Assembly (NCBI GenBank): GCA_017847725.1
Contig: JAGAXW010000006.1
Span: 26,842 to 90,841 of the forward strand
DNA: 64,000 bases
Reading direction: 5' to 3'
Origin: Prevotella sp.
GTDB lineage: Bacteria > Bacteroidota > Bacteroidia > Bacteroidales > Bacteroidaceae
Position 1 is the stretch's first letter; each line of letters starts with the position of its first letter. Both the position numbers and the translations under genes were made by a program. Shown piece after piece: positions 1-64,000 of this stretch. A model generated the notes under the pieces. It saw only the letters and a list, made by a program, of their open reading frames with translations, did not search any database and was not told the DNA's origin.

Positions 1-2
1 CA

Positions 3-608
3 CAGAAAGTAAACATCCTGGACTATACGGCCATCGTCTTCACATCACGCCACGCCATCGACCACTTCTTCACACTGGCCAAGGAACTGCGTGTGGCCAT
101 CCCGGAGGACATGAAATACTTCTGCGTGACGGAGACCATTTCACTCTATATCCAGAAATACGTACAATATCGCAAGCGTAAGGTGTTCTTCGGCAGCACG
201 GGAAAGATAGACGACCTGATCCCCACCATGGCCAAGCACAAGACAGAGAAATACCTCATCCCCATGAGCGACGTCCATAACGACAGCGTGGCCCGGATGC
301 TGGACGCCAAGAAGTTGCAACACAAGGAGTGCGTGATGTATCGCACCGTGAGTAACGACTTCACCCCCGAGGAGGTGAAGAACTTCGACTACGACATGCT
401 GATATTCTTCAGCCCCGCAGGTATCGAGTCGCTCACCAAGAACTTCCCCGACTTCGAGCAGGGCGACATCGCCATTGCCACCTTCGGTCCCGCCACCGCC
501 AAAGCCGTCAAAGACGCTGGGCTCAGACTCGACCTGGAAGCACCCTCAGAGAAATACCCCTCCATGACCAGTGCGCTGCAGCAGTATCTGACAGAGAAGC
601 AAGGCTGA
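3..608 (+). CDS. hemD: Uroporphyrinogen-III synthase, 5'-truncated by window edge
   Basis: The frame is open from base 3, so the N-terminus lies outside the window; the ATG at 111 is internal. The HemD family cyclises hydroxymethylbilane to uroporphyrinogen III in cytosolic heme and siroheme synthesis. The visible part starts with a strand and helix reading AIVFTSRHAIDHFF, which is typical of the Bacteroidetes HemD family, and later contains IFFSPAGIESL and IATFGPATAKAV, the conserved Ser/Thr-rich turns of the second lobe. About 200 residues are visible of a usual 250. It lies 15 bp upstream of rnpA and is probably cotranscribed with it. Family assignment is by recognition of these motifs. 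Confidence 0.85.
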   Translation, partial: QKVNILDYTAIVFTSRHAIDHFFTLAKELRVAIPEDMKYFCVTETISLYIQKYVQYRKRKVFFGSTGKIDDLIPTMAKHKTEKYLIPMSDVHNDSVARMLDAKKLQHKECVMYRTVSNDFTPEEVKNFDYDMLIFFSPAGIESLTKNFPDFEQGDIAIATFGPATAKAVKDAGLRLDLEAPSEKYPSMTSALQQYLTEKQG

Positions 609-623
609 CACCTACCCGCCCGC

Positions 624-1016
624 ATGACAGCTCTCACATTCTGCAAACAGGAGCGCATGGTCAGCAGGCAGCTGATAGAGACGCTTTTCAGCGGGGAGCA
701 CAGCGCATCGATGGCCCGGTTCCCGCTCAGGGCCGTATACATGACCATCGACAGGCCCGAAGGGGCACAGACGCAGCCCGTGCAGCTGCTCGTCAGCGTA
801 TCCAAGAAGCGATTCAAGCACGCCGTCGACCGCAATCGGGTAAAGCGCCAGATCAGGGAGGCCTACAGACACCACAAGCAACTGCTGGGCAGTGCCCTGC
901 CCGACGATAAGCAACTGCTGCTGGCACTGGTGTGGCTGACCAACGAACACAAGGCGACAAGCGACGTCGACGACAACGTCAGACGACTGATGGAACGAAT
1001 CTCGGAGAAGCTATGA
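624..1016 (+). CDS. rnpA: Ribonuclease P protein component
   Basis: Protein subunit that binds RNase P RNA and helps mature tRNA 5' ends. The 130-residue product has the expected length and carries the diagnostic basic helix [13 protein letters not shown] around residues 72-84, preceded by [10 protein letters not shown]. The stop overlaps the yidD start (ATGA), the usual rnpA-yidD coupling. The N-terminal [19 protein letters not shown] is the typical family opening (K-x-x-R-L-x-S-x-x-x-I-x-x-L-F). Confidence 0.95.
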
Positions 1017-1255
1017 GCAGCATCATACACCTCATATCACGTGCCGTGGTAGCACTGCTTCTGCTGCCCATCCGCTTCTACCAGACCGTCATCTCACCAC
1101 TCACGCCGCCGGCGTGCCGATTCACCCCCACCTGCAGCGAATACGCCCGGCAGGCACTCATCAAGCACGGCCCCATCAAGGGACTGGGACTCGCCATCTG
1201 GAGAATACTGAGATGCAACCCGTGGGGAGGGTCGGGATACGACCCAGTGCCGTGA
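1013..1255 (+). CDS. yidD: YidD membrane protein insertion efficiency factor
   Basis: Small (80 residues) inner-membrane-associated protein thought to help YidC-dependent insertion. A hydrophobic N-terminal helix (residues 10-22) is followed by the family signature [19 protein letters not shown] and the cysteine motif PTCSEYA, then [14 protein letters not shown] at the C-terminus. The start ATG at 1013 overlaps the rnpA stop by 4 bp; a longer in-frame opening at 932 would lie inside rnpA and is not favoured. Confidence 0.93.
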
Positions 1256-1262
1256 GAAGCGT

Positions 1263-1296
1263 ATAGAGTTTAGAGTTTAAAAGTTTAGAGCTAAAA
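1263..1296. repeat. Short heptad-like repeat between yidD and tyrS
   Basis: The spacer is built of near-copies of TAGAGTT/TTTAGAG with roughly 7-bp spacing, ending in CTAAAAG. It resembles in period, though not in sequence, the GCCAA heptad repeats elsewhere in the window. It fills nearly the whole intergenic gap and no function is visible. Confidence 0.5.
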
Positions 1297-1303
1297 GATA
1301 ACT

Positions 1304-2599
1304 ATGAAAAATTTTGTTGAAGAACTCCGCTGGCGCGGCATGCTGGCACAGATGATGCCAGGAACGGAAGAACTCCTGCAGAAGGAGATGGTGACGGCCT
1401 ACCTGGGCACCGACCCGACGGCCGACTCGCTGCACATCGGACACCTCTGTGGCATCATGATGCTGCGACACCTGCAGCGCTGCGGCCACAAGCCCGTCAT
1501 TCTGGTGGGCGGTGCCACGGGTATGATTGGCGACCCCTCGGGCAAGTCGCAGGAGCGCAACCTGCTGAACGACGAGACCCTGCGCCACAACCAGGAGTGC
1601 ATCAAGCGCCAGGTGGCCAAATTCCTCGACTTCGAATCGAAGGACGAGAACGCCGCCGTCATGGTGAACAACTACGACTGGATGAAGGACTTCACCTTCC
1701 TCGACTTCGCACGCGAGGTGGGCAAGCACATCACCGTCAACTACATGATGGCCAAGGAGAGCGTACAGCAGCGACTGAACGGTACGGCACGCGACGGACT
1801 GTCGTTCACCGAGTTCACCTACCAGTTGCTGCAGGGCTACGACTTCCTGTACCTCTACCAGCACTACGGCGTGAAGCTGCAGCTGGGCGGCAACGACCAG
1901 TGGGGCAACATGACCACGGGCACGGAACTGATACGCCGCACCCTGGGCAACGACGTGGAGACCTTCGCCCTGACCTGCCCGCTCATCACCAAGAGCGACG
2001 GCAAGAAGTTCGGCAAGACGGAGAGCGGCAACATCTGGCTCGACCCGCAGCGCACCACGCCCTACCGCTTCTACCAGTTCTGGCTGAACGTGAGCGACGA
2101 CGACGCCGAGCGCTACATCAAGATATTCACCTCGCTCGAGAAAGACGTCATCGACGCCCTCGTCGAGGAGCACAAGCAGGACCCCGGACGCCGCGTGCTG
2201 CAGAAGCGACTGGCCGAGGAGGTCACCACGATGGTGCACTCGAAGGAGGCCCTCGACACCGCCATCGAGGCTTCGAACATCCTCTTCGGTAAGTCGACCA
2301 AGGAGGGACTGGAGAAGCTCGACGAGCAGACCTTCCTCGACGTGTTCGACGGCGTGCCCCAGTTTGAAGTCGCCAAGGACAGTCTGAACCAGCCCGCCAT
2401 CGAACTGCTGACCACCGTGGCTCCCGTATTCCCCTCGAAGGGCGAGATGCGCAAGATGGTACAGGGAGGCGGCGTCAGCCTGAACAAGGAGAAACTGACC
2501 GACCAGAACCGCGTGGTGACGGCCGACGACCTCATCGACGGCAAGTATCTGCTGGCCCAGAAGGGCAAGAAAAACTACTTCCTGCTCGTCGTGAAATGA
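1304..2599 (+). CDS. tyrS: Tyrosyl-tRNA synthetase
   Basis: Class Ic synthetase that charges tRNA-Tyr. The 431-residue length is normal. The HIGH motif is intact at residues 44-47 (LHIGHLCG), followed by [16 protein letters not shown]. The second ATP-binding signature reads KKFGKT near residue 235, the usual TyrRS form of KMSKS. The C-terminal S4-like RNA-binding domain carries [40 protein letters not shown] terminator-like hairpin follows within 12 bp. Confidence 0.97.
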
Positions 2600-2610
2600 A
2601 AATGAATATG

Positions 2611-2637
2611 AAAAATTTGGCCGTGTGCCAAATTTTT
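2611..2637 (+). terminator. Hairpin downstream of tyrS
   Basis: Perfect inverted repeat with 11-bp arms, AAAAATTTGGC (2611-2621) and GCCAAATTTTT (2627-2637), and a 5-nt loop. The descending arm ends in five T. It probably terminates tyrS transcription and overlaps the tRNA-Gln promoter. Confidence 0.75.
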
Positions 2638-2647
2638 CATATCTTTG
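2616..2647 (+). promoter_or_regulatory. Promoter of tRNA-Gln
   Basis: A -33 TTTG at 2616-2619, a 20-bp spacer and a perfect -7 box TATCTTTG at 2640-2647 match the Bacteroidetes primary sigma consensus. The tRNA begins 10 bp after the box. Confidence 0.8.
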
Positions 2648-2656
2648 CACCCGCAT

Positions 2657-2727
2657 TGTCCAATGGTGTAATGGTAGCACAACAGGTTTTGGTTCTGTTT
2701 GTGGTGGTTCGAATCCGCCTTGGACAA
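2657..2727 (+). tRNA. tRNA-Gln (anticodon TTG)
   Basis: Cloverleaf by eye: acceptor stem TGTCCAA (2657-2663) with TTGGACA (2720-2726) and discriminator A at 2727; anticodon stem ACAGG/TCTGT with loop TTTTGGT, anticodon TTG; T arm GGTGGTTCGAATCCGCC. No CCA is encoded. The 3' half is the target of the integrated element, and because the left att copy rebuilds it the gene remains intact. Confidence 0.95.
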
Positions 2728-2728
2728 C
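2712..2728 (+). other. attL: left copy of 17-bp direct repeat
   Basis: AATCCGCCTTGGACAAC covers the T-arm 3' side, acceptor stem and discriminator of tRNA-Gln, plus one base. An identical copy lies at 13259-13275. A duplicated tRNA 3' end bracketing an integrase gene is the classical signature of tRNA-targeted site-specific integration. Confidence 0.92.
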
Positions 2729-2738
2729 TTTTTAACAC

Positions 2739-2766
2739 AAGGAAGTCGATAAGGCTTCCTTTTTTG
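2739..2766 (+). terminator. Element-borne terminator after tRNA-Gln
   Basis: AAGGAAG and CTTCCTT form a 7-bp stem around a 9-nt loop, and the stem runs into a T tract at 2758-2765. It lies just inside the left end of the element and so would replace the host terminator displaced by integration. Confidence 0.75.
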
Positions 2767-2914
2767 ATGCCCTGACTGACAACGACTTGCAGATGTAACT
2801 TGTTGATTGTTAGTTTTCTAAGGAAATTCCATACCTCTAAGACGTTCTCATTGTGATGCATGGGAGTGTATGTCAATACATTATTTTTTAATTATAATAA
2901 TATTAGAGGTGATT

Positions 2915-3178
2915 ATGGAAAAGCAATTGGAAAACCGAAAAGTGACAGAGCAGGACACAGTCCTGTTGCTTGGAGCGTCTGAGTGTCGTAAAAACATTCA
3001 GGAGTGCATCAACAATCTTGGTGAGGTGCTCAATGAATTTGTGGTTAAAGAATCACTCGACGACCCTGATACTCTTGGATGGATGTCAAGGTATGTCGCT
3101 GAAACAAGAATGTTTCTTGCGACTCTAAAAAGTGACCTGAGTCTCAGCGACAATAGGCAGCAGAAGCCAGAGAATTGA
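2915..3178 (+). CDS. Small element-encoded protein of unknown function
   Basis: An 87-residue acidic and probably helical protein starting MEKQLENRKVTEQD. The ATG at 2915 is chosen because AGAGG lies 8 bp upstream; an in-frame opening at 2870 would add a hydrophobic stretch (FLIIIILEV) that looks non-coding. The middle contains CRKNIQECINNLGEVLNEFV, likely an amphipathic helix. I recognise no family. Small proteins of this kind often sit next to the integrase of Bacteroidetes mobile elements, so a regulatory or accessory role is possible but unproven. Confidence 0.55.
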   Translation: MEKQLENRKVTEQDTVLLLGASECRKNIQECINNLGEVLNEFVVKESLDDPDTLGWMSRYVAETRMFLATLKSDLSLSDNRQQKPEN

Positions 3179-3232
3179 AAGATGCACAAAACAAGAAAAA
3201 TGTGCAATTTTTGGCCATTTTACGATGGTTTT

Positions 3233-3256
3233 GGTCTTAAAATAGTTAATTCAAGA
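3233..3256 (+). promoter_or_regulatory. Left copy of 24-bp inverted site (candidate operator)
   Basis: A 24-bp sequence beginning GGTCTTAAAATAGTT that is repeated perfectly in inverted orientation at 9750-9773. Its downstream edge is 41 bp from the -7 box (3297) of the integrase-operon promoter. The right copy has the same 41-bp distance to the leftward relaxase promoter. This geometry suggests a binding site for one regulator acting on both promoters. Confidence 0.7.
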
Positions 3257-3275
3257 CTTTATAACTCTCAAATTC

Positions 3276-3304
3276 TTGCGTGAAAAGAGATTTTAGTTTC
3301 TTTG
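3276..3304 (+). promoter_or_regulatory. Promoter of excisionase-integrase operon
   Basis: TTG at 3276-3278, an 18-bp spacer and TTTCTTTG at 3297-3304, a weak match to TAnnTTTG. The excisionase ATG is at 3332. The imperfect -7 box fits a promoter needing an activator, possibly at the 24-bp site upstream. Confidence 0.55.
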
Positions 3305-3331
3305 CAACAAAAAACCAAAAAGTGTTAGTGT

Positions 3332-3598
3332 ATGACGAAGAATGAAATGAATCTTTTGGCCACCATGGTGGCAGAGACAGTAGTACAGAAACTGAAGGGC
3401 GCGCGCATAAGCGAGGCAGAGTACGTCGACACCAAAGAGGCTGCACGCATTCTGGGTGTAAGCGAAACTTATATGAGATTCCTCAAACAGGAGTACCCTG
3501 ATAAGTATCCCACCATCAAAAAAGGCAATACACCCCAAGGTCGGGTTCTTTTCCGCCGAGATGCATTACTAAAGGACTTTAGACCTGAAACAACATGA
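3332..3598 (+). CDS. Excisionase-like helix-turn-helix protein
   Basis: An 88-residue protein whose central part, residues 32-60, reads YVDTKEAARILGVSETYMRFLKQ: a MerR/Xis-type winged-helix recognition module of the HTH_17 class. It continues into GNTPQGRVLFRRDALLKDF, the usual wing and helix. Such proteins bend DNA at att sites and set the direction of recombination. Its stop overlaps the integrase start (ATGA), so the two are translationally coupled. It could instead be mainly a transcription regulator, perhaps of the 24-bp sites. Confidence 0.8.
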   Translation: MTKNEMNLLATMVAETVVQKLKGARISEAEYVDTKEAARILGVSETYMRFLKQEYPDKYPTIKKGNTPQGRVLFRRDALLKDFRPETT

Positions 3599-4761
3599 GA
3601 GGAATTATAAGACTTCCCATCCTAACTATTATATATAATAGGTATAAAACAGCTTCACCATCGAGAAATGCCGTGGTGGAGCTGAGAATTGCCTACAACA
3701 AGAAACAAAAATACTTGTCTACAGGCATTTTCCTTCTTCCTAAAGAGTGGGATGACCGCAATCGGTGTATAATCAACAGGACGGATGCCGCTATCTTGAA
3801 TAAGACACTTGACAAGTTGGTGAATGAGGTTCGTCAGGTCATATATGACATGATAGACGAAGGTCGCATCGACATCTTTGCTGTTCCTGCCCGAATGCAA
3901 GCTAAGAAAAGACGTACCATTACTTTTCTGGAATTCTGCCAGGAACGTGCCACGATACGCAAGTACGGCCTTTCTCTCCTCCGTCAGAAGGCATGGGATC
4001 GCATCGTCAACTTTCTTAGCGACTATGGGAAGTTCGGCAGTTTTGGCGATGTAAACGAACCGCATATTATGGAACTTGACCGGTACCTGATAAAAAAGAA
4101 GATGATGCCCAGTAGCCGCTGGAATAATTACCATCGGTTCCTCAACAGCTTTATCATCGATGCTCAGAAGGAGGGACTGATGCTATACAATCCTTATGAC
4201 CGCATCCGGATAGAGCGTGGTGATGACAGTGAGGCCATCAACAAGTACCTTACCAGCGAGGAACTGCAGCTGTTGCGTAATGCCGTCCTGACTGATGTCA
4301 AGCAAGACAGGGCGCGTGACCTCTTTGTGTTTAGCTGCTACACTTGTTTGAGCTATGTCGACCTCCAGGCATTCGATATGAAGAACGTCAAGGAGCGTGA
4401 CGGTGCGAAAATCTACGAAGGTCATCGTGGCAAGACCTCTGTAGAGTTCACCATTCCCTTGCTCCAGCCTGCTCTGGATATCATTGAGAAGTATGGTGGG
4501 AAGCTGCCTGTCTATAGCAACCAGCGCTACAACCAACATCTTCATGATGTGGTGGAAGCCGTGGGCATCACAAAGCCCATCACGACGCACTGGGCACGCC
4601 ATACGGGTGCTACCATCCTGCTTAATGCCGGTGTCCCGATGGATGTCATTGCCAGGATAGGTGGCTGGAAGGACACCAAAGTCCTGCGGCATATCTATGC
4701 AAAGATGCACCCAGAGACAGTGGTTGCAGCGGTTACCGAAATAGAGGACAAACTTAAGTAA
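3595..4761 (+). CDS. int: Tyrosine recombinase (integrase) of the CTnDOT/NBU type
   Basis: 388 residues with an N-terminal arm-binding domain (VELRIAYNKKQKYLSTGIFLLPKEW), a SAM-like core-binding domain at about 115-205 and a C-terminal catalytic domain. Visible active-site positions are Lys in HRGKTSVEF (about 283), HxxR in HWARHT (about 332-335), His in LRHIYAK and the Tyr nucleophile in HIYAKM (about 368). The usual first Arg of TGLRxxE is replaced: the motif reads YTCLSYVDL, with Ser at that place, as described for IntDOT. It should catalyse integration at tRNA-Gln and excision with the preceding protein. Confidence 0.93.
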   Translation: MRGIIRLPILTIIYNRYKTASPSRNAVVELRIAYNKKQKYLSTGIFLLPKEWDDRNRCIINRTDAAILNKTLDKLVNEVRQVIYDMIDEGRIDIFAVPARMQAKKRRTITFLEFCQERATIRKYGLSLLRQKAWDRIVNFLSDYGKFGSFGDVNEPHIMELDRYLIKKKMMPSSRWNNYHRFLNSFIIDAQKEGLMLYNPYDRIRIERGDDSEAINKYLTSEELQLLRNAVLTDVKQDRARDLFVFSCYTCLSYVDLQAFDMKNVKERDGAKIYEGHRGKTSVEFTIPLLQPALDIIEKYGGKLPVYSNQRYNQHLHDVVEAVGITKPITTHWARHTGATILLNAGVPMDVIARIGGWKDTKVLRHIYAKMHPETVVAAVTEIEDKLK

Positions 4762-4771
4762 TAGTGAAGAT

Positions 4772-5035
4772 ATGAATGAGAAAACATATGTAATTGCCAT
4801 CGACGGTGATGAACAGTTCCGTACGACGAACCGAGGACAGGCCAAAGCTGTCTACAACTTGGTTGACGAGCAATATGAGCGTAGCGTCGACGGTCTGAAA
4901 AAGCAGCTCATTGAACTGGCTGATGACGGTTTCAATGGAAAGGTGCTCTGTGAGGACACCATTCATTGTCCTCAGGCAGATCAAGTCGAAGAACTGGAAG
5001 ACGATATACCCCAGTCTCGTGGGTGGCATAGATAA
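4772..5035 (+). CDS. Small acidic element protein, unknown function
   Basis: An 87-residue protein 10 bp downstream of the integrase and likely in its operon. It reads MNEKTYVIAIDGDEQFRTTNRG and then a helical segment with YNLVDEQYERSVDGLKKQLIELADDGF. The C-terminus is rich in Asp and Glu. I recognise no family. Conservation next to related integrases would decide whether it is real; the start is supported by an ATG close to the preceding stop. Confidence 0.5.
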   Translation: MNEKTYVIAIDGDEQFRTTNRGQAKAVYNLVDEQYERSVDGLKKQLIELADDGFNGKVLCEDTIHCPQADQVEELEDDIPQSRGWHR

Positions 5036-5071
5036 CGGGTAAAAAGAAAAAGATATGGGAGCACGACCACC

Positions 5072-5150
5072 ATAAAAAAAGAAAGTCCCGGACATTGCTG
5101 TTCGGGAATGGGTTCGGAAATAAAACCGCGTAACTTTCTACCTTCGACAG
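5072..5150 (-). ncRNA. Candidate small RNA upstream of the replication gene
   Basis: On the minus strand a near-perfect promoter (TTG at 5183-5181, 20-bp spacer, TACCTTTG at 5160-5153) is followed after about 75 nt by an intrinsic terminator: stem TCCCGGAC (5086-5093) with GTTCGGGA (5100-5107), loop ATTGCT, then a U tract at 5080-5074. No open frame of note fits between them. It lies just upstream of and divergent from the helicase-like replication gene, so its role could be copy control or regulation of the flanking genes. It need not be antisense to any mRNA unless the leader starts further upstream. Confidence 0.65.
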
Positions 5151-5230
5151 GGCAAAGGTACACATAATTTCCGAATCCACCAAGTTTTTTGCGAACTTAT
5201 TCGGTTTTTAACATAATATAATTGGAAATT

Positions 5231-6442
5231 ATGGAAAATAATGATGAAAAGTTCCTGCGTATAGGAACACAGATATATTTGAAAGAGATTAATCCGTCAG
5301 GTCAGGAACAATTGTTGCCATGGTCGACTTCTGCCATATATCAAGACTACGGGAAAGACCGTGGTAATGAGATTATCAGCCATATGCCCAAATACGTTGG
5401 TTGGGCGAACGAACCATCCCACACTGACTATCAGCCGATCATTGGTAAGTGGCTCAACCTTTATCAGGCGTTACCCTACGAGCCACGTTCCGGTGCAGAC
5501 TTCCCCAATATCCAGTTGTTTCTGCAGCACATCTTTGGAAATCTCTATCATTTAGGGCTTGACTATCTCCAGCTACTATATCTTCAGCCAAAGCAGAAAC
5601 TACCTATTCTGATGCTGGTGTCAAAAGAGAGAAATACTGGTAAGTCAACCTTCCTTAAATTCTTGAAAGCGATTTACGGTGCGAATGCGACATTTAACAC
5701 CAACGAAGATTTTAAGTCGCAGTTTAATTCTGACTGGGCAAATAAGCTGCTCATTATGGTCGACGAAGCGTTTCTCGATAAGGTGGAATACACAGAACGG
5801 CTGAAGAACCTAAGCACGGCAACCATCTATAAGGCTGAGGCTAAAGGCAAAGACCGTATAGAGTGTGACTTTCACGGGAAATTCATCCTCTGTAGCAACA
5901 ATGTGGAGCGTCCTGTTATTATCGAGCCTGGGGAGACACGCTTCTGGGTGATTCAGGTAGCAAAGCTTAAGAGTGATGATACCCAACTGCTCGATAAGAT
6001 GATATATGAGATACCGGCATTTCTTGATTTCCTTGCGCATAGGGAAATGTCCACGAAATGCTTTTCTCGTATGTGGTTCTCTTTTGACGATTACCACACC
6101 AGGGCACTTGATCGCATCATTGCCAGCAACCGTAGCCGATTAGAACAGCAGATAGCTTATGTCTTGGTTGATATTATGGAAAGTTATAGGCTTGATACTA
6201 TTGACATTTGTCTCAGGGACATATATGCTATTCTTATGTTTCGGGGATGTGCTGGACGTTATGAACTGGAGGAACGAAATATTAAAAGGGTTCTACAGAA
6301 TTCGTGGGACCTCACACCTGTTGGAAATGGCCTAACTTATACCAGATATATGCCAAGCGGTACACAATCAGGTGAATATACTCCCGTCAAAGCTATTGGA
6401 CGATATTATACTATCAGATATGATTTTATCAAAAATATTTGA
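5231..6442 (+). CDS. Primase-helicase-like replication protein (SF3/D5-like ATPase)
   Basis: 403 residues. A Walker A motif ERNTGKST lies near residues 131-138 and a Walker B LLIMVDEA near 173. CSNNVERPVIIEPGETRFWVI follows, the sensor and arginine-finger region of the D5/VapE-like family of element-encoded replicative helicases. The N-terminal 100 residues look like a helical adaptor. An ATG at 5231 is used; a TTG at 5222 is also in frame. With the toprim protein at 6736 it probably forms the replication module that copies the excised circle. The iteron-like array lies directly downstream. Confidence 0.8.
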   Translation: MENNDEKFLRIGTQIYLKEINPSGQEQLLPWSTSAIYQDYGKDRGNEIISHMPKYVGWANEPSHTDYQPIIGKWLNLYQALPYEPRSGADFPNIQLFLQHIFGNLYHLGLDYLQLLYLQPKQKLPILMLVSKERNTGKSTFLKFLKAIYGANATFNTNEDFKSQFNSDWANKLLIMVDEAFLDKVEYTERLKNLSTATIYKAEAKGKDRIECDFHGKFILCSNNVERPVIIEPGETRFWVIQVAKLKSDDTQLLDKMIYEIPAFLDFLAHREMSTKCFSRMWFSFDDYHTRALDRIIASNRSRLEQQIAYVLVDIMESYRLDTIDICLRDIYAILMFRGCAGRYELEERNIKRVLQNSWDLTPVGNGLTYTRYMPSGTQSGEYTPVKAIGRYYTIRYDFIKNI

Positions 6443-6481
6443 CATGGGTTTTCCCAAACCGAATATTTCTGTAAAAAACCT

Positions 6482-6664
6482 GTTGAAATTGTTGAATTTG
6501 TTGAGGGGCTGTAAATCAACAAGTTACAAGTCAAAAACTCTCAACAATCTCAACAGATTCAACAAACTACCCTATTTCTTAAAAAATGTAAACCTTATTT
6601 TGTTGAGAGTGTTGAGAGTCAACTTTTTAAAAATCAATAAATTAACTCTACTCAACAGCTCAAC
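6482..6664. repeat. Iteron-like GTTGA/TCAAC array, candidate replication origin
   Basis: The 290-bp gap between the two replication genes contains phased pentamers. GTTGA occurs at 6482, 6491 and 6500 (9-bp steps) and at 6602 and 6611; TCAAC occurs at 6541, 6550 and 6559 (9-bp steps) and at 6516, 6619, 6652 and 6660. The surrounding DNA is very AT-rich. Short phased repeats beside a replication helicase are typical of an iteron origin. A 111-codon open frame across this region (6372-6707) is an artefact of the repeats. Confidence 0.6.
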
Positions 6665-6735
6665 ACTTTTTTGGTCGCAATTTCAGAAAACGACGTATCG
6701 GAAATAAAAAATATTTACTGATAAAAGAAAAAAGG

Positions 6736-7593
6736 ATGACTACACAGATAAAAGAGATCAAGGAGAAATACACCTGCCTGGACTACCTCGGCCAGCCAGT
6801 GAAAAGAACTGCTCACGGTTTCTTGTACCGGGCACCATGGAGAACGGACACCCACCCATCACTGTCTGTCACAGAGAACGGCAGGGGATGGCATGATATG
6901 GCCACAGGTGAACACGGCAGCGTCATCGACTTGGTTATGCGATGCCTGAATACTACAGACATTGTGCGGGCATGTGAAGAACTGGAGCGTAGCAACCCAT
7001 CTTTTTCTTTTTCCCAGCCACTCTTAGAGGAGAACGGGGAAAAGAAGAAAGAAGGTGGCTTTACGAGGTTCGAGGTGACGAAGCTGCAGTCAAAAGGGCT
7101 ATTCGCCTACCTCTATCAGCGCAAAGTGTACATTGACATTGCCAAGCAGTTCCTTCAGGAGGCTCACTACTCCTTCCGGCAAGGTGATGATAGTTATCTA
7201 TATGCCCTGGCATACCCGAATGACAAAGGCGGCTACGAGCTGCGCAGCAGCAAATATAAGGGTGGTACCAGCCCCAAGGGTATAACTACCCATTGGCATA
7301 TCGATGGTGCTCCCGTCGTGGTGTTCGAAGGGTTCTTTGATATGCTTTCGTTTGTCACCCTCTGCGGAGGTGTGAAGCACAATTATATCGTCCTTAATAG
7401 CATCGTCAATGTGGATGCCGCCATAGATGCAATTGCAGGACGATGTAGGACAACTTATCTCTGCCTTGACAATGACGATGCCGGCATGGATGCAACCCAG
7501 AAAATTCAAAATGCAATTGCATCCGCAGTTGACATACGACACCACTTCGCCCCTTTTAAAGACGTGAATGATTATCTTATGAACAAAAAGTAA
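6736..7593 (+). CDS. Toprim-domain primase-like protein
   Basis: 285 residues. The N-terminus resembles the DnaG zinc-finger domain (YLGQPVKRTAHGFLYRAP, then THPSLSVTENGRGWHDMATGEHGSVIDLVM). The zinc-binding Cys and His positions of CHC2 are absent, as is common in mobile-element versions. The toprim fold is visible from about 190: the acidic VVFEGFFDML and the DxD-type LCLDNDDAGMDAT. It probably makes primers or otherwise works with the helicase-like protein upstream. An AAAAAAGG ribosome-binding-like sequence precedes the ATG. Four of the six GCAATTGC palindromes fall in or near the 3' end of this gene and the start of the next. Confidence 0.8.
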   Translation: MTTQIKEIKEKYTCLDYLGQPVKRTAHGFLYRAPWRTDTHPSLSVTENGRGWHDMATGEHGSVIDLVMRCLNTTDIVRACEELERSNPSFSFSQPLLEENGEKKKEGGFTRFEVTKLQSKGLFAYLYQRKVYIDIAKQFLQEAHYSFRQGDDSYLYALAYPNDKGGYELRSSKYKGGTSPKGITTHWHIDGAPVVVFEGFFDMLSFVTLCGGVKHNYIVLNSIVNVDAAIDAIAGRCRTTYLCLDNDDAGMDATQKIQNAIASAVDIRHHFAPFKDVNDYLMNKK

Positions 7594-7908
7594 AAAGCAA
7601 TTGCAAATGGACGAAAAGAAGAAGCGCAATAATGCCACAATCACCTTTAGCGACAAGGCTCAGAAGGAAAAGCTACTCCTGCAGTTGAACTCGATGCAAT
7701 TGCAAAATCTGATGCCTAAGAGTACGCGAGGCAGGGACTGTCAGATGGTCATCTGGGCGATTGACTATCTGTACAACCTTGCTGTCAGGGGCAAGATCCG
7801 TGTCCAGGTGCCGATGTTCGAGGAAGACAGTCAAGAGAAGTACCAGTTGATTGATGAAATAGAGAGGCTGAAAAAGCAATTGCATTGCCAAGATGAAATG
7901 CAATTGCA
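7428..7908. repeat. Cluster of six GCAATTGC palindromes
   Basis: The 8-bp palindrome GCAATTGC occurs at 7429, 7513, 7597, 7696, 7876 and 7900, four times as the 10-bp TGCAATTGCA. An 8-mer is expected about once per 65 kb. The copies span the 3' end of the toprim gene and most of the next gene, encoding short AI or QL runs. Candidate binding sites for a partition, relaxosome or regulatory protein. Confidence 0.7.
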
Positions 7909-7996
7909 AATTCAACGTCTAAAGGATCGTGTAAGAGAACTGGAGTGCCTGGAGGAGAGTTATGTAGACACGATAAACCGGCTAAAGAAGCGATAG
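7607..7996 (+). CDS. Coiled-coil accessory protein, possibly for mobilization or maintenance
   Basis: 129 residues from ATG 7607 (TTG 7601 is in frame but lies within a palindrome). The N-terminal half reads ATITFSDKAQKEKLLLQL and STRGRDCQMVIWAIDYLYNL, possibly a ribbon-helix-helix-like DNA-binding module. From about residue 80 to the end it is a heptad coiled coil (IDEIERLKKQL, QIQRLKDRVRELE). It converges tail-to-tail on the relaxase gene with no gap. A DNA-binding accessory role is inferred from position and shape; I do not recognise the family. Confidence 0.6.
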   Translation: MDEKKKRNNATITFSDKAQKEKLLLQLNSMQLQNLMPKSTRGRDCQMVIWAIDYLYNLAVRGKIRVQVPMFEEDSQEKYQLIDEIERLKKQLHCQDEMQLQIQRLKDRVRELECLEESYVDTINRLKKR

Positions 7997-9505
7997 TTAC
8001 CTGTGCCAACCTCCTGAACGTTGTACCACACGCCCCTTCGCAGGTCTCATCATGTGCCTGGCCATGTGGAAGCATCTCTTGCGCCACTTGTCATCATCTT
8101 CCCAAGGATCCTTTCCCCATCCACCTTCAGAACCACCGCCTCCACCGCCATGACTCTCTGCGAATGTGACAGCTTCTTTGACATATCCAAGGGATAGGGC
8201 TGTGGCAACAGCGACTATCTCATTGCCACGTTCTGCCATATCCTCCACGATGGAGCCGTGGAAGATGTTATCAAGTGCTTCTCTGTCATCGTCATTAAGA
8301 TCTTGCCGGAAATCATACAGCCTTTCTTGTAGCTTTTTGGCTTCTTCTGCAGCAATGTCCCATCCTGTCGCACTCATGTCACGAAGTGTCCTGTCTTGCA
8401 GTGTCGGCAGGTCTTTATTGATGGCACGCTGCAGTGCATGGTAGTCGCGTTCCGCTTGCAGCTTTCTCTTGGTAATTTCCGATAGCTGTTCTTCCGCTGT
8501 TCTCAGCTTCTCTGTTTTGTCTCTCAGCTTCTCTTCTACCTCGTCCAGTTTTGACTGACGCGATTCTATTTCCTTATCCAGCTGTTCTTGTGTAATCTTA
8601 CCTTCAGCAGCCAGTTTTTTCAAGTCTTCAATTTCTTGGAGGATATCCGCTTTGTTCTTATTCAGATTCTCCACCATTTTCGCCAGACCTTTAGTCTTGA
8701 TGTCAGTGCGTTGCATTTCCCTATTGAGAAGTTTCAGTTCCTCCATCCTGCCACCCACTTTCTGTTCCAGGTCTTCACAGGTTTTCTTCAGCCATTGCCA
8801 GTACTCTTCCGATGTCCTATGCTTGGCTCCCGTGATGTTGATATCCTCGCCACGTTCCAAGCCCCATTTTGCATTGACGGTGGCAACGGCATCGTGCAGG
8901 AAGTTGAATTTCTTCCGGCACTCTTCTTTGTCATTACCGAAAACACAGTGATAGGATATCCTGTTTTTCTCGTTGACGGGTACCACGGTACAGTGAACAT
9001 GTGGGTTCTTCTCGTCGAGATGTACGACGAAAGCTATGATATTTTCCTCGCCGAATTGTTTGCTGACAAAGTCATACATATCCTTTGCCCATTTCTCGAT
9101 ATCCTCATTGCGTTGGATATGGCTGTTGTCAGCACCTCGTGTGAGATTCACTGTCTGGTCACCGAAGGCCAGTCGGTGCATCTGGTCTCGTGACCCGCCG
9201 AGAATGATGTTGGCGACAGTGTTCCTGTTAGGCGTTTTGCCTTGTTCCCTTTTCTTTCTGTTGGGATCCTCGATGCCACGGTTACGAAGATTATCATCGA
9301 ATCGTTGGTCAATAGAATAGTTCTTATTTACAGGCATGATAATCCCACCTTTCCCGACCTCGAAATTCAGGTCTATCCTGGTAGGGTCGTAGTATCCGTT
9401 TTTCTTCTCGTCGGGATTCATCACAGAGTAGTTCCTTAGGTGCTCTCTACTCTCTCCGGCGCTTATACCTTTGCCTGGTCTTAGGTCGAAAACTTGCTTT
9501 GCCAT
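7997..9505 (-). CDS. mob: MobV-family relaxase (Pre/Mob)
   Basis: 502 residues. The HUH metal-binding motif of the MobV family is clear: HLDEKNPHVH (residues about 163-172), preceded by FVSKQFGEENIIAFVV. The N-terminal relaxase domain (1-230) is followed by a long coiled coil (about 250-380: KADILQEIEDLKKLAAEGKIT and similar). The C-terminal tail is Gly-rich and basic. The enzyme nicks oriT and pilots the strand to a recipient using a helper conjugation system. Its promoter region carries the right 24-bp site. Convergent with the preceding gene. Confidence 0.93.
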   Translation of the reverse strand: MAKQVFDLRPGKGISAGESREHLRNYSVMNPDEKKNGYYDPTRIDLNFEVGKGGIIMPVNKNYSIDQRFDDNLRNRGIEDPNRKKREQGKTPNRNTVANIILGGSRDQMHRLAFGDQTVNLTRGADNSHIQRNEDIEKWAKDMYDFVSKQFGEENIIAFVVHLDEKNPHVHCTVVPVNEKNRISYHCVFGNDKEECRKKFNFLHDAVATVNAKWGLERGEDINITGAKHRTSEEYWQWLKKTCEDLEQKVGGRMEELKLLNREMQRTDIKTKGLAKMVENLNKNKADILQEIEDLKKLAAEGKITQEQLDKEIESRQSKLDEVEEKLRDKTEKLRTAEEQLSEITKRKLQAERDYHALQRAINKDLPTLQDRTLRDMSATGWDIAAEEAKKLQERLYDFRQDLNDDDREALDNIFHGSIVEDMAERGNEIVAVATALSLGYVKEAVTFAESHGGGGGGSEGGWGKDPWEDDDKWRKRCFHMARHMMRPAKGRVVQRSGGWHR

Positions 9506-9863
9506 ACTGTCATGATTTTTTTGTTTTACTTTTTCTTTCCCCGTCTGTATTTTTTTTGCGAAGAGTATCCTTTCCCCCGAGCTTGCTCCCCGTCAGGAAC
9601 AGGGGGCTGTCACAGCGTTTTTTTCAAAAACGGTAATTAGGCTTATCGTTTTTTTCTAAACGTGGGTGCAAGCACACTCCGCCTACTTTCAGACTTGACT
9701 GCGAAGTTATGCTGAGAAAAAAAGAAAAAAGAAAATAGGACGTAAAAACTCTTGAATTAACTATTTTAAGACCCATTTGAAGAAAAAGAGCTACTTTCCA
9801 TCGAGGAAGGCAGCTCTTGTGAACTATTAGCGAGAGTTCGTCAGTGTTACTGTCGTAAGATAA
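9506..9863. other. Relaxase upstream region, candidate oriT
   Basis: A 358-bp gap without genes. It holds a C-run and G-run hairpin (CCCCC near 9573, GGGGG near 9603), a palindromic CTGTCACAG, an imperfect hairpin between 9628 and 9657 and the sequence GTGGGTGCAAGCACAC near 9662. MobV origins of transfer usually lie just upstream of mob, so the nick site is probably here. The leftward -7 box (CGAAGTTA, 9702-9709) and the right 24-bp site complete the region. Confidence 0.5.
9750..9773 (-). promoter_or_regulatory. Right copy of 24-bp inverted site (candidate operator)
   Basis: Exact reverse complement of 3233-3256. Read on the minus strand, it ends 41 bp before a -7-like TAACTTCG (9709-9702) that would drive the relaxase gene. 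This is the same distance as for the left copy and the integrase promoter. Confidence 0.7.
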
Positions 9864-10445
9864 CTAAGGCAGGTTCCTAATCTGATCCACCAAAGGTCGT
9901 GTCTCACCTTGTGGCATCATGGCTCCCACCTGTCGTAAGACCTTAAGGAATGCTATCCACTCCTGAATGGTTGGATCCTTTTTCTTGGTACCATCCCAGT
10001 TCAGATTATGTTGCTTGGTATATTCACGCCACGCAGGTATGAAGCCAAAGCTCTCCTTGGTTGAGTAACCGTTACGTTGGTATATCTTCTTTGGCTTGTA
10101 TTTCGTCCATACCTTGCTATAGTCCATGTTCTTGACATCTGTACTGTCAATATACGACTGCATCCACATCAGTCGTTTACTGTACTTGAAAGACTTATTC
10201 AGGGCACACTGGACAATGGTATCAGAAATTTCTGGTGTGATAAACATAAAGTAGAACTCTCCAGGTTTCTGACTTCGGGTATTGAATTTCAGATAATAGA
10301 TAGAGTCATTATCTGTGAATGTTTTAATTTCGAGGTTCAGTAGTCCGGGCGGAGCTACGTTCCGCAGGTCTGCTATTACCTTTTGGGCAATTCCATTCAG
10401 GGATATGCCGATAAAAAGTATTGTTAGGATTAGTTTTAGCATCAT
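9864..10445 (-). CDS. Secreted protein of unknown function (cargo operon, third gene)
   Basis: About 193 residues from the double ATG at 10445. The N-terminus MMLKLILTILFIGISLNGIAQ is a signal peptide, so the mature protein is periplasmic or exported. The body contains ISDTIVQCALNKSFKYSKRLMWMQSYIDST and an aromatic-rich region (WTKYKPKKIYQRNGYST, FIPAWREYTKQ). I recognise no domain. It is the last gene of the leftward cargo operon, 58 bp after the preceding gene. An in-frame ATG at 10463 would spoil the signal peptide and is less likely. Confidence 0.65.
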   Translation of the reverse strand: MMLKLILTILFIGISLNGIAQKVIADLRNVAPPGLLNLEIKTFTDNDSIYYLKFNTRSQKPGEFYFMFITPEISDTIVQCALNKSFKYSKRLMWMQSYIDSTDVKNMDYSKVWTKYKPKKIYQRNGYSTKESFGFIPAWREYTKQHNLNWDGTKKKDPTIQEWIAFLKVLRQVGAMMPQGETRPLVDQIRNLP

Positions 10446-10503
10446 ATCTATGTCAGTTATCACAGTCCTGCTGTCGTTAGTAATATCTAAAGTCTCAGAC
10501 TAT

Positions 10504-11052
10504 TTATTGTACGCTGAATGTCGAGAGGTTTGCAAAGTCGGTATTCACCGCGTATTCGCCTGGCTCTATATTGTCAAAGAAGATAATGTAGCAGCCCTCG
10601 CCATATTTCTTCGCCACGAATGGCACGTTGTTATAGTTCGTAGTCGCTGTGACACCAGAGAGGAATCCAGCTTCAGCCACCAGGAACGTACGAGCCTTTT
10701 TCTCAACCTCCAGTTTCCATACGCCAAATACCTCCTTAGGGTCTTTCTCGTTATTACCCGTCTTGATAACCAAAGTCAGGGGTCCGGCTTTGACTTTTAC
10801 TGGAGCTTCAGATCCTTTAATAGTCAGCTTCACCTTTGACTTATCCAACATTCCAGCACCAGGAATAGGCAGCATACCCCACTTGGAGGACTTTGCCTTC
10901 ATCTTCGCTGTTTCCTTCTGCAGCAGTGTTGTCGTACTGTCTGCATTAAGGATTACCACTTGCCCGATGTACTCAGGCTCAATACTCTTTGACTGTGCGA
11001 AGCTGCTCATTGCCACCATCGCAATTACCAATGTAATAATACTCTTTTTCAT
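10504..11052 (-). CDS. Secreted protein of unknown function (cargo operon, second gene)
   Basis: 182 residues with a clear signal peptide (MKKSIITLVIAMVAMSSFAQ, cleavage after SFA). The mature part looks all-beta: VVILNADSTTTLLQKE, KVKLTIKGSEAPVKVKAGPLTLVIKTG and YIIFFDNIEPGEYAVNTDF, suggesting a beta-sandwich. No known family is recognised. It starts 6 bp after the zinc-ribbon gene and is almost certainly cotranscribed with it. The product is probably periplasmic or surface-located. Confidence 0.68.
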   Translation of the reverse strand: MKKSIITLVIAMVAMSSFAQSKSIEPEYIGQVVILNADSTTTLLQKETAKMKAKSSKWGMLPIPGAGMLDKSKVKLTIKGSEAPVKVKAGPLTLVIKTGNNEKDPKEVFGVWKLEVEKKARTFLVAEAGFLSGVTATTNYNNVPFVAKKYGEGCYIIFFDNIEPGEYAVNTDFANLSTFSVQ

Positions 11053-11058
11053 AATTTG

Positions 11059-11580
11059 TTAATCTATTATTTGTTTTACTCTATTCTTCCATCTGTCAAT
11101 GGCTTTCTCATCGCCAACCTTTATGAATGTGACAGTCATCTCTTTTTCATGTTCTTCTCGTAAAGATTTTCGGATAGCCCAAAATGCAAGGAGAGCTATC
11201 ACGCAAAGTAGGATATATGCAGCGGCTTGAGGGAACCGCCAGTTGAGAAAACCAGAGTGATCTGTAAAAATACGGAATCCGATTTCGACAGCAAGTGCTA
11301 TCAACAATAAGAGTCCCCAAGACTCCTTATAAGTCTTTTCTTCTTTTTTGATGGCTGCAAAGAAGAATGGGTCTCTATTCCCACAATGAGGGCAAACATC
11401 TGCATCAATGCTGATAGGTTGATTACAATGGCGACAATAGAGCTTATTTTCTTCCTTGAGGTGCAACTCGTTCCCCGTATCAGGAACGTCCTCTTTTAGC
11501 CACTCACCACAGTGCTTACATTTCTTGGCAACAGCCAAAATTTCTTCTCCACAATAAGGACAAATCTTAGTCTCTTCCAT
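11059..11580 (-). CDS. Membrane protein with two zinc ribbons (cargo operon, first gene)
   Basis: About 173 residues. Two rubredoxin-like zinc ribbons are visible: CPYCGEEI with CKHCGEWL (residues 7-27) and CRHCNQPI with CPHCGNRD (about 48-69). Two hydrophobic segments follow (GLLLLIALAVEIGFRIF and YILLCVIALLAFWAI), then a basic helical tail. The ATG at 11580 is preferred over 11595 because it starts directly before the first ribbon. The region upstream is a structured RNA with its own promoter, so the gene may be expressed from a structured leader. No specific function is recognised. Confidence 0.7.
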   Translation of the reverse strand: MEETKICPYCGEEILAVAKKCKHCGEWLKEDVPDTGNELHLKEENKLYCRHCNQPISIDADVCPHCGNRDPFFFAAIKKEEKTYKESWGLLLLIALAVEIGFRIFTDHSGFLNWRFPQAAAYILLCVIALLAFWAIRKSLREEHEKEMTVTFIKVGDEKAIDRWKNRVKQIID

Positions 11581-11581
11581 T

Positions 11582-11791
11582 TGGCGAATTATCAAGTGTC
11601 CCTGACAGCCGGACAGGACTATTTGTTATTGGTTAAAGAAGTGGGCCGCCTCCGTGTCGACTTGAAGGCTTCGCCAGAGGCCCGTATCCAACCACAGAGG
11701 GCAGCCCACTATTAGTGAGTTGCGTTCTCTGTGCCTGTCGAATACTATTTGATCTGGCGAATCTACAAGTCGTAGGCACTTCTTATATGTC
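11582..11791 (-). ncRNA. Structured RNA or leader upstream of the zinc-ribbon gene
   Basis: Transcribed leftward from the promoter at 11828-11796. A 10-bp stem pairs 11641-11650 with 11700-11709 (GTGGGCTGCC with GGCGGCCCAC, minus strand). A second long pairing joins CGACTTG and TTCGCCAGA (11772-11753, minus) to their complements at 11678-11658, giving 7 and 9 bp around an internal loop. A stem GTGCCT/AGGCAC encloses the upstream copy. No terminator is seen before the zinc-ribbon gene, so it could be a structured 5' leader rather than a free RNA. Confidence 0.6.
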
Positions 11792-11795
11792 CCTG

Positions 11796-11828
11796 CAAAG
11801 GTACGCATTTTATTTTTATTTTGTTCAA
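11796..11828 (-). promoter_or_regulatory. Promoter of the structured leader and cargo operon
   Basis: Minus-strand TTG at 11828-11826, a 22-bp spacer and a perfect -7 box TACCTTTG at 11803-11796. It lies immediately downstream of the terminator of the preceding RNA. Confidence 0.75.
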
Positions 11829-11833
11829 TTCTG

Positions 11834-12570
11834 CAAAAAAAAAGGCAGATTGTCCTCTTAGATTGATAGTTTTCTGGCGAAATTCTCAAGTCGAAGGACT
11901 CTCTGCCTGTATGAAAGAGCCGCCTTCTGTTACACCACTCGGCACCAATCGCCGGGGCATCAGCAAGGCAGCTCGCGACAGGCTGGACAAAGTGAGCGCG
12001 TCATAGAGACCCGTTCCCGCAACTCCTGTCAGGTGGCAGGCTGGTCAAAACAGGACCACCGAAACAGTCCCCCGCATTTCCTGCCAATTGGTGCTACACT
12101 ACTGTCTGGCTTGTCTTCAGTGACAACACTGGGATGTACAGTTGGTTATCACCCGGCAGTGTGCAACTTCAGGACTATTGCATCCGTCCTGTATGGGTGC
12201 CTGGCACAGTGTCGGCTGGACTTTACCACAAAGGGGGACGCACCTGTACCTTCTTATGCCCAAGGCTTATTCGTGCCAGGCGAAATCTGGCACTTAGCAA
12301 AAGGATGGCTTACGCCGACACGCCTAAAGGCGCAGATGCTACAGAACCAGAAGATGGGGAACCGCTACGCTCATGGGCCGGTCATACCGAGGCCGCCGTA
12401 ACCGCCTCCCGCTTCTCCCATGGCTCAAGTGCCGCTTTCCCCAATATCGTTCAGTCTTTCAAAGAGCGAAATTAATGCCACCCCGGTCGAGGCGTAACGG
12501 AACCTCGGTGGCCGGAATGGCAGTTCTTTTTTTTTATTCTCTTCTCAGTGAGCCGTTACGCATCACTGGG
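11834..12570 (-). ncRNA. Large structured non-coding RNA, about 740 nt
   Basis: No plausible coding frame on either strand; dense long-range pairing on the minus strand. Examples in plus coordinates: 12546-12551 with 12563-12568; 12476-12480 with 12518-12522 enclosing 12488-12492 with 12503-12507; 12356-12361 with 12437-12442 enclosing 12372-12377 with 12417-12422; 12273-12279 with 12287-12293. Two hairpin loops, 12492-12500 and 12553-12561, are perfectly complementary over 9 nt, suggesting a kissing interaction. The 3' end is an intrinsic terminator: TCTGCCT/AGGCAGA (11902-11908, 11843-11849) followed by nine U. The size and style recall ornate RNAs such as GOLLD or ROOL, but I cannot assign a family. 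No own promoter is evident, so it may be read through from 12785-12815. Confidence 0.65.
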
Positions 12571-12579
12571 TATATACGC

Positions 12580-12782
12580 AAAAAAGACCACAGAAATCCC
12601 GTAGGATCTCTGTGGCCTTTCCGTCCTGTTCTTCAGGAGTTGGTTGGGTTTTACTCTTATTGACGGATTCTCACCGTGTAAGCAAGCCAGTTACCACGCT
12701 CATACCCAAGCACCAACAGCAGGTAGGGGCCTCCCATTACGCAGCTATCGCCACCTTTTACCCTTTTTCTACCTGTTTGCTC
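12580..12782 (-). ncRNA. Structured small RNA, about 200 nt, with own promoter and terminator
   Basis: It begins just after a TACCTTTG box and ends at a canonical terminator: stem CCACAGAAATCC/GGATCTCTGTGG (12588-12615) around TACG on the minus strand, then six U (12585-12580). Helices on the minus strand include CAGGTAG/CTACCTG, GTTGG with CCAAC and TGGGT with ACCCA, ACGG/CCGT and TCCTG/CAGGA. No coding frame fits. I compared it with 6S RNA, tmRNA, RNase P RNA and the cobalamin riboswitch without a convincing match. Confidence 0.7.
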
Positions 12783-12784
12783 TG

Positions 12785-12815
12785 CAAAGGTAAGAAGAAA
12801 TTCTGTATTTCGCAA
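12785..12815 (-). promoter_or_regulatory. Promoter of the structured RNA block
   Basis: Minus-strand TTG at 12815-12813, a 20-bp spacer and TACCTTTG at 12792-12785: a full consensus Bacteroidetes promoter pointing leftward, back-to-back with the hicB promoter. Confidence 0.82.
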
Positions 12816-12840
12816 CTATTTACGCAACTTTTAGAGAAAA

Positions 12841-12874
12841 TTTTAGGTATTACGTCTAATAATGGCTACCTTTG
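12841..12874 (+). promoter_or_regulatory. Promoter of the hicB-like gene
   Basis: TTTTAG at 12841-12846, a 20-bp spacer and a perfect TACCTTTG at 12867-12874. The GTG start of the HicB-like gene lies 50 bp further on. Confidence 0.65.
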
Positions 12875-12924
12875 CAGTGATGAACAAGCAAGGTGTTTAT
12901 AATAATTAATAAGGTATAAGGACT

Positions 12925-13098
12925 GTGGAATATCTGAAGTATAAAGGCTATACTGGTAGCGTAGAGTACAGTGAAGAAGACAAGTGTTTCTTCGGCAAGG
13001 TGCAGGGCATGACGAAAGATGGCATTACTTACGAAGGTGACACTGTCGAGGAACTGACCAGAGACTTTGAAGGAGCAGTAGATGACTATCTGCAGTAA
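12925..13098 (+). CDS. Short HicB-like antitoxin domain protein
   Basis: 57 residues from a GTG start with AAGG upstream. The product begins MEYLKYKGYTGSVEYSEEDK, then FFGKVQGM, DGITYEGDTVEELTRDFEGAVDDYL. This is the N-terminal HicB fold that is the antitoxin core of HicAB systems. Full-length HicB proteins continue with an Arc/CopG-type DNA-binding domain of about 50 residues; here translation stops directly after DDYLQ. No hicA is visible on either side, so it is a solo antitoxin or a truncated remnant close to attR. Confidence 0.75.
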   Translation: MEYLKYKGYTGSVEYSEEDKCFFGKVQGMTKDGITYEGDTVEELTRDFEGAVDDYLQ

Positions 13099-13114
13099 AA
13101 AATATGCTGAAAAG

Positions 13115-13146
13115 TTTGGCCAATCCAAAGGAAATGCCTACCTTTG
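13115..13146 (+). promoter_or_regulatory. Outward-facing promoter near attR
   Basis: TTTG at 13115-13118, exactly 20 bp of spacer and TACCTTTG at 13139-13146 form a perfect consensus promoter. It has no clear gene in the element and would transcribe through attR toward the displaced tRNA terminator. In the excised circle it would read across attP toward the left-end genes. Confidence 0.65.
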
Positions 13147-13258
13147 TGCTCGAATTTATTATGAGATAATTAGAGGTCGTGAATAGTGCGGTAAAGAAAG
13201 AATCGCATAAATGAAGGACTTCCAACGAGTTATAAAAGAATCGCCCAAGAAGTGGAGA

Positions 13259-13275
13259 AATCCGCCTTGGACAAC
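13259..13275 (+). other. attR: right copy of 17-bp direct repeat
   Basis: AATCCGCCTTGGACAAC, identical to 2712-2728. It is an orphan tRNA-Gln 3' end with no tRNA body upstream, marking the right boundary of the element. Confidence 0.92.
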
Positions 13276-13281
13276 AGGAAG

Positions 13282-13310
13282 GAACGGCTCAAGGGCCGTT
13301 CTTTTTTTTT
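13282..13310 (+). terminator. Probable original tRNA-Gln terminator
   Basis: Stem GAACGGC (13282-13288) with GCCGTTC (13295-13301), followed by nine T. It starts 7 bp after attR, where the tRNA terminator would have been before integration. Confidence 0.85.
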
Positions 13311-13423
13311 ATCAACAAGTATTAATCTACATTAAAACGTATCTTTTTATAGATAGAAGTTCGAAAAATTATTGTATCTTTGCAAAATAGATACAAACTA
13401 AAACAAATAAAACAATTGACAGA

Positions 13424-14266
13424 ATGAAAACAAATTATGAAATCCGCTATGCCGCCCATCCCGAGGACGCCAAGAGTTATGACACCCAGCGCATACGCCG
13501 CGACTTCCTCATCGAGAAAGTCTTTGCTGCCGACGAGGTGAACATGGTATATTCTATGTACGACCGCATGGTGGTCGGAGGAGCCATGCCCGTCAAGGAG
13601 TGTCTGAAACTGGAAGCCATCGACCCGCTGAAGGCTCCCTTCTTCACCACCCGCCGCGAGATTGGCGTGTTCAACGTAGGTGGCGCTGGCTGCATCAAGG
13701 TAGGCGACGAGACTTTCGAGCTCGACTACAAGGAGGCCCTGTACATCGGCCGCGGCGACCGCGACGTCGTCTTCTGCTCGAAGGACGAGCAGAAGCCCGC
13801 TAAGTTCTACTTCAACTCCACGACGGCCCACTGCGCCTATCCCTGCAAGAAGGTGACCAAGGAGAACGCCGTAGTAGCCCACATGGGTGCGCTGGAGACC
13901 AGCAACGAGCGCGACATCAACAAGATGCTGGTCAATCAGGTGCTGCCCACCTGCCAGCTGCAGATGGGTATGACCGAGCTGGCTCCCGGCTCTGTATGGA
14001 ACACCATGCCCGCCCACGTACACTCGCGCCGCATGGAGGCCTACTTCTATTTCGAAGTGCCCGAGGACCAGGCCGTATGCCACTTCATGGGCGAGGTCGA
14101 GGAGACACGCCACCTCTGGATGAAGGGCGACCAGGCCGTACTCTCTCCCGAGTGGAGCATCCATAGCGCCGCTGCCACCCACAACTATACCTTCATCTGG
14201 GGTATGGGCGGCGAGAACCTCGACTACGGCGATCAGGACTTCTCACTGATTACAGACCTGAAGTAA
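13424..14266 (+). CDS. kduI: 5-dehydro-4-deoxy-D-glucuronate isomerase
   Basis: Converts 5-keto-4-deoxyuronate to 3-deoxy-D-glycero-2,5-hexodiulosonate in catabolism of pectin and other uronate polymers. The 280-residue length is typical. Conserved KduI blocks include MVYSMYDRMVVGGAMP, the cupin metal site PAHVHSRRMEAYFYFE (His-x-His and Glu) and PEWSIHSAAATHNYTFIWGM. A promoter with TATCTTTG at 13375-13382 precedes it by about 40 bp. kduD follows after 30 bp, forming the classical pair. Confidence 0.96.
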   Translation: MKTNYEIRYAAHPEDAKSYDTQRIRRDFLIEKVFAADEVNMVYSMYDRMVVGGAMPVKECLKLEAIDPLKAPFFTTRREIGVFNVGGAGCIKVGDETFELDYKEALYIGRGDRDVVFCSKDEQKPAKFYFNSTTAHCAYPCKKVTKENAVVAHMGALETSNERDINKMLVNQVLPTCQLQMGMTELAPGSVWNTMPAHVHSRRMEAYFYFEVPEDQAVCHFMGEVEETRHLWMKGDQAVLSPEWSIHSAAATHNYTFIWGMGGENLDYGDQDFSLITDLK

Positions 14267-14296
14267 CCAAGAAACAAGTATTAAATATCAAAGACT

Positions 14297-15100
14297 ATGC
14301 AGAATCCATTTTCATTAGAAGGAAAGAACGCCTGGATTACCGGCGCTTCCTACGGTATCGGTTTCAACATCGCTAAGGCATTTGTTGCTGCCGGCATCAA
14401 GAACATCATCTTCAACGACATCAACGAGGCTGCCCTGGAGCGCGGCCTGAACAACTACAAGGAGGCCGGCATCAGCAACGTGAAGGGCTACGTCTGCGAC
14501 GTCACCGACGAGAACGCCGTAAAGGCTACCGTCGAGAAGATTCACGCCGAGGTGGGCCAGATTGACATCCTGGTGAACAACGCCGGCATCATCAAGCGCA
14601 TCCCCATGCACGAGATGAAGCGTCAGGAGTTCCAGCAGGTCATCGACGTCGACCTGGTGGCTCCCTACATCGTGTCGGCTGCCGTACTGCCCGAGATGAT
14701 GGAGCGCCGCGAAGGCAAGATTATCAACATCTGCTCGATGATGTCGGAGCTGGGCCGCGAGACCGTCAGCGCCTACGCTGCCGCCAAGGGTGGCCTGAAG
14801 ATGCTCACCCGCAACATCTGCTCTGAGTATGGTGAGTACAACATCCAGTGCAACGGCATTGGCCCGGGCTACATCGCCACACCGCAGACAGCACCGCTCC
14901 GCGAGCGTCAGCCCGACGGAAGCCGTCACCCCTTCGACTCGTTCATCTGCGCCAAGACACCTGCCGGACGCTGGCTGCAGCCCGAGGAACTGGGCGGTCC
15001 CGCCGTGTTCCTGGCTTCGCACGCCTCGGATGCCGTCAACGGACATATACTCTATGTCGACGGTGGCATCTTGGCCTACATCGGCAAGCAGCCGCAGTAA
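14297..15100 (+). CDS. kduD: 2-dehydro-3-deoxy-D-gluconate 5-dehydrogenase (SDR family)
   Basis: NAD(H)-dependent short-chain dehydrogenase, 267 residues. The N-terminal GASYGIGFNIAKAF is the Rossmann glycine motif (TGxxxGIG class). NNAGI (about residue 95) and the catalytic Ser plus YxxxK (INICSMMSELG and YAAAKGG) are present. Adjacent to kduI, which supports KduD over other SDRs. It reduces the KduI product to 2-keto-3-deoxygluconate. A strong hairpin follows at 15125-15152. Confidence 0.93.
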   Translation: MQNPFSLEGKNAWITGASYGIGFNIAKAFVAAGIKNIIFNDINEAALERGLNNYKEAGISNVKGYVCDVTDENAVKATVEKIHAEVGQIDILVNNAGIIKRIPMHEMKRQEFQQVIDVDLVAPYIVSAAVLPEMMERREGKIINICSMMSELGRETVSAYAAAKGGLKMLTRNICSEYGEYNIQCNGIGPGYIATPQTAPLRERQPDGSRHPFDSFICAKTPAGRWLQPEELGGPAVFLASHASDAVNGHILYVDGGILAYIGKQPQ

Positions 15101-15124
15101 GCCATCGCCAGGCAATAAAATCAG

Positions 15125-15152
15125 AAGGGTTTCCCGATGTCGGGAAACCCTT
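15125..15152. terminator. Bidirectional terminator between kduD and tadA
   Basis: Perfect 12-bp arms AAGGGTTTCCCG and CGGGAAACCCTT around ATGT. It sits between the converging kduD and tadA genes and can serve both, though the T tracts are short. Confidence 0.8.
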
Positions 15153-15170
15153 TATATATATTAGGTGGAG

Positions 15171-15617
15171 CTATCCCCGCCTCTGGCGGAAGAAGTCCTG
15201 CATGAGTTGGCGGCACTCGGCTTCGAGCACGCCCCCCGTCACCGTACAGCGCGGATGGAGCGAGCGAGGGGCATAGCCGGTGAAGCCCCGCTTCTCGTCG
15301 CGACAGCCATAGACCACACGGGGTATCTGGCTCCAGCCAAGGGCTCCGGCACACATGACACAGGGCTCCACCGTCACGTAGAGGGTGCAGTCGGTGAGGT
15401 ACTTGCCTCCCAGCTCGGCGGCAGCGGCCGTGACGGCCTGCATCTCGGCATGGGCGGTGACGTCGTTGAGGGTCTCTGTCAGATTATGGGCACGGGCGAT
15501 GATACGATCCTGACAGACGATGACACACCCGACAGGTATCTCGCCCTCCTGCAAGGCGGCCTGGGCCTCTTGCAGCGCACGCCGCATAAACTGTTCGTCT
15601 TTCTTTTCCTGTTCCAT
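15171..15617 (-). CDS. tadA: tRNA-specific adenosine deaminase
   Basis: Deaminates the wobble adenosine of tRNA-Arg to inosine. 148 residues from MEQEKKDEQ at 15617. Zinc and catalytic motifs are intact: HAEMQAV (His and Glu) and PCVMCAGA (PCxxC). The start is chosen because the -7 box TATATTTG lies at 15629-15622 on the minus strand, so longer in-frame openings to 15734 would precede transcription. The leader is therefore extremely short. Confidence 0.93.
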   Translation of the reverse strand: MEQEKKDEQFMRRALQEAQAALQEGEIPVGCVIVCQDRIIARAHNLTETLNDVTAHAEMQAVTAAAAELGGKYLTDCTLYVTVEPCVMCAGALGWSQIPRVVYGCRDEKRGFTGYAPRSLHPRCTVTGGVLEAECRQLMQDFFRQRRG

Positions 15618-15621
15618 GTTG

Positions 15622-15650
15622 CAAATATACGAAAAAAAATCGTATCTTTG
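15622..15650. promoter_or_regulatory. Overlapping divergent promoters of tadA and birA
   Basis: TATATTTG on the minus strand (15629-15622) and TATCTTTG on the plus strand (15643-15650) are only 13 bp apart, and the gap CGAAAAAAAATCG has palindromic CGA/TCG ends. Each box lies about 5 bp from its ATG, implying leaderless or near-leaderless mRNAs and mutually exclusive polymerase binding. Confidence 0.7.
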
Positions 15651-15654
15651 CATC

Positions 15655-16356
15655 ATGAAATGGAGATTTGTACATATCGACGAGACGGACTCCACCAACC
15701 GCTGGCTGAAGGAGCACGGCGGCCACGACGACATGGTGGTATGGACAGACTACCAGACGGCCGGGCGCGGACAGGGCACGAACCAATGGGAGTCTGAGCG
15801 CGGCAAGAACCTGACATTCTCCATCCTGTATCACCCCGAGGACATCACCGCCAACCGCCAGTTTCACCTGTCTATGACGATATCGCTGGCCATCTGCGAC
15901 ACGCTGGAGCAGTATATCGGCGACGTCAGCATCAAATGGCCCAACGACATCTACTGGCGCAACGGCAAGATGGGCGGCATACTGATAGAGCACCAGCTGC
16001 ACGGCAACAGCATACGCAGCAGCATCATCGGTGTGGGACTGAACATCAACCAGAGAGTGTTCCATAGCGATGCACCCAACCCCGTGTCGCTGTGGCAGAT
16101 ATGCGGAAAGGAGAGCGACTGCGAGGCACTCCTCCAGGAAATCATCGGACACCTCGACACGCTCCTGACGCAGCCGGTCAAGGAGCGCTATCTCTCCAAG
16201 CTCTATCGGCGCAAGGGCTTCCACCCCTATGCCGACAAGGAGGGTGTCTTCATGGCCGAGTTGACAGACGTGGAGGACGACGGCCACCTGCTGCTGCAAG
16301 ACGAGGCAGGACGGTTGCGGCGCTACGCCTTCAAGGAAGTATCATTTATCCTATAA
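15655..16356 (+). CDS. birA: Biotin--[acetyl-CoA-carboxylase] ligase
   Basis: Attaches biotin to biotin carboxyl carrier protein. 233 residues without the N-terminal regulatory HTH of E. coli BirA, so ligase only. The biotinyl-AMP loop reads QTAGRGQGTNQWES (GRGxxx motif), followed by SIKWPNDIYWRNGKMGGILIE with the catalytic Lys, and IIGVGLNIN. The ATG at 15655 lies about 5 bp after the -7 box. pyrH starts 4 bp after the stop. Confidence 0.95.
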   Translation: MKWRFVHIDETDSTNRWLKEHGGHDDMVVWTDYQTAGRGQGTNQWESERGKNLTFSILYHPEDITANRQFHLSMTISLAICDTLEQYIGDVSIKWPNDIYWRNGKMGGILIEHQLHGNSIRSSIIGVGLNINQRVFHSDAPNPVSLWQICGKESDCEALLQEIIGHLDTLLTQPVKERYLSKLYRRKGFHPYADKEGVFMAELTDVEDDGHLLLQDEAGRLRRYAFKEVSFIL

Positions 16357-16360
16357 TACT

Positions 16361-17071
16361 ATGGCAAGATTTAAGAGAATTCTACTGAAGCTGTCGGGCG
16401 AGAGCCTTATGGGACAGCAGGGGTACGGCATCGACCCCGAACGCCTGAGTGACTATGCCCGCCAGATAAAGGAGGTGAGCGAGATGGGCGTACAGATTGG
16501 CATCGTCATCGGCGGCGGCAACATCTTCCGCGGACTGAGCGGCTCACAGAAAGGTTTCGACCGCGTGAAGGGCGACCAGATGGGCATGTGTGCCACCGTC
16601 ATCAACTCGCTGGCGCTCTCGTCGGCACTGGGGGCCATCGGCGTCAAGAACAAGGTGATGACGGCCATCCGCATGGAGCCCATCGGCGAGTTCTACACCA
16701 AGTGGAAGGCAATAGAGGCTATGGAGGCCGGCTACGTCTGCATCTTCTCCGCCGGAACAGGCTCTCCCTACTTCACCACCGACACCGGCTCATCGCTGCG
16801 CGGCATAGAGATTGAGGCCGACGTCATGCTGAAGGGCACACGTGTTGACGGCATCTATACTGCCGACCCCGAGAAGGACCCCACCGCCACCAAGTTTGAC
16901 GCCATCACCTACAAGGAGGTGCTGGCACGCGGACTGAAGGTGATGGACCTGACGGCTATCTGCATGTGCCAGGACAACAACCTGCCCATCTACGTGTTCA
17001 ACATGGACATCGTGGGCAATCTGAAGCGCGTGATGAACGGGGAAGAGATTGGCACACTCGTGCACAACTGA
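16361..17071 (+). CDS. pyrH: Uridylate kinase
   Basis: Phosphorylates UMP to UDP. 236 residues of the amino acid kinase fold: LLKLSGESLMG at the N-terminus, IVIGGGNIFRG (Gly-rich phosphate loop), MGMCATVINSLAL, FFTTDTGSSLR-type segment YFTTDTGSSLRGIEIEAD and a C-terminal MDLTAICMCQDNNLPIYVFNM. It follows birA by 4 bp and is probably cotranscribed. Confidence 0.96.
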   Translation: MARFKRILLKLSGESLMGQQGYGIDPERLSDYARQIKEVSEMGVQIGIVIGGGNIFRGLSGSQKGFDRVKGDQMGMCATVINSLALSSALGAIGVKNKVMTAIRMEPIGEFYTKWKAIEAMEAGYVCIFSAGTGSPYFTTDTGSSLRGIEIEADVMLKGTRVDGIYTADPEKDPTATKFDAITYKEVLARGLKVMDLTAICMCQDNNLPIYVFNMDIVGNLKRVMNGEEIGTLVHN

Positions 17072-17458
17072 TTACTTCTCTTCAACAAACTCTACATATT
17101 CGCCATCGGAGTCGTCGAAAATCTTCTTGTTTTCGCGCCTTTGATGGCGATTGTCTATGACGGTGGCACCCTCCGACTGATAGGTCTGCGACTCCGGCTC
17201 CGGCTCCGGTTCCGGCGCCACCTCCTCGCGCGCCCTGTATTCCTCTTCCTGCGACGGCCGGGCCTCAGGGCGCTGCCGACGCTGGGCATACTGCCGGCGC
17301 TGACGCCCCGTCTCCTCTTTGTACTGCTGCTCCTGGCGTTCGGCTTCCTCACGCGCCATCTCGCGTGATCTCCTAAGCATCCTGACGGCAGGAGCACCCG
17401 CCAGCATCAGAACAAGTACAATAACAACGAAAACAAATGCAAATACACCATAGTTCAT
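17072..17458 (-). CDS. DUF4834-like single-pass membrane protein
   Basis: 128 residues. An N-terminal membrane helix (FAFVFVVIVLVLMLAGAP, residues 6-23) is followed by a charged, low-complexity cytoplasmic or periplasmic tail rich in Arg, Gln and Glu (REEAERQEQQYKEETGRQR, PEPEPEPE). It has the form of the small Bacteroidetes DUF4834 family often found next to pssA. It abuts the pyrH stop tail-to-tail and lies 3 bp downstream of pssA. No function is known. Confidence 0.65.
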   Translation of the reverse strand: MNYGVFAFVFVVIVLVLMLAGAPAVRMLRRSREMAREEAERQEQQYKEETGRQRRQYAQRRQRPEARPSQEEEYRAREEVAPEPEPEPESQTYQSEGATVIDNRHQRRENKKIFDDSDGEYVEFVEEK

Positions 17459-17461
17459 AGA

Positions 17462-18175
17462 TTAGATTTTTAGTTCACTTTTCTTTCTACCCATATAATA
17501 ATTGGTGGCTGCCGACAGGATGACATACCACGCAATGACTGCGGCAAGACCACTCACACCGAGCAGGAGCAACAGCGGGATGCAGGTGAGCAGAAAGATG
17601 TACTTCACCTCATTGCCCTGCCAGCCCCACGTCTTGAACTTCAAGGCAAACATAGGGATCTCGCACACCAGCAGCCAACAACTGACAAGGATACCGGCAA
17701 TGACGCCGTAATACAACCAGGACGACGACGCGAGGGTGTCGCCCATGCCCACTATCAACGACCCCCAGAACAGGGCGTTGGCAGGCGTCGGCAGACCGAT
17801 GAAGCCCATCGACTGGCGCTCGTCGAGATTGAACTTGGCCAGACGGAGGGCAGAGAAGGCTGCCATCACGAAAGCAACATAAGCTAAATAGTGCCAAGGC
17901 AGGTACTCGGCAGCATAGGCTTTTAGAAAGTCGAACAGAATGGCGGAGGGAGCCAGTCCGAAAGTGATGTCATCGGCCAGCGAATCCAGTTCCTTGCCGA
18001 TGGGCGACGACACATGCAGCAGGCGCGCCGACATGCCGTCGAAGAAGTCGAAGACAGCACCAATGACGATGAAGAGCAGGGCGATGTCGTAAATGCCACA
18101 AAGCGCCCAGTAGGTGGCAATACAACCCGAGATGAGGTTACAACAGGTAATCGTATTGGGAATATGCTTCTTCAT
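17462..18175 (-). CDS. pssA: CDP-diacylglycerol--serine O-phosphatidyltransferase
   Basis: Makes phosphatidylserine in the inner membrane. 237 residues from MKKHIPNTITCCNL at 18175. The CDP-alcohol phosphotransferase signature is intact near residues 46-72: DFFDGMSARLLH then GKELDSLADD (D-G-x2-A-R-x8-G-x3-D-x3-D). Several hydrophobic helices follow. It lies 11 bp downstream of psd, forming a phospholipid operon transcribed psd-pssA-DUF4834. Confidence 0.94.
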   Translation of the reverse strand: MKKHIPNTITCCNLISGCIATYWALCGIYDIALLFIVIGAVFDFFDGMSARLLHVSSPIGKELDSLADDITFGLAPSAILFDFLKAYAAEYLPWHYLAYVAFVMAAFSALRLAKFNLDERQSMGFIGLPTPANALFWGSLIVGMGDTLASSSWLYYGVIAGILVSCWLLVCEIPMFALKFKTWGWQGNEVKYIFLLTCIPLLLLLGVSGLAAVIAWYVILSAATNYYMGRKKSELKI

Positions 18176-18186
18176 GACGCTGTCTG

Positions 18187-18876
18187 CTATGCTAATTTGG
18201 CGATGACGGTTTGGTCGCCGATGGTCGGCTGGTCGATGGTGACATAGGCCTTGGCACTGAGCGGGAGGAAGACATCGACACGCGAACCGAGCTTGATGAA
18301 TCCCAGGTGCTCGTCGATGTAGCACTCTTCGCCAGCCTTGGCGTAGGTGACAATACGACGGGCCATGGCACCGGCTATCTGACGCACCAGTATATCCTCG
18401 CCGTCCGGAGTGGTTATCATGGTGTCGGCATGCTCATTCTCCTCGCTGGCCTTAGGCAGCCACGCCTTGTGGTAGTTGCCGTTCTGATGGTGTACAAACT
18501 TCACCTTGCCGTCTACCGGGAACCAGTTGGCATGCACATTGAGCGGACTCATAAAGATGCTAATCATCAGGCGCTTGTCGTGGAAATACTCATCCTCCTG
18601 AACCTCCTCGACGACAACAATCTTACCGTCGGCAGGAGCCACCACCAGCCTTTCGGTATCGCCATTGAAATAGCGAATGGGGCAGCGGTAGAAATTGAGC
18701 GCCATCATCCAGGCGGATCCAAAGATAACGACAAAGACCCAAAAAGGCAACGGATTGTCAAACAGATGCCACAGCAGTATGCCTACCACTGCCAATACGA
18801 GCATGCTAATAGTTAATTCGTTGGTGCCTTCACGATGTATTCTGATTTTTTTAAGTTTCTTGATTCTTTCGCCCAT
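18187..18876 (-). CDS. psd: Phosphatidylserine decarboxylase proenzyme (short form)
   Basis: Decarboxylates phosphatidylserine to phosphatidylethanolamine. 229 residues, the shorter PSD-A-like type of Bacteroidetes and many other bacteria. N-terminal hydrophobic helices ([28 protein letters not shown]) precede [30 protein letters not shown] and the processing site [11 protein letters not shown], where Ser of LGS becomes the pyruvoyl group. A TACCTTTG box at 18914-18907 on the minus strand lies just upstream. Confidence 0.94.
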
Positions 18877-18974
18877 GGCGTTTCAAATGCATTGGTTTTC
18901 GATATGCAAAGGTACACCTTTTTTGTTGATCTTACAAATTTTTCACGCGATTCTTTTGGTGTTCTCGTCTTTTC

Positions 18975-18990
18975 GGCGTAACTTTACGCC
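18975..18990. promoter_or_regulatory. Compact inverted repeat in the dnaE promoter region
   Basis: GGCGTAA and TTACGCC separated by CT form a near-perfect dyad that includes the -7-like TAACTTTA (18979-18986) about 29 bp before the dnaE ATG. It may be a repressor site or a weak promoter; only its sequence symmetry supports it. Confidence 0.4.
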
Positions 18991-19014
18991 TCAAAAATTG
19001 CATTTGTAACAATT

Positions 19015-22000
19015 ATGGAAGATTTCGTACATCTTCACGTACATACCTATTACTCTATTCTGGACGGCCAGTCGAGCATCAAACGGCTCGTAGACAAAGC
19101 CGTCGGCAACGGCATGCGCGGCATGGCCATCACCGACCACGGCGACATGTTCGGTATCAAAGAATTTCATGACTACGTAGGCAGTGTCAACAAGCAACGT
19201 AAGAAGGACGGACTGGAGCCCTTCAAGCCCATCTTCGGATGCGAGATGTATGTCTCACGCTATGGCTCCAAGCTGCTCAAGAACGACAAGAAGCACCAGA
19301 GCGGCTACCACCTGATTGTGCTGGCCAAGAACTACAAAGGATACAAGAACCTCATCAAGCTGGTCAGCAACTCATGGGTGGACGGCTACTATATGCGTCC
19401 GCGCACCGACCGCGAAGACTTGGAGAAATACCACGAGGGCCTCATCGTATGCTCGGCCTGCATTGCCGGCGAGGTGCCCAAGAAAATCCTGAACGACGAC
19501 ATCGAAGGAGCGCGCGAGGCCATAGAGTGGTACCACCGCGTCTTCGGCGACGACTACTATTTGGAACTGCAGCGTCACGAGGTGAAGGACCCCTCCATCC
19601 GCGCCAACCGGGAGACCTTCCCCCTACAGCAGAAGGCCAACAAGGTGCTGATCGAACTGGCCCGCGAATACGGCATCAAGCTCGTCTGCTCCAACGATGC
19701 CCACTTCGTAGACCAGGAGAACGCCGAAGCACACGACCACCTGCTGTGTCTCTCGACGGGCAAGGACCTGGACGACCCCACGCGCATGCTCTACTCCAAG
19801 CAGGAGTGGTTTAAGACCCGCGAGGAGATGAACGACATCTTCAGCGACGTCCCCGAGGCATTGTCCAACACCTGTGAGATACTGGACAAGATCGAGATAT
19901 ACAGCATCGACCACGACCCCATCATGCCCTTCTTCCCCATCCCCGAGTCGTTCGGAACCGAGGAAGCATGGCGACAGAAGTTCACCGAAGAACAGCTCTT
20001 CGAGGAATTCACCCGCGACGAGAACGGCGAGAACCCGCTGCCACGCGAGGAGGGCGAAAAGAAAATCAAGAAACTGGGCGGCTACGACAAGCTGTACCGC
20101 ATCAAGTTCGAGGCCGACTATCTGGCCGAACTGGCCTACAAGGGTGCCAGGCGTCTCTATGGAGAACCGCTGCCCAAGGAGGTCGACGACCGCGTACGCT
20201 TCGAGCTGCACATCATGAAGACGATGGGCTTCCCCGGCTATTTCCTTATCGTGCAGGACTTCATCAACTCAGCCCGCGACGAACTGGATGTCTGGGTAGG
20301 ACCAGGACGTGGCTCGGCAGCCGGAAGTGTGGTGGCCTACTGCCTGGGCATCACCAAGATAGACCCGCTGAAGTACGACCTGCTGTTCGAGCGTTTCCTC
20401 AATCCCGACCGTATCTCACTGCCCGATATCGACACCGACTTCGACGACGACGGGCGCGGCAAGGTGCTGAAATGGGTGATGGACAAATATGGGCATGAGA
20501 ACTGCGCCCACATCATCACCTATGCCACGATGGCCACCAAGAACTCCATCAAGGACGTGGCCCGCGTAGAAAAAGTTCCCCTGGCCGTCACCAATGCCCT
20601 GTGCAAGGCCATTCCCGACCGCCTGCCGGAAGGATTGAAGATGAACCTGCCCAACGCCATCAAGTGCACCCCGGAACTGCGTGATGCAGAGGCGTCGAAC
20701 GACCCGGCACTGCGCAACACCATCAAGTATGCCAAGATGCTGGAGGGCACGGTGCGCGGAACGGGCATCCACGCCTGCGGATTCATCATCTGCCGCGACC
20801 CCATCAGCGACTGGGTACCCGTATCGACGGCCGACGACCCTGACTTCAAGGACACCAAGACCAACTGCACGCAGTACGACGGCCACGTCATCGAGTCGAC
20901 CGGCCTCATCAAGATGGACTTCCTCGGACTGAAGACGCTGTCGGAGCTGAAGGAGGCCTGCGCCAACATCAAGATAACCCTAGGCATCGACGTCGACCTC
21001 GACCACATACCCATCGACGACCCGAAAACCTTTGAGCTCTACCAGCAGGGCCGCACCATCGGCACCTTCCAGTTTGAGTCGAACGGCATGCAGAAGTATC
21101 TGCGCGAACTGCATCCCACCGTCTTCGAAGACCTCATCGCCATGAACGCCCTCTACCGCCCGGGACCCATGGACTACATCCCCTCGTTCATCGCCCGCAA
21201 GAACGGCAAGGAGGACATCAAGTACGACATTCCCTGCATGGAGAAATACCTGAAGGACACCTACGGCATCACCGTCTATCAGGAGCAGGTCATGCTGCTC
21301 TCGCGCCAACTGGCCGACTTCACCCGTGGTGAGAGCGACGCCCTGCGTAAGGCCATGGGTAAGAAGAAGAAGGACATCGTAGACGCCATGAAGCCGAAGT
21401 TCATCGAGGGCGGCAAGAAGAACGGCCACGACCCCAAGGTGCTGGAAAAAATCTGGGCCGACTGGGAGAAATTCGCCTCCTACGCCTTCAACAAGTCGCA
21501 TGCCGCCTGCTATTCGTGGGTGGCCTACCAGACCGCCTACCTCAAGGCCAACTATCCCGCCGAGTTCATGGCCGCCATCATGAGCCGCCGCCGCGACCAG
21601 ATAACAGAAATCACCAAACTCATGGATGAGTGCAAGGCCATGGGCATTGCCACCCTGGGGCCCGACGTCAACGAGTCGTACCAGAAATTCGGTGTCAACA
21701 AGAAAGGTGAGATACGCTTCGGACTGGCCGCCATCAAGGGTATGGGCGACAGCGTGGCACAAGCCATCATCGACGAGCGCGAGAAGAACGGCCTCTACAA
21801 AGACATCTTCGACTTTGTCCAGCGCATCAACTTCAGCCAGGTCAACCGCAAGGCCCTCGAGTCGTTGGCGCTGAGTGGCGCATTCGACAGTTTCGGCATC
21901 CGTCGCGAGGACTTCTTCGTGGAGAACCACAAGAAGGAGACCTTCATCGACACCATCATGCGATACGGACAGACCTACCAGATAGAGAAGCAGGAGGCAC

Positions 22001-22728
22001 AGAACTCTCTCTTCGGCGGTTTTGGCGACGGCATCGAGATACAGACTCCCATCATCCCCAAGTCGGACCTCAGATGGAGCGACATCGAGCGGCTGAACAA
22101 GGAGCGCGAACTGGTGGGCATCTATCTGTCGGCACACCCCCTCGACCAGTATAAGATAGTGCTCGACAACCTGTGCAACACGCGTTGTGACGAATTGGCA
22201 GACATCAACCTGCTGAAAGACCGCAGCGACGTGACGCTGGGCGGCATCGTCACGGGCGTCCGCACCCGTCTGGACAAGCGCGGAAACCCCTGCGGCTTCG
22301 TGACGCTTGAAGACTTCAACGGCTCTGGCGAGCTGGCGATGTTCGGAGAGGAATGGGGGCGCTGGAGCGGTATGTTCACAGAAGGAGCGTCGGTGTATGT
22401 CACGGGCAAGATACAGCCGCGCTTCCAGTTTAGCGACCTGCTACAACTGAAGGTACAGAACATCGAGTACCTGCAGACCATCAAGGACAAAGCCATCAGC
22501 CGCATCACCATCTCGGTAGTCTCCGACATGCTCGACGACCGGGTGGTGACAGAGCTCAGCGAGCTCATCAGTGCCAACCCCGGCAGCACCGAGGTTTACC
22601 TCCAGCTGCACGACGCCACGGGCAAGAACCACGTCTTGCTACGCAGCAAATCGAAGCGGATAGACGTCAAGAACGACTTGTTACAATTTATAGAACAGAC
22701 CGCGTCGCTCGACTATAAGATCAATTAG
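19015..22728 (+). CDS. dnaE: DNA polymerase III alpha subunit
   Basis: Replicative polymerase, 1237 residues. The N-terminal PHP domain opens FVHLHVHTYYSILDGQSS and carries MAITDHGDMFG. Polymerase motifs include the catalytic acids in LPDIDTDFDDDGRG and the palm stretch VGPGRGSAAGSVVAYCLGIT. The finger region has YRPGPMDYIPSFIARKNG and YQEQVMLLSRQLADFT. Towards the C-terminus are the helix-hairpin-helix region and an OB fold (VTLGGIVTGVRTRLDKRGNP). It is expressed from its own promoter region at 18950-19010, and trxA follows after 65 bp. Confidence 0.97.
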   Translation: MEDFVHLHVHTYYSILDGQSSIKRLVDKAVGNGMRGMAITDHGDMFGIKEFHDYVGSVNKQRKKDGLEPFKPIFGCEMYVSRYGSKLLKNDKKHQSGYHLIVLAKNYKGYKNLIKLVSNSWVDGYYMRPRTDREDLEKYHEGLIVCSACIAGEVPKKILNDDIEGAREAIEWYHRVFGDDYYLELQRHEVKDPSIRANRETFPLQQKANKVLIELAREYGIKLVCSNDAHFVDQENAEAHDHLLCLSTGKDLDDPTRMLYSKQEWFKTREEMNDIFSDVPEALSNTCEILDKIEIYSIDHDPIMPFFPIPESFGTEEAWRQKFTEEQLFEEFTRDENGENPLPREEGEKKIKKLGGYDKLYRIKFEADYLAELAYKGARRLYGEPLPKEVDDRVRFELHIMKTMGFPGYFLIVQDFINSARDELDVWVGPGRGSAAGSVVAYCLGITKIDPLKYDLLFERFLNPDRISLPDIDTDFDDDGRGKVLKWVMDKYGHENCAHIITYATMATKNSIKDVARVEKVPLAVTNALCKAIPDRLPEGLKMNLPNAIKCTPELRDAEASNDPALRNTIKYAKMLEGTVRGTGIHACGFIICRDPISDWVPVSTADDPDFKDTKTNCTQYDGHVIESTGLIKMDFLGLKTLSELKEACANIKITLGIDVDLDHIPIDDPKTFELYQQGRTIGTFQFESNGMQKYLRELHPTVFEDLIAMNALYRPGPMDYIPSFIARKNGKEDIKYDIPCMEKYLKDTYGITVYQEQVMLLSRQLADFTRGESDALRKAMGKKKKDIVDAMKPKFIEGGKKNGHDPKVLEKIWADWEKFASYAFNKSHAACYSWVAYQTAYLKANYPAEFMAAIMSRRRDQITEITKLMDECKAMGIATLGPDVNESYQKFGVNKKGEIRFGLAAIKGMGDSVAQAIIDEREKNGLYKDIFDFVQRINFSQVNRKALESLALSGAFDSFGIRREDFFVENHKKETFIDTIMRYGQTYQIEKQEAQNSLFGGFGDGIEIQTPIIPKSDLRWSDIERLNKERELVGIYLSAHPLDQYKIVLDNLCNTRCDELADINLLKDRSDVTLGGIVTGVRTRLDKRGNPCGFVTLEDFNGSGELAMFGEEWGRWSGMFTEGASVYVTGKIQPRFQFSDLLQLKVQNIEYLQTIKDKAISRITISVVSDMLDDRVVTELSELISANPGSTEVYLQLHDATGKNHVLLRSKSKRIDVKNDLLQFIEQTASLDYKIN

Positions 22729-22793
22729 TGGCACGATGTTTGCTCCCCAAATGACATACGAGTAATAACCCTATAAAGTCTTTGAAAAAAATT

Positions 22794-23108
22794 ATGGAAG
22801 TAACAATCACAAACGACAACTTTGAAAGTTTGAAGAATGGCAACCAGCCATTAGTAGTTGATTTCTGGGCTACATGGTGTGGTCCCTGCCGCATGGTAGG
22901 TCCCATCATTTCCGAACTTGCTGCCGCCTACGATGGTAAGATTACCGTCGGAAAATGTGACGTAGAAGAGAATGAAGACCTGGCCGCAGAGTTCGGCATC
23001 CGCAACATTCCGACCATCCTGTTCTTCAAGAACGGCCAGGTTGTGGACAAGATTGTCGGTGCTCAGCCCAAGGCTAAGCTCGAAGAGAAATTCCAGGCAC
23101 TGATCTAA
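22794..23108 (+). CDS. trxA: Thioredoxin
   Basis: Cytosolic disulfide reductase, 104 residues. The active site is VDFWATWCGPCRMVGPI (WCGPC). The cis-Pro loop is IRNIPTILFFKNGQ, and GAQPKAKLEEKF closes the fold. The ATG at 22794 gives the standard length; an in-frame opening at 22782 (TTG) is less likely. There is no signal peptide. Confidence 0.96.
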   Translation: MEVTITNDNFESLKNGNQPLVVDFWATWCGPCRMVGPIISELAAAYDGKITVGKCDVEENEDLAAEFGIRNIPTILFFKNGQVVDKIVGAQPKAKLEEKFQALI

Positions 23109-23110
23109 AG

Positions 23111-23545
23111 TCAGAACGCTACGGTTCTGCTACCGTCTTCCTGCTCGGTGATGCTGACACGAACGGCATCGTCGGGCAGGATTTCTTCTATCAGTTCGGG
23201 CCATTCTATAAAGCAGAGCGCTCCCGAGTAGAAATAGTCTTCATAGCCCATATCGTAGACTTCCTCCAACTTCTTGATACGGTAGAAGTCGAAGTGGTAG
23301 ATGGCTGTGGGCTCAGGACTACTGGCCAACGGCCAATGGCCAACGGCATACTCATTGATGATGGCGAAGGTAGGACTGGTGATGACGTCCTCGACGCCAA
23401 GTTCCTCGCAGACAGCCTTCACGAAGGTAGTCTTGCCGGCTCCCATCTTTCCGTAGAAGGCAAAGACAGTGTGGTTGCCAATATGCTGTACAAACTCCCG
23501 CGCAGCCTCGCGGATATGGTCTAAGTCCTTAATGATAATATTCAT
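23111..23545 (-). CDS. tsaE: tRNA N6-adenosine threonylcarbamoylation ATPase
   Basis: ATPase partner of TsaB/TsaD in t6A modification of tRNA. 144 residues. The P-loop reads [10 protein letters not shown] (residues 32-41), [11 protein letters not shown] is the conserved strand, and [13 protein letters not shown] precedes FIEWPE. An unusual 14-residue insertion ([14 protein letters not shown]) lies between NEY and IYHFDFYR. It is encoded by six 7-bp units starting GCC (minus strand, 23347-23306), related to the intergenic heptad repeats. Its start overlaps the porX stop by 4 bp. tsaB lies elsewhere in this window (45801). Confidence 0.92.
23306..23347 (-). repeat. In-frame heptad repeat inside tsaE
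   Basis: Six consecutive 7-bp units beginning GCC on the minus strand (GCCGTTG, GCCATTG, GCCGTTG, GCCAGTA, a diverged GTCCTGA, GCCCACA) encode a 14-residue insertion. 42 bp is a multiple of both 7 and 3, so the frame is kept. Confidence 0.65.
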
Positions 23546-25095
23546 CGTTTCTTACCTTTTAATGTGACTATCGGCACCACCATCTCCTCCAGCGAGATGC
23601 CTCCATGCTGGAAGGTGTTCCGATAATAGGATACATAGTAGTTATAGTTGTTGGGATAAGCGAAGAAGTCGTCGCCCGTGGCAAACACATAGCTCGTGGA
23701 GATATTGGGTGCCGGCAGGTGTGCCTTCTGCGGGTCCTTGATGACGAAAAGGTCCTTGGAGTCGTAGGCCAGATTGCGCCCCAACTTGTAGCGCAGGTTG
23801 GTGTTCGTGTTACGGTCGCCGATGATTTTCACCGGATTGGTAGCCCGAATACTGCCATGGTCGGTGGTGACGAGGACGGTATAGTCGGTCTGTGCCAACA
23901 GTCTGAACAGGTCGGCTATGACAGAATGGCGGAACCACGACAGCGTGATGGAGCGGTAGGCCGACTCGTTATTGGCCAGTTCGCGCACCATCCTCGACTC
24001 CGTGCGGGCATGCGACAGCATGTCGATGAAATTGAACACCACCACGTTCAGGTCGTTCTTCGCCAGCTGCTTAAACTGTGCCATCAGCTTGTCGGCCTCG
24101 GCCGACGTATTGATTTTATGATAGGAGAACGTGTTGCGGCGGCGGAAGCGCTCCAGCTGTGTCCGTATGAGCGGGCCCTCATTGAGGTTCTTGCCTTCCT
24201 CCTCGTCTTCGTCGACCCACAGTTCGGGGAACATCTTGGCTATCTGCACAGGCATCAGGCCCGAGAAGATGGCATTGCGCGCATACTGCGTGGCTGTGGG
24301 CAGGATGCTGCAGTAGACGTCTTCGTCGATTTCAAACAGGTCTCCAATCTCGCGCTCCAGCATTTTCCACTGGTCGTAGCGGAAGTTGTCCAGCACGATG
24401 AGGAACACCTGCTCCTGCTCGTTGAGCAGGGGAAACACCTTGCCCTTGAACACCTCGTTCGACATCATGGGATGGTCGGCGCCTGCCATCCAGTCGAGGT
24501 AGTTCTTCTTCACATATTTGGCAAATCCCAGGTTAGCCTCTTCTTTCTGCATCTGCAGCATCTCCGTCATCTGCGAGTCCGTGGCACTCAGCTCCAGCTC
24601 CCAGCGTACCAGTTTCTTGTAGATGTCGGTCCAGTCCTGCCACGTGCGACTGTCCATAATCTGCATACCTATCTGCTGGAACTGCTGCTGATAGCCCGTC
24701 TGTACCGTTTCGGTGACGATTTCCCGGCGATGGATGTTCTTCTTCAGCGTCAGCAGTATCTGGTTGGGATTGACCGGTTTGATGAGGTAGTCGGCAATCT
24801 GCTGACCGATGGCCTGGTTCATGATGTCCTCCTCCTCACTCTTGGTGACCATGACGACAGGTACCTGGGGGGTTATCTCCTTGATACGCTCCAGGGTCTC
24901 AAGCCCGCTGAGTCCGGGCATCATCTCGTCGAGCAGCACCAGGTCGAAGGTACGCTTGCGACACTCCTCGATAGCATCGGTACCATTGGTTACCGTCACT
25001 ACCTCATATCCCTTCTTCTCGAGGAAGAGCAGGTGGGCGCGGAGCAGTTCCATCTCGTCGTCGGCCCAAAGTAGCAGTCCGTTATTCATATCCAT
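23542..25095 (-). CDS. porX: PorX-type response regulator with PglZ domain
   Basis: 517 residues. An N-terminal receiver ([25 protein letters not shown], phosphoacceptor in [13 protein letters not shown], Lys in DYLIKPVNP) is fused to a long helical region. A PglZ alkaline-phosphatase-like domain follows from about 205 ([49 protein letters not shown]). This matches PorX, which with PorY and SigP regulates type IX secretion genes in Bacteroidetes. It lies between the PorW/SprE-like gene and tsaE in one leftward operon. Confidence 0.9.
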
Positions 25096-25132
25096 TATCC
25101 TTTTTGTTTGTCAATTAGGGTTCTGCCCGCCA

Positions 25133-28100
25133 TCACCTCCAGAAGTCGTCGTCGAACTCGATATATCCGTTGTTCTGCTGTTGTGCAGGCTGTTCGAAGA
25201 AGGGGTCGTCGTTGGCCGGTGGCTGTTGCTGCGGCTGTTCCTTCTCCTCGGAATCCGGCTCCTGGATGATGACCTCCGGCTCGTCGAGCAGCGGCTGCTT
25301 CGATACGGGCAGCGGGGCCAGCTGTTGCTCGAAGAACACCTCATAGTCCTTGTAGCTGAAGGCGGTGCCCAGCAGCGGCAGGTTGGGCTCGCTGACTATC
25401 AGACTTCTGCAGCCCCTCAGCATAGCGGCCATCGCCTTGTTGGCATACAACTGGCGGGCATACTGCTGCGCCTCGTCGTAATTGAGGAATCCCCTTACCA
25501 GCATGCGGGCCAGGCCGTGCGGGTCTTCCTCGATGGTGATGTCGAAGTTGCGCACCATGAAGTTGGAGAAGTTATACTTTGCCAACTCGTAGAGCAGCTG
25601 GTTCTGGTTCAGCGAGTCGGGATGATATACCAGCACGAACACATGATTGACCGTGCGCTCTATGCTGAGGGTATCCACCTTGGCAGAGTCCTGTCCGATG
25701 AAGTCATTGGTGCGGCGCGACCAGATGTCTCCGATGTCGAACTTGCCGCCATGCAGCTTCCTGCCTTGCTGCACGCCACGGATAATCATACCCGCCATAT
25801 CGCTGACTTCACTCTGCGGATGCTGCTCCACCACCTGCTTCATGCGCTCCAGGCAGGCCGTGGCGTTGCCCTCGTTGAGCAGACTCAAGCCCTCGATGAA
25901 GAGGAACTTCGGACGGTGCTGGCCCAGCGGGAAGCGGCTGCCAGCCAGCTGGGTATTACTCTTCACCTCATGGTAACGGTCGTTCTTGAAGGCTTCGTAG
26001 GTGGCCGCATACAGCGAGTCTTCGATGTGCACGCCAAAACGCTGGTTCTCCACGAAATGGGGGTCGGAGAGCAGGATGGTCCACTGGCTGTCGGGATAGT
26101 CGCGCTTGAGCACGTCGATACAGTGAGCGGCCTCAGCAGAGCGTCCCTGGCGCGAGTAGAGCAGGAACAGGTGGTACCAGCTCTCGTCGTTCTGCGCATA
26201 GTCGGCATATTGGGTAGTCAGTCGCGTCAGTGCCTTCTCACTGAGCCTGAGATTGTCGAGTTTGTCCTTGAAGATGATGCCCGAATGGAAGAGGCCGTCC
26301 TTAATCAGGTTGTCGCTGGCAGCGCGCTGCTCGTCCGTGAAGGGTATCTGCGCCAGGTAGTATTCGCGCTTATGGGGGTCGAGGGCGGTACTGTCGGCTG
26401 CTGCCTCCTGCTCTACGGCGGTGCTGTCGGCTGCTTGTCCATCCGTGTCTACCAGGGTGGAGTCGCCCGCCGCCTCCGTCTCGCCGTCGGTCTTCTCGAA
26501 GCTGACCACCGTCTGGTTCAGGCGCTGCCAGTTGTCCTGGTTCTCGCGCTTGCCCCACAGTCGCTGGAAGGCTTGCTTACCCTGGCTGACCGCCTGCGGA
26601 TTATAGAAATACCACAGTCCGGAGTTGGCCGTGGCACCGGGCATCGTAGGCGTGGCGACGGGTGTGGAGTGCATGGCTTGCTGATTGCCGTTGCGGGCCT
26701 CCTGCTCGCGTAGCGTCTGCTCTGCAGCCTCCTCTTCGCGCGCGCGCTGTTCCTCTTTCTCCTTCTTCACAAAGTCGGCTATCAACTGGTCTATCACCTT
26801 GTTGAGCTCGTCCTCCGGCAGGTGTGACAAGCGCTGCAGCGAGTCTTGCAGTTCCACTGCCGACGTATGGGGCACCAGTTCGTCGAGCACTTTCGAGCGG
26901 TCGGCCAACTGCTGGTAGTCCTTCCGGTCCTTGTCCAGCAGTCCGATGGCCTCGGCATAGCAGCGCTGGGCGTCAGCATAGCGCTCCTGCTCCCAGTAGA
27001 CGTTGCCGAGCGTGAGCAGCAGCACTCCCTTTTCAATGCCGTTGCGCGTCGACTTTTTGCTGCCTTCCTCATAAGCCTCGATGGCGTGCGTCGAATCGCG
27101 CTGACTCAGGTAGACGTTGCCGATGGCATAGTACACCTGGTCCAGATAGTCCTTGTTATTGTCCGATACCGCCATGCGCCGCAGACGACTGATCTTACGC
27201 TTGTTGTCGCCCGCAGGCATCACCTCGGTCTGGGCGATGCGGGCGTTGAACTCCAGCTCATAGGGCGGATTCAGCCTGACGACGTGCTGATAGGCCTTAT
27301 AGGCCAGTGTAGGGTTTCCCGTCAGTGCCTGCAGCTGCCCCATCAGGAACCATTCGCGGGCCTTTTGCTTGCGGCGTCGCTCATGACTGATGACCTTTCG
27401 CAGGTAGGGTATGGCCTTTTCGTATTGCTCACTGCGTATGTAGTAGTCGGCATAGGTGTAGTCCCAGTCCTTGACGGCACGGAAGTGCATCGAGTCACGC
27501 CGCTGCTTGGTGATGACATCCTCGGCATCGTAGAGCCATCCCAGCTCCGTATAGCTCTTCGCCAGCCACGCACGGGCAATGCCGTGTATGGCAAGCTGCG
27601 TCTGGTAGAGGCGTGTCATGTAGGAGAAGGTAGCTGCCGCCTCCTCAAACTGGCCCTGCTGAAACTGCGCCTTGCCCAGCAGCAGCCAGGCACGCCACAG
27701 GAAGGGGTTGTACTCGCGACGGTTCAGCCACTCGATGTCTTTTGCCGTCTTGCGGCGCTGTTTGTTCCACTCGGGTCGTCGCTTGATGCTGTGCTGCTTG
27801 ATGGTCTTCTCGGCCTTCTCGATGGCACGGTCGAAGTTTGCCTTGCCCAGTTCGCGGCTCTGCTTGTTGCCTACCATATATAAAGGTATAAGCTCCGTAC
27901 AGTTGTCCTTGTTGCCCATCTCCTTCTCCAGGTTTCCCTCAATGAAGGCCTGCGAACCGTTGAAATAAGTGTTGTAGCGGGCAGTGAACGACTGCCAAAA
28001 GCGGCTCCGCGCCGTATTCTTCTTGGTGGAGCACGAGGTCACCAGCAGCACGATGAGCAGGATATGGCAAACCTTCTTGCCCTTTTCCACCAAGTCGGCC

Positions 28101-28243
28101 AACTTACAGTCTGCCCTGCTGCCACACGAGGCACAGCCGTCTTCGGCCTTAACGACAGAATCGTCGCTGCCACCCATCGAGAAGAGAGCGGCAACGGCAC
28201 CCAGCGCCACCAAGGATACGACGACTATCAGCAGAAAACTCAT
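25133..28243 (-). CDS. PorW/SprE-like TPR lipoprotein, apparently fused to a small Cys-rich membrane protein
   Basis: The 1036-codon frame has two parts. Residues 1-57 form a membrane helix (LLIVVVSLVALGAVAALF) and a Cys-rich tail (CASCGSRADCKL, LVEKGKK), like the small FeoB-associated-type proteins of Bacteroidetes. Residues 58-71 (VCHILLIVLLVTSC) look like a lipoprotein signal with Cys 71 as lipidation site. TPR repeats follow (about 150-500: LLLGKAQFQQGQFEEAAATF, YYAIGNVYLSQRDSTHAIEAYEEG), then Glu- and Gln-rich linkers and a conserved C-terminal domain. PorW/SprE proteins work in type IX secretion and gliding. Either this is a true fusion, or translation of the lipoprotein starts internally at GTG 28090 or a nearby TTG. 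The start overlaps the aroA stop by 4 bp. Confidence 0.8.
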   Translation of the reverse strand: MSFLLIVVVSLVALGAVAALFSMGGSDDSVVKAEDGCASCGSRADCKLADLVEKGKKVCHILLIVLLVTSCSTKKNTARSRFWQSFTARYNTYFNGSQAFIEGNLEKEMGNKDNCTELIPLYMVGNKQSRELGKANFDRAIEKAEKTIKQHSIKRRPEWNKQRRKTAKDIEWLNRREYNPFLWRAWLLLGKAQFQQGQFEEAAATFSYMTRLYQTQLAIHGIARAWLAKSYTELGWLYDAEDVITKQRRDSMHFRAVKDWDYTYADYYIRSEQYEKAIPYLRKVISHERRRKQKAREWFLMGQLQALTGNPTLAYKAYQHVVRLNPPYELEFNARIAQTEVMPAGDNKRKISRLRRMAVSDNNKDYLDQVYYAIGNVYLSQRDSTHAIEAYEEGSKKSTRNGIEKGVLLLTLGNVYWEQERYADAQRCYAEAIGLLDKDRKDYQQLADRSKVLDELVPHTSAVELQDSLQRLSHLPEDELNKVIDQLIADFVKKEKEEQRAREEEAAEQTLREQEARNGNQQAMHSTPVATPTMPGATANSGLWYFYNPQAVSQGKQAFQRLWGKRENQDNWQRLNQTVVSFEKTDGETEAAGDSTLVDTDGQAADSTAVEQEAAADSTALDPHKREYYLAQIPFTDEQRAASDNLIKDGLFHSGIIFKDKLDNLRLSEKALTRLTTQYADYAQNDESWYHLFLLYSRQGRSAEAAHCIDVLKRDYPDSQWTILLSDPHFVENQRFGVHIEDSLYAATYEAFKNDRYHEVKSNTQLAGSRFPLGQHRPKFLFIEGLSLLNEGNATACLERMKQVVEQHPQSEVSDMAGMIIRGVQQGRKLHGGKFDIGDIWSRRTNDFIGQDSAKVDTLSIERTVNHVFVLVYHPDSLNQNQLLYELAKYNFSNFMVRNFDITIEEDPHGLARMLVRGFLNYDEAQQYARQLYANKAMAAMLRGCRSLIVSEPNLPLLGTAFSYKDYEVFFEQQLAPLPVSKQPLLDEPEVIIQEPDSEEKEQPQQQPPANDDPFFEQPAQQQNNGYIEFDDDFWR

Positions 28244-29502
28244 AACTCTGAATCCTCAATCATAAAATGTACACTCTTCAGGTCGTCCCAGAAGTGTGGA
28301 TACGACTTGCTGACCACCTGCGGATGGTTAATGCGCAATCCCTCTACGCAGAAAGCGGCAGGTGCAAAGGCCATCGCCATCCGGTGGTCCTCATAGGTGT
28401 CGATGCCGTCGCTCCAGTCTGCCTCGCAGCGCTCTCCGTCCCACAGGAGCTCGCAACCATTGACGTCGTGCAGCACGTAGCCCAGCTTTCTCATCTCCGC
28501 CTTCAGGGCCTCGATGCGGTCGGTCTCCTTGATTTTGAGCGTGGAGAGTCCGTAGAAGTGGAAATGCACGCCCATCAGCGCACAGCACACCACAAAAGTC
28601 TGTGCCAGGTCGGGCGTATTGACGAAGTCGTACTCCAGGCGTGGCACGCTGCGACCCGTCCGGCGCAGGATGACGGTGGTCGGCACGCCCTCCTGCCGGC
28701 TCTCGAAGATTGTCTTCACGCCCAGCAGACTGAAGATATGGCGCACCGACGAGTCGCCCTGTTTCGAGCCGTCCATCAGCCCCTCGAGCCTGATTTCATC
28801 CTCCTCATGGTGCGACAGGGCCATCAGCTCATACCAGTAGGAGGCTGCACTCCAGTCGTTCTCTATCAGATAGGAGCGTTTCTGGTAGGGCTGCGCCTTC
28901 ACCTCGATGGTATCGTGGGCCGTCCAGGCGGCATCGGCGCCGAACTCGCGCATCATCCAGAGCGTCAGGTCGATATAAGGTCTTGAGATGACGCTACCCG
29001 TCAGGTGCAGCGTCAGCCCTTTCTGCAGCATGGGGCCAACCATCAGCAAGGCCGAGACATACTGCGAACTGACATTTCCTGCCATTTCCAGTTCTCCGCC
29101 CTCCAGCATACCGCCACGAATGTGCAGCGGCGGAAAGCCCTCCTCGCCCGCATAGCTGATGTCGGCCCCCAACAGGCGCAGGGCATCTACCAGCACGCCG
29201 ATAGGTCGGTGGCGCATGCGCTCTGTACCCGTAAGGAGATGTTCCTCACCCTTACAGGTCGACAGATAGGCAGTCATGAAGCGCATGGCCGTGCCTGCCG
29301 CCTTGATATCGATTTCATACGGCCGACGGCGCAGCGCCTCGACGATTACTTCTGTATCGTCACAATCCGACAAATTGTCGGGCAGCACGTCACCACCCGA
29401 CAAGGCATGGATGACCAGTGCCCTGTTGGAAATACTCTTCGAGGCAGGCAGCCTGACGGTACCGCTTAGTCGCTCGGGAGCAATTATCGTATAGTACATC
29501 AT
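28240..29502 (-). CDS. aroA: 3-phosphoshikimate 1-carboxyvinyltransferase (EPSP synthase)
   Basis: Penultimate step of the shikimate pathway. About 420 residues from the double ATG at 29502 (MMYYTIIAPERL). Conserved motifs include LPASKSISNRALVIHAL (PEP and S3P binding), AGTAMRFMTAYLS, GTERMRHRPIGVLVDALR and KETDRIEALKAEMRKLG, ending with DHRMAMAFAPAAF. In-frame opening to 29526 adds MYLFAENS and is unlikely. A TATCTTTG box at 29546-29539 (minus) precedes it. It heads the aroA-porW-porX-tsaE operon. Confidence 0.94.
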   Translation of the reverse strand: MMYYTIIAPERLSGTVRLPASKSISNRALVIHALSGGDVLPDNLSDCDDTEVIVEALRRRPYEIDIKAAGTAMRFMTAYLSTCKGEEHLLTGTERMRHRPIGVLVDALRLLGADISYAGEEGFPPLHIRGGMLEGGELEMAGNVSSQYVSALLMVGPMLQKGLTLHLTGSVISRPYIDLTLWMMREFGADAAWTAHDTIEVKAQPYQKRSYLIENDWSAASYWYELMALSHHEEDEIRLEGLMDGSKQGDSSVRHIFSLLGVKTIFESRQEGVPTTVILRRTGRSVPRLEYDFVNTPDLAQTFVVCCALMGVHFHFYGLSTLKIKETDRIEALKAEMRKLGYVLHDVNGCELLWDGERCEADWSDGIDTYEDHRMAMAFAPAAFCVEGLRINHPQVVSKSYPHFWDDLKSVHFMIEDSEL

Positions 29503-29538
29503 GGAGTTTTCAGCGAATAAGTACACTTTAACAACTTA

Positions 29539-29546
29539 CAAAGATA
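29539..29546 (-). promoter_or_regulatory. -7 box of the aroA operon
   Basis: TATCTTTG on the minus strand, about 37 bp upstream of the aroA ATG. It would drive the whole leftward operon through tsaE. Confidence 0.6.
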
Positions 29547-29616
29547 CAATTTATTTGATGATTTACCAAGGAAATAACATTAATTATAAAAGTTTTCCCC
29601 AAAAAGTAGGCCGAAA

Positions 29617-29649
29617 ATTTGCAAGTTTCGAAAAAACGTCGTACCTTTG
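29617..29649 (+). promoter_or_regulatory. Promoter of tRNA-Pro
   Basis: TTTG at 29617-29620, a 21-bp spacer and TACCTTTG at 29642-29649, 22 bp before the tRNA. Confidence 0.75.
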
Positions 29650-29671
29650 CACCCGCTTACAAGCAAATGTT

Positions 29672-29744
29672 CGGGATTTAGCGCAGTTGGTAGCGCACAC
29701 GTCTGGGGGGCGCGAGGTCGCTGGTTCGAGTCCAGTAATCCCGA
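29672..29744 (+). tRNA. tRNA-Pro (anticodon GGG)
   Basis: Acceptor stem CGGGATT (29672-29678) with AATCCCG (29737-29743) and discriminator A. D arm GCGC AGTTGGTA GCGC. Anticodon loop CTGGGGG, anticodon GGG, on a stem with one A-C mismatch. T arm CTGGTTCGAGTCCAG. No CCA is encoded. The C1 start and GGG anticodon identify proline. Confidence 0.92.
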
Positions 29745-29750
29745 CTGAAG

Positions 29751-29793
29751 AAAGGGAGTTGCAAACCGACAGGTTTCGACTCCTTTCTTTATT
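29751..29793 (+). terminator. Terminator after tRNA-Pro
   Basis: AAAGGGAGT (29751-29759) pairs with ACTCCTTT (29779-29786), with an inner AAACC/GGTTT stem, and is followed by a T-rich tail. Confidence 0.8.
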
Positions 29794-29813
29794 TCATAAG
29801 AGCACGACCCAGT

Positions 29814-30575
29814 ATGGCAACAGAAAAAGCAATCTTCGGACGAACAGAACTGCTGTTAGGCGCAGACGTGGTAGAACGGATAGGCCAGCAGCGTGTCATC
29901 ATCTTCGGTGTGGGCGGGGTGGGCTCGTGGTGTGCCGAAAGCCTGATACGCTCAGGCATCCGCCGGCTGACCATCGTCGATGCCGACTGCGTATGCGTCA
30001 GCAATATCAACCGCCAACTGATGGCCACCACCCTAACCGTCGGACAGGCAAAAGTCGACGTGCTGAAGGAGCGACTGCTCACCATCAATCCTGCGGCAGA
30101 GATTGTAGCCCTCCAGAAAGTCTTCGACGAAGAGACCGCCGCCGACTTCCATATCAGCGAGTACGACTACATCATCGACGCCATCGATTCGCTCAAGGAC
30201 AAGGCGCTACTCATCGAGACGGCCTGCCAGACAAAGGCCAAGTTCTTCTCCAGCATGGGTGCCGCCCTGAAACTCGACCCCACCAGAATCCAGGTGGCCG
30301 AGTTCTGGAAGGTCAAGGGCGACCCCTTGGCACGGGCACTACGCAACCGGTTCAAGAAGCAGAAGCGCTTTCCAAAGCGCAAGTTCCAATGCGTGTTCAG
30401 CGACGAACTGCTGCAGAACTGCGGGCACAGCGACCCCGACGCCGCCGAGCAAAGCATGTTCAACAAGCCCCACACCAACGGCACCGTGGTACACATCACG
30501 TCCATATTCGGTTTCATGCTGTCCGCACTCGTCGTCCAAGACATCGTCGGCACTACACATAGTCATCGCAAATGA
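29814..30575 (+). CDS. tcdA: tRNA threonylcarbamoyladenosine dehydratase (TcdA/CsdL family)
   Basis: E1-like ThiF-family enzyme that cyclises t6A to ct6A in tRNA. 253 residues. The nucleotide-binding loop reads IFGVGGVGSWCAESLIRSG (GxGGxG, residues 27-45), followed by IVDADCVCVSNINRQL, the conserved Asp and NxNRQ. YDYIIDAIDSLKDKALLI follows. Close to the family length of 240-270. A functional link with tsaE and tsaB in this window is plausible (t6A pathway), though they are in separate operons. Confidence 0.9.
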   Translation: MATEKAIFGRTELLLGADVVERIGQQRVIIFGVGGVGSWCAESLIRSGIRRLTIVDADCVCVSNINRQLMATTLTVGQAKVDVLKERLLTINPAAEIVALQKVFDEETAADFHISEYDYIIDAIDSLKDKALLIETACQTKAKFFSSMGAALKLDPTRIQVAEFWKVKGDPLARALRNRFKKQKRFPKRKFQCVFSDELLQNCGHSDPDAAEQSMFNKPHTNGTVVHITSIFGFMLSALVVQDIVGTTHSHRK

Positions 30576-30769
30576 CAACTCCACATGACAAAAATGTTAT
30601 ACGCACACAATATTTTATAATTATAGTTCAAAAAAACGGTCAATAAAGTGAATAAACTTTAATTGGCTGGCAACTTTTCATAAATATTTCGTACCTTTGC
30701 CACGATTTTCAAGGACCCTAAGAGGTAAAAAGTATTTCACAACATAAAATTTAAGGAGAAAATTACATT

Positions 30770-32383
30770 ATGGCAAAGTTAGATTTGACGCAGTATGGCA
30801 TCACAGGATCGACCGTGATTGCACACAATCCGTCGTATGAATTCCTCTTCGAGGAAGAAACCAAAGCCGGACTGACTGGCTACGACAAAGGTCAGAACAC
30901 CGAGCTGAACGCTGTCAACGTGATGACAGGTATCTACACCGGCCGTTCACCTAAAGACAAATACATCGTTGACGATGCTCAGAGCCACGACAAAGTATGG
31001 TGGACCACTGAGGAATACAAGAACGACAACCACCCCATGAGCGAGGAGGTTTGGAAGCAGGTGAAGGAAATCGCCATCAAGGAGCTTTGCAACAAGGACC
31101 TCTACGTGGTCGACGCCTTCTGCGGTGCCAACGAGGCTACCCGCCTGGCCGTCCGCTTCATTGTGGAAGTTGCCTGGCAGGCTCACTTCGTAAAGAACAT
31201 GTTCATCCAGCCTACTGCTGAGGAACTGGAGAAGTTCGAGCCCAACTTCGTTATCTACAACGCTTCTAAGGCCAAGGTTGAGAACTACAAGGAGCTGGGT
31301 CTGAACTCAGAGACCTGCGTAGCCTTCAACACCACCTCTCGCGAGCAGTGCATCATCAACACCTGGTACGGTGGTGAGATGAAGAAAGGTATGTTCTCCA
31401 TGCAGAACTACTACCTGCCCCTGCAGGGCATCGCATCGATGCACTGCTCGGCCAACACCGACATGGAGGGTAAGAACACCGCTATCTTCTTCGGCCTCTC
31501 CGGTACTGGTAAGACCACGCTGTCTACCGACCCGAAGCGCCTGCTCATCGGTGACGACGAGCACGGATGGGACGACGAGGGTGTGTTCAACCTCGAGGGT
31601 GGCTGCTATGCCAAGGTCATCAACCTCGACAAGGAGAGCGAACCCGACATCTACAACGCCATCCGCCGCGACGCCCTGCTGGAGAACGTCACCGTCGACG
31701 CTAACGGCAAGATTGACTTCGCCGACAAGAGCGTGACAGAGAACACTCGCGTAAGCTACCCCATCAACCACATCGAGAAGATTGCCCAGAAGGTCAATGG
31801 CAAGAGCGCCGGTCCCGAGGCCAAGAATGTCATCTTCCTTTCTGCCGACGCCTTCGGCGTGCTACCTCCTGTCAGCATCCTGACCCCTGAGCAGACCAAG
31901 TATTACTTCCTCTCTGGCTTCACCGCCAAGTTGGCCGGTACAGAGCGCGGCATCACAGAGCCCACTCCCACCTTCAGCGCATGCTTCGGCCAGGCATTCC
32001 TCGAGCTGCACCCCACCAAGTACGCTGAGGAGCTGGTCAAGAAGATGGAGAAGAGCGGCGCCAAGGCCTACCTCGTCAACACCGGTTGGAACGGTACTGG
32101 CAAGCGTATCTCTATCCGCGACACCCGCGGCATCATCGACGCCATCCTGGGCGGTGCCATCCTGAAGGCTCCCACCAAGAAGATTCCTTACTTCGACTTC
32201 GAGGTTCCCACAGAGCTTGAGGGCGTAGACACCAACATTCTCGATCCGCGCGACACCTATGCAGACGCTGCCGAGTGGAACAAGAAGGCCGAGGATCTGG
32301 CTGCCCGCTTCATCAAGAACTTCAAGAAGTACGAGGGCAACGAGGCCGGCAAGGCTCTGGTCGCTGCAGGTCCAAAACTGTAA
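30770..32383 (+). CDS. pckA: Phosphoenolpyruvate carboxykinase (ATP)
   Basis: Interconverts oxaloacetate and PEP; in Prevotella-like fermenters it probably runs in the carboxylating direction towards succinate. 537 residues. Kinase-1 motif [13 protein letters not shown] (near residue 240), kinase-2 [20 protein letters not shown], and the substrate loop [15 protein letters not shown]. Conserved [14 protein letters not shown] near the C-terminus. The promoter has TACCTTTG at 30692-30699, and a strong terminator follows at 32409-32443. Confidence 0.97.
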
Positions 32384-32408
32384 GATAGAAGTGCTTTAAG
32401 CAATTTAA

Positions 32409-32443
32409 TGAACCCCGAAAGACTTTGTCTCTTTCGGGGTTCA
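32409..32443 (+). terminator. Terminator of pckA
   Basis: Perfect 14-bp arms TGAACCCCGAAAGA (32409-32422) and TCTTTCGGGGTTCA (32430-32443) with a 7-nt loop. There is no long T tract after it. Confidence 0.8.
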
Positions 32444-32478
32444 TCAATAAGGTTGGAAATGTTCACACGAACACCTGG

Positions 32479-32533
32479 CAGAACAAAAAGAATAGAATCT
32501 TTTTGTTCTGCTCTTGACTTTTTCGTAACTTTG
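32479..32533 (+). promoter_or_regulatory. Flippase promoter overlapped by a 13-bp inverted repeat
   Basis: CAGAACAAAAAGA (32479-32491) and TCTTTTTGTTCTG (32498-32510) form a perfect dyad whose right arm contains the -33 TTTG (32502-32505). A 20-bp spacer leads to TAACTTTG (32526-32533). It may be an operator or a second pckA terminator. Confidence 0.5.
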
Positions 32534-32561
32534 CAGGCAAAATATCGAAATCGGCGACAAG

Positions 32562-34013
32562 ATGAGCGAAAAGACGCTGAAGGAGAAGACTGCCACAGGA
32601 CTATTATGGGGCGCACTCAACAACCTGACAATGCAGGTATTGGGGGCCCTGATAGGTATTGTACTGGGACGCCTGCTCTCACCTGACGAATACGGCATGG
32701 TGGGCATGCTGGCCATTTTCTCCGCCATCGCTGCATCGCTGCAGGAGAGTGGCTTTACGGCTGCCATCACGAATCTGAAGCATGCAGAGCACCGCGACTA
32801 TAATGCTGTTTTCTGGTTCAGTACGGCCGTGTCGCTGACGCTCTACGCCCTGCTCTACCTGAGCGCTCCACTCATTGCCCGCTTCTTCCATCAGCCCGAA
32901 TTGGTCGACCTGTCGCGACTGGTGTTTGCCTCGTTTGTCGTGGCAGGCATCGGTACCGCCCACTCCGCCTACCTCTTTCGCAACATGATGAACCGCGAAA
33001 AGGCCATCATCGGGCTGGCGGCCCTGATAGTCAGCGGAACGGTAGGCATCGTGCTGGCCTTGAACGGCTACTCCTACTGGAGTCTGGCGTGGCAGCAGTT
33101 TGCCTTCATCACCACGGTCGACGCGGGACGGCTGTACTATGTGCGCTGGCTGCCCACCCTGCATTTCGACATGGCACCCATCAGGCACATGTTTGCCTTC
33201 AGCAGCAAAATCCTTGTCACCAACATCATCAACCAGGTGAACAACAATATTCTGTCGCTCGTCTTCGGACGCCTTTTCGCAGCCCGCGACGTGGGCAACT
33301 ACACGCAGGCTGCCAAGTGGAACACGATGGGCCACTCGCTCATATCGGGCACCCTCCAGCAGGTGGCACAGCCCGTGATGGCCTCCATCAGCGACGACGG
33401 CCAGGGGCGCCAGATCAACGTCTTCCGCAAGATGCTGCGCTTCACGGCATTTCTCTCCATGCCCGCCATGATGGGGCTGGCGCTCATCGCCGACTTTATC
33501 GTCGTGCTGCTGGGCGAACAGTGGTCCGACAGTGTCGCACTGCTGCGCATCCTGTGCGTCTGCGGCGCCTTCCTGCCCATCCATACGCTCTATCAGAACC
33601 TTTTCATCAGCCACGGACAGTCGGGCACCTACATGTGGGTTACCATCGGCCTCATCGCCACACAGACGACGGTCGTACTGGCCTTTGGCCGCTGGGGCAT
33701 CCAGGCGATGGTGACGGCCTATACCCTCGTGGTGGTGATGTGGACGGCCGTGTGGCAACTATTGGCCAAGCGACTGATAGGTATACGCAGCCGCGACGTG
33801 CTGAAAGACGTGGTGCCCTTCCTCCTGATAGCGCTGGCCTGTGTCGCCGCAGGCTACTACGCCACGCTTTCCATCACCACACCTTATATGAGCATCGCCG
33901 CACGTATCGTGGTGACGGCCGCGCTCTATATCGGCGTGATGAAGGCGGCCCGCGTCACCATCTACAACGAATGTATTCACTTTCTACTCAAACGCCATGA
34001 AACTGCTCATTGA
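32562..34013 (+). CDS. Oligosaccharide flippase (Wzx/MOP superfamily)
   Basis: 483 residues with about 12-14 hydrophobic helices and the N-terminal family opening GLLWGALNNLTMQVLGALIGIVLGRLLSPDEYGMVGM, typical of the lipopolysaccharide biosynthesis flippase branch of MOP transporters. These move undecaprenyl-linked repeat units across the inner membrane. First gene of a surface glycan cluster; the next gene overlaps it by 17 bp, showing tight coupling. The substrate cannot be read from sequence. Confidence 0.88.
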   Translation: MSEKTLKEKTATGLLWGALNNLTMQVLGALIGIVLGRLLSPDEYGMVGMLAIFSAIAASLQESGFTAAITNLKHAEHRDYNAVFWFSTAVSLTLYALLYLSAPLIARFFHQPELVDLSRLVFASFVVAGIGTAHSAYLFRNMMNREKAIIGLAALIVSGTVGIVLALNGYSYWSLAWQQFAFITTVDAGRLYYVRWLPTLHFDMAPIRHMFAFSSKILVTNIINQVNNNILSLVFGRLFAARDVGNYTQAAKWNTMGHSLISGTLQQVAQPVMASISDDGQGRQINVFRKMLRFTAFLSMPAMMGLALIADFIVVLLGEQWSDSVALLRILCVCGAFLPIHTLYQNLFISHGQSGTYMWVTIGLIATQTTVVLAFGRWGIQAMVTAYTLVVVMWTAVWQLLAKRLIGIRSRDVLKDVVPFLLIALACVAAGYYATLSITTPYMSIAARIVVTAALYIGVMKAARVTIYNECIHFLLKRHETAH

Positions 34014-34854
34014 GAAGATCAAGCTGGCCCTGCTGAAACGGTCGGGCATCAGTCAGAAGAAGAAAGACCACGCCTCGTGGGAGGCCAAGGGGTATCGCAA
34101 GGAACCTGCGGTGACCTTTATCATCCAGTCGCACGACAAGAGCCTGCAGGTATGCCACGTACTGCCCAAGCTACGCCAATATGCCAATGCCGAAATCATC
34201 GTCATCGACGACGGCTCGAAGGCCGAGCACACGCAGCGGCTGGCAGCCGCACTGACCGGTGCCAACGAGTTTCTGCTGCGTGCCAACGACCTGTTTGAGA
34301 ATGTCACCTACGACAAGGCCATCCGACTGGCCAACGGCCGCTATATCGCCCTGATGCAGGACGACGACGACTTCGACGGCATCGGCTGGGTGAAGCGTGC
34401 CGTCAGCCTGTTCGAACAGCATCCAGAGATGGCTATACTCGGAGGCAAGGGCGGACTGGACATCGCCTTTGAGGACGACCGCCAGTGGGCCCACGGCGGA
34501 CCGTCGATGGCGGCCGGCGACTTCTCCTTCGTCACGGCCGTCAACCGTGCTCCCATGTGGCTCAACAAGGAGCTGTTCCGCCAGCACCTGCATCACATCG
34601 ACTTTCGCTTTGCGCCGTTCCAGTTCGACGACTACGAGCTCTGTGCCCGCACCTGGCTCTGCGGCCTGCAGGTGGGTTGGTATGATGCCGCCTTCCGCAG
34701 CCTGACCGCCGGCGGCATGCGTCTGTGGAACAACGACTTCACCCGCGAACAGAGCGAGCGCAACGGAAGGCTGCTCTACCAGTTGTATGCCACCCAGCGG
34801 GAGGAAATAGCCCGTCGCGTGGCTGCTGCCCGTCGAATCCTCCATCAATCCTAA
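33997..34854 (+). CDS. Family 2-like glycosyltransferase
   Basis: 285 residues of GT-A fold. After a basic N-terminal region, VTFIIQSHDKSLQVCHVL and AEIIVIDDGSKAEHTQRL show the nucleotide-sugar fold, and IALMQDDDDFDGIGW carries the DxD metal motif. FDDYELCARTWLCGLQVGW (ED-type acid) is the usual acceptor-side motif. It overlaps the flippase gene by 17 bp and is probably a side-chain transferase of the same glycan. Donor and linkage are unknown. Confidence 0.85.
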   Translation: MKLLIEKIKLALLKRSGISQKKKDHASWEAKGYRKEPAVTFIIQSHDKSLQVCHVLPKLRQYANAEIIVIDDGSKAEHTQRLAAALTGANEFLLRANDLFENVTYDKAIRLANGRYIALMQDDDDFDGIGWVKRAVSLFEQHPEMAILGGKGGLDIAFEDDRQWAHGGPSMAAGDFSFVTAVNRAPMWLNKELFRQHLHHIDFRFAPFQFDDYELCARTWLCGLQVGWYDAAFRSLTAGGMRLWNNDFTREQSERNGRLLYQLYATQREEIARRVAAARRILHQS

Positions 34855-34858
34855 CGCC

Positions 34859-35941
34859 ATGCCCGCCCGAGAATCCAGATTCGACCTGCTGCGCCTGTTG
34901 TCCATGTACATGATTGTATGCGGCCACCTCGTCTATCACGGCATCCGCCAAGTCCTCACGCCCGAGCTGGAGTATCAGGCGTTTGGCGAGTCAGCGACGG
35001 GACAGGTCAACTTCGTGCTCACCCAGCTGCTGGGACTGCTGTGCAACGTAGGTCCCAACGTGTTCATCATGATTACCGGCTACTTCCTAATAGTTCCGCG
35101 CACGTTCCGCTCGGTCTGGAACAAGGGAGTCAGGTTGTGGCTCACCATCGTCTTCTATGGAGTCGCCATCTACAGCGTCGCCGCCCTCTGCCGCCACACC
35201 TTCGACAGCCGGGAGCTGCTGACGCAGCTGACTCCCATCTACTCCACCACCTACTGGTTTATGACGATGTATATGGGTATCCTGTTGCTGTCGCCTTTCC
35301 TGGCCAAGATGGCCCAGTCGCTGAGCCGGCGCGAGTACCAGATGCTGCTGGGCGTGCTGCTGGTGATGAACTTCGGGCACGAGCAGATGGGCTACGCCTT
35401 CGTCTACGGCAGTCGGCAGCTATTCTTTATTTTCATCTTCCTCATCGGAGGCTATGTCCGCCTGCACCAGCCCAGCGGTCGCTGGCTCGCCTGGACCGGT
35501 GCAGCCTATCTGCTGACGTGCGTGGCGCTGACCGGCATCTTTGCCGTCAGCCAAATGATGTTTCACACCACCCCCTATCTGCACATCAAGGGACTGGCCA
35601 ACAACAGCGCTCCGCTGTTCACGTCGGTATGCCTGTTCCTGTGGTTCAGCTCGCTGCCCAACCCCACATCGAGGGTGGCCCATTGGGCGGTGCGCACCAG
35701 TCCTTATATCCTGAGCGTCTACCTGATTCACGAGCACAGCGAAGTGCGCGCACTGCTCTGGGACCGTCTGATACGGCCCACCGAGTATCTGCACGACTGG
35801 TATTTTCTGTTCTATGCCCTGGGGGCTTGCGCTGTCGTCATGGCCGTCTGTATAGCCGTCGACATGCTGCGCAAGCGAGTGAGCAGCCTAATCCCACCTC
35901 GAGCGCCCCATCCAAATGCGGATGCGGTTGGTCAGCGCTGA
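34859..35941 (+). CDS. Membrane acyltransferase (acyltransferase-3 family)
   Basis: 360 residues with about ten membrane helices. The N-terminus ESRFDLLRLLSMYMIVCGHLVYHG contains the family signature R-x10-H (catalytic His in GHL). It is of the OafA/WecH type that O-acetylates cell-surface sugars. It starts 4 bp after the glycosyltransferase. Its last 54 bp overlap the 3' end of the convergent gene at 35888, so both C-termini share DNA on opposite strands. Confidence 0.85.
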   Translation: MPARESRFDLLRLLSMYMIVCGHLVYHGIRQVLTPELEYQAFGESATGQVNFVLTQLLGLLCNVGPNVFIMITGYFLIVPRTFRSVWNKGVRLWLTIVFYGVAIYSVAALCRHTFDSRELLTQLTPIYSTTYWFMTMYMGILLLSPFLAKMAQSLSRREYQMLLGVLLVMNFGHEQMGYAFVYGSRQLFFIFIFLIGGYVRLHQPSGRWLAWTGAAYLLTCVALTGIFAVSQMMFHTTPYLHIKGLANNSAPLFTSVCLFLWFSSLPNPTSRVAHWAVRTSPYILSVYLIHEHSEVRALLWDRLIRPTEYLHDWYFLFYALGACAVVMAVCIAVDMLRKRVSSLIPPRAPHPNADAVGQR

Positions 35942-36913
35942 CGTGATGCGGCTGAAGTTGCCCTTGCGCAGGTTGATCCACAGCTCCTCCAGCGAGCGGC
36001 CCACCTTGATCCAGGGATGCCCCCAGGCGAAGGTGCGGAACATACGCTCCTTGTACTCCACATTCTCAATCACGTACTTAGGATGCCTGAGCGGCATCTC
36101 CAGCTCGTAGTGGTCCATGGTGAAGATGCGGCGCATGGCTCTGGGCAGGTCGTCGTTCGAGCCCGAATAGTGTACGCCCTCGTCGGTGGCCCCGGCGTTG
36201 CTGATCATGTTGACGCGCGGCACGATGCTCAGCCCCGAGTTGAAGAAGATGGCCGCATGGAAGATGGTCTCATAATAGGCCTTATGGACAGAGCGGTGGT
36301 AGCGGCAGAACCGGACGAAATCCTGCTGGTATCTGCGCTCCTTGATGAGCGTCTCCAGCTGGTGCATGTTGAAGTCGTCGTCCAGGAAGCCATAGTGCTC
36401 GTCCCACTGGTCGACCACCCTGCGCCACGTCGCCCATCCGTTGATAGAGAAAGTGGTGGTGAAGAAGTAGTCGTACGGCACGTCGGGTGTCTTCTCGTCG
36501 TAGTTCAGGCCCGAGATGATACTGATGCGCTGGTCGTTCTCATAGCGGTCGAGCAGCTCCTTGCAGAAGGGGAAGAACGACTGCGACGGCACGTCGTCGT
36601 CCTCAAACTTGATGCACTTGTCGTACAGCGAGAAAGCCCACTTGATAGAATAGTAGTTCGACGGGTCGCAGCCGACATTCTGCTCCTGATAATTGCGCCT
36701 CACGTCGCACTGCCAGTCAATCTGGTCGTCGCTCACGATGGCCCTGCAGGCCTCCATCTTCTGTCGGTCGGCGTCGCTGCGGGGCCCGTCCTGATAGAGC
36801 AGGAGTTTCGACGGGCGTGCCTCCCTGATGGCGTCGAAGAGCCTCTTCAGCTGTTCCGGACGGTTGAAGAACAGCACCAATACTGCAATATCTGTTTTGG
36901 CTGGATGTTTCAT
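35888..36913 (-). CDS. Glycosyltransferase, GT-A type
   Basis: 341 residues. The N-terminus TDIAVLVLFFNRPEQLKRLFDAIRE is followed by LLLYQDGPRSDADRQKM and the acidic FEDDDVPSQSFFPFC (DDD, metal site), with the conserved FFTTTFSINGWATWRR block seen in HlpA-like and related Bacteroidetes sugar transferases. A TATCTTTG box at 36940-36933 on the minus strand gives it its own promoter. Convergent with the acyltransferase, with which it overlaps by 54 bp. The donor is unknown. Confidence 0.8.
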   Translation of the reverse strand: MKHPAKTDIAVLVLFFNRPEQLKRLFDAIREARPSKLLLYQDGPRSDADRQKMEACRAIVSDDQIDWQCDVRRNYQEQNVGCDPSNYYSIKWAFSLYDKCIKFEDDDVPSQSFFPFCKELLDRYENDQRISIISGLNYDEKTPDVPYDYFFTTTFSINGWATWRRVVDQWDEHYGFLDDDFNMHQLETLIKERRYQQDFVRFCRYHRSVHKAYYETIFHAAIFFNSGLSIVPRVNMISNAGATDEGVHYSGSNDDLPRAMRRIFTMDHYELEMPLRHPKYVIENVEYKERMFRTFAWGHPWIKVGRSLEELWINLRKGNFSRITSALTNRIRIWMGRSRWD

Positions 36914-37078
36914 CTTCGTAATATACTGGCTGCAAAGATACGAAAAAATTTATGAACAGCGTACGATGAATTATAAACTTTGTTTCGTAAGGGCGCAAGT
37001 AATAGTACACAATCAATATGAATGGGCAAACTTTTGGTTGTTTTTTACATAATTCCATTGTTATTTGAGAAAAAACAC

Positions 37079-37086
37079 TATCTTTG
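37079..37086 (+). promoter_or_regulatory. -7 box of the cytidylyltransferase gene
   Basis: TATCTTTG with TTG 18 bp upstream (37058-37060), about 20 bp before the ATG at 37107. Confidence 0.65.
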
Positions 37087-37106
37087 CAGAAAAATTTCAG
37101 CAGATT

Positions 37107-37823
37107 ATGAACTACGCACTGATTATTGCAGGAGGCTCGGGCAACCGCATGGGACAAGACATTCCCAAACAGTTCATGCACGTCGACAACTGCCCCGTCA
37201 TCATCCACACCCTCAAGGCCTTCCAGCGACACCCCGACATCAACGGCATCGCCGTGGTATGCCTGGCCGGCTGGGAGACGGTCTTGCAGTCGTATGCCAA
37301 CCAGTTCTCCATCGACAAGCTGCGCTGGATATTCCCCGGCGGCAGCAACGGACAGGAGTCGATACACAACGGCATCTACGGACTGCGGCAGGAGGGCTGC
37401 AGCGACGACGACCTGGTGCTCATCCACGACGCCGTGCGACCCCTCATCTCGCAGGACATCATCTCGTCGAACATCGCCATCTGCAAGAAATACGGCTACG
37501 CCATCACTGGCATCCAGTGCCGTGAGGCCATCCTGGAGAGCGACGACGGATTTGCCAGCGACCGCAGCATCCCGCGCGACAAGCTCATCCGCACCCAGAC
37601 CCCTCAGACGTTCCGGCTGAAGAACATCATCGCCGCCCACGAGGAGGCCCGGCAGCGGGGCATCACCAACTCGGTGGCCTCCTGCACCCTGCTGGCTGAG
37701 CTGGGAGGGCGCGAGATGCACATCGTGCCAGGCTCGGAGAAGAACATCAAGATTACGACCGTCGAAGACCTGGAGATACTGAAGGCACTGATGAACACAC
37801 ACGCAGAGTCATGGCTGAAGTAG
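37107..37823 (+). CDS. IspD/TarI-family cytidylyltransferase
   Basis: 238 residues from ATG 37107. The nucleotide-binding loop reads LIIAGGSGNRMGQDIPKQF, and LVLIHDAVRPLIS, RTQTPQTFRL and the C-terminal IKITTVEDLEILKAL are all family motifs. IspD makes CDP-methylerythritol in the MEP pathway; TarI and Bcs1 homologues make CDP-ribitol. The next genes encode an epimerase/dehydratase (13-bp overlap) and, convergently, a LicD phosphotransferase. This context favours a CDP-polyol for glycan decoration over isoprenoid synthesis, but the sequence alone does not decide. Confidence 0.8.
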   Translation: MNYALIIAGGSGNRMGQDIPKQFMHVDNCPVIIHTLKAFQRHPDINGIAVVCLAGWETVLQSYANQFSIDKLRWIFPGGSNGQESIHNGIYGLRQEGCSDDDLVLIHDAVRPLISQDIISSNIAICKKYGYAITGIQCREAILESDDGFASDRSIPRDKLIRTQTPQTFRLKNIIAAHEEARQRGITNSVASCTLLAELGGREMHIVPGSEKNIKITTVEDLEILKALMNTHAESWLK

Positions 37824-38788
37824 ACACGCTGCAGGGCTGCAACGTCCTGATAACAGGAGCCACCGGACTCATCGGGTCGGCACTGACGGAGTGGCTGCTA
37901 CAGCATGCCGACTGTCACGTCTACGCCACCTGCCGCCACGCCGGGCAGGCGCGCCGCCGCTTCGGCCGCCACGCCAGCCACCCGCGCCTACATCTGCTGG
38001 AGCACGACGTCACACAGCCCCTTCCGGGCGACACCCCCTTCCACTATATCATCCACGCGGCCAGTCCTGCCAGTCCCAACAGTTTCGCGCAGCGGCCCGT
38101 CGAGGTGATGATGGCCAACATCATGGGCGTCAATCATCTGCTCGACTACGGCATGGCACACCACATGCGGCGCCTGCTGTTCGTATCGTCTGGCGAGGTG
38201 TATGGCGAGGGCGACGGCACCCCCTTCCGCGAGAGCGACAGCGGCTACATCGACAGCATGTCGCCACGCGCCTGCTACCCCTCGTCCAAGCGAGCTGCCG
38301 AGACGCTCTGCGCTGCCTATGCTGCCGAGCATCAGGCCGACGTCGTCGTGGCGCGCCTGTGCCACACGTATGGTCCCCACTTCACGGCTACGGACAACCG
38401 GGTCTACGCCCAGTTTCTGCGCAACGTGCTGAATGGCGAGGACATCGTGCTGAAGAGCGAGGGGCTGCAGCTGCGCTCCTGGATCTACGTGGCCGACGCC
38501 GTCAGCGCCATCCTGCATATCCTGCTCAAGGGAACCGGCGGCGAGGCCTACAACGTGGCCGACCCGCAGTCGTGCATCACCATCCGCCAACTGGCTGAGC
38601 TCTGCGCCCGGCTGGCCGGCAGGCAGGTGCGCCTCGACATCCCCGCCGATGCCCGGCACGGCAACACCACCCCCATCAGCTGTGCCACCTTCTCGATTGA
38701 GAAGTTGCAGGCCCTGGGCTGGCAGCCGCGCTATTCGATGGAGTCCGGACTCCGCGAGACGCTGTCTATCCTAAAGTCGGCTGAATGA
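37811..38788 (+). CDS. NAD-dependent epimerase/dehydratase (extended SDR)
   Basis: 325 residues. The Rossmann loop is VLITGATGLIGSALTEWLL (GxxGxxG, residues 12-30). FVSSGEVYGEG is the catalytic Ser region and YPSSKRAAETL contains YxxxK. RLCHTYGPHF and SWIYVADAVSAI are typical of nucleotide-sugar epimerases and UDP-glucuronate decarboxylases. It overlaps the cytidylyltransferase by 13 bp, so it may reduce or epimerise a CDP- or sugar-linked intermediate in the same pathway. It overlaps the convergent licD-like gene by 23 bp. Confidence 0.82.
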   Translation: MAEVDTLQGCNVLITGATGLIGSALTEWLLQHADCHVYATCRHAGQARRRFGRHASHPRLHLLEHDVTQPLPGDTPFHYIIHAASPASPNSFAQRPVEVMMANIMGVNHLLDYGMAHHMRRLLFVSSGEVYGEGDGTPFRESDSGYIDSMSPRACYPSSKRAAETLCAAYAAEHQADVVVARLCHTYGPHFTATDNRVYAQFLRNVLNGEDIVLKSEGLQLRSWIYVADAVSAILHILLKGTGGEAYNVADPQSCITIRQLAELCARLAGRQVRLDIPADARHGNTTPISCATFSIEKLQALGWQPRYSMESGLRETLSILKSAE

Positions 38789-39569
38789 ATACGGCGTGTG
38801 TCTTACGCTTCTCCTCTGGCGGCAGCTGCATATAGTCGCCATAGATATTCCGCAGATACTGGTCGGCATCGTGAGGCGCCGGGAATGTGGCGTCCTCAAA
38901 GTGTACCTCACCAAGCGGCAGCACCGTGTCGCGCAGATGCGTGATGCCGTAGCCGTTGATGATGGGTATGTTGGCATAGTGGTGACTGGGACAGCAGAGG
39001 CACAGCAGCCGCCACACGGCAGCATATAGCAGGTACTTGCCGCCAAACCAGCACAGCTCTGCCGCGGCGCGCAGCGAATAGTAGTGCTTGCGGTGCAGGA
39101 TGGAATAGCTCTTCGACAGTCCCACATGCAGGCGTTTGATCCACTGTCGGGGCACATCGGGATGACTCATGAAGGGGAAGATGTCGACGTAGATGCCCTT
39201 CACGTAGTCTGTCTCCATGTCGTCGCCATGCTCCAGATAGAGCGAGTTCAGGTCTCTCACCTTCACGATGGGCCCGTTGTTGGGGTCGCTCTCGGGTGTC
39301 TGCACAAAGAGCGTGGCAGGCAGTTCGGCAGGCGCCACCTCGCAGAAGCGCCGCAGGTCGTCGCGGCCCATGGCGATGTCGATATCGTCGTCCCAGGGGA
39401 TGAAGCCCCCATGGCGCACCGCCCCCAGCAGCGAGCCGCCGTCGAGCCAGTACAGGATGCCGTGGCGGCGGCAGATGCGGTCAATCTCCTTCAGTATGCC
39501 CAGCTGCTTCAGCTGGCAGTCGCGCAACTGCTGTCGCGCATATCGCTGCAGATACTCTTTGTCTTTCAT
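38766..39569 (-). CDS. LicD-family phosphotransferase
   Basis: 267 residues. The LicD signature is clear: ILKEIDRICRRHGILYWLDGGSLLGAVRHGGFIPWDDDIDIAM, a nucleotidyltransferase-fold DxD motif near residues 58-62. LicD proteins transfer phosphocholine, phosphoribitol or similar groups from CDP donors to surface glycans. Proximity to a cytidylyltransferase supports this use here. Its 5' end is coupled to nadD (4-bp overlap), although nadD itself is a housekeeping gene. Confidence 0.9.
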   Translation of the reverse strand: MKDKEYLQRYARQQLRDCQLKQLGILKEIDRICRRHGILYWLDGGSLLGAVRHGGFIPWDDDIDIAMGRDDLRRFCEVAPAELPATLFVQTPESDPNNGPIVKVRDLNSLYLEHGDDMETDYVKGIYVDIFPFMSHPDVPRQWIKRLHVGLSKSYSILHRKHYYSLRAAAELCWFGGKYLLYAAVWRLLCLCCPSHHYANIPIINGYGITHLRDTVLPLGEVHFEDATFPAPHDADQYLRNIYGDYMQLPPEEKRKTHAVFIQPTLG

Positions 39570-40165
39570 CTGTTTCTGTAATAGTCGTTTACCATGGCGG
39601 CGATGCTGTCGGGCACCATTCCGCTGATGCTTTCTCCCTGTCTGACGCGCTGCCGTATCTGCGTGCTCGACACGTCGAGCAGCGGGCAGTCGACGGTGCC
39701 TTGATAGTTGTCGCGCGGATAAACGACGACGTCGTACGTCCGCAGGATGTCCTTCCAGTTGCGCCAGCGCTCAAAGTGGGCCCAGTTGTCGCCACCTATT
39801 AATAATATGAATTCGCGGTCGGGATAGTCGCAGCTCAGGTGCTGCAGGGTATTCCAGGTATAGGACGGTTTGGGCAGGTGGAACTCATAGTCGGAGGCCA
39901 CGATGCCGTCGGTATTCTCCAGCGCTTTCCGTGCCAGTTGCAGCCGCAGGTGGTCGGCCAGGAGTCCGTCCTCCTGCTTCAGCGGGTTCTGCGGCGACAC
40001 CATCAGCCACACCTCCTCCACGCCTGTCTGTCGCAGGATGGCCTGTGCCAAGGCGATATGGCCTACGTGTATGGGGTTGAAGGAACCGCCGAAGATGGCG
40101 GTTGGCTGTTGGCGATTGGCTGTTGGCTGTTGGCTGTTAGCGGTTGGCTTTTTACTTATTAGCAT
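39566..40165 (-). CDS. nadD: Nicotinate-nucleotide adenylyltransferase with repeat-encoded N-terminal extension
   Basis: NAD biosynthesis enzyme, 199 residues. The core starts at AIFGGSFNPIHVGHIALAQ (GxFxPxHxGH nucleotidyl motif), then LLIGGDNWAHFERW and the C-terminal SSTQIRQRVRQGESI (ISST-x-x-R). Family members begin 2-6 residues before GIFGGSF; here about 22 residues precede it, made of PTANSQQ/PTANRQQ-like units encoded by 7-bp repeats (40149-40098). No ATG, GTG or TTG lies between the repeat and the core, so the extension is probably translated. It overlaps gmk by 14 bp. Confidence 0.92.
   Translation of the reverse strand: MLISKKPTANSQQPTANRQQPTAIFGGSFNPIHVGHIALAQAILRQTGVEEVWLMVSPQNPLKQEDGLLADHLRLQLARKALENTDGIVASDYEFHLPKPSYTWNTLQHLSCDYPDREFILLIGGDNWAHFERWRNWKDILRTYDVVVYPRDNYQGTVDCPLLDVSSTQIRQRVRQGESISGMVPDSIAAMVNDYYRNR
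40098..40149 (-). repeat. Heptad repeat in the 5' coding end of nadD
   Basis: On the minus strand, seven to eight 7-bp units of the form GCCAACN (GCCAACC, GCTAACA, GCCAACA, GCCAACA, GCCAATC, GCCAACA, GCCAACC). Three units encode seven residues, giving the visible PTANSQQ-type protein periodicity. Confidence 0.75.
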
Positions 40166-40730
40166 TGATGAAATTATTAATTAACGTATATGCCTTTTCT
40201 TCTGCTTCAGACAAATCGTCATTAATAACAATTACGTCAAACTGATTAGAGAAAGTCATCTCATACGCAGCCTTAGCCAATCTGGTCTCTATAGCTTCCG
40301 GCGTATCCGTGGCCCTTCCCTCTAACCTTTTACGCAACTCCTGGATTGATGGCGGCTGGATAAAAATACTCAGCGCGTCTTTGCCATAGAACTTCTTGAT
40401 GTTCACTCCCCCTTTCACGTCGACGTCGAAAATTACATTTTGTCCTGCATTGAGCTGTTTCTCGACTTGCGACTTCAAAGTGCCGTAATATCTGTCTTTG
40501 TAAACCTCTTCATATTCTATGAATTCGTCTCGGGCGATTTTCTCCTTAAACTCTTCTGGCGAGATGAAAAAATATTCTACTCCATTCTGTTCCGTGCCGC
40601 GAGGCTGACGTGATGTACATGAAATAGAGAAATACATATTCAGTTCTGGATGCTCCTTCATAAGCCACTGCACGATGGTCGACTTCCCACTCCCGGATGG
40701 TGCACTAAAAATAATCAGATGCCCTTTCAT
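40152..40730 (-). CDS. gmk: Guanylate kinase
   Basis: GMP to GDP, 192 residues. P-loop APSGSGKSTIV (residues 10-20), GMP site SCTSRQPRGTEQNGVEYFF, and the lid region IFIQPPSIQELRKRLEGR. DVDVKGGVNIKK is the conserved GGKxxxx stretch. It lies upstream of nadD in the leftward gmk-nadD-licD run. The sequence is notably more AT-rich than its GC-rich neighbours. Confidence 0.95.
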   Translation of the reverse strand: MKGHLIIFSAPSGSGKSTIVQWLMKEHPELNMYFSISCTSRQPRGTEQNGVEYFFISPEEFKEKIARDEFIEYEEVYKDRYYGTLKSQVEKQLNAGQNVIFDVDVKGGVNIKKFYGKDALSIFIQPPSIQELRKRLEGRATDTPEAIETRLAKAAYEMTFSNQFDVIVINDDLSEAEEKAYTLINNFINANK

Positions 40731-40855
40731 ACGCTTTTCTTTTTTAGTATTCGAATAAATTTGCCAAGACCTTTCTGTATTGCGACTGTTTGAGAGATTA
40801 AGCCGTCAAATGTATTAGAGTCTATATATTTCTCATGCCAAAAGCCAATCGCCAA
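40727..40855 (-). pseudogene. Possible remnant of a four-helix-bundle protein gene
   Basis: In the 130-bp gap between yicC and gmk, a minus-strand frame without any start codon reads FWHEKYIDSNTFDGLISQTV and then IQKGLGKFIRIL before a stop overlapping the gmk ATG. It resembles the C-terminus of four-helix-bundle (23S rRNA intervening sequence) proteins. Upstream it runs into the heptad repeat GCCAAAA-GCCAATC-GCCAACG (plus strand 40837-40857). The similarity is by eye and weak. Confidence 0.3.
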
Positions 40856-40860
40856 CGCCC

Positions 40861-41733
40861 TTAAAGGGCGTTAAGCACCTGTTCCTTGATTTGCTCCAGC
40901 TCGTCCTTCATCTTCACCACGATGTTCTGCATCTCCGCCTGGTTCGACTTCGAGCCGGTGGTGTTGATTTCACGCCCCATCTCCTGGGCGATGAAGCCCA
41001 GTTTCTTGCCCTGTCCGGGCTGGTCGGCCATGGTCTCGCGGAAGTATTTCAGGTGGTTGGTCAGCCGCTGCTTCTCCTCGCTGATGTCCAGCTTCTCGAT
41101 GTAGTAGATAAGTTCCTGCTCCAGCCTGTTTTTGTCGTACTCTGCCTCGGGTATCTGCTTCAGCCCGTCTACGATGCGCTGACGAATCTTCTCCACGCGC
41201 GACTTCTCGTAAGGCTCTATCGAGGCCATCAGGCGCTCGATGTTGTCCACCTTCTCGGCAAACTTGTGCTCCAGGGCGGCGCCCTCCTGCGTACGGAAAT
41301 CTACCAAGTGCTGCACGGCCTCGCAGACACCCTGCTTCACCACCGTCCACTCGTCGTCCTCCAGCACCTCCAGCTCGGCCCTGTTCGTCACGTCGGGCAT
41401 GCGTGTCAGCGTCTGTATCCAGTCGACGTTTTCCATCTGGTGCTCGTCGGCAAAGGCCTTCAGCTGCTTGTAGTAGGCCCCCATCAGCGCCGTATTCAAG
41501 GGCACGGCGTCTGTCGTGGCGTCACGCTCTATCCAGATGCAGAACTCCACCTTGCCGCGCACCACGCGCTCGCTGATTATCTGGCGTATCTCCATCTCCT
41601 TCTCGCGATAGAGGGGAGCGATGCGCGTTGTGAGGTCCAGCTGCTTAGAGTTGAGCGACTTGATTTCCACGTGGATTTTCTTTTCCTTGTAGGCCACCAC
41701 CGTCTTTCCGTAGCCTGTCATCGATTGTATCAT
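40861..41733 (-). CDS. YicC family endoribonuclease-like protein
   Basis: 290 residues from MIQSMTGYGK at 41733. The N-terminal MTGYGK and SLNSKQLDLTTRI are the YicC_N signature; the C-terminal DUF1732 part reads LGFIAQEMGREINTTGSKSNQAEMQNIVVKMKDELEQIKEQVLN. YicC proteins are stress-related and act on some small RNAs as endoribonucleases or adaptors. The in-frame opening to 41757 lies inside the -7 box (TAACTTTG, 41762-41755 minus), which supports the later start. A palindrome AACGCCCTT/AAGGGCGTT overlaps the stop. Confidence 0.9.
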   Translation of the reverse strand: MIQSMTGYGKTVVAYKEKKIHVEIKSLNSKQLDLTTRIAPLYREKEMEIRQIISERVVRGKVEFCIWIERDATTDAVPLNTALMGAYYKQLKAFADEHQMENVDWIQTLTRMPDVTNRAELEVLEDDEWTVVKQGVCEAVQHLVDFRTQEGAALEHKFAEKVDNIERLMASIEPYEKSRVEKIRQRIVDGLKQIPEAEYDKNRLEQELIYYIEKLDISEEKQRLTNHLKYFRETMADQPGQGKKLGFIAQEMGREINTTGSKSNQAEMQNIVVKMKDELEQIKEQVLNAL

Positions 41734-41796
41734 GATTGCTTCTATTTTTGCCTGCAAAGTTACGACAATTTAGCCAAACAGCCAAGTATTCGCACG

Positions 41797-41827
41797 AAAA
41801 AAGCGCCGTCCCTGATGGCGGCGCTTT
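41797..41827 (-). terminator. Terminator of the secreted-protein operon
   Basis: On the minus strand AAAGCGCCG pairs with CGGCGCTTT around a 10-nt loop and runs into TTTTTT. It lies 23 bp downstream of the large secreted protein gene. Confidence 0.85.
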
Positions 41828-41849
41828 CCTGATAAAGCATAACCCGTTC

Positions 41850-44714
41850 TTAACGCCAGCGCTGATCTCCTATTCCATTTTTGTAGATAGCACTCTGCTT
41901 CACCTTCTCCGTGTCGTTATACTTCAAGCCACTTAGGTTGTCGACATGGTGCATGAGCGCAGCTTCCGCGGCCGTATGGGGCGGATTGGGATTCTGCATG
42001 AGTTCTGTCGGAGCAATGTCGTCGACTATCACTTTCAGTCCGTCAGCCCCACTGACATTCATGGTCGGCCACATTCCGAAAGAGTTACTCGTGGCAGAGA
42101 AGGCATAGCGAGTAAAGATTTGTCCATCGGTAAGGAAGGTGTTGGTGGAATAGTTGTCCGCAAAGTCAAAACTTGCCACCCCGCTCCCATTAATTGTTCG
42201 CACATCAGCTCCTGCAAGATACATGGTACGATCGTCGCCATCCTGCTTCGTCTGTATAAACAGGTTCTTCTTCACAGCAATCTTGGAACCTCCAGGCACA
42301 TTTCGCATGCTGAAGAAGTAATTACTAGCGTTTCGTGTATTGAAGTTGACAAACGTGTTATTCTCGACGGTGATATCGTATTTGAAATCGTCAGCCCACT
42401 GGAGATTACGATTGTTATTGGAAATGAAATAGCCTAAGGGTGAGTCATAGAACGTGTTGTTACGTACCACAAAGTCGGCAAAGGCATTGCTCTTCGGGTT
42501 ACTGATTGGATCACCATGGAACCAACTATAGCCACGGCCATTTGACGAATAGTATCCACAGTTATAGAACAGACTGTTTTCCAGCAGGAAATGCTTCAGC
42601 GTACAGGGGTTTGCACCCTGGAAGCGCATAAATCCGCGCATCATGTGCTGGAAGGTACAGTTGCGGATAGTAACGCTCTCTATGGTAAGATTCATGGAGT
42701 TGCTATACTGGTTGATGAAGTAGTTGCCTGTGGCAGAGCCTTCCGAATAGTTTTTAGCATTAGGACAGTCGAAGTCGATGCCCTCAAAAACAATCTCGCC
42801 CACATAGATTGCCGCATCTCCTTCGCCATTTACAGGCTGTCGGCCCAGCATAAAGTTGCTTGCCACAACATTTTCTGCATCCATACCGCCCATATAGACA
42901 CGAGCGCGCTTGCCCTGCTGTGCATCGGCCTCACGAGTACGCAAGGTAAAGCCCTTTACCAAGCCCAAGTTGCTACCAATATAGTAAGTCTTGTCGCCTT
43001 CCAGTTCGAAGATAGTGCCCTCAGCCAGTTTGTTATCAGTAGCATAGTTGTCGAGAACCTCATCAATGCGGCATGCCTCCTGCTCGACAGCACCAGGCGT
43101 CTCGTCTGTCGGGTCTACCGAGTGGGGAATGAGTACGGGGTCGCCCACCTCACCAGCCGTAAGCACATAAATCGTATTATAGCGGGCATCGGGCTCCGAC
43201 TTCACATGGTCATTCACGACATCTATATAGTATTCAGTATTCTCGTCCAGTCCTTCTATGTCTACATATCCATTGCTCAGGTCCTCGCTCGTCAGCTGAT
43301 AGTGCTGCCACTTTTCGGGCACATTGGCATTGCTGTTTCTGGGCGATGCCTTTACCACGAGTGAGGTAGCCACAAATTTGCCCTCCGCTATCTCAAAGTT
43401 GTCACTATAGCCATAGGTGTCGCTCTCAGCATTATATGTCAGGTCTATCGCCACGCGAAGCAGATTGCGAGTATTACGATCAAGGCGAACCACCGTGGGG
43501 ACAGCATAGCGCGCTCCTGTCTGTAAAGAGGTATAGGCGTACCAATTGCGGCCGTTGCCATAGCCATACCAGTCAGAGTAGCGTTCGGGCTGTCCTGTTT
43601 CTGTATTCGTTGCCACGGCACGAATGGCAAAACGATATTCAGCACCATAATCAAGACCCGTCAGGTCATATTCCGTACCAGCGACTTGGGTACTGAGCAG
43701 CACGTTGTCCGCGTTTTCCCACACCTCGGCACCTCCGGCGGACACTTTCGTCGGATAGGCCATCTTTATCTCATAATAACTGGCTCCAGGCACAGCGTCC
43801 CACACCAGATGGACAGTATTACCCTGAGCCGAACAATTGTTCTCATCAGTATGCACCGTGTTATAGGTACGGAAACGTGGTGCAGCCAAGTATTCACCCA
43901 CTTCCGCCACACGCGCCTCTCCAGTGGTAAAGTTGATGAGCAGTTGCTTACCGGCCGGCACCTTCAGGCCTTTACCTGCAGCATGCGTAGCCGAAAGTTG
44001 CAGTTCGTCGACGGTCTTGTCTGGCTGTCCAAGCCAAAACACCTTGCCATCCATGACGGTAAACGGCTCTTTACCTACGGCTGTCATCATCTCGCCATAG
44101 ACCGTCGTCTCCTGATTGAACACAGGCGATGCCCACCAGCCCTCAGCGTTGAGGGGAGGCGTGAGCACTGCAGTCGTCTGGTCAGAGGGACTGCCGTCTA
44201 CTGCCACCTGCAGGCTTGTACGCCACGTATTATATCCGAAGCGCGCATCGGCGGGCAGCATGACTATCGACATCCATCCTTCGAACACGTTATACATGCC
44301 AGTGTCAGTCCAGCTCTGTCCGTCATAGCTGTAATAGACAGTGGCATCCTTGGGAATAAACGTCAGGAAATGGTATGTTCCATCCTTTCCGAAGAAAGGA
44401 CGCAACTGCATGGGCTGGCTCTCTGTCTGGTCAAGATAAACATTTTTCACGTAGATAGTCTTATACGTCACCTCTGGCTTCTCCTCTTTTGGCTTCATCT
44501 CGCCAATCGTAGCAACAGGGGTTGTCCAGTCTGAGCCGTCTTTAAAATTGACAGACATCTGTCGCACTCCATTAACTTTGGGGTAGGTAATTTCCTGTAT
44601 CTGGGTGACATCAATATGGAATGTCCCCTGCTCGTTGCTGACGTCCAGATATTGTGCATTAGATGCCGTAACCATCAGCAGCAGGGCTGCCGTCAGTATA
44701 TTCAGTCTTTTCAT
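41850..44714 (-). CDS. Large secreted protein with Fn3-like and beta-helix domains (DUF5123/DUF4957-like)
   Basis: 954 residues with a signal peptide (MKRLNILTAALLLMVTASNA). Residues 80-270 resemble a SusE/F-like beta-sandwich (VYLDQTESQPMQLRPFF, WMSIVMLPADARFGYN). Fn3-like stretches follow at about 285-380 (VHLVWDAVPGASYYEIKMAYP, YGAEYRFAIRAVA). From about 580 there is a right-handed beta-helix pattern (YVGEIVFEGIDFD, VTIRNCTFQHMMRGF, VENNTFVNF) as in DUF4957/DUF5123 proteins near pectin-utilisation loci. No catalytic residues are identifiable. It lacks a visible type IX tail; the neighbouring upstream gene carries one. A glycan-binding or lyase-like surface role is inferred. Confidence 0.75.
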   Translation of the reverse strand: MKRLNILTAALLLMVTASNAQYLDVSNEQGTFHIDVTQIQEITYPKVNGVRQMSVNFKDGSDWTTPVATIGEMKPKEEKPEVTYKTIYVKNVYLDQTESQPMQLRPFFGKDGTYHFLTFIPKDATVYYSYDGQSWTDTGMYNVFEGWMSIVMLPADARFGYNTWRTSLQVAVDGSPSDQTTAVLTPPLNAEGWWASPVFNQETTVYGEMMTAVGKEPFTVMDGKVFWLGQPDKTVDELQLSATHAAGKGLKVPAGKQLLINFTTGEARVAEVGEYLAAPRFRTYNTVHTDENNCSAQGNTVHLVWDAVPGASYYEIKMAYPTKVSAGGAEVWENADNVLLSTQVAGTEYDLTGLDYGAEYRFAIRAVATNTETGQPERYSDWYGYGNGRNWYAYTSLQTGARYAVPTVVRLDRNTRNLLRVAIDLTYNAESDTYGYSDNFEIAEGKFVATSLVVKASPRNSNANVPEKWQHYQLTSEDLSNGYVDIEGLDENTEYYIDVVNDHVKSEPDARYNTIYVLTAGEVGDPVLIPHSVDPTDETPGAVEQEACRIDEVLDNYATDNKLAEGTIFELEGDKTYYIGSNLGLVKGFTLRTREADAQQGKRARVYMGGMDAENVVASNFMLGRQPVNGEGDAAIYVGEIVFEGIDFDCPNAKNYSEGSATGNYFINQYSNSMNLTIESVTIRNCTFQHMMRGFMRFQGANPCTLKHFLLENSLFYNCGYYSSNGRGYSWFHGDPISNPKSNAFADFVVRNNTFYDSPLGYFISNNNRNLQWADDFKYDITVENNTFVNFNTRNASNYFFSMRNVPGGSKIAVKKNLFIQTKQDGDDRTMYLAGADVRTINGSGVASFDFADNYSTNTFLTDGQIFTRYAFSATSNSFGMWPTMNVSGADGLKVIVDDIAPTELMQNPNPPHTAAEAALMHHVDNLSGLKYNDTEKVKQSAIYKNGIGDQRWR

Positions 44715-44720
44715 AGTCTC

Positions 44721-45194
44721 TTACTTTTTCAGGATTTTCGTTGACTCTCCGTTCACTTTCACCACATAGGCTCCTGGCTGTATACCGCTGAGGCCGACGG
44801 GATGAGTGCTGTCGGCCTGCTGCTGGCGGACGAGCTTGCCGTCCAGGGTGTAGATGCTGACGGCTGCGGCCTCCTTGGTGTCTACATGCAGGGTACTGCC
44901 CTCCAGCCGGATGCCCTGCTGGCGGACGCTCAGCGCTGCCACGCCTGTGGACTGCGCCGTGAAGGTCAGTTTCTCGACGTTGTCGAGCGGCAGCACCACG
45001 TCGGGGCTGGCGTCAAAGCTGAGCACCAGGTTGTCCTCAACAAACGAGATACCGGTGATGTGCTCCAGTTCATAACTCGTGCCCGCCCCACCGGATGTCA
45101 CGGTCAGGTACGACAATTCGCCCTCTGCAACCGCTGCGTTGCCTATCAGCAGTGCGCACAACAACAGCAAGGGCCGTAGTAATCTTCTCTTCAT
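44721..45194 (-). CDS. Small secreted protein with type IX sorting tail-like C-terminus
   Basis: 157 residues. Signal peptide LLRPLLLLCALLIGNAAVA, then a short beta region (GISFVEDNLVLSFDASP, PLDNVEKLTFTA). The C-terminal 65 residues match the type A sorting tail pattern: LHVDTKEAAAVSIYTLDGKLV, then GLSGIQPGAYVVKVNGESTKILKK. It begins the leftward operon, 6 bp before the large secreted protein. The -7 box TATATTTG is at 45280-45273 (minus) and an 8-bp hairpin lies in the leader (45236-45254). Confidence 0.8.
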   Translation of the reverse strand: MKRRLLRPLLLLCALLIGNAAVAEGELSYLTVTSGGAGTSYELEHITGISFVEDNLVLSFDASPDVVLPLDNVEKLTFTAQSTGVAALSVRQQGIRLEGSTLHVDTKEAAAVSIYTLDGKLVRQQQADSTHPVGLSGIQPGAYVVKVNGESTKILKK

Positions 45195-45235
45195 AAACTT
45201 ACATTTTAATGTTAAACATGTTTATTTATAGCTAC

Positions 45236-45669
45236 CACCTCTGCATCAGAGGTGTAAACAACTTGTAATGTGCAAATATAGACATTTTCTGGAAATTGGC
45301 AAAATTTTTCTCTGCTTTTCTGAGAATTACAAATATTTCATACTATATGTTAGAAAAAATTATAAAAACTTGTTTCACTATCTTCTATACCTCCTTGTGT
45401 CACAAGTAAATACGTGTGAAACTAAGTTTTTGACTGAAAAATCATCCGGAAAAGTCGAGTTTGTATCGTGCGACGGCCGTCGTACATATTTGCGACGGCC
45501 GTCGCAAATATATACCATAACCGTCATAAGGTAAAAAACAGACGTACCGCGACATTCTTCCGACTGCATCGTCCGGAAATATAGCTTCACACGTACTACT
45601 CTTACTATCAGTTGTTTACACTTCTGTATGAAACTACATTTCTTTGTGATTATTCCTCTGATGCAGAGG
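45236..45669. repeat. Intergenic block of nested inverted repeats and palindromes
   Basis: The 600-bp gap between the secreted-protein operon and tsaB holds no gene. CCTCTGCATCAGAGG (45238-45252) recurs inverted at 45655-45669; GTGTAAACAAC (45252-45262) inverted at 45611-45621; ACGTGTGAA (45412-45420) inverted at 45586-45594. Near the centre are two CGACGGCCGTCG palindromes, the second inside a perfect 26-bp palindrome (45486-45511). It could be a degenerate MITE-like element or a regulatory region. Confidence 0.6.
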
Positions 45670-45800
45670 CGTGAACAGGCGACGGCGCTGATTTCGCTAT
45701 GGTTGGCGGCATCGCGGGTAGTTAATTTCTCTGAAACATTCGTGAGTTGCGAGAAAAAGTTGTACCTTTGTACGCTAATTATAAAAGTACACACGAAGAA

Positions 45801-46496
45801 ATGGCTTGCATACTACATATAGAGACGAGCACGAACGTCTGCTCTGTGGCTGTGTCGCAGGACGGACAGTGCATCTTCGACCAGCAGGAGCGCGGCGAAC
45901 GCGGAGCGGGCGCCGAGCGGCTGGGAAGCATGGTGGACGAGGCCCTGTCGTTCACCGACTCGCATGCCATCCCGTTCGATGCCGTCAGCGTGAGCTGCGG
46001 ACCAGGCTCGTATACGGGTCTGCGCATCGGCGTGTCGATGGCCAAGGGCATCTGCATGGGGCGCGGCCTGAAGCTCATCGGTGTGCCTACGCTGGAGGTG
46101 ATGTGCGTGCCGCTGCTGCTGGCCGAGCGCATTGCTGAGGAGGATGCCCTGCTGTGTCCCATGATAGACGCACGCCGTATGGAGGTGTATGCCGCCCTCT
46201 ACGACCGTGCGCTGAAGGTGGTACGCCCCGTCGGAGCCGACGTGGTGGGGGCCGACACCTACAAGGAGTGGCTCGACGAGCGGCCCGTCTATTTCTTCGG
46301 CAACGGCGCCAAGAAGTGCATGGAGGCCATCAGCCACCCCAACGCCCACTACATCGACGGTGTGGAGCCGCTGGCCAAGTGGATGCAGCCGCTGGCCGAG
46401 CGCCGCTGGCTGCAGGAGCAGTTTGAGGACGTGGCCTACTTCGTGCCGTTCTACCTGAAGGACTTTGTAGCCATCAAGGCTAAGCCGCTGATTTAG
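45801..46496 (+). CDS. tsaB: tRNA threonylcarbamoyladenosine biosynthesis protein TsaB
   Basis: Partner of TsaD and TsaE in t6A synthesis. 231 residues from MACILHIETSTNVCSVAV at 45801, the typical opening. The dimer interface motif GPGSYTGLRIGVSMAKG is present, with MIDARRMEVYAALYD. In-frame opening to 45747 would precede the -7 box TACCTTTG (45763-45770), so the later ATG is right. Heptad repeats follow immediately after the stop. Confidence 0.94.
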   Translation: MACILHIETSTNVCSVAVSQDGQCIFDQQERGERGAGAERLGSMVDEALSFTDSHAIPFDAVSVSCGPGSYTGLRIGVSMAKGICMGRGLKLIGVPTLEVMCVPLLLAERIAEEDALLCPMIDARRMEVYAALYDRALKVVRPVGADVVGADTYKEWLDERPVYFFGNGAKKCMEAISHPNAHYIDGVEPLAKWMQPLAERRWLQEQFEDVAYFVPFYLKDFVAIKAKPLI

Positions 46497-46500
46497 GCTT

Positions 46501-46671
46501 TTGGCTTTTGGCTATTAGCCATTGGCTATTTTTAAAAAAAACAAGAACAAAAGGCTAACGGCCAACTGCCAATAGCCAACAGCAAGAAACAAAAGGCTAA
46601 CGGCCAACTGCCAATAGCCAACAGCAAGAAACAAAAGGGCTAACGGCCAACTGCCAATAGCCAACAGCAAG
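46501..46671. repeat. Heptad repeat array, with a tandem 42-bp higher-order unit
   Basis: Between tsaB and the DUF4290 gene. First an inverted-type stretch (GGCTTTT, GGCTATT units), then three tandem copies of a 42-bp unit made of six heptads (GGCTAAC GGCCAAC TGCCAAT AGCCAAC and AGCAAGA AACAAAA). Copies begin at 46553, 46595 and 46638; the last step is 43 bp because of one extra G. Confidence 0.9.
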
Positions 46672-46674
46672 AAT

Positions 46675-47280
46675 ATGGAAATAAAAGGACTGGATTACAA
46701 CACGCAGCGCGAACGACTGATTATGTCGGAGTACGGACGCGAGATACAGAAAATGGTGGAGGTGGCCATCACGCTGCCCACCAAGGAGGAGCGCCTGCGC
46801 TGCGCCATGACCATCGTCAGAATGATGGAGAGCAAGAACCCGCAGGTGCGCGAGAGCAACGACTACCAGCAGACCCTGTGGGACCACCTGTACCTGATGA
46901 GCCGCAAGCAGCTGGACATCGACTGGCCCTACGACGTCAGCAACGCCGAGAAGATGATGTCGAAGCCGCAGCCCATGGCCCATCCCACCAAGGACGGACA
47001 GAGCCACCTGCGCCACTACGGCCGACTGATTACGGAGATGCTGGAGAAGCTGAAGACGATGCCCGAGGGCAGCGACCGCGACGAACTGGTGCGCATCACG
47101 GCCAACCAGATGAAGCGCGACCTGGCCACGTGGGGGCACGGTTCGATAGACGACGAGCGGGTGGCCGACGACCTGGCACGCTATACCGACGGCAAGATAC
47201 AGCTGGACCTGCGCTGGTTCCGCTTCGGAAGCACGTCGCCCGCTGCCCCCAGCGAACCGAGGCGCAGGAGACGTAAGTAA
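46675..47280 (+). CDS. DUF4290 family protein
   Basis: 201 residues, conserved in Bacteroidetes upstream of murA. It opens with MEIKGLDYNTQRERLIMSEYGREIQKMVE and contains LWDHLYLMSRKQLDIDWPYDV, matching DUF4290. It is mostly helical with a basic C-terminal tail (EPRRRRRK). The function is unknown; position suggests a link to envelope or division genes. The heptad repeat array ends 3 bp before its ATG, so the repeat supplies the 5' leader. Confidence 0.85.
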   Translation: MEIKGLDYNTQRERLIMSEYGREIQKMVEVAITLPTKEERLRCAMTIVRMMESKNPQVRESNDYQQTLWDHLYLMSRKQLDIDWPYDVSNAEKMMSKPQPMAHPTKDGQSHLRHYGRLITEMLEKLKTMPEGSDRDELVRITANQMKRDLATWGHGSIDDERVADDLARYTDGKIQLDLRWFRFGSTSPAAPSEPRRRRRK

Positions 47281-47305
47281 CGACTAACTACCCGACGACA
47301 CACAC

Positions 47306-48607
47306 ATGGCATCATTCAAGATAGAGGGCGGCCACCTGCTGAGCGGCACCATCACCCCACAGGGCGCCAAGAACGAGGCGCTGCAGGTGATATGCGCCAC
47401 GCTGCTGACCAGCGAGCCGGTGACCATCAGCAATATCCCCGACATCCGCGACGTGAACAACCTCATCCGGCTGCTGCGCGACATCGGCGTGAAGGTGGCC
47501 GGCGGCCAGGGCACGCTGACCTTCCAGGCCGACGAGCTGAACATGGACCACCTGGAGAGCGACCAGTTTGTGGGCGAATGTGCCCAGCTGCGCGGCTCGG
47601 TGCTGATGATAGGGCCGCTGCTGGCACGCATGGGCAGGGCCGTCATCACCAAGCCCGGCGGCGACAAGATAGGACGCCGCCGACTGGACACCCACTTCCT
47701 GGGATTCCAGAAGCTGGGCGCCCGATACCGCCAGATACCCGACCGCGAGGTGTACGAGATAGACGCCAAGCGGCTGAAGGGCACCTACATGCTGCTCGAC
47801 GAGGCGTCGGTGACGGGCACGGCCAACATCGTGATGGCCGCCGTACTGGCCGAGGGCACCACACAGATATACAACGCAGCGTGCGAGCCCTACGTGCAGC
47901 AGCTGTGCCACATGCTCAACCGCATGGGTGCCGACATCAGCGGCATCGGCTCCAACCTGCTGACCATCAAGGGCGTCAGCGAGCTGAGGGGCACCACCCA
48001 CCGCCTGCTGCCCGACATGATTGAGGTGGGCTCGTTTATCGGCATGGCAGCCATGTGCGGCAACGGCATCCGCATCAAGGACGTGTCGCCCAAGGACCTG
48101 GGCATCATCCCCGACGCCTTCCGACGCCTGGGCGTGAAGGTGAAGGCCGACGGAGACGACCTCTTCGTGCCCCACCAGAAGCACTACATCGTCGACTCGT
48201 TTATCGACGGCACCATCATGACACTGGCCGACGCCCCCTGGCCCGGACTGACGCCCGACCTGCTGTCGGTGCTCATCGTAGTGGCCACGCAGGCACGCGG
48301 TTCGGTGCTGTTCCACCAGAAGATGTTCGAGAGCCGCCTGTTCTTCGTCGACAAACTCATCGACATGGGTGCACAGATTATCCTCTGTGACCCCCACCGC
48401 GCCGTAGTGGTGGGCCACGACCGCATGCGCAGACTGCGCAGCCAGCGCATGTCGAGCCCCGACATCCGCGCAGGCATCGCCCTGCTCATCGCCGCCATGA
48501 GTGCCGACGGCACCAGCGTCATCAGCAACATCGAGCAGATAGACCGCGGCTACGAGCACATAGAAGACCGACTGAACGCACTGGGGGCCAAAATAGAAAG
48601 AATATGA
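47306..48607 (+). CDS. murA: UDP-N-acetylglucosamine 1-carboxyvinyltransferase
   Basis: First committed step of peptidoglycan synthesis. 433 residues. N-terminal GHLLSGTITPQGAKNEALQVICATLL is the substrate motif with the conserved KN. The active-site loop near residue 115 reads LRGSVLMIGPLLARMGRAVITKPGGDKIGRR. In place of the usual Cys-containing GCxIG loop this has GGDKIG; Cys is absent and Asp occupies that area, a known variation in some MurA enzymes that gives fosfomycin resistance. Only 25 bp from the DUF4290 gene; overlaps rimM by 4 bp. Confidence 0.93.
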   Translation: MASFKIEGGHLLSGTITPQGAKNEALQVICATLLTSEPVTISNIPDIRDVNNLIRLLRDIGVKVAGGQGTLTFQADELNMDHLESDQFVGECAQLRGSVLMIGPLLARMGRAVITKPGGDKIGRRRLDTHFLGFQKLGARYRQIPDREVYEIDAKRLKGTYMLLDEASVTGTANIVMAAVLAEGTTQIYNAACEPYVQQLCHMLNRMGADISGIGSNLLTIKGVSELRGTTHRLLPDMIEVGSFIGMAAMCGNGIRIKDVSPKDLGIIPDAFRRLGVKVKADGDDLFVPHQKHYIVDSFIDGTIMTLADAPWPGLTPDLLSVLIVVATQARGSVLFHQKMFESRLFFVDKLIDMGAQIILCDPHRAVVVGHDRMRRLRSQRMSSPDIRAGIALLIAAMSADGTSVISNIEQIDRGYEHIEDRLNALGAKIERI

Positions 48608-49113
48608 TACGCATAGAAGACGTTTATAAAATAGGCCGGCTGGGCAAGGCCCACGGCGTAAAAGGCGAGGTGACCTTCTTCTTCGACGACGACATTTTCG
48701 ACCGCGTGGAGACGGAGTATCTCGTGCTTGAGGTCGACGGCATCCTGGTGCCCTTCTACATGGAGAGCTACCGATTCCGCAACGGCACCACGGCCTTCGT
48801 GAAGTTCTGCGACGTCGACACGCAGGAGCGTGCTGCCGAACTGACAGGATGCGACGTATTCTTCCCGCGCGACGTAGCGCTCACGGAAGACGAGAGCCCC
48901 ATCCTGGCCTTCCTCGTAGGCTTCGACCTCATCGACGCCCAGACGGGAGAGACCGTAGGCACCATCACCGGCATCAACGACGACACGGCCAACGTGCTGT
49001 TCGAACTGAGCAACGGACAGCTGATACCGGCCAGCGACGAACTCATCAACAACATCGACACCGAAAAGGAAATAATCATCATGAACATCCCCGAGGGACT
49101 GCTGAATATATGA
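48604..49113 (+). CDS. rimM: 16S rRNA processing protein RimM
   Basis: 30S maturation factor, 169 residues. The N-terminal barrel opens VYKIGRLGKAHGVKGEVTFFF, the RimM signature. The PRC-barrel part reads LVGFDLIDAQTGETVGTITGINDDTANVLFEL and ends with NIDTEKEIIIMNIPEGLLNI. It overlaps both murA (ATGATA context, 4 bp) and dxr (ATGA), so the three genes are translationally linked. Confidence 0.95.
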   Translation: MIRIEDVYKIGRLGKAHGVKGEVTFFFDDDIFDRVETEYLVLEVDGILVPFYMESYRFRNGTTAFVKFCDVDTQERAAELTGCDVFFPRDVALTEDESPILAFLVGFDLIDAQTGETVGTITGINDDTANVLFELSNGQLIPASDELINNIDTEKEIIIMNIPEGLLNI

Positions 49114-50282
49114 AAAAGAAACAAATCGCCATACTCGGCTCGACGGGCTCGATAGGCACTCAGGCGTTGCAGGTGATAGAAGAACACAGCGACCGCTACG
49201 AAGTGTACGCCCTGACGGCCAACAACCGGGTGCAGCTGCTCGCCGAGCAGGCACACCGATTCCACCCCGCCGCCGTGGTCATCGCCAACGAGGCACACTA
49301 CGACGAACTGTGCCGGCTCATGGACGACATGCCCGACGTAAAGGTATATGCAGGAGCCAAGGCACTCGACGAAATCGTAGAGGCCGGCCCCATCAACATC
49401 GTGCTGACAGCCATGGTAGGCTTCGCCGGACTCTCGCCCACCATCCACGCCATCAAGGCGCGCAAGGCCATCGCACTGGCCAACAAGGAGACACTGGTGG
49501 TGGCCGGCGAACTCATCCGCGACCTGGCATCAGAATACCACGCCCCCATCCTGCCCGTCGACAGCGAGCACTCGGCCATCTTCCAGAGCCTGGTGGGCGA
49601 AGACGCCAACCCCATCGAGAAGATACTGCTCACGGCCAGCGGCGGCCCCTTCCGCAACTACACGCTGGAGCAGCTCGGGAGCGTGACCAAGTCCGACGCC
49701 CTGCGCCACCCCACATGGGACATGGGCGCCAAGATAACCATCGACTCGGCCACCATGATGAACAAGGGCTTCGAGGTGATAGAGGCAAAATGGCTCTTCG
49801 GCGTCAAGGCGTCGCAGATACAGGTACTGGTACACCCGCAGAGCATCGTACACTCGGCAGTACAGTTCCGCGACGGTGCCGTCAAGGCCCAGCTGGGCGT
49901 GCCCGACATGCGACTGCCCATCCAGTATGCCTTCTCCTACCCCCAGCGCCTGCCGCTGAGCGGCGAGCGCCTCGACTTCTTCGCCCAGAAGCTGGAGTTC
50001 TTCGAGCCCGACCTCAAGAAGTTCCGCTGCCTGGCACTGGCCATCGAGGCTATCCAGAAGGGTGGCAACATGCCTTGTATCGTCAATGCGGCCAACGAGA
50101 TAGTGAATCGCGCCTTCCTGGAAGACCGCTGCGGATTCCTCGAGATGAGCGACGTCATCGCCGAGACCATGCAGCGCACCACCTACTCTGCCTCGCCCGA
50201 CTACGACACCTACGTGGCCACCGACGCCGAGGCACGGCGCATAGCAGCAGAACTGCTGGTCGCCGACAACAGACATAACTAA
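49110..50282 (+). CDS. dxr: 1-deoxy-D-xylulose 5-phosphate reductoisomerase
   Basis: Second step of the MEP isoprenoid pathway; 390 residues. The NADPH loop reads IAILGSTGSIGTQALQVIEE (residues 5-24). The metal-binding region LPVDSEHSAIFQ, the flexible loop TASGGPFRNY and NKGFEVIEAKWLFG are intact. The ATG at 49110 overlaps the rimM stop. A heptad-repeat spacer separates it from rseP. Confidence 0.96.
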   Translation: MKKKQIAILGSTGSIGTQALQVIEEHSDRYEVYALTANNRVQLLAEQAHRFHPAAVVIANEAHYDELCRLMDDMPDVKVYAGAKALDEIVEAGPINIVLTAMVGFAGLSPTIHAIKARKAIALANKETLVVAGELIRDLASEYHAPILPVDSEHSAIFQSLVGEDANPIEKILLTASGGPFRNYTLEQLGSVTKSDALRHPTWDMGAKITIDSATMMNKGFEVIEAKWLFGVKASQIQVLVHPQSIVHSAVQFRDGAVKAQLGVPDMRLPIQYAFSYPQRLPLSGERLDFFAQKLEFFEPDLKKFRCLALAIEAIQKGGNMPCIVNAANEIVNRAFLEDRCGFLEMSDVIAETMQRTTYSASPDYDTYVATDAEARRIAAELLVADNRHN

Positions 50283-50300
50283 TATATAATTATGAATAAA

Positions 50301-50340
50301 AGGCTAACAGCTAACAGCCAATAGCCAAAAGCAAACAAAC
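50301..50340. repeat. Heptad repeat between dxr and rseP
   Basis: Units GGCTAAC, AGCTAAC, AGCCAAT, AGCCAAA, AGCAAAC fill the spacer up to 3 bp before the rseP ATG. Same family and orientation as the array at 46501-46671. Confidence 0.85.
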
Positions 50341-50342
50341 CA

Positions 50343-51713
50343 ATGGAAATATTTCTGATCAGAGTATTACAGTTCATACTGGCCATCTCGCTGCTGGTAC
50401 TTCTCCACGAGGGCGGCCACTTCTTCTTCGCCAAGCTCTTTGGCGTCAAGGTCGAGAAGTTCTACATCTTCTTCGACTACAAGTTCAGCCTCTTCAAGTT
50501 CAAGCCCAAGAAGAGCGACACGGAATACGGCATCGGCTGGATACCGCTGGGCGGCTACTGCAAGATAGCGGGCATGATAGACGAGAGCTTCGACACGGAG
50601 CAGATGAAAAAGCCGGCACAGCCGTGGGAGTTTCGCACCAAGCCGGCCTGGCAGCGACTGCTCATCATGATAGGCGGCGTACTGGTCAACTTCCTGCTGG
50701 CTCTGTTCATCTACTCGATGATTCTCTTCTACTGGGGCGACACCTACATCCCCGTGCGCGACATGTCGCACGGCATGAAGTTCAACCAGGAGGCCAAGGC
50801 CTACGGATTCCGCGACGGTGACATACTGATAGGTACGGAGAAGCGCGCCTTCAAGGACTTCTCGGCCGACCTCTACCGCGACATCTCGGAGGCCCGCCGC
50901 GTAGACATCGTGCGCGACGGCAAGCCCATGAGCATCGCACTGCCCGGCGACATCAACCTGCTGGGCATGCTCAAGAGCGACCCCGCCTTTGTGCGCCCGC
51001 TGCTGCCCGCACAGGTGGACAGCGTAATGCCCGGCACACCTGCCGCCCACATCGGCATGAAGGCGGGCGACCGCATCATGGCACTCAACGGAAAGCCCGT
51101 AGACTCCTATAACGAGTTCATAGACCTGCTGGGCCGGCGCGCCGACATGATGGCCACAGCCACCACGAGCGCCGACAGCATGAAGGCACGCACCGTCACA
51201 CTGGTTTACGGCAATGACAACCGCACCGACACCGTCACCACCCAGCTGACGGCCGACCTGAAGCTGGGCTTCACCGTCAAGAGCATCGCAGGGCTCTACA
51301 AGCCTGTCAACATAGCGTATGGACTGATGGAGAGCATACCCGCCGGTGTCAAGTACGGAATGGGCGTGCTGGCATCCTACGTTGACGACCTGAAGTACGT
51401 ATTCTCGGCAGAGGGAGCCAAGTCGCTGGGTGGCTTCGGAGCCATCGGCAGCCTGTTCCCGCCCACGTGGGACTGGTATATGTTCTGGAAGATGACAGCC
51501 TTCCTCAGCATCATCCTCGCCTTCATGAACATACTGCCCATCCCCGCCCTCGACGGCGGCCACGTGCTGTTCCTGCTCTACGAGATGATAACGAGGCGCA
51601 AGCCCTCAGAGGAGTTTATGATCCGCGCCGAATACGTAGGCTTCGGCATCCTGATACTCCTCATGGTCGTGGCCAACCTCAACGACATCCTCAGAGCGAT
51701 AGGATATCTATAA
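50343..51713 (+). CDS. rseP: RseP-type intramembrane site-2 zinc metalloprotease
   Basis: 456 residues. The zinc motif HEGGH sits in the first membrane helix (LLVLLHEGGHFFFAKLFGVKVEKF). A PDZ domain lies around 215-275 (PGTPAAHIGMKAGDRIMALNGKPV), and the third zinc ligand motif is NILPIPALDGGHVLF. It cleaves anti-sigma factors or remnant signal peptides in the inner membrane. Last gene of the murA-rimM-dxr-rseP run. Confidence 0.95.
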   Translation: MEIFLIRVLQFILAISLLVLLHEGGHFFFAKLFGVKVEKFYIFFDYKFSLFKFKPKKSDTEYGIGWIPLGGYCKIAGMIDESFDTEQMKKPAQPWEFRTKPAWQRLLIMIGGVLVNFLLALFIYSMILFYWGDTYIPVRDMSHGMKFNQEAKAYGFRDGDILIGTEKRAFKDFSADLYRDISEARRVDIVRDGKPMSIALPGDINLLGMLKSDPAFVRPLLPAQVDSVMPGTPAAHIGMKAGDRIMALNGKPVDSYNEFIDLLGRRADMMATATTSADSMKARTVTLVYGNDNRTDTVTTQLTADLKLGFTVKSIAGLYKPVNIAYGLMESIPAGVKYGMGVLASYVDDLKYVFSAEGAKSLGGFGAIGSLFPPTWDWYMFWKMTAFLSIILAFMNILPIPALDGGHVLFLLYEMITRRKPSEEFMIRAEYVGFGILILLMVVANLNDILRAIGYL

Positions 51714-51728
51714 GCGAAAAGAAAAGTA

Positions 51729-52085
51729 TTACTTACCGATATACTTGGCGATAGCCTCCAGACAGGCGACGGCACTGACGGGCTTGGAGACAAACTCGTT
51801 GCAGCCGGCCTCTCTGGCATGGATACGGTCGTTGTCGAAGGCATTGGCCGTCAGCGCAATGATGGGCAGGTCGGGCAGCTGCTTGCGAATCTGGCGCGTG
51901 GCCTCCAGCCCGTCCATGACAGGCATGCGCAGGTCCATCAGCACCAGGTCGGGATGCTCGGCGAGCGCCTTTTCCACAGCGTCCTTCCCATTGACAGCTC
52001 GGAAGAACTCGTAGTTTTGCTTTAGGATATAAGACATCAGCAGATAGTTACTGTCATTGTCTTCGGCAACAAGTATTTTTTTCAT
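51729..52085 (-). CDS. Single-domain response regulator (receiver)
   Basis: 118 residues, receiver only. Acidic pocket ILVAEDND, phosphoacceptor Asp 51 in LVLMDLRMP, Thr in IALTANAF and Lys in FVSKPVS are all present. It has no output domain, so it likely acts by protein contact or in a phosphorelay, similar to receivers split from hybrid kinases. No kinase gene is adjacent. Convergent with rseP. Confidence 0.92.
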   Translation of the reverse strand: MKKILVAEDNDSNYLLMSYILKQNYEFFRAVNGKDAVEKALAEHPDLVLMDLRMPVMDGLEATRQIRKQLPDLPIIALTANAFDNDRIHAREAGCNEFVSKPVSAVACLEAIAKYIGK

Positions 52086-52203
52086 AATGGTTTTAGTATT
52101 ATTTTCGATTAAAGCACCACAAAAGTAACGCTTTTCTGCGAAAATCTTTGCGCTTCTCGTACTTTTTAACTAATTTTGCATCGAAATGTGTACTGACAGC
52201 AAC

Positions 52204-53160
52204 ATGACTGTAGCAGACTATATCCGACAAGACTCCGGCGAGCGGCGCTTCTCCTTTGAGGTGCTGCCTCCCCTGAAGGGCAACGGAACGGAGGGACTGT
52301 TCGCAACGATTGACAAACTCGTGGAGTTCGACCCCGCGTTTATCAACATCACGACACACCACTCTGAATACGTCTACCGCGAACTGGACAACGGCCAGTT
52401 CGAGCGGCTGCGCATCCGTCGCCGGCCAGGCACCATCGCCATAGCCAGCGCCATCAAACAGCGCTACGACATCCCCGTGGAGCCGCACGTCATCTGCAGC
52501 GGGCGCACCATCGAGGAGATAGAGTATGAACTGCTGGACCTGCAGTTTCTGGGCATCCGCAACCTGATGCTGCTGCGCGGCGACAAGGCTAAGGACGACA
52601 GCCGCTTCGTGCCCACGCCGGGCGGCCACGCCCACACCACCGACCTGATTCGCCAGGTGGTGCGCTTCAACGAGGGCTACTTTTCCGACGGCTCCCCCAT
52701 CAAGCATCCCGGACCTAAGTTCGACTTTGGCGTGGCCTGCTATCCGGAGAAGCACGAGGAGGCGCCCAACCTGGAACGCGACATGGAGTATCTGAAGCAG
52801 AAGCAGGACCTCGGAGCGCAGTATGCCGTGACACAACTGTTTTTCGACAACGAGAAATATTTCAGCTTCGTGGAACAGGCACGCCGAATGGGCATCACCA
52901 TCCCCATCGTGCCCGGCATCAAACCGATGGCCAAGCTCTCGCAGCTCACCGTCGTGCCCAAGACGTTCCACTGCGACATCCCCGAGGCGCTGGCCAAAGA
53001 GATTGTCAAGTGCAAGACCGACGAGCAAGCCCGCCAGCTGGGCATCGAGTGGACCACCCAGCAGTGTCGACAACTCTATCAGCGAGGCGTGAAGAACATC
53101 CACTTCTATACCGTCTCGGCCGTCGACTCCGTGGCTGAGATTGCCAGAAGACTATTATAA
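52204..53160 (+). CDS. metF: 5,10-methylenetetrahydrofolate reductase
   Basis: FAD enzyme providing methyl-THF for methionine synthesis; about 318 residues. N-terminal RRFSFEVLPPLKGNGTEGLF and FINITTHHSEY are family motifs, with LMLLRGDKAKDDSRF and FGVACYPEKHEEAPN. The ATG at 52204 (MTVADYIRQ) is preferred: the -7 box TAATTTTG (52171-52178) puts the transcript start near 52184, leaving a short leader. An upstream in-frame ATG at 52186 remains possible. Confidence 0.93.
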   Translation: MTVADYIRQDSGERRFSFEVLPPLKGNGTEGLFATIDKLVEFDPAFINITTHHSEYVYRELDNGQFERLRIRRRPGTIAIASAIKQRYDIPVEPHVICSGRTIEEIEYELLDLQFLGIRNLMLLRGDKAKDDSRFVPTPGGHAHTTDLIRQVVRFNEGYFSDGSPIKHPGPKFDFGVACYPEKHEEAPNLERDMEYLKQKQDLGAQYAVTQLFFDNEKYFSFVEQARRMGITIPIVPGIKPMAKLSQLTVVPKTFHCDIPEALAKEIVKCKTDEQARQLGIEWTTQQCRQLYQRGVKNIHFYTVSAVDSVAEIARRLL

Positions 53161-53166
53161 CACGAT

Positions 53167-54276
53167 ATGGCATTTGAGCAGGTAATAGGACAACAGGAAG
53201 CACAGCAGCGACTGACGCAGCTGGTAAGCGAGGGGCGACTGCCCCACGCCCTGATGCTGTGCGGACCTGCCGGATGCGGCAAGAAAGCACTGGCGATGGG
53301 ACTGGCAGCACTGTTGCTGAACAGAACGGCCAACGACGCCGCCATGCTGGCCAAGTGGGAGCACCCCGACCTGCACTTCACCTATCCCACCATCAAGCTG
53401 CCCTCCATGGGCAGCGACCACAAGCCCGTCAGCGACGACTTTGCCAGCGAGTGGCATGAGCTCATCAGCATCAGTGCCTACTTCACCATGACGGAGTGGC
53501 TCGAGCAGATGGGGGGCGAGAACCAGCAGGCCATCATCACCGCCGGCGAGAGCGACGCCCTGATACGCAAGCTCTCGATGAAGTCGAGCCAGGGCGGCTA
53601 CAAGGTGAGCATCGTCTGGCTGCCGGAGCGCATGAACATCGAGTGCGCCAACAAGATACTGAAACTACTGGAAGAGCCTCCTAAGCAGACCGTGTTCATC
53701 ATGGTGAGCGAAGAGCCCGAGCGACTGCTCGAGACCATCCGCAGCCGCGTGCAGCGCATCGACATCCGCCGCATCGCCGATGCCGACATTGACAACGCCC
53801 TGCAGCAGAAGAGAGGGATACAACCTGAGATAGCACACCGCATCACGCGCATGGCCAACGGCAACTGGCTGAAGGCCACAGAGATGCTGATGGCCGACTC
53901 GGAGAACGAGCAGTTTCTGGACCTCTTCCAGCAACTGATGCGTCTGGCGTATATGCGCAAGGTCAGAGACCTCAAGAGATGGAGCGAGCAGATGGCTTCG
54001 CTGGGGCGCGAACGTCAGAAACGCTTCCTCAACTACTTTCTGCGGCTGGTGCGCGAGAACTTTATGTACAACTTCCATCAGGAGGAGCTCTGCTACATGA
54101 CACAGCGCGAAGAGGACTTCGCGCGCAACTTCGCACGCTTCATCAACGAGGCCAATGTGCTGCCCATCACCGACCTGGTGACGCGCGCCATCCGCGACAT
54201 CGGACAGAACGCCAACGCCAAAATCGTGTTCTTCGACATGGCCATGCAAATGATTGTACTACTCATACAGAAATAA
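53167..54276 (+). CDS. holB: DNA polymerase III delta-prime subunit
   Basis: Clamp-loader subunit, 369 residues. MAFEQVIGQQEAQQRLTQLV is the classical opening, then a P-loop-like CGPAGCGKKALAMGLAAL and SIVWLPERMNIECANKILKLLEEPPKQTVFIMVSEEPERLLETIRSRVQ (the SRC-type sensor region). It lies 6 bp after metF and 15 bp before the RicT-like gene. Confidence 0.93.
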   Translation: MAFEQVIGQQEAQQRLTQLVSEGRLPHALMLCGPAGCGKKALAMGLAALLLNRTANDAAMLAKWEHPDLHFTYPTIKLPSMGSDHKPVSDDFASEWHELISISAYFTMTEWLEQMGGENQQAIITAGESDALIRKLSMKSSQGGYKVSIVWLPERMNIECANKILKLLEEPPKQTVFIMVSEEPERLLETIRSRVQRIDIRRIADADIDNALQQKRGIQPEIAHRITRMANGNWLKATEMLMADSENEQFLDLFQQLMRLAYMRKVRDLKRWSEQMASLGRERQKRFLNYFLRLVRENFMYNFHQEELCYMTQREEDFARNFARFINEANVLPITDLVTRAIRDIGQNANAKIVFFDMAMQMIVLLIQK

Positions 54277-54291
54277 CCACCTACAAAGAAT

Positions 54292-55416
54292 ATGAACAAC
54301 GAACACCCCATAAAGACCGGCTGCGGCCGCGGACTCTGCAAGAACGCCATAGGCCGACAGGACCGACAGCTGAACACCTACGACTGGCTGGCCGACGTGC
54401 CCGGCAACGTAGACACCACCGACCTGGTGGAAGTGCAGTTCAAGCACACCCGCAAAGGCTACTACCACAATGTCAACAAGTTGGAACTGAAGAAGGGCGA
54501 CATCGTGGCTGTCGAAGCCAACCCGGGGCACGACATCGGCGTGGTGACGCTGACGGGAAGACTGGCTGCCATACAGCTGAAGAAAGCCAACCTGAAGAGC
54601 AGTGACGACATCAAGCGCGTCTACCGTATCGCACGTCCTGTAGACATGGAGAAATTCGAAGAGGCTAAGTCGCGCGAGCATGCCACGATGATAGAGAGCC
54701 GCCAGATTGCCAAAGGACTGGGACTGAAGATGAAGATTGGCGACGTGGAGTATCAGGGGGACTGCAACAAGGCCATCTTCTACTATATCGCCGACGAGCG
54801 CGTCGACTTCCGACAGCTCATCAAAGACCTGGCAGCTACCTTCCACGTGCGCATCGAGATGAAGCAGATTGGCGCCCGACAGGAAGCAGGCCTCATCGGC
54901 GGAACAGGCCCCTGCGGACGTGAACTGTGCTGCGCCACATGGATGAAGAACTTCGTATCCGTGGGTACGGCAGCTGCACGCTTCCAGGACATCTCGCTCA
55001 ACCCCCAGAAGCTGGCCGGCATGTGCGCCAAACTGAAATGCTGCCTGAACTACGAGGTCGACGACTACGTAGAGGCGGGGCGCAAGCTGCCCTCCAAGGA
55101 CATCGTGCTGCAGACGCTCGACAACGACTACCACTACTTCAAGGCCGACATCCTGGCAGGGCTCATCACCTACTCTACCGACAAGAACCTGGCAGCCAAC
55201 CTGGAGACCATCACGGCAGAACGTGCCAAAAGAATCGTAGAGATGAACCGCCACGGCGAAAAGCCCATATCACTGCAGGAAGACGGCGACACGAAAGCTC
55301 CTGACGGACCCATCGACCTGGCTACACAGGAGAACATCAACCGATTCGACCGCGCCAAGAAGAAAAAGAAAAAGAAGCCTCGCAAGCCCGGGCAGCCCAA
55401 AGATGACAAACAATAA
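54292..55416 (+). CDS. ricT: PSP1-domain protein, RicT/YaaT-like
   Basis: 374 residues. The PSP1 core includes LKKGDIVAVEANPGHDIGVVTLTG and YYIADERVDFRQLIKDLAATFHVRIEMKQIGARQEAGLIGG. The cysteine pairs CGRELCC and CAKLKCC can ligate an iron-sulfur cluster as in RicT of the RicAFT complex, which acts on RNA turnover in Bacillus. The tail is a Lys-rich run (KKKKKKKPRKPGQPK), typical of Bacteroidetes versions. The Bacillus function is not proven here. It overlaps gldH by 14 bp. Confidence 0.85.
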   Translation: MNNEHPIKTGCGRGLCKNAIGRQDRQLNTYDWLADVPGNVDTTDLVEVQFKHTRKGYYHNVNKLELKKGDIVAVEANPGHDIGVVTLTGRLAAIQLKKANLKSSDDIKRVYRIARPVDMEKFEEAKSREHATMIESRQIAKGLGLKMKIGDVEYQGDCNKAIFYYIADERVDFRQLIKDLAATFHVRIEMKQIGARQEAGLIGGTGPCGRELCCATWMKNFVSVGTAAARFQDISLNPQKLAGMCAKLKCCLNYEVDDYVEAGRKLPSKDIVLQTLDNDYHYFKADILAGLITYSTDKNLAANLETITAERAKRIVEMNRHGEKPISLQEDGDTKAPDGPIDLATQENINRFDRAKKKKKKKPRKPGQPKDDKQ

Positions 55417-55906
55417 GTATACCTTATTATATATTATAGCAGTCATGCTGCTGCTGACAGCCTGCGACGGGCAGACTGTCTACAACCATTATGAGCACAC
55501 GCTCCTAAGCGGCTGGGAGCGCAACGACACGCTGACATTCTGTGTGCCCGGCATGGAGGGCGGCGGCAGCTATGCCGAGGACATCGGAGTATGCATCAAT
55601 GGCAAATACCCCTTCAGAGACATCTGTCTCGTCATAGAGCAGACCATATTCCCCTCACAGACCGTCTATCTCGACACCCTGGACTGCAGCCTCATCGACA
55701 AGCAGGGGCATGCCATCGGCCAGGGCATCAGCCAATACCAATACCTGTTCCCACTACGCAGGCTGCAACTTGAAAAGGGCGACTCACTGCGCATTGCCAT
55801 CCGCCACGACATGAAACGTGAAATCCTGCCCGGCATCGCCAACATCGGCGTCAAGCTGTCTAAGAGCGCTGCATATGGCGACTGGCATCCAGCCGCAGGA
55901 AAATAA
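55403..55906 (+). CDS. gldH: GldH gliding motility/secretion-associated lipoprotein
   Basis: 167 residues. The N-terminus YIIAVMLLLTACDGQTVYNHYEHTL has a lipobox LLTAC. The rest (SGWERNDTLTFCVPG, FRDICLVIEQTIFPSQTVYLDTLDC) is the GldH family pattern. In Flavobacterium gldH is needed for gliding; Prevotella-like relatives keep it next to the RicT gene. Its last 47 bp overlap the 3' end of rodA on the other strand. Confidence 0.9.
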   Translation: MTNNKYTLLYIIAVMLLLTACDGQTVYNHYEHTLLSGWERNDTLTFCVPGMEGGGSYAEDIGVCINGKYPFRDICLVIEQTIFPSQTVYLDTLDCSLIDKQGHAIGQGISQYQYLFPLRRLQLEKGDSLRIAIRHDMKREILPGIANIGVKLSKSAAYGDWHPAAGK

Positions 55907-57320
55907 ATAGAAGGATGGTAAAGCCCCACAGCGACGAACCGCCGTAGCTGAAGAAAGGCAGCGGGATGCCGATGACGGGCGTGAGCCCCAGCACCATTCC
56001 AACGTTGATGAAGACGTGGAAAAGGAAAATGCTCAGCACACAATAACCATAGACACGCCCAAAGCGGAACGGCTGGCGCTCCGAAAGGTGGATAAGTCGC
56101 AGGATGAGTGCGAGGAATAAGAGCAGTACGCCCGCAGAACCCAAAAAGCCCTCTTCCTCACCGACGGTACAGAAGATAAAGTCGGTATCCTGTTCGGGCA
56201 CGAACTTCAGCTTGGTCTGGGTACCGTTGAGGAAGCCCTTGCCCTCCAAGCCGCCAGAGCCGATGGCTATCTCACTCTGATGCACATTGTAGCCAGCACC
56301 ACGCAAGTCTTCGTCGAGGCCAAGCAGCACATTGATGCGCGAGCGCTGGTGCGGCTCCATCACATTCTGCATGATAAAGTCGGCTCCATAGTAGAACGTG
56401 GCCGATCCTATGGCAAAGAGGGCAATGAAATAGTAGTTGTTCAGGCGTGTTCGCAGTCCCTCGACCAACAAACAGCCTATCATGGCGACCACCAGTCCTG
56501 TCTGGATATAGACGATATTGAAGGGCACCTTCAGCAAAGGCAGCGACAACAGGGTGACGACCACGCTGGCCGCCAGCAGTCGCCAGGCCATGCGCCGGTT
56601 GCAGTAGACCCACACCATGCCGATGGAGAAAAGCTGTATGAGCAGCATGACAGCGAACTTGCCCACAGAGGTACCGCTGTTTCCCATAAACACCTCGGCA
56701 TAGCGAATTCCTACCACAAAGTAAACCACCATAGCAACGCCAGTGAAGAGAATGCTGCCAGGCATCCCTTCGCGATAGAACATGAGGAAGAACGACAGGT
56801 AGACCAAGGCCGACCCCGTCTCGCGCTGCAGCACGATGCACAGCATGGGGAGCAGGATGATGACCAGTGTGGCGGCAAAATGCTTCCACTGGTTGATGTT
56901 ATAGCCATAGGCCGACATGAACTTGGCGAGTGCCAGGGCCGTGGCAAACTTGGCAAACTCCGCAGGTTGGAGGCGCAGCGGTCCCAGTACGAGCCACGAC
57001 CGTGAGCCCTTGATGCTATGCGGATTGAAAATCGTGACAAACAGCAACAGCAGCAACAGCCCATAGACGATATAGGCAAAGGTATCGTAGAAGCGGTCGT
57101 CGAGCATGACGATGACGAATCCCAGCACGATACTGGTGACTATCCAGATAATCTGCATGCCCGAGCGTGTCGAGAGACTGAAGATGTCGGTCTCGCCATA
57201 GGAGTAGCTGGCTCCGCAGACACTAATCCACCCAAAGGTGAGCAGGGCGACATATATCAGTATCGTCCACCAGTCGAGTGAGCGCAACACGCCTTTCTGT
57301 CTACCTGTCTGCTGTTCCAT
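55860..57320 (-). CDS. rodA: RodA, SEDS-family peptidoglycan polymerase
   Basis: 486 residues with ten membrane helices. The SEDS signature is visible: ARMNVLLG-like INVLLGLDEDLRGAGYNVHQSEIAIGSGGLEGKGFLNG and the C-terminal GIPLPFFSYGGSSLWG. It polymerises glycan strands for cell elongation with PBP2. Its start overlaps the mrdA stop by 20 bp. It is the last gene of the leftward elongation operon. Confidence 0.95.
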   Translation of the reverse strand: MEQQTGRQKGVLRSLDWWTILIYVALLTFGWISVCGASYSYGETDIFSLSTRSGMQIIWIVTSIVLGFVIVMLDDRFYDTFAYIVYGLLLLLLFVTIFNPHSIKGSRSWLVLGPLRLQPAEFAKFATALALAKFMSAYGYNINQWKHFAATLVIILLPMLCIVLQRETGSALVYLSFFLMFYREGMPGSILFTGVAMVVYFVVGIRYAEVFMGNSGTSVGKFAVMLLIQLFSIGMVWVYCNRRMAWRLLAASVVVTLLSLPLLKVPFNIVYIQTGLVVAMIGCLLVEGLRTRLNNYYFIALFAIGSATFYYGADFIMQNVMEPHQRSRINVLLGLDEDLRGAGYNVHQSEIAIGSGGLEGKGFLNGTQTKLKFVPEQDTDFIFCTVGEEEGFLGSAGVLLLFLALILRLIHLSERQPFRFGRVYGYCVLSIFLFHVFINVGMVLGLTPVIGIPLPFFSYGGSSLWGFTILLFIFLRLDASRHMQRS

Positions 57321-59154
57321 ACGTAATAAACTTATGCTGGATTTGCTCAGCCCGCTTCTCTGAAGCCTCTGAGAGTTTTCCGTGAATATACTGTTCCATT
57401 ATGAGTCCGCCGATGGGTACGCCATAGGTGGCACCCCATCCGCCGTTCTCCACATAGACGGCAACGGCAATCTTGGGATGATCCATCGGGGCGAACCCCA
57501 TAAAGACACTATGGTCGTGGCCACGGTTCTGGGCCGTACCCGTCTTTCCACATGCCACAAAGTCGTATTTAGCCAATTCGTGACAGGTGCCGCCGGTGGC
57601 AGAGGCGCGCATGCCCTGCACAACATAGTCGTAGGACTCGCGGCTGGCCATCGTATAGCGGCGCTTGGTGTACAGGGTGTCGAGCGGTTCTCCTTGGATA
57701 TGCTTTACTACGTGGGGAGTGATAAACCAGCCACGATTGGCAATGGTGGCACCAAGGTTGGCAATCTGCAGCGGGGTAGCATTCACCTCGCCCTGCCCGA
57801 TAGCTATGGAGATGATGGTCAGTCCATTCCACGACTTCTTGTAGGCCTTGTCGTAGAACTCGGCATTGGGAATGAGGCCGCGCTTCTCGCCGGGCAGGTC
57901 GATGCCCAACTTATAGCCGAAGCCCATACTCACCATATAGTCGCGCCAGATGTTCATGGCTTTCTGCACGCTGCCATATTTCGACTTGGCACCTATCATA
58001 TAATAGAGCCCCCAGCAGAAATAGCCGTTGCACGACGTCGACAGGGCGGGCACCAACGGCAGCGGAGAGGCGTGGCCATGGCAGCCGACATGCAATCCCC
58101 TGAAGTTGAAGCCGTGCGCACAAGGATAGGCCGTATGCGTAGGATGGATGATGCCCTCCGTCATAAAGGTCAGGCCCTGGGTGGTCTTGAAGGTGGAGCC
58201 CGGCGGATATTGTCCCATGATGCTGCGATTGAGCAGCGGCTTCCACGCGTTCCTGCTCAGCAGACGATGGCTCTTGGAGCGCTGCCGGCCCACCATCATG
58301 CGGGGGTCGTAGCTGGGCGAGCTGACCATGCAGAGCACCTCGCCCGTCGAGGGTTCTATGGCTACGATGCTGCCTATCTTGCCCTCCATCAGGCGTTCGC
58401 CCAATGCCTGCAGATTGGCGTCTATACCCAGCGTGAGATTCTTGCCGGCTACGGGACGACGGTCGAAGCGGCCGTTCTGATAGCGCCCCTGTACACGCCC
58501 GTGAGCGTCGCGCAGCAAAATCTGCATGCCCTTCTCGCCTCGCAACTGCTTCTCATAGCTGCGCTCCACGCCCAACTTTCCAATATAGTCGCCTGGCTGG
58601 TAGTAGTCGTCGGCCTCGATGTCTGAGGGCGAGACCTCGGCAATGTCGCCCAGGACATGGGCAGCAAAGGGATACTCGTACTGGCGGATGGTGCGGCGCT
58701 GCACATAGATGCCAGGGAACTGGAATATCTTCTCCTGAAAGACGGAATAGTCCTTGTCGGACAGCTGACTCATAAAAAGCTGCTGCGTGAATCGCGAGTA
58801 GCCGGGATTCTTGTTGCGGTCCTTGATGGTAGCCATGCGGCGGTCGAACTCCTGTCGCGTGATGTTGAGCGAAGCACAGAAGTCGAGGGTGTCGAGACGG
58901 TCCTTAGCCTCGTTCATGACTATCATGATATCGTAGGAAGACTGGTTGAACACCAGCAGTTTGCCGTTGCGGTCGGTGATAATGCCGCGCGAGGGGAATT
59001 CTATCTTCTTCAGGAAGGCATTCGAGTCGGCACTCTTCTTATAGTCGTCGCTGGTAATCTGGAGCATGAAGAGACGAATGATATAGACGACCACTATCAG
59101 CGTGGCCACTCCCGCTATGACACGGTGTCGATAGTCTGGCTCTAAATCCATCAT
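57301..59154 (-). CDS. mrdA: Penicillin-binding protein 2 (elongation transpeptidase)
   Basis: 617 residues from MMDLEPDYRHRVIAG at 59154. One membrane helix (VATLIVVVYIIRLFMLQI) is followed by the pedestal domain and the transpeptidase motifs: SxxK in YPPGSTFKTTQGL, SxN in STSCNGYF, KTG in CGKTGTAQNRG. Longer in-frame opening to 59235 lies within mreD and is rejected. Overlaps rodA by 20 bp. Confidence 0.96.
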   Translation of the reverse strand: MMDLEPDYRHRVIAGVATLIVVVYIIRLFMLQITSDDYKKSADSNAFLKKIEFPSRGIITDRNGKLLVFNQSSYDIMIVMNEAKDRLDTLDFCASLNITRQEFDRRMATIKDRNKNPGYSRFTQQLFMSQLSDKDYSVFQEKIFQFPGIYVQRRTIRQYEYPFAAHVLGDIAEVSPSDIEADDYYQPGDYIGKLGVERSYEKQLRGEKGMQILLRDAHGRVQGRYQNGRFDRRPVAGKNLTLGIDANLQALGERLMEGKIGSIVAIEPSTGEVLCMVSSPSYDPRMMVGRQRSKSHRLLSRNAWKPLLNRSIMGQYPPGSTFKTTQGLTFMTEGIIHPTHTAYPCAHGFNFRGLHVGCHGHASPLPLVPALSTSCNGYFCWGLYYMIGAKSKYGSVQKAMNIWRDYMVSMGFGYKLGIDLPGEKRGLIPNAEFYDKAYKKSWNGLTIISIAIGQGEVNATPLQIANLGATIANRGWFITPHVVKHIQGEPLDTLYTKRRYTMASRESYDYVVQGMRASATGGTCHELAKYDFVACGKTGTAQNRGHDHSVFMGFAPMDHPKIAVAVYVENGGWGATYGVPIGGLIMEQYIHGKLSEASEKRAEQIQHKFITYGTADR

Positions 59155-59156
59155 CT

Positions 59157-59660
59157 CTACTTCTTTCCTGCTATCTCGAAAGTAAATATCAGTACCAGCG
59201 TGATGAGGGCGCTCCCACCCACACAGGCCAGCCAATGCAAGACATTGAAGAAGGTAAACATCTCAAGAGAGAAGAACACCACACAATAGAGCAACACCAG
59301 TCCGATGGTGTAGTAGGCGTACTTCTGCACACCGATGGTATGCAGCGAGGGCACCAGGTCGTCGACAGAGTCGCGCGGCACAAACAGCTCGAAGAAATAA
59401 GGCTGCACGGCAGCAATGAGTGTCAGCGAGGCGGCAGCCAGTCCCGGTGTGTTGAAGAACACGTCGATTGCCAGTCCCATGAAGAAGGCCCACAGGAGCA
59501 GCGCCCACTTGGGATAGTTGCGCGGCGTCATGATGATGAAATAGACGTAGAAGAGCGGCGTAGCACAACTGAACAGGTGGATGTGGCCCAGCACCAGTGT
59601 CTGCACCAGTACGAAGGCGATGAACATAAGCGTTCGTTTCAGAATATCGGCTGTTGTCAT
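59157..59660 (-). CDS. mreD: Rod shape-determining protein MreD
   Basis: 167 residues with five to six hydrophobic helices (LMFIAFVLVQTLVLGHI, LLWAFFMGLAIDVFFNTPGLAAASLTLIAA, YAYYTIGLVLLYCVVFF). Position between mreC and PBP2 plus the FFNTPGLAAA block identifies MreD, which links MreC to the elongasome in the inner membrane. Confidence 0.9.
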   Translation of the reverse strand: MTTADILKRTLMFIAFVLVQTLVLGHIHLFSCATPLFYVYFIIMTPRNYPKWALLLWAFFMGLAIDVFFNTPGLAAASLTLIAAVQPYFFELFVPRDSVDDLVPSLHTIGVQKYAYYTIGLVLLYCVVFFSLEMFTFFNVLHWLACVGGSALITLVLIFTFEIAGKK

Positions 59661-59667
59661 AGTCGGG

Positions 59668-60537
59668 CTACTCTTTTACATTCAGTTGCAGCGAGTCGGC
59701 TGCGGCCTGCATCAGCCGCACGCGCTCTGCTATCGTCTGGTCGGTGATGACGGCCACATCGCGCAGATTGCCGAAGTCTGTCGACAGTCTTACCTTGAGC
59801 CTGTACGACATGCCGTCGCGCGCATTATACACCTCTACTATCTTGCCTACGAGCACGCCTGGCGGAAAGATGCTGGAATAGCCGTTGGTCTCCACCCAGT
59901 CGCCTCGCTTGAACCGCGCATGGCGGGGGATGTCCTCCACATAGGCGTGCCCTGCATCGCGACCATCCCACCGCAGCACTCCGAAATAGTCCTTGCCGCG
60001 TATGGCACAGCTGATGCGCGACGAATGACGGTTGAGCACGGGGATAACGATGGAATAGTGGTCTGACGTGAGGTAGGTGATACCCACGATGCCACTGCCG
60101 CTGACTACGCCCATTCCCGTCTTCACGCCGTCGACAGTCCCCTTGTCTATCGTCATGAGGTTGTCGGCCTTGTGCAGTTCGTTACTGACAACCTTGGCCA
60201 TCACCAGCTGATAGCGGCTGAGGGAATCGAGAATCGGCTGGCTCTGCTCGTCAGGGCGACGGGTGGCCTCACCGTAGAGCCGTCGCAACTGGGTCACCTG
60301 GCGTTCCAGATAGAAGTTGCGGCGCGTCAGCGTCTCGTTGGCCGCCGACATGGAGAAGTAAGACTCCACGGCAGAACCCCATGCGTAGAGACAGCCCGCG
60401 ACGGCATTGGCCGACGAGAACCAGACACTGTTCTGGTAGCTGTTATACTGAAACAACAGCACCAGGCTCACGACTTCGAGCAAGACAAACTGAAACCAGT
60501 GAAAGTGTCGCTGCAGAAACTCTAAGAGGTTCTTCAT
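59668..60537 (-). CDS. mreC: Rod shape-determining protein MreC
   Basis: 289 residues. A membrane helix at residues 15-32 (WFQFVLLEVVSLVLLFQY), a coiled coil (about 60-95: NETLTRRNFYLERQVTQLRRL), then the periplasmic beta domain with VDGVKTGMGVVSGSGIVGITYLTSDHYS and FKRGDWVETNGYSSIFPPGVLVGKI. It scaffolds the elongasome between MreB and PBP2. Confidence 0.94.
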   Translation of the reverse strand: MKNLLEFLQRHFHWFQFVLLEVVSLVLLFQYNSYQNSVWFSSANAVAGCLYAWGSAVESYFSMSAANETLTRRNFYLERQVTQLRRLYGEATRRPDEQSQPILDSLSRYQLVMAKVVSNELHKADNLMTIDKGTVDGVKTGMGVVSGSGIVGITYLTSDHYSIVIPVLNRHSSRISCAIRGKDYFGVLRWDGRDAGHAYVEDIPRHARFKRGDWVETNGYSSIFPPGVLVGKIVEVYNARDGMSYRLKVRLSTDFGNLRDVAVITDQTIAERVRLMQAAADSLQLNVKE

Positions 60538-60567
60538 CTACGCTAAATGGAGTCCAGCAAGGAGGGA

Positions 60568-61590
60568 CTATCGCATCAGGAATGTGAAACGATGTACGTT
60601 CTTCAGGGCGATGCCGGCACCCTTGGCTACGCTGTGCAGCGGGTCTTCGGCCACATGGAAGGGGATATTGATCTTGTCCTCCAGACGACGGTCGAGGCCA
60701 CGCAACAGGGCGCCGCCACCTGTCAGCCAAATACCGTTCTTCACGATGTCGGCATAGAGCTCGGGGGGCGTATTCTCCAGTGCCGAGAGCACGGCGCTCT
60801 CTATCTTGGCCACCGTCTTGTCGAGGCAGTGCGCAATCTCCTGATAGCATACGGGCACCTCCATAGGCAGGGCCGTGATGCGGTTGGGGCCATGTACGAC
60901 ATAGTCCTCGGGGGCCTCGTCGCCCAGGTCGGTGAGCGCCGAACCCACGGCAATCTTAATGCGCTCGGCCATGCGCTCCGACACCTTCACGTTGTGCTGG
61001 CGCGACATGTATTCCTGTATGTCGGCCGTCAGGTCGTCGCCGGCCGTACGGATGGAGTTATTCGACACGATACCTCCGAGCGAGATGACGGCAATCTCCG
61101 TAGAGCCGCCACCGATGTCGACAATCATGTTGCCCTCGGGAGCCTCGACGTCGATGCCGATACCGATGGCGGCGGCCATCGGCTCGAAAATCAGGTATAC
61201 GTCGCGGCCGTCGGCATGCTCGGCAGAGTCGCGCACAGCGCGCAGCTCCACCTCGGTAGACCCTGAAGGCACGCCAATGACCATGCGCAGCGAGGGCGAG
61301 AAGAGGCGGCTACCCGTGTGTACCATCTTGATGAGTCCGCGCATCATCTGCTCACAGGCAGAGAAGTCGGCTATGACGCCGTCGCGCAGCGGACGCACGG
61401 TACGGATATTGTCGTGTGTCTTCTCATACATCATCTTGGCCTTGGTGCCCAAGGCTATCATCTTGTCGGTATGGCGGTCAAGGGCCACCACCGAAGGCTC
61501 GTCGACCACAATCTTGTCATCGCTGATGATGACAGTGTTGGCGGTTCCGAGGTCCATTGCTATCTCTTGAACAAAACTGAAAAATCCCAT
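60568..61590 (-). CDS. mreB: Rod shape-determining protein MreB
   Basis: Actin-like cytoskeletal ATPase, 340 residues. Phosphate-1 motif IAMDLGTANTVII, the conserved VDEPSVVALD, phosphate-2 NMIVDIGGGSTEIAVISLGG and adenosine motif GIWLTGGGALLRGLD are intact. It lies 30 bp after the short purH and 30 bp before mreC, in the purH-mreBCD-mrdA-rodA operon. Confidence 0.97.
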   Translation of the reverse strand: MGFFSFVQEIAMDLGTANTVIISDDKIVVDEPSVVALDRHTDKMIALGTKAKMMYEKTHDNIRTVRPLRDGVIADFSACEQMMRGLIKMVHTGSRLFSPSLRMVIGVPSGSTEVELRAVRDSAEHADGRDVYLIFEPMAAAIGIGIDVEAPEGNMIVDIGGGSTEIAVISLGGIVSNNSIRTAGDDLTADIQEYMSRQHNVKVSERMAERIKIAVGSALTDLGDEAPEDYVVHGPNRITALPMEVPVCYQEIAHCLDKTVAKIESAVLSALENTPPELYADIVKNGIWLTGGGALLRGLDRRLEDKINIPFHVAEDPLHSVAKGAGIALKNVHRFTFLMR

Positions 61591-61620
61591 TTTCGTCTTC
61601 TGTCTTTATTATCCTAAATA

Positions 61621-62214
61621 TTACTTCTCAAACCATGCGTGAATGGCAGTATCATAGTGCGAACTGACTCCGAAGGCGCGCGTGGCAAACATGCGGCGCT
61701 GCTCCTTGGTGGTCTCTGCTCCCTGACGGTTCAGAATGTCGAGCAGTACACCGTACTCAGCCTTGGAGGGCACGATGACCACATCGTTGAAATTCTTGGC
61801 GCCGGCACGAATCAGCGAGATGCCGCCGATGTCGATCTTCTCGATGATGTCCTCCTCTGAGGCACCGCTGGCCACCGTCTGCTCGAAAGGATAGAGGTCT
61901 ACCACGACCAGGTCTATCTCGGGAATCTCGTACTGAGCCATCTGCTGGCGGTCGCCCTCGTTCTCCCTGCGACCCAGGATACCTCCGAACACCTTCGGAT
62001 GGAGTGTCTTCACTCGGCCGCCAAGGATAGAGGGATACGTCGTCACGTTCTCCACCTTCTCGCAGGCATAGCCCAGCGATTCGATAAATGTCTGAGTACC
62101 TCCCGTCGACAAGAACTTCACGCCCTCGTCGTTGAGTTTCTTCAACAATTCTTCCAGCCCATCCTTATGAAACACCGAGATGAGCGCCATCTTAATTCTC
62201 TTTTTGTCTGCCAT
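61621..62214 (-). CDS. purH: IMP cyclohydrolase domain protein (short PurH)
   Basis: 197 residues from MADKKRIKMALISVFHKDG. It matches only the N-terminal MGS-like IMP cyclohydrolase domain of bifunctional PurH: FLSTGGTQTFIESLG, TYPSILGGRVKTLHPKVFGGIL, EIDLVVVDLYPFEQTVASG, IEKIDIGGISLIRAGAKNF. It ends naturally after SSHYDTAIHAWFEK, where the AICAR transformylase domain would begin in the 500-residue form. The transformylase must be encoded elsewhere. A -7 box TAATTTTG (62260-62253, minus) precedes it. It heads the cell-shape operon. Confidence 0.9.
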   Translation of the reverse strand: MADKKRIKMALISVFHKDGLEELLKKLNDEGVKFLSTGGTQTFIESLGYACEKVENVTTYPSILGGRVKTLHPKVFGGILGRRENEGDRQQMAQYEIPEIDLVVVDLYPFEQTVASGASEEDIIEKIDIGGISLIRAGAKNFNDVVIVPSKAEYGVLLDILNRQGAETTKEQRRMFATRAFGVSSHYDTAIHAWFEK

Positions 62215-62437
62215 AAATTCTATCACGTATTATACATTTCCATTTGAGGCTGCAAAATTACAAAAAAGACAGCACACTCCACCATGTTTTTCGCGAAAAA
62301 ATGGCCACACTTAAAAATAAATAATGTATATCAATCCACAATGTTGTCCGATTTCAGAAAATAATTCACTGAATATTCGTTTATTTAAAGATAAAAACGT
62401 ACCTTTGCAGCCGAAATTTCAACCAATTTATATCCGA

Positions 62438-63775
62438 ATGAGAAAAAGATTCTTATTGACGGCCTTCGTAGCCACTGTCGCCTCTGCCGCACTGGCCGGC
62501 GGACTGATGACCAACACCAACTACCACATCGCCTTCGACCGCATGATGGCCCGCGGCGCCACGCTCGACATCGATGCCGCCTACTCTAACCCTGCCGGAC
62601 TGGCATGGGGACACGAGGGATGGCAACTGTCGCTCAACTTCCAAAAGCCCTGGCAGAAGCGCGACATCGAGCTGACCACGCCACAAGGCAGCAAGACCTA
62701 CGACGGCAAGGCATCGGCCCCCATCGTGCCGGCCCTGTTCGCCTCGTACAAGAAAGACCGCTGGGCCGTGTCGTCCATGATAGGCATCGTGGGCAGCGGC
62801 GGATTCGTAGAATATGAAGACGGCGTACCCATGTTCAACGTGCTGATGACCAGCCTGCTGAGTGCCAACGGCATACAGCCCGGCACATACGAACTGGACT
62901 CCGAGATGAAAGGCAAGCAGTACATCTATGGCGGACAGGTGAACTTCACCTACAAGATACTCGACTGTCTGTCGGCAGCCGTCGGCATACGCGCCAACTA
63001 CTACGACGGCTACTACCGCGGACACGTCAGAGCCAATAATCACCCTCAGCTGGGCGAGCTGGCCAAACTGCTGCTCGACGTCGACCAGAAGGGATGGGGC
63101 TTCACACCCATGCTGAGCATCAACTACCATCAGGGGCCCCTCACACTGACCGCCCGCTATGAGTTCCGCACCAAGATAAGCACCAAGAACGAGACTAACG
63201 TACTGGACGCAGGACTGGGCACTGGAGTCATCGCAGCCATGACGGCTGCCGACCCCACAGGCACCCCGGCCCGGTTGGTTGCCCTGCAGCAACAGCTCGG
63301 CGGCTATACCGCTCCCTATAAGGACGGTGCCAGGACACGCTACGACATGCCCGCCCTGCTCTCCGTAGCAGCAGGCTACGAGTTCACCCCCAAGCTGCGT
63401 GCCACGCTGGAGTACCACTTCTTCGACGACAAGAATGCCAAGATGGCTGGCGACCGCCAAGAGGAACTGACACACGGCACCCACGAGTTCCTGGCCGGCG
63501 TGGAATATGACATCAACAAGAAGTTCACCGTCAGCTGTGGTGCCCAGCGCACTGACTACGGCCTCAGCGACGGCTACGAGCAGAACACGTCGTTCGCCTG
63601 CGACAGCTGGTCGATAGGCATGGGCGGCGCATGGAACATCAGCGAGAAGGTGCGCCTCAACGCAGGCTACTTCATCAGCCTCTACAGCGACTACAAGAAG
63701 CAGGTGAGCTACGGCCAGGAAACCTATTCGCGCACCAACAACGTCATCGGCGTAGGCATCGACTATAAATTCTAA
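62438..63775 (+). CDS. OmpP1/FadL-family outer membrane protein
   Basis: 445 residues from MRKRFLLTAFVATVASAALAGG, a signal peptide. The mature N-terminus GLMTNTNYHIAFDRMMARGATLDIDAAYSNPAGLAW has the NPA(G) motif of FadL-type hydrophobic-compound channels. Alternating amphipathic strands follow and it ends in aromatic GVGIDYKF, a beta-barrel C-terminus. The in-frame opening to 62324 precedes the TACCTTTG box (62400-62407) and is rejected. The substrate is unknown. Confidence 0.88.
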   Translation: MRKRFLLTAFVATVASAALAGGLMTNTNYHIAFDRMMARGATLDIDAAYSNPAGLAWGHEGWQLSLNFQKPWQKRDIELTTPQGSKTYDGKASAPIVPALFASYKKDRWAVSSMIGIVGSGGFVEYEDGVPMFNVLMTSLLSANGIQPGTYELDSEMKGKQYIYGGQVNFTYKILDCLSAAVGIRANYYDGYYRGHVRANNHPQLGELAKLLLDVDQKGWGFTPMLSINYHQGPLTLTARYEFRTKISTKNETNVLDAGLGTGVIAAMTAADPTGTPARLVALQQQLGGYTAPYKDGARTRYDMPALLSVAAGYEFTPKLRATLEYHFFDDKNAKMAGDRQEELTHGTHEFLAGVEYDINKKFTVSCGAQRTDYGLSDGYEQNTSFACDSWSIGMGGAWNISEKVRLNAGYFISLYSDYKKQVSYGQETYSRTNNVIGVGIDYKF

Positions 63776-63785
63776 GCTATTTCTC

Positions 63786-63851
63786 CGAAAAGTCGTACAA
63801 CTTCCAAGCGCATCCGTACAACTTTGCGCAGAAGTTGTACGACTTTTCGGC
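63786..63851. repeat. Long inverted repeat between the porin and the transposase-like gene
   Basis: Perfect 20-bp arms (63786-63805 and 63832-63851), starting CCGAAAAGTCG and ending CGACTTTTCGG. The 26-nt loop contains a smaller GCGCA/TGCGC stem and a third, direct copy of CGTACAACTT. It could act as a bidirectional terminator or be a mobile-element-associated repeat. Confidence 0.85.
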
Positions 63852-63925
63852 AATCCCAGGGCTCAGTCGATAATTATTGGGGGTAAATTATATTTTAATT
63901 TGTATAAAATGCTTACCTTTGCCTC

Positions 63926-64000
63926 ATGGAAGACAAAGGATTGCTTATGCTGGCCCGCATGGTGCTACCCAAGGATGTACTTGATCAGTTCATCATAAGA
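63926..64000 (+). CDS. N-terminus of a probable ISAon1/ISL3-like transposase, cut by window edge
   Basis: The last 25 codons read MEDKGLLMLARMVLPKDVLDQF and a few more residues. The pattern LLxLARxxLPxxxLDxF is like the N-region proteins of ISAon1-type (ISL3-related) elements in Bacteroidetes. A TACCTTTG box at 63914-63921 lies directly upstream, giving a very short leader. Identification rests on 25 residues only. Confidence 0.5.
   Translation, partial: MEDKGLLMLARMVLPKDVLDQFIIR

Follow-up and report, generated by a model that had tools for sequence, protein, structure and literature searches.

A mosaic of structured RNA modules on a Prevotella mobile element that may form a control region for cargo operons

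In a 64,000-nt stretch of Prevotella sp. DNA (contig JAGAXW010000006.1; hereafter the window), a mobile element carries a block of three structured RNA units on its minus strand: a promoter-proximal unit (unit A), a string of folded modules (the array, or RNA 2) and a leader preceding a zinc-ribbon gene. We propose that this block is an RNA control region of cargo operons, in which the array RNA would regulate the operon of the zinc-ribbon and secreted-protein genes. This reading is drawn from sequence comparison and computed folding, and we place its probability at somewhat under one half (roughly 0.45). It draws on promoters conserved among relatives, covarying structures, modules that recur in altered order and always in one direction, and copies of a leader strand that have changed together in a diverged locus.

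Genomic setting and relatives

The element is 10.6 kb long, lies in a tRNA-Gln gene and is bounded by 17-nt perfect direct repeats (2712-2728 and 13259-13275), with the RNA block about 0.5 kb inside its right end (attR; Table 1). According to Pfam, its genes encode a tyrosine integrase (Arm-DNA-bind_5, Phage_int_SAM_5 and Phage_integrase), a DUF5906 protein, a Toprim/CHC2 primase and a Mob_Pre/relaxase protein, while the minus-strand genes encode the zinc-ribbon protein and two others without a Pfam match. The repeats and the integrase and relaxase genes agree with the original prediction, made from the letters of the DNA, that the block is borne by a mobile element. The proposed link of the block to the zinc-ribbon and secreted-protein genes is likewise supported; homologues of the latter (10504..11052; 28% identical) adjoin unit A in L063 and L066, and a 48% identical gene lies 3' of the leader in L296, a contig from a viral collection.

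Table 1. Features of the RNA block and its surroundings (positions in the window)
Feature	Position	Strand	Basis or remark
tRNA-Gln	2657-2728		
attL, last 17 nt of tRNA-Gln, left end of element	2712..2728	+	perfect 17-nt direct repeat
Secreted-protein gene	10504..11052	-	signal peptide judged by eye
Zinc-ribbon protein	11059..11580	-	Pfam PF13240, PF12773
Start-codon copy of leader 5' strand, overlapping the zinc-ribbon gene start	11579..11599	-	repeat D1; duplex -18.2 kcal/mol
Leader RNA (TCGCCA family)	11637..11790	-	model R2, 152.5 bits
Leader 3' strand, common partner of all copies	11657..11678	-	
Leader 5' strand	11754..11773	-	
-7 box TACCTTTGC of leader promoter	11795..11803	-	sequence
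T, array-RNA terminator hairpin with U tract	11834..11908	-	inverted repeat I5; sequence
Candidate guide copy in T loop, complementary to leader 3' strand	11873..11894	-	repeat I1; duplex -30.3 kcal/mol
Module M5	11914..11973	-	
Alpha motif copy 3, stem GACAGG/CCTGTC	11977..12030	-	
Alpha motif copy 2, stem GGCAGG/CCTGCC	12035..12085	-	
Module M3 with variable arm	12082..12194	-	covariation; model R3
Module M2, 46 nt	12217..12262	-	6 copies including window
Module M1b	12292..12352	-	homologues in L059, L077
Beta frame (TGGGGAA..TTCCCCA) enclosing alpha motif copy 1 (12422-12372)	12355..12443	-	
H, two hairpins with covarying loop-loop pairing GTAACGG/CCGTTAC	12475..12568	-	alignment A10
Unit A terminator hairpin and U tract	12580..12620	-	inverted repeat I4; partly in terminator scan; helix 10 of alignment A3
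Unit A core RNA	12624..12779	-	covariation on A3; model R1
-7 box TACCTTTGC of unit-A promoter, TTG -33 box upstream	12784..12792	-	sequence
attR, 17-nt copy of tRNA-Gln end, right end of element	13259..13275	+	

A BLAST comparison with Prevotella genomes, which had been suggested as a check, recovered homologues of the block in 22 of 398 genus genomes (the window's own included) at E up to 0.01; for five of these the best E is no better than 0.002-0.01, and they may have matched by chance. A strict pattern for module E matched 2 of 150 genus genomes and a strict alpha pattern 2 of 140, all four among the 22 found by BLAST. One module pattern matched eight records of the species collection, titled Prevotella, Prevotellaceae or Bacteroidales; going by title, one comes from yak rumen and one from goat abomasum, and four bear RUG names, which we take to denote rumen uncultured genomes. 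Among viral contigs, the module and unit-A patterns gave no match and the E-module pattern matched a single contig (L296); the block DNA had no match at E 1e-5 in the PLSDB plasmids or the INPHARED phages.

Several further features were observed in the related loci. A DUF3584 gene, whose product is presumably SMC-like, is 99.7% identical between L063 and L066, both of which carry unit A and array modules, and one relative element encodes an MmeI-type restriction enzyme. A short lipoprotein family, two scanned members of which have no Pfam match, is present in seven of 20 loci (two being the references themselves); the array loci that have it are L059, L061, L063, L068, L072, L073, L078 and L296. 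Iteron-like repeats around TTGACG-AATATCAA were noted by eye near the arrays of L068 (8875-8795), L069 (12230-12300) and L296 (~2640), and a SAM-I/IV riboswitch match lies on the minus strand of L069 (5722-5837).

Coding potential and known RNA families

The block had been described as free of plausible genes, and this description holds: relative to its counterpart in L059 the array carries indels of 1, 7, 2 and 2 nt and lacks a codon-position bias, its helices covary (see below), and no convincing gene was seen between H and T. Overlapping plus-strand ORFs of 96-122 aa are present in the block, and in the 406-nt L059 stretch one antisense frame runs open from end to end (134 codons), as might be expected of protein-coding or decayed coding sequence; set against the indels, the lack of codon bias and the covarying helices, a coding role is unlikely, and in our estimate exceedingly so.

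GOLLD, ROOL, HEARO and OLE are all families within Rfam. Covariance-model searches of Rfam gave no match to the block at the gathering score and, with E up to 10, three chance-level matches only (11400-12950). At the gathering score, no family matched the block RNAs of eight related loci, and 20 loci with leaders of the wide family described below yielded tRNA and tmRNA matches only, with no riboswitch or leader family. These searches agree with the original failure to match the block to a known family, and they count against membership in the four families named above, none of which matched in the window or the eight related loci. Among the titles and abstract openings listed in literature searches, none describes the block, and a sequence-based literature search gave, among the matches listed, mostly papers that concern resistance-gene PCR by their titles.

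Promoters, terminators and folding

Two promoters had been predicted on the minus strand, and both -7 boxes of sequence TACCTTTGC are present (12792-12784 and 11803-11795); TANNTTTGC occurs 29 times in the window against 6.0 expected. The two predicted terminators were also found (12620-12583, with a U tract, and 11908-11834), their arms being the inverted repeats I4 and I5. A simple terminator scan returned four candidates against 1.6 expected, two of the four on the plus strand; it caught part of the unit-A terminator and missed T (11908-11834) because the loop of T exceeds the limit of the scan. Relative to shuffled sequences, unit A (z -3.8, 0 of 200 as good), the 747-nt stretch (z -4.1, 0 of 20) and the leader (z -3.4, 0 of 200) all fold better, in line with the long helices that had been noted.

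The division of the block into three units therefore survives in its units, strand, promoters and terminators, and is revised in two respects. First, the supposed 740-nt RNA is a string of modules with no single fixed fold; no -7 box of the TACCTTTGC type was found for it, so it would be a read-through product of the unit-A terminator. Second, units 1 and 3, judged from related loci, look like 5' leaders of genes rather than free-standing large RNAs.

Unit A and the hairpins H

With its terminator, unit A spans 12779-12580 on the minus strand. Its covariance model (R1) matches 11 of 23 sources, and in all 11 copies so found the motif TAnnTTTG, whose background rate is 0.02 per 60 nt, begins 13-18 nt before the core; we take these -7 boxes to be of the Bacteroidetes promoter type. 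Alignment A3 comprises eight of the 11 loci, leaving aside L064 and L078 (partial in the BLAST map) and L086, as well as two weaker unit-A-like stretches (L059 and a second one in L069). In this alignment, 93.6% of cells are paired on the consensus structure, and 20 pairs show two-sided change against a shuffled mean of 11.5, with 0 of 500 shuffles reaching 20. Structures slid along the alignment have at most 5 two-sided cells compared to 41 in register; the number of further pair types does not exceed that of shuffles (108 of 500). Among the matches shown when 13 first-look candidates were scored per genome, the unit-A model found the window alone in 251 genomes of the family, and unit A thus looks narrow in distribution.

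The hairpins H, which follow unit A, show six pairs with two-sided change among seven sequences (alignment A10), a number reached by 1 of 500 shuffles; 97.4% of cells are paired, against 36-43% in slid versions, and further pair types are again not above shuffles (203 of 500). The loop-loop pairing reads GTAACGG/CCGTTAC in the window, GTAGCGG/CCGCTAC in L060 and GTCGCGG/CCGCGAC in L059 and L063. What comes next varies among loci: a gene for a secreted protein or lipoprotein starts within ~25 nt 3' of H in L060, L063 and L068; a truncated H and then a gene are found in L066; a gene directly follows the unit-A terminator in L069, where H is absent; and other sequence lies between unit A or H and any gene in L059 and L061. 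In L069, a divergent unit with H also precedes an integrase gene. Judged by its sequence context (a promoter in 11 of 11 copies, a terminator and then a gene), unit A is most likely an attenuator-type leader.

A mosaic array of exchangeable modules

Profile searches with pieces of the array show that the same pieces recur in other elements in altered order and number. The alpha motif, for example, consists of a stem, GGA..GCGGG, an inner hairpin, UGACCRG and the closing stem strand; the three copies in the window differ in their stems (CATGGG/CCCATG, GGCAGG/CCTGCC and GACAGG/CCTGTC), and GGGAGG/CCTCCC and TTGTGG/CCACAA are found elsewhere. Eight instances have stems with one mismatch (CTTGGG/CCCATG or TTTGGG/CCCATG), and a shuffle test of the alpha stems (6 of 5000) includes out-of-register duplicates and is not relied on. 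The beta frame, which can enclose an alpha motif, encloses another hairpin elsewhere. Module M3, whose covariance model (R3) matches 12 of 23 sources, combines a constant part with a variable arm; 9 of its 27 pairs show two-sided change (0 of 500 shuffles), and 8 of 10 arm pairs have changed on both sides, with further pair types (28 of 500 shuffles) not above shuffles at the strict level. Two-sided changes are seen above shuffles in unit A, H and M3. A run of at least six U lies 3' of module M5 in 6 of 11 copies (L061, L068 twice, L072, L079 and L296) and three U only in the window; M5 may be a structured terminator.

We compared 14 arrays, delimited by eye, and found 517 same-strand matches between them and none on opposite strands. 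Matches to other arrays cover 50-97% of each array (n=14), and 97 of 458 ordered match pairs are out of order. To judge from these comparisons, the array is a mosaic of recurrent modules that have been nested, duplicated and reordered among Prevotella-type elements, and not one fixed fold. Since modules are shuffled while their orientation is kept, they probably function as RNA rather than as free DNA palindromes. The position of the block ~0.5 kb from attR, the mobility genes of the element and the recombination mosaic itself would also suit a function in DNA, with the hairpins serving as single-stranded DNA or recombination sites in transfer or integration and the modules as recombination units. 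The single orientation, however, matches that of the conserved promoters and genes, and in the minus-strand reading of unit A and M3 G.U pairs far exceed A.C pairs (84 against 9, a count favoured by folding that permits G.U); we therefore regard a DNA-level function as quite improbable.

The length and strong folding of the array also bring to mind a structural RNA like GOLLD or ROOL, which would fold into a scaffold or cage for the element and have only a secondary regulatory link. Relatives often lie near mobility genes: in 11 of 20 loci an ORF resembles a reference relaxase, Mob protein or integrase, and in the other nine the stretch covered contains none. A fixed particle is nevertheless hard to square with a module order that varies and a length that ranges from 0.4 to 2.5 kb among loci (~2.5 kb in L065), and Rfam gave no match; this explanation seems to us improbable, if a little less so than a role as DNA.

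The leader RNA and its wide family

Relatives of the leader that precedes the zinc-ribbon gene occur in other genera. Its model (R2) matches at least 43 of 251 genomes of the family (12 candidates scored per genome), and a strict pattern, from which the leader of the window itself departs, matches 78 of the 251 in 19 of 30 genera, with 0 matches for the reversed pattern; the wide leader family is thus present in about a third of the sampled genomes. A loose pattern searched across the phylum matched 24 of 247 genomes compared to 6 for the reversed control, most being taken for chance; in viral contigs (IMG/VR; L142-L261) it gave at least 120 matches, of which many may be chance.

In the leader core, a variable outer stem (P1) encloses, in this order, AAATCGCCAA, a domain that varies and GTTTGGCGAT within a small stem (P3). 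It was analysed in 50 instances, that is, the window and 49 from L088-L117 and L262-L291, a subset of the strict matches that excludes L287, which matched by chance within an ORF, and L091, the copy belonging to the window itself. The longest P1 helix averages 8.8 with the proper partner and 5.3 when partners are mismatched. At the inner P3 pair, TA occurs in 32, CG in 17 and TG in 1, and 40 of the 50 have a T tract no more than 70 nt downstream. The conserved leader strand can pair with the P3 loop, giving a pseudoknot or alternative folds, and the window and L296 (the latter lacking P3, by eye) keep the pairing of the leader strands through two-sided changes. In 48 of 51 wide-family instances, an ORF of at least 50 aa begins on the same strand no more than 350 nt away, and these downstream genes are varied, many having signal peptides by eye. 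The T tracts and same-strand ORFs give the wide leader the sequence layout of an attenuator.

Copies of the leader strand and the terminator loop

In leaders of the window's type, the 5' strand recurs at the start codon. This start-codon copy was found by pattern in 8 of 51 wide-family instances, and also in the window and L296; in nine loci, it pairs with its own 3' strand at a mean of -19.6 kcal/mol, compared to -15.3 for cross-pairings, L096 being a poor case (-8.4). Such a copy suggests a switch.

The loop of T carries a further copy of the 5' strand, whose duplex with the leader 3' strand (-30.3 kcal/mol) is the best among stretches tested from -1500 to +900. L296 repeats the order of unit A end, array, T, promoter, leader and secreted-protein gene, and in it the T loop, 5' strand, 3' strand and start-codon copy all differ jointly from those of the window: T and the 3' strand compare as CGACTTGA/TCAAGTCG against CAACCTGA/TCAGGTTG, and within this comparison as TTCGCC/GGCGAA against GTCGCC/GGCGAC. 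The T loop of L296 still pairs with its own leader (-21.7 kcal/mol, 0 of 2000 shuffles as good). Given this joint change, RNA 2 may pair with the leader through the T loop. The complementarity is kept in two diverged loci, the window and L296, and its specificity is one-directional: the T loop of L296 pairs poorly with the 3' strand of the window (-12.8), while the reverse combination (-22.1) is as strong as L296's own. In a scan of L296, T ranks fourth and the best partner is a stretch inside the gene (-29.1). Among array-linked leaders, the T-loop copy is known in the window, its near copy L062 and L296, with another form in L096, where the upstream copy lies within a hairpin that precedes a terminator-like hairpin. 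An ungapped similarity test gave no upstream copy in nine other leaders and also missed the window's own, and in L089, L097 and L098 the best partner by duplex energy lies 1.3-1.4 kb upstream.

Computed ensembles of the two loci disagree. Access to the start codon of the window was unmoved by blocking the 3' or 5' strand (0.40, 0.41 and 0.40), whereas the start region of L296 was 0.54 open, rising to 0.72 with the 3' strand occupied and falling to 0.34 with the 5' strand occupied; only L296 folds as a switch model predicts. The missing switch in the window could be read to mean that only leaders are at work, with unit A and the TCGCCA leader as cis attenuators, the array as recombination debris of broken leaders and the T-loop match as the leftover of a duplicated leader. 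Both leaders do precede genes in relatives, the modules are shuffled and duplicated, and the T loop resembles the leader 5' strand. Debris of this kind is harder to reconcile with array modules that keep covarying stems and are never inverted (0 of 517), or with the joint change of T loop and leader 3' strand in L296, and we consider this account unlikely, though the most serious of the alternatives.

Proposed mechanism

If the block is a control region with a regulatory array RNA, unit A would be the promoter-proximal leader, and its terminator would yield an RNA of ~200 nt. Read-through past unit A would run into H and the module array and end at T, producing a mosaic non-coding RNA built from exchangeable folded modules, whose T loop would repeat the 5' strand found in the leader of the next transcript. 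Three segments would then compete for the leader 3' strand, namely its own 5' strand, the T loop in trans and the start-codon copy; if either of the first two held the 3' strand, the start codon would be free, and otherwise it could be closed. The array RNA would most likely regulate the zinc-ribbon/secreted-protein operon and, by guess, activate it: since the modelled ensemble shifts in L296 and does not in the window, the sign of control is a guess. Possible roles of the modules are the binding of proteins or small molecules, or control over how stable the guide-carrying RNA is.

Comparison with known systems

To our knowledge, what large structured RNAs do on mobile elements has yet to be settled. 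The candidate base-pairing ties the array RNA to a defined gene leader and makes its function directly testable, and the mosaic suggests that RNA domains may be exchanged much like protein domains. The leader family, found in about a third of sampled family genomes without an Rfam match and before varied, often apparently secreted, gene products, may for these reasons be a common regulator in these bacteria. The original prediction had raised the possibility of a new large-RNA class linked to a cargo operon. No Rfam family matches and the cargo link is supported; unit 2 is a mosaic, and the leader belongs to a far wider family. That the modular array represents a new kind of RNA—a combinatorial kit of exchangeable, nestable modules kept in one direction, with a guide loop that mimics a strand of the next leader and switches translation in trans—is a tentative suggestion that we consider clearly less likely than not.

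GOLLD and ROOL RNAs are borne by phages and other elements. The block resembles them in being a large, strongly structured non-coding RNA, as they appear in an excerpt of one account (PMC12286853), and differs in its lack of an Rfam match, its reshuffled modules, its variable length and its position in operons or before genes. Unit A and the TCGCCA leader share with attenuator and riboswitch 5' leaders the succession of promoter, structured RNA, terminator and gene, but have no known ligand or Rfam family and, in the window's type, carry a direct repeat of the 5' strand over the start codon. In the excerpted text of Fremin and Bhatt (2021; PMC8040213), palindromic Bacteroidetes candidates of 80-132 bp are described, some of them predicted to be terminators. 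Those left unnamed may include the wide leader family, whereas arrays and start-codon copies are absent from that excerpt. Finally, the block recalls antisense and trans-acting sRNAs, in that ~18 bases in the loop of one RNA are complementary to the leader of a second RNA; it differs in that the candidate guide is placed within the terminator loop of a large RNA mosaic and imitates a strand of the leader itself.
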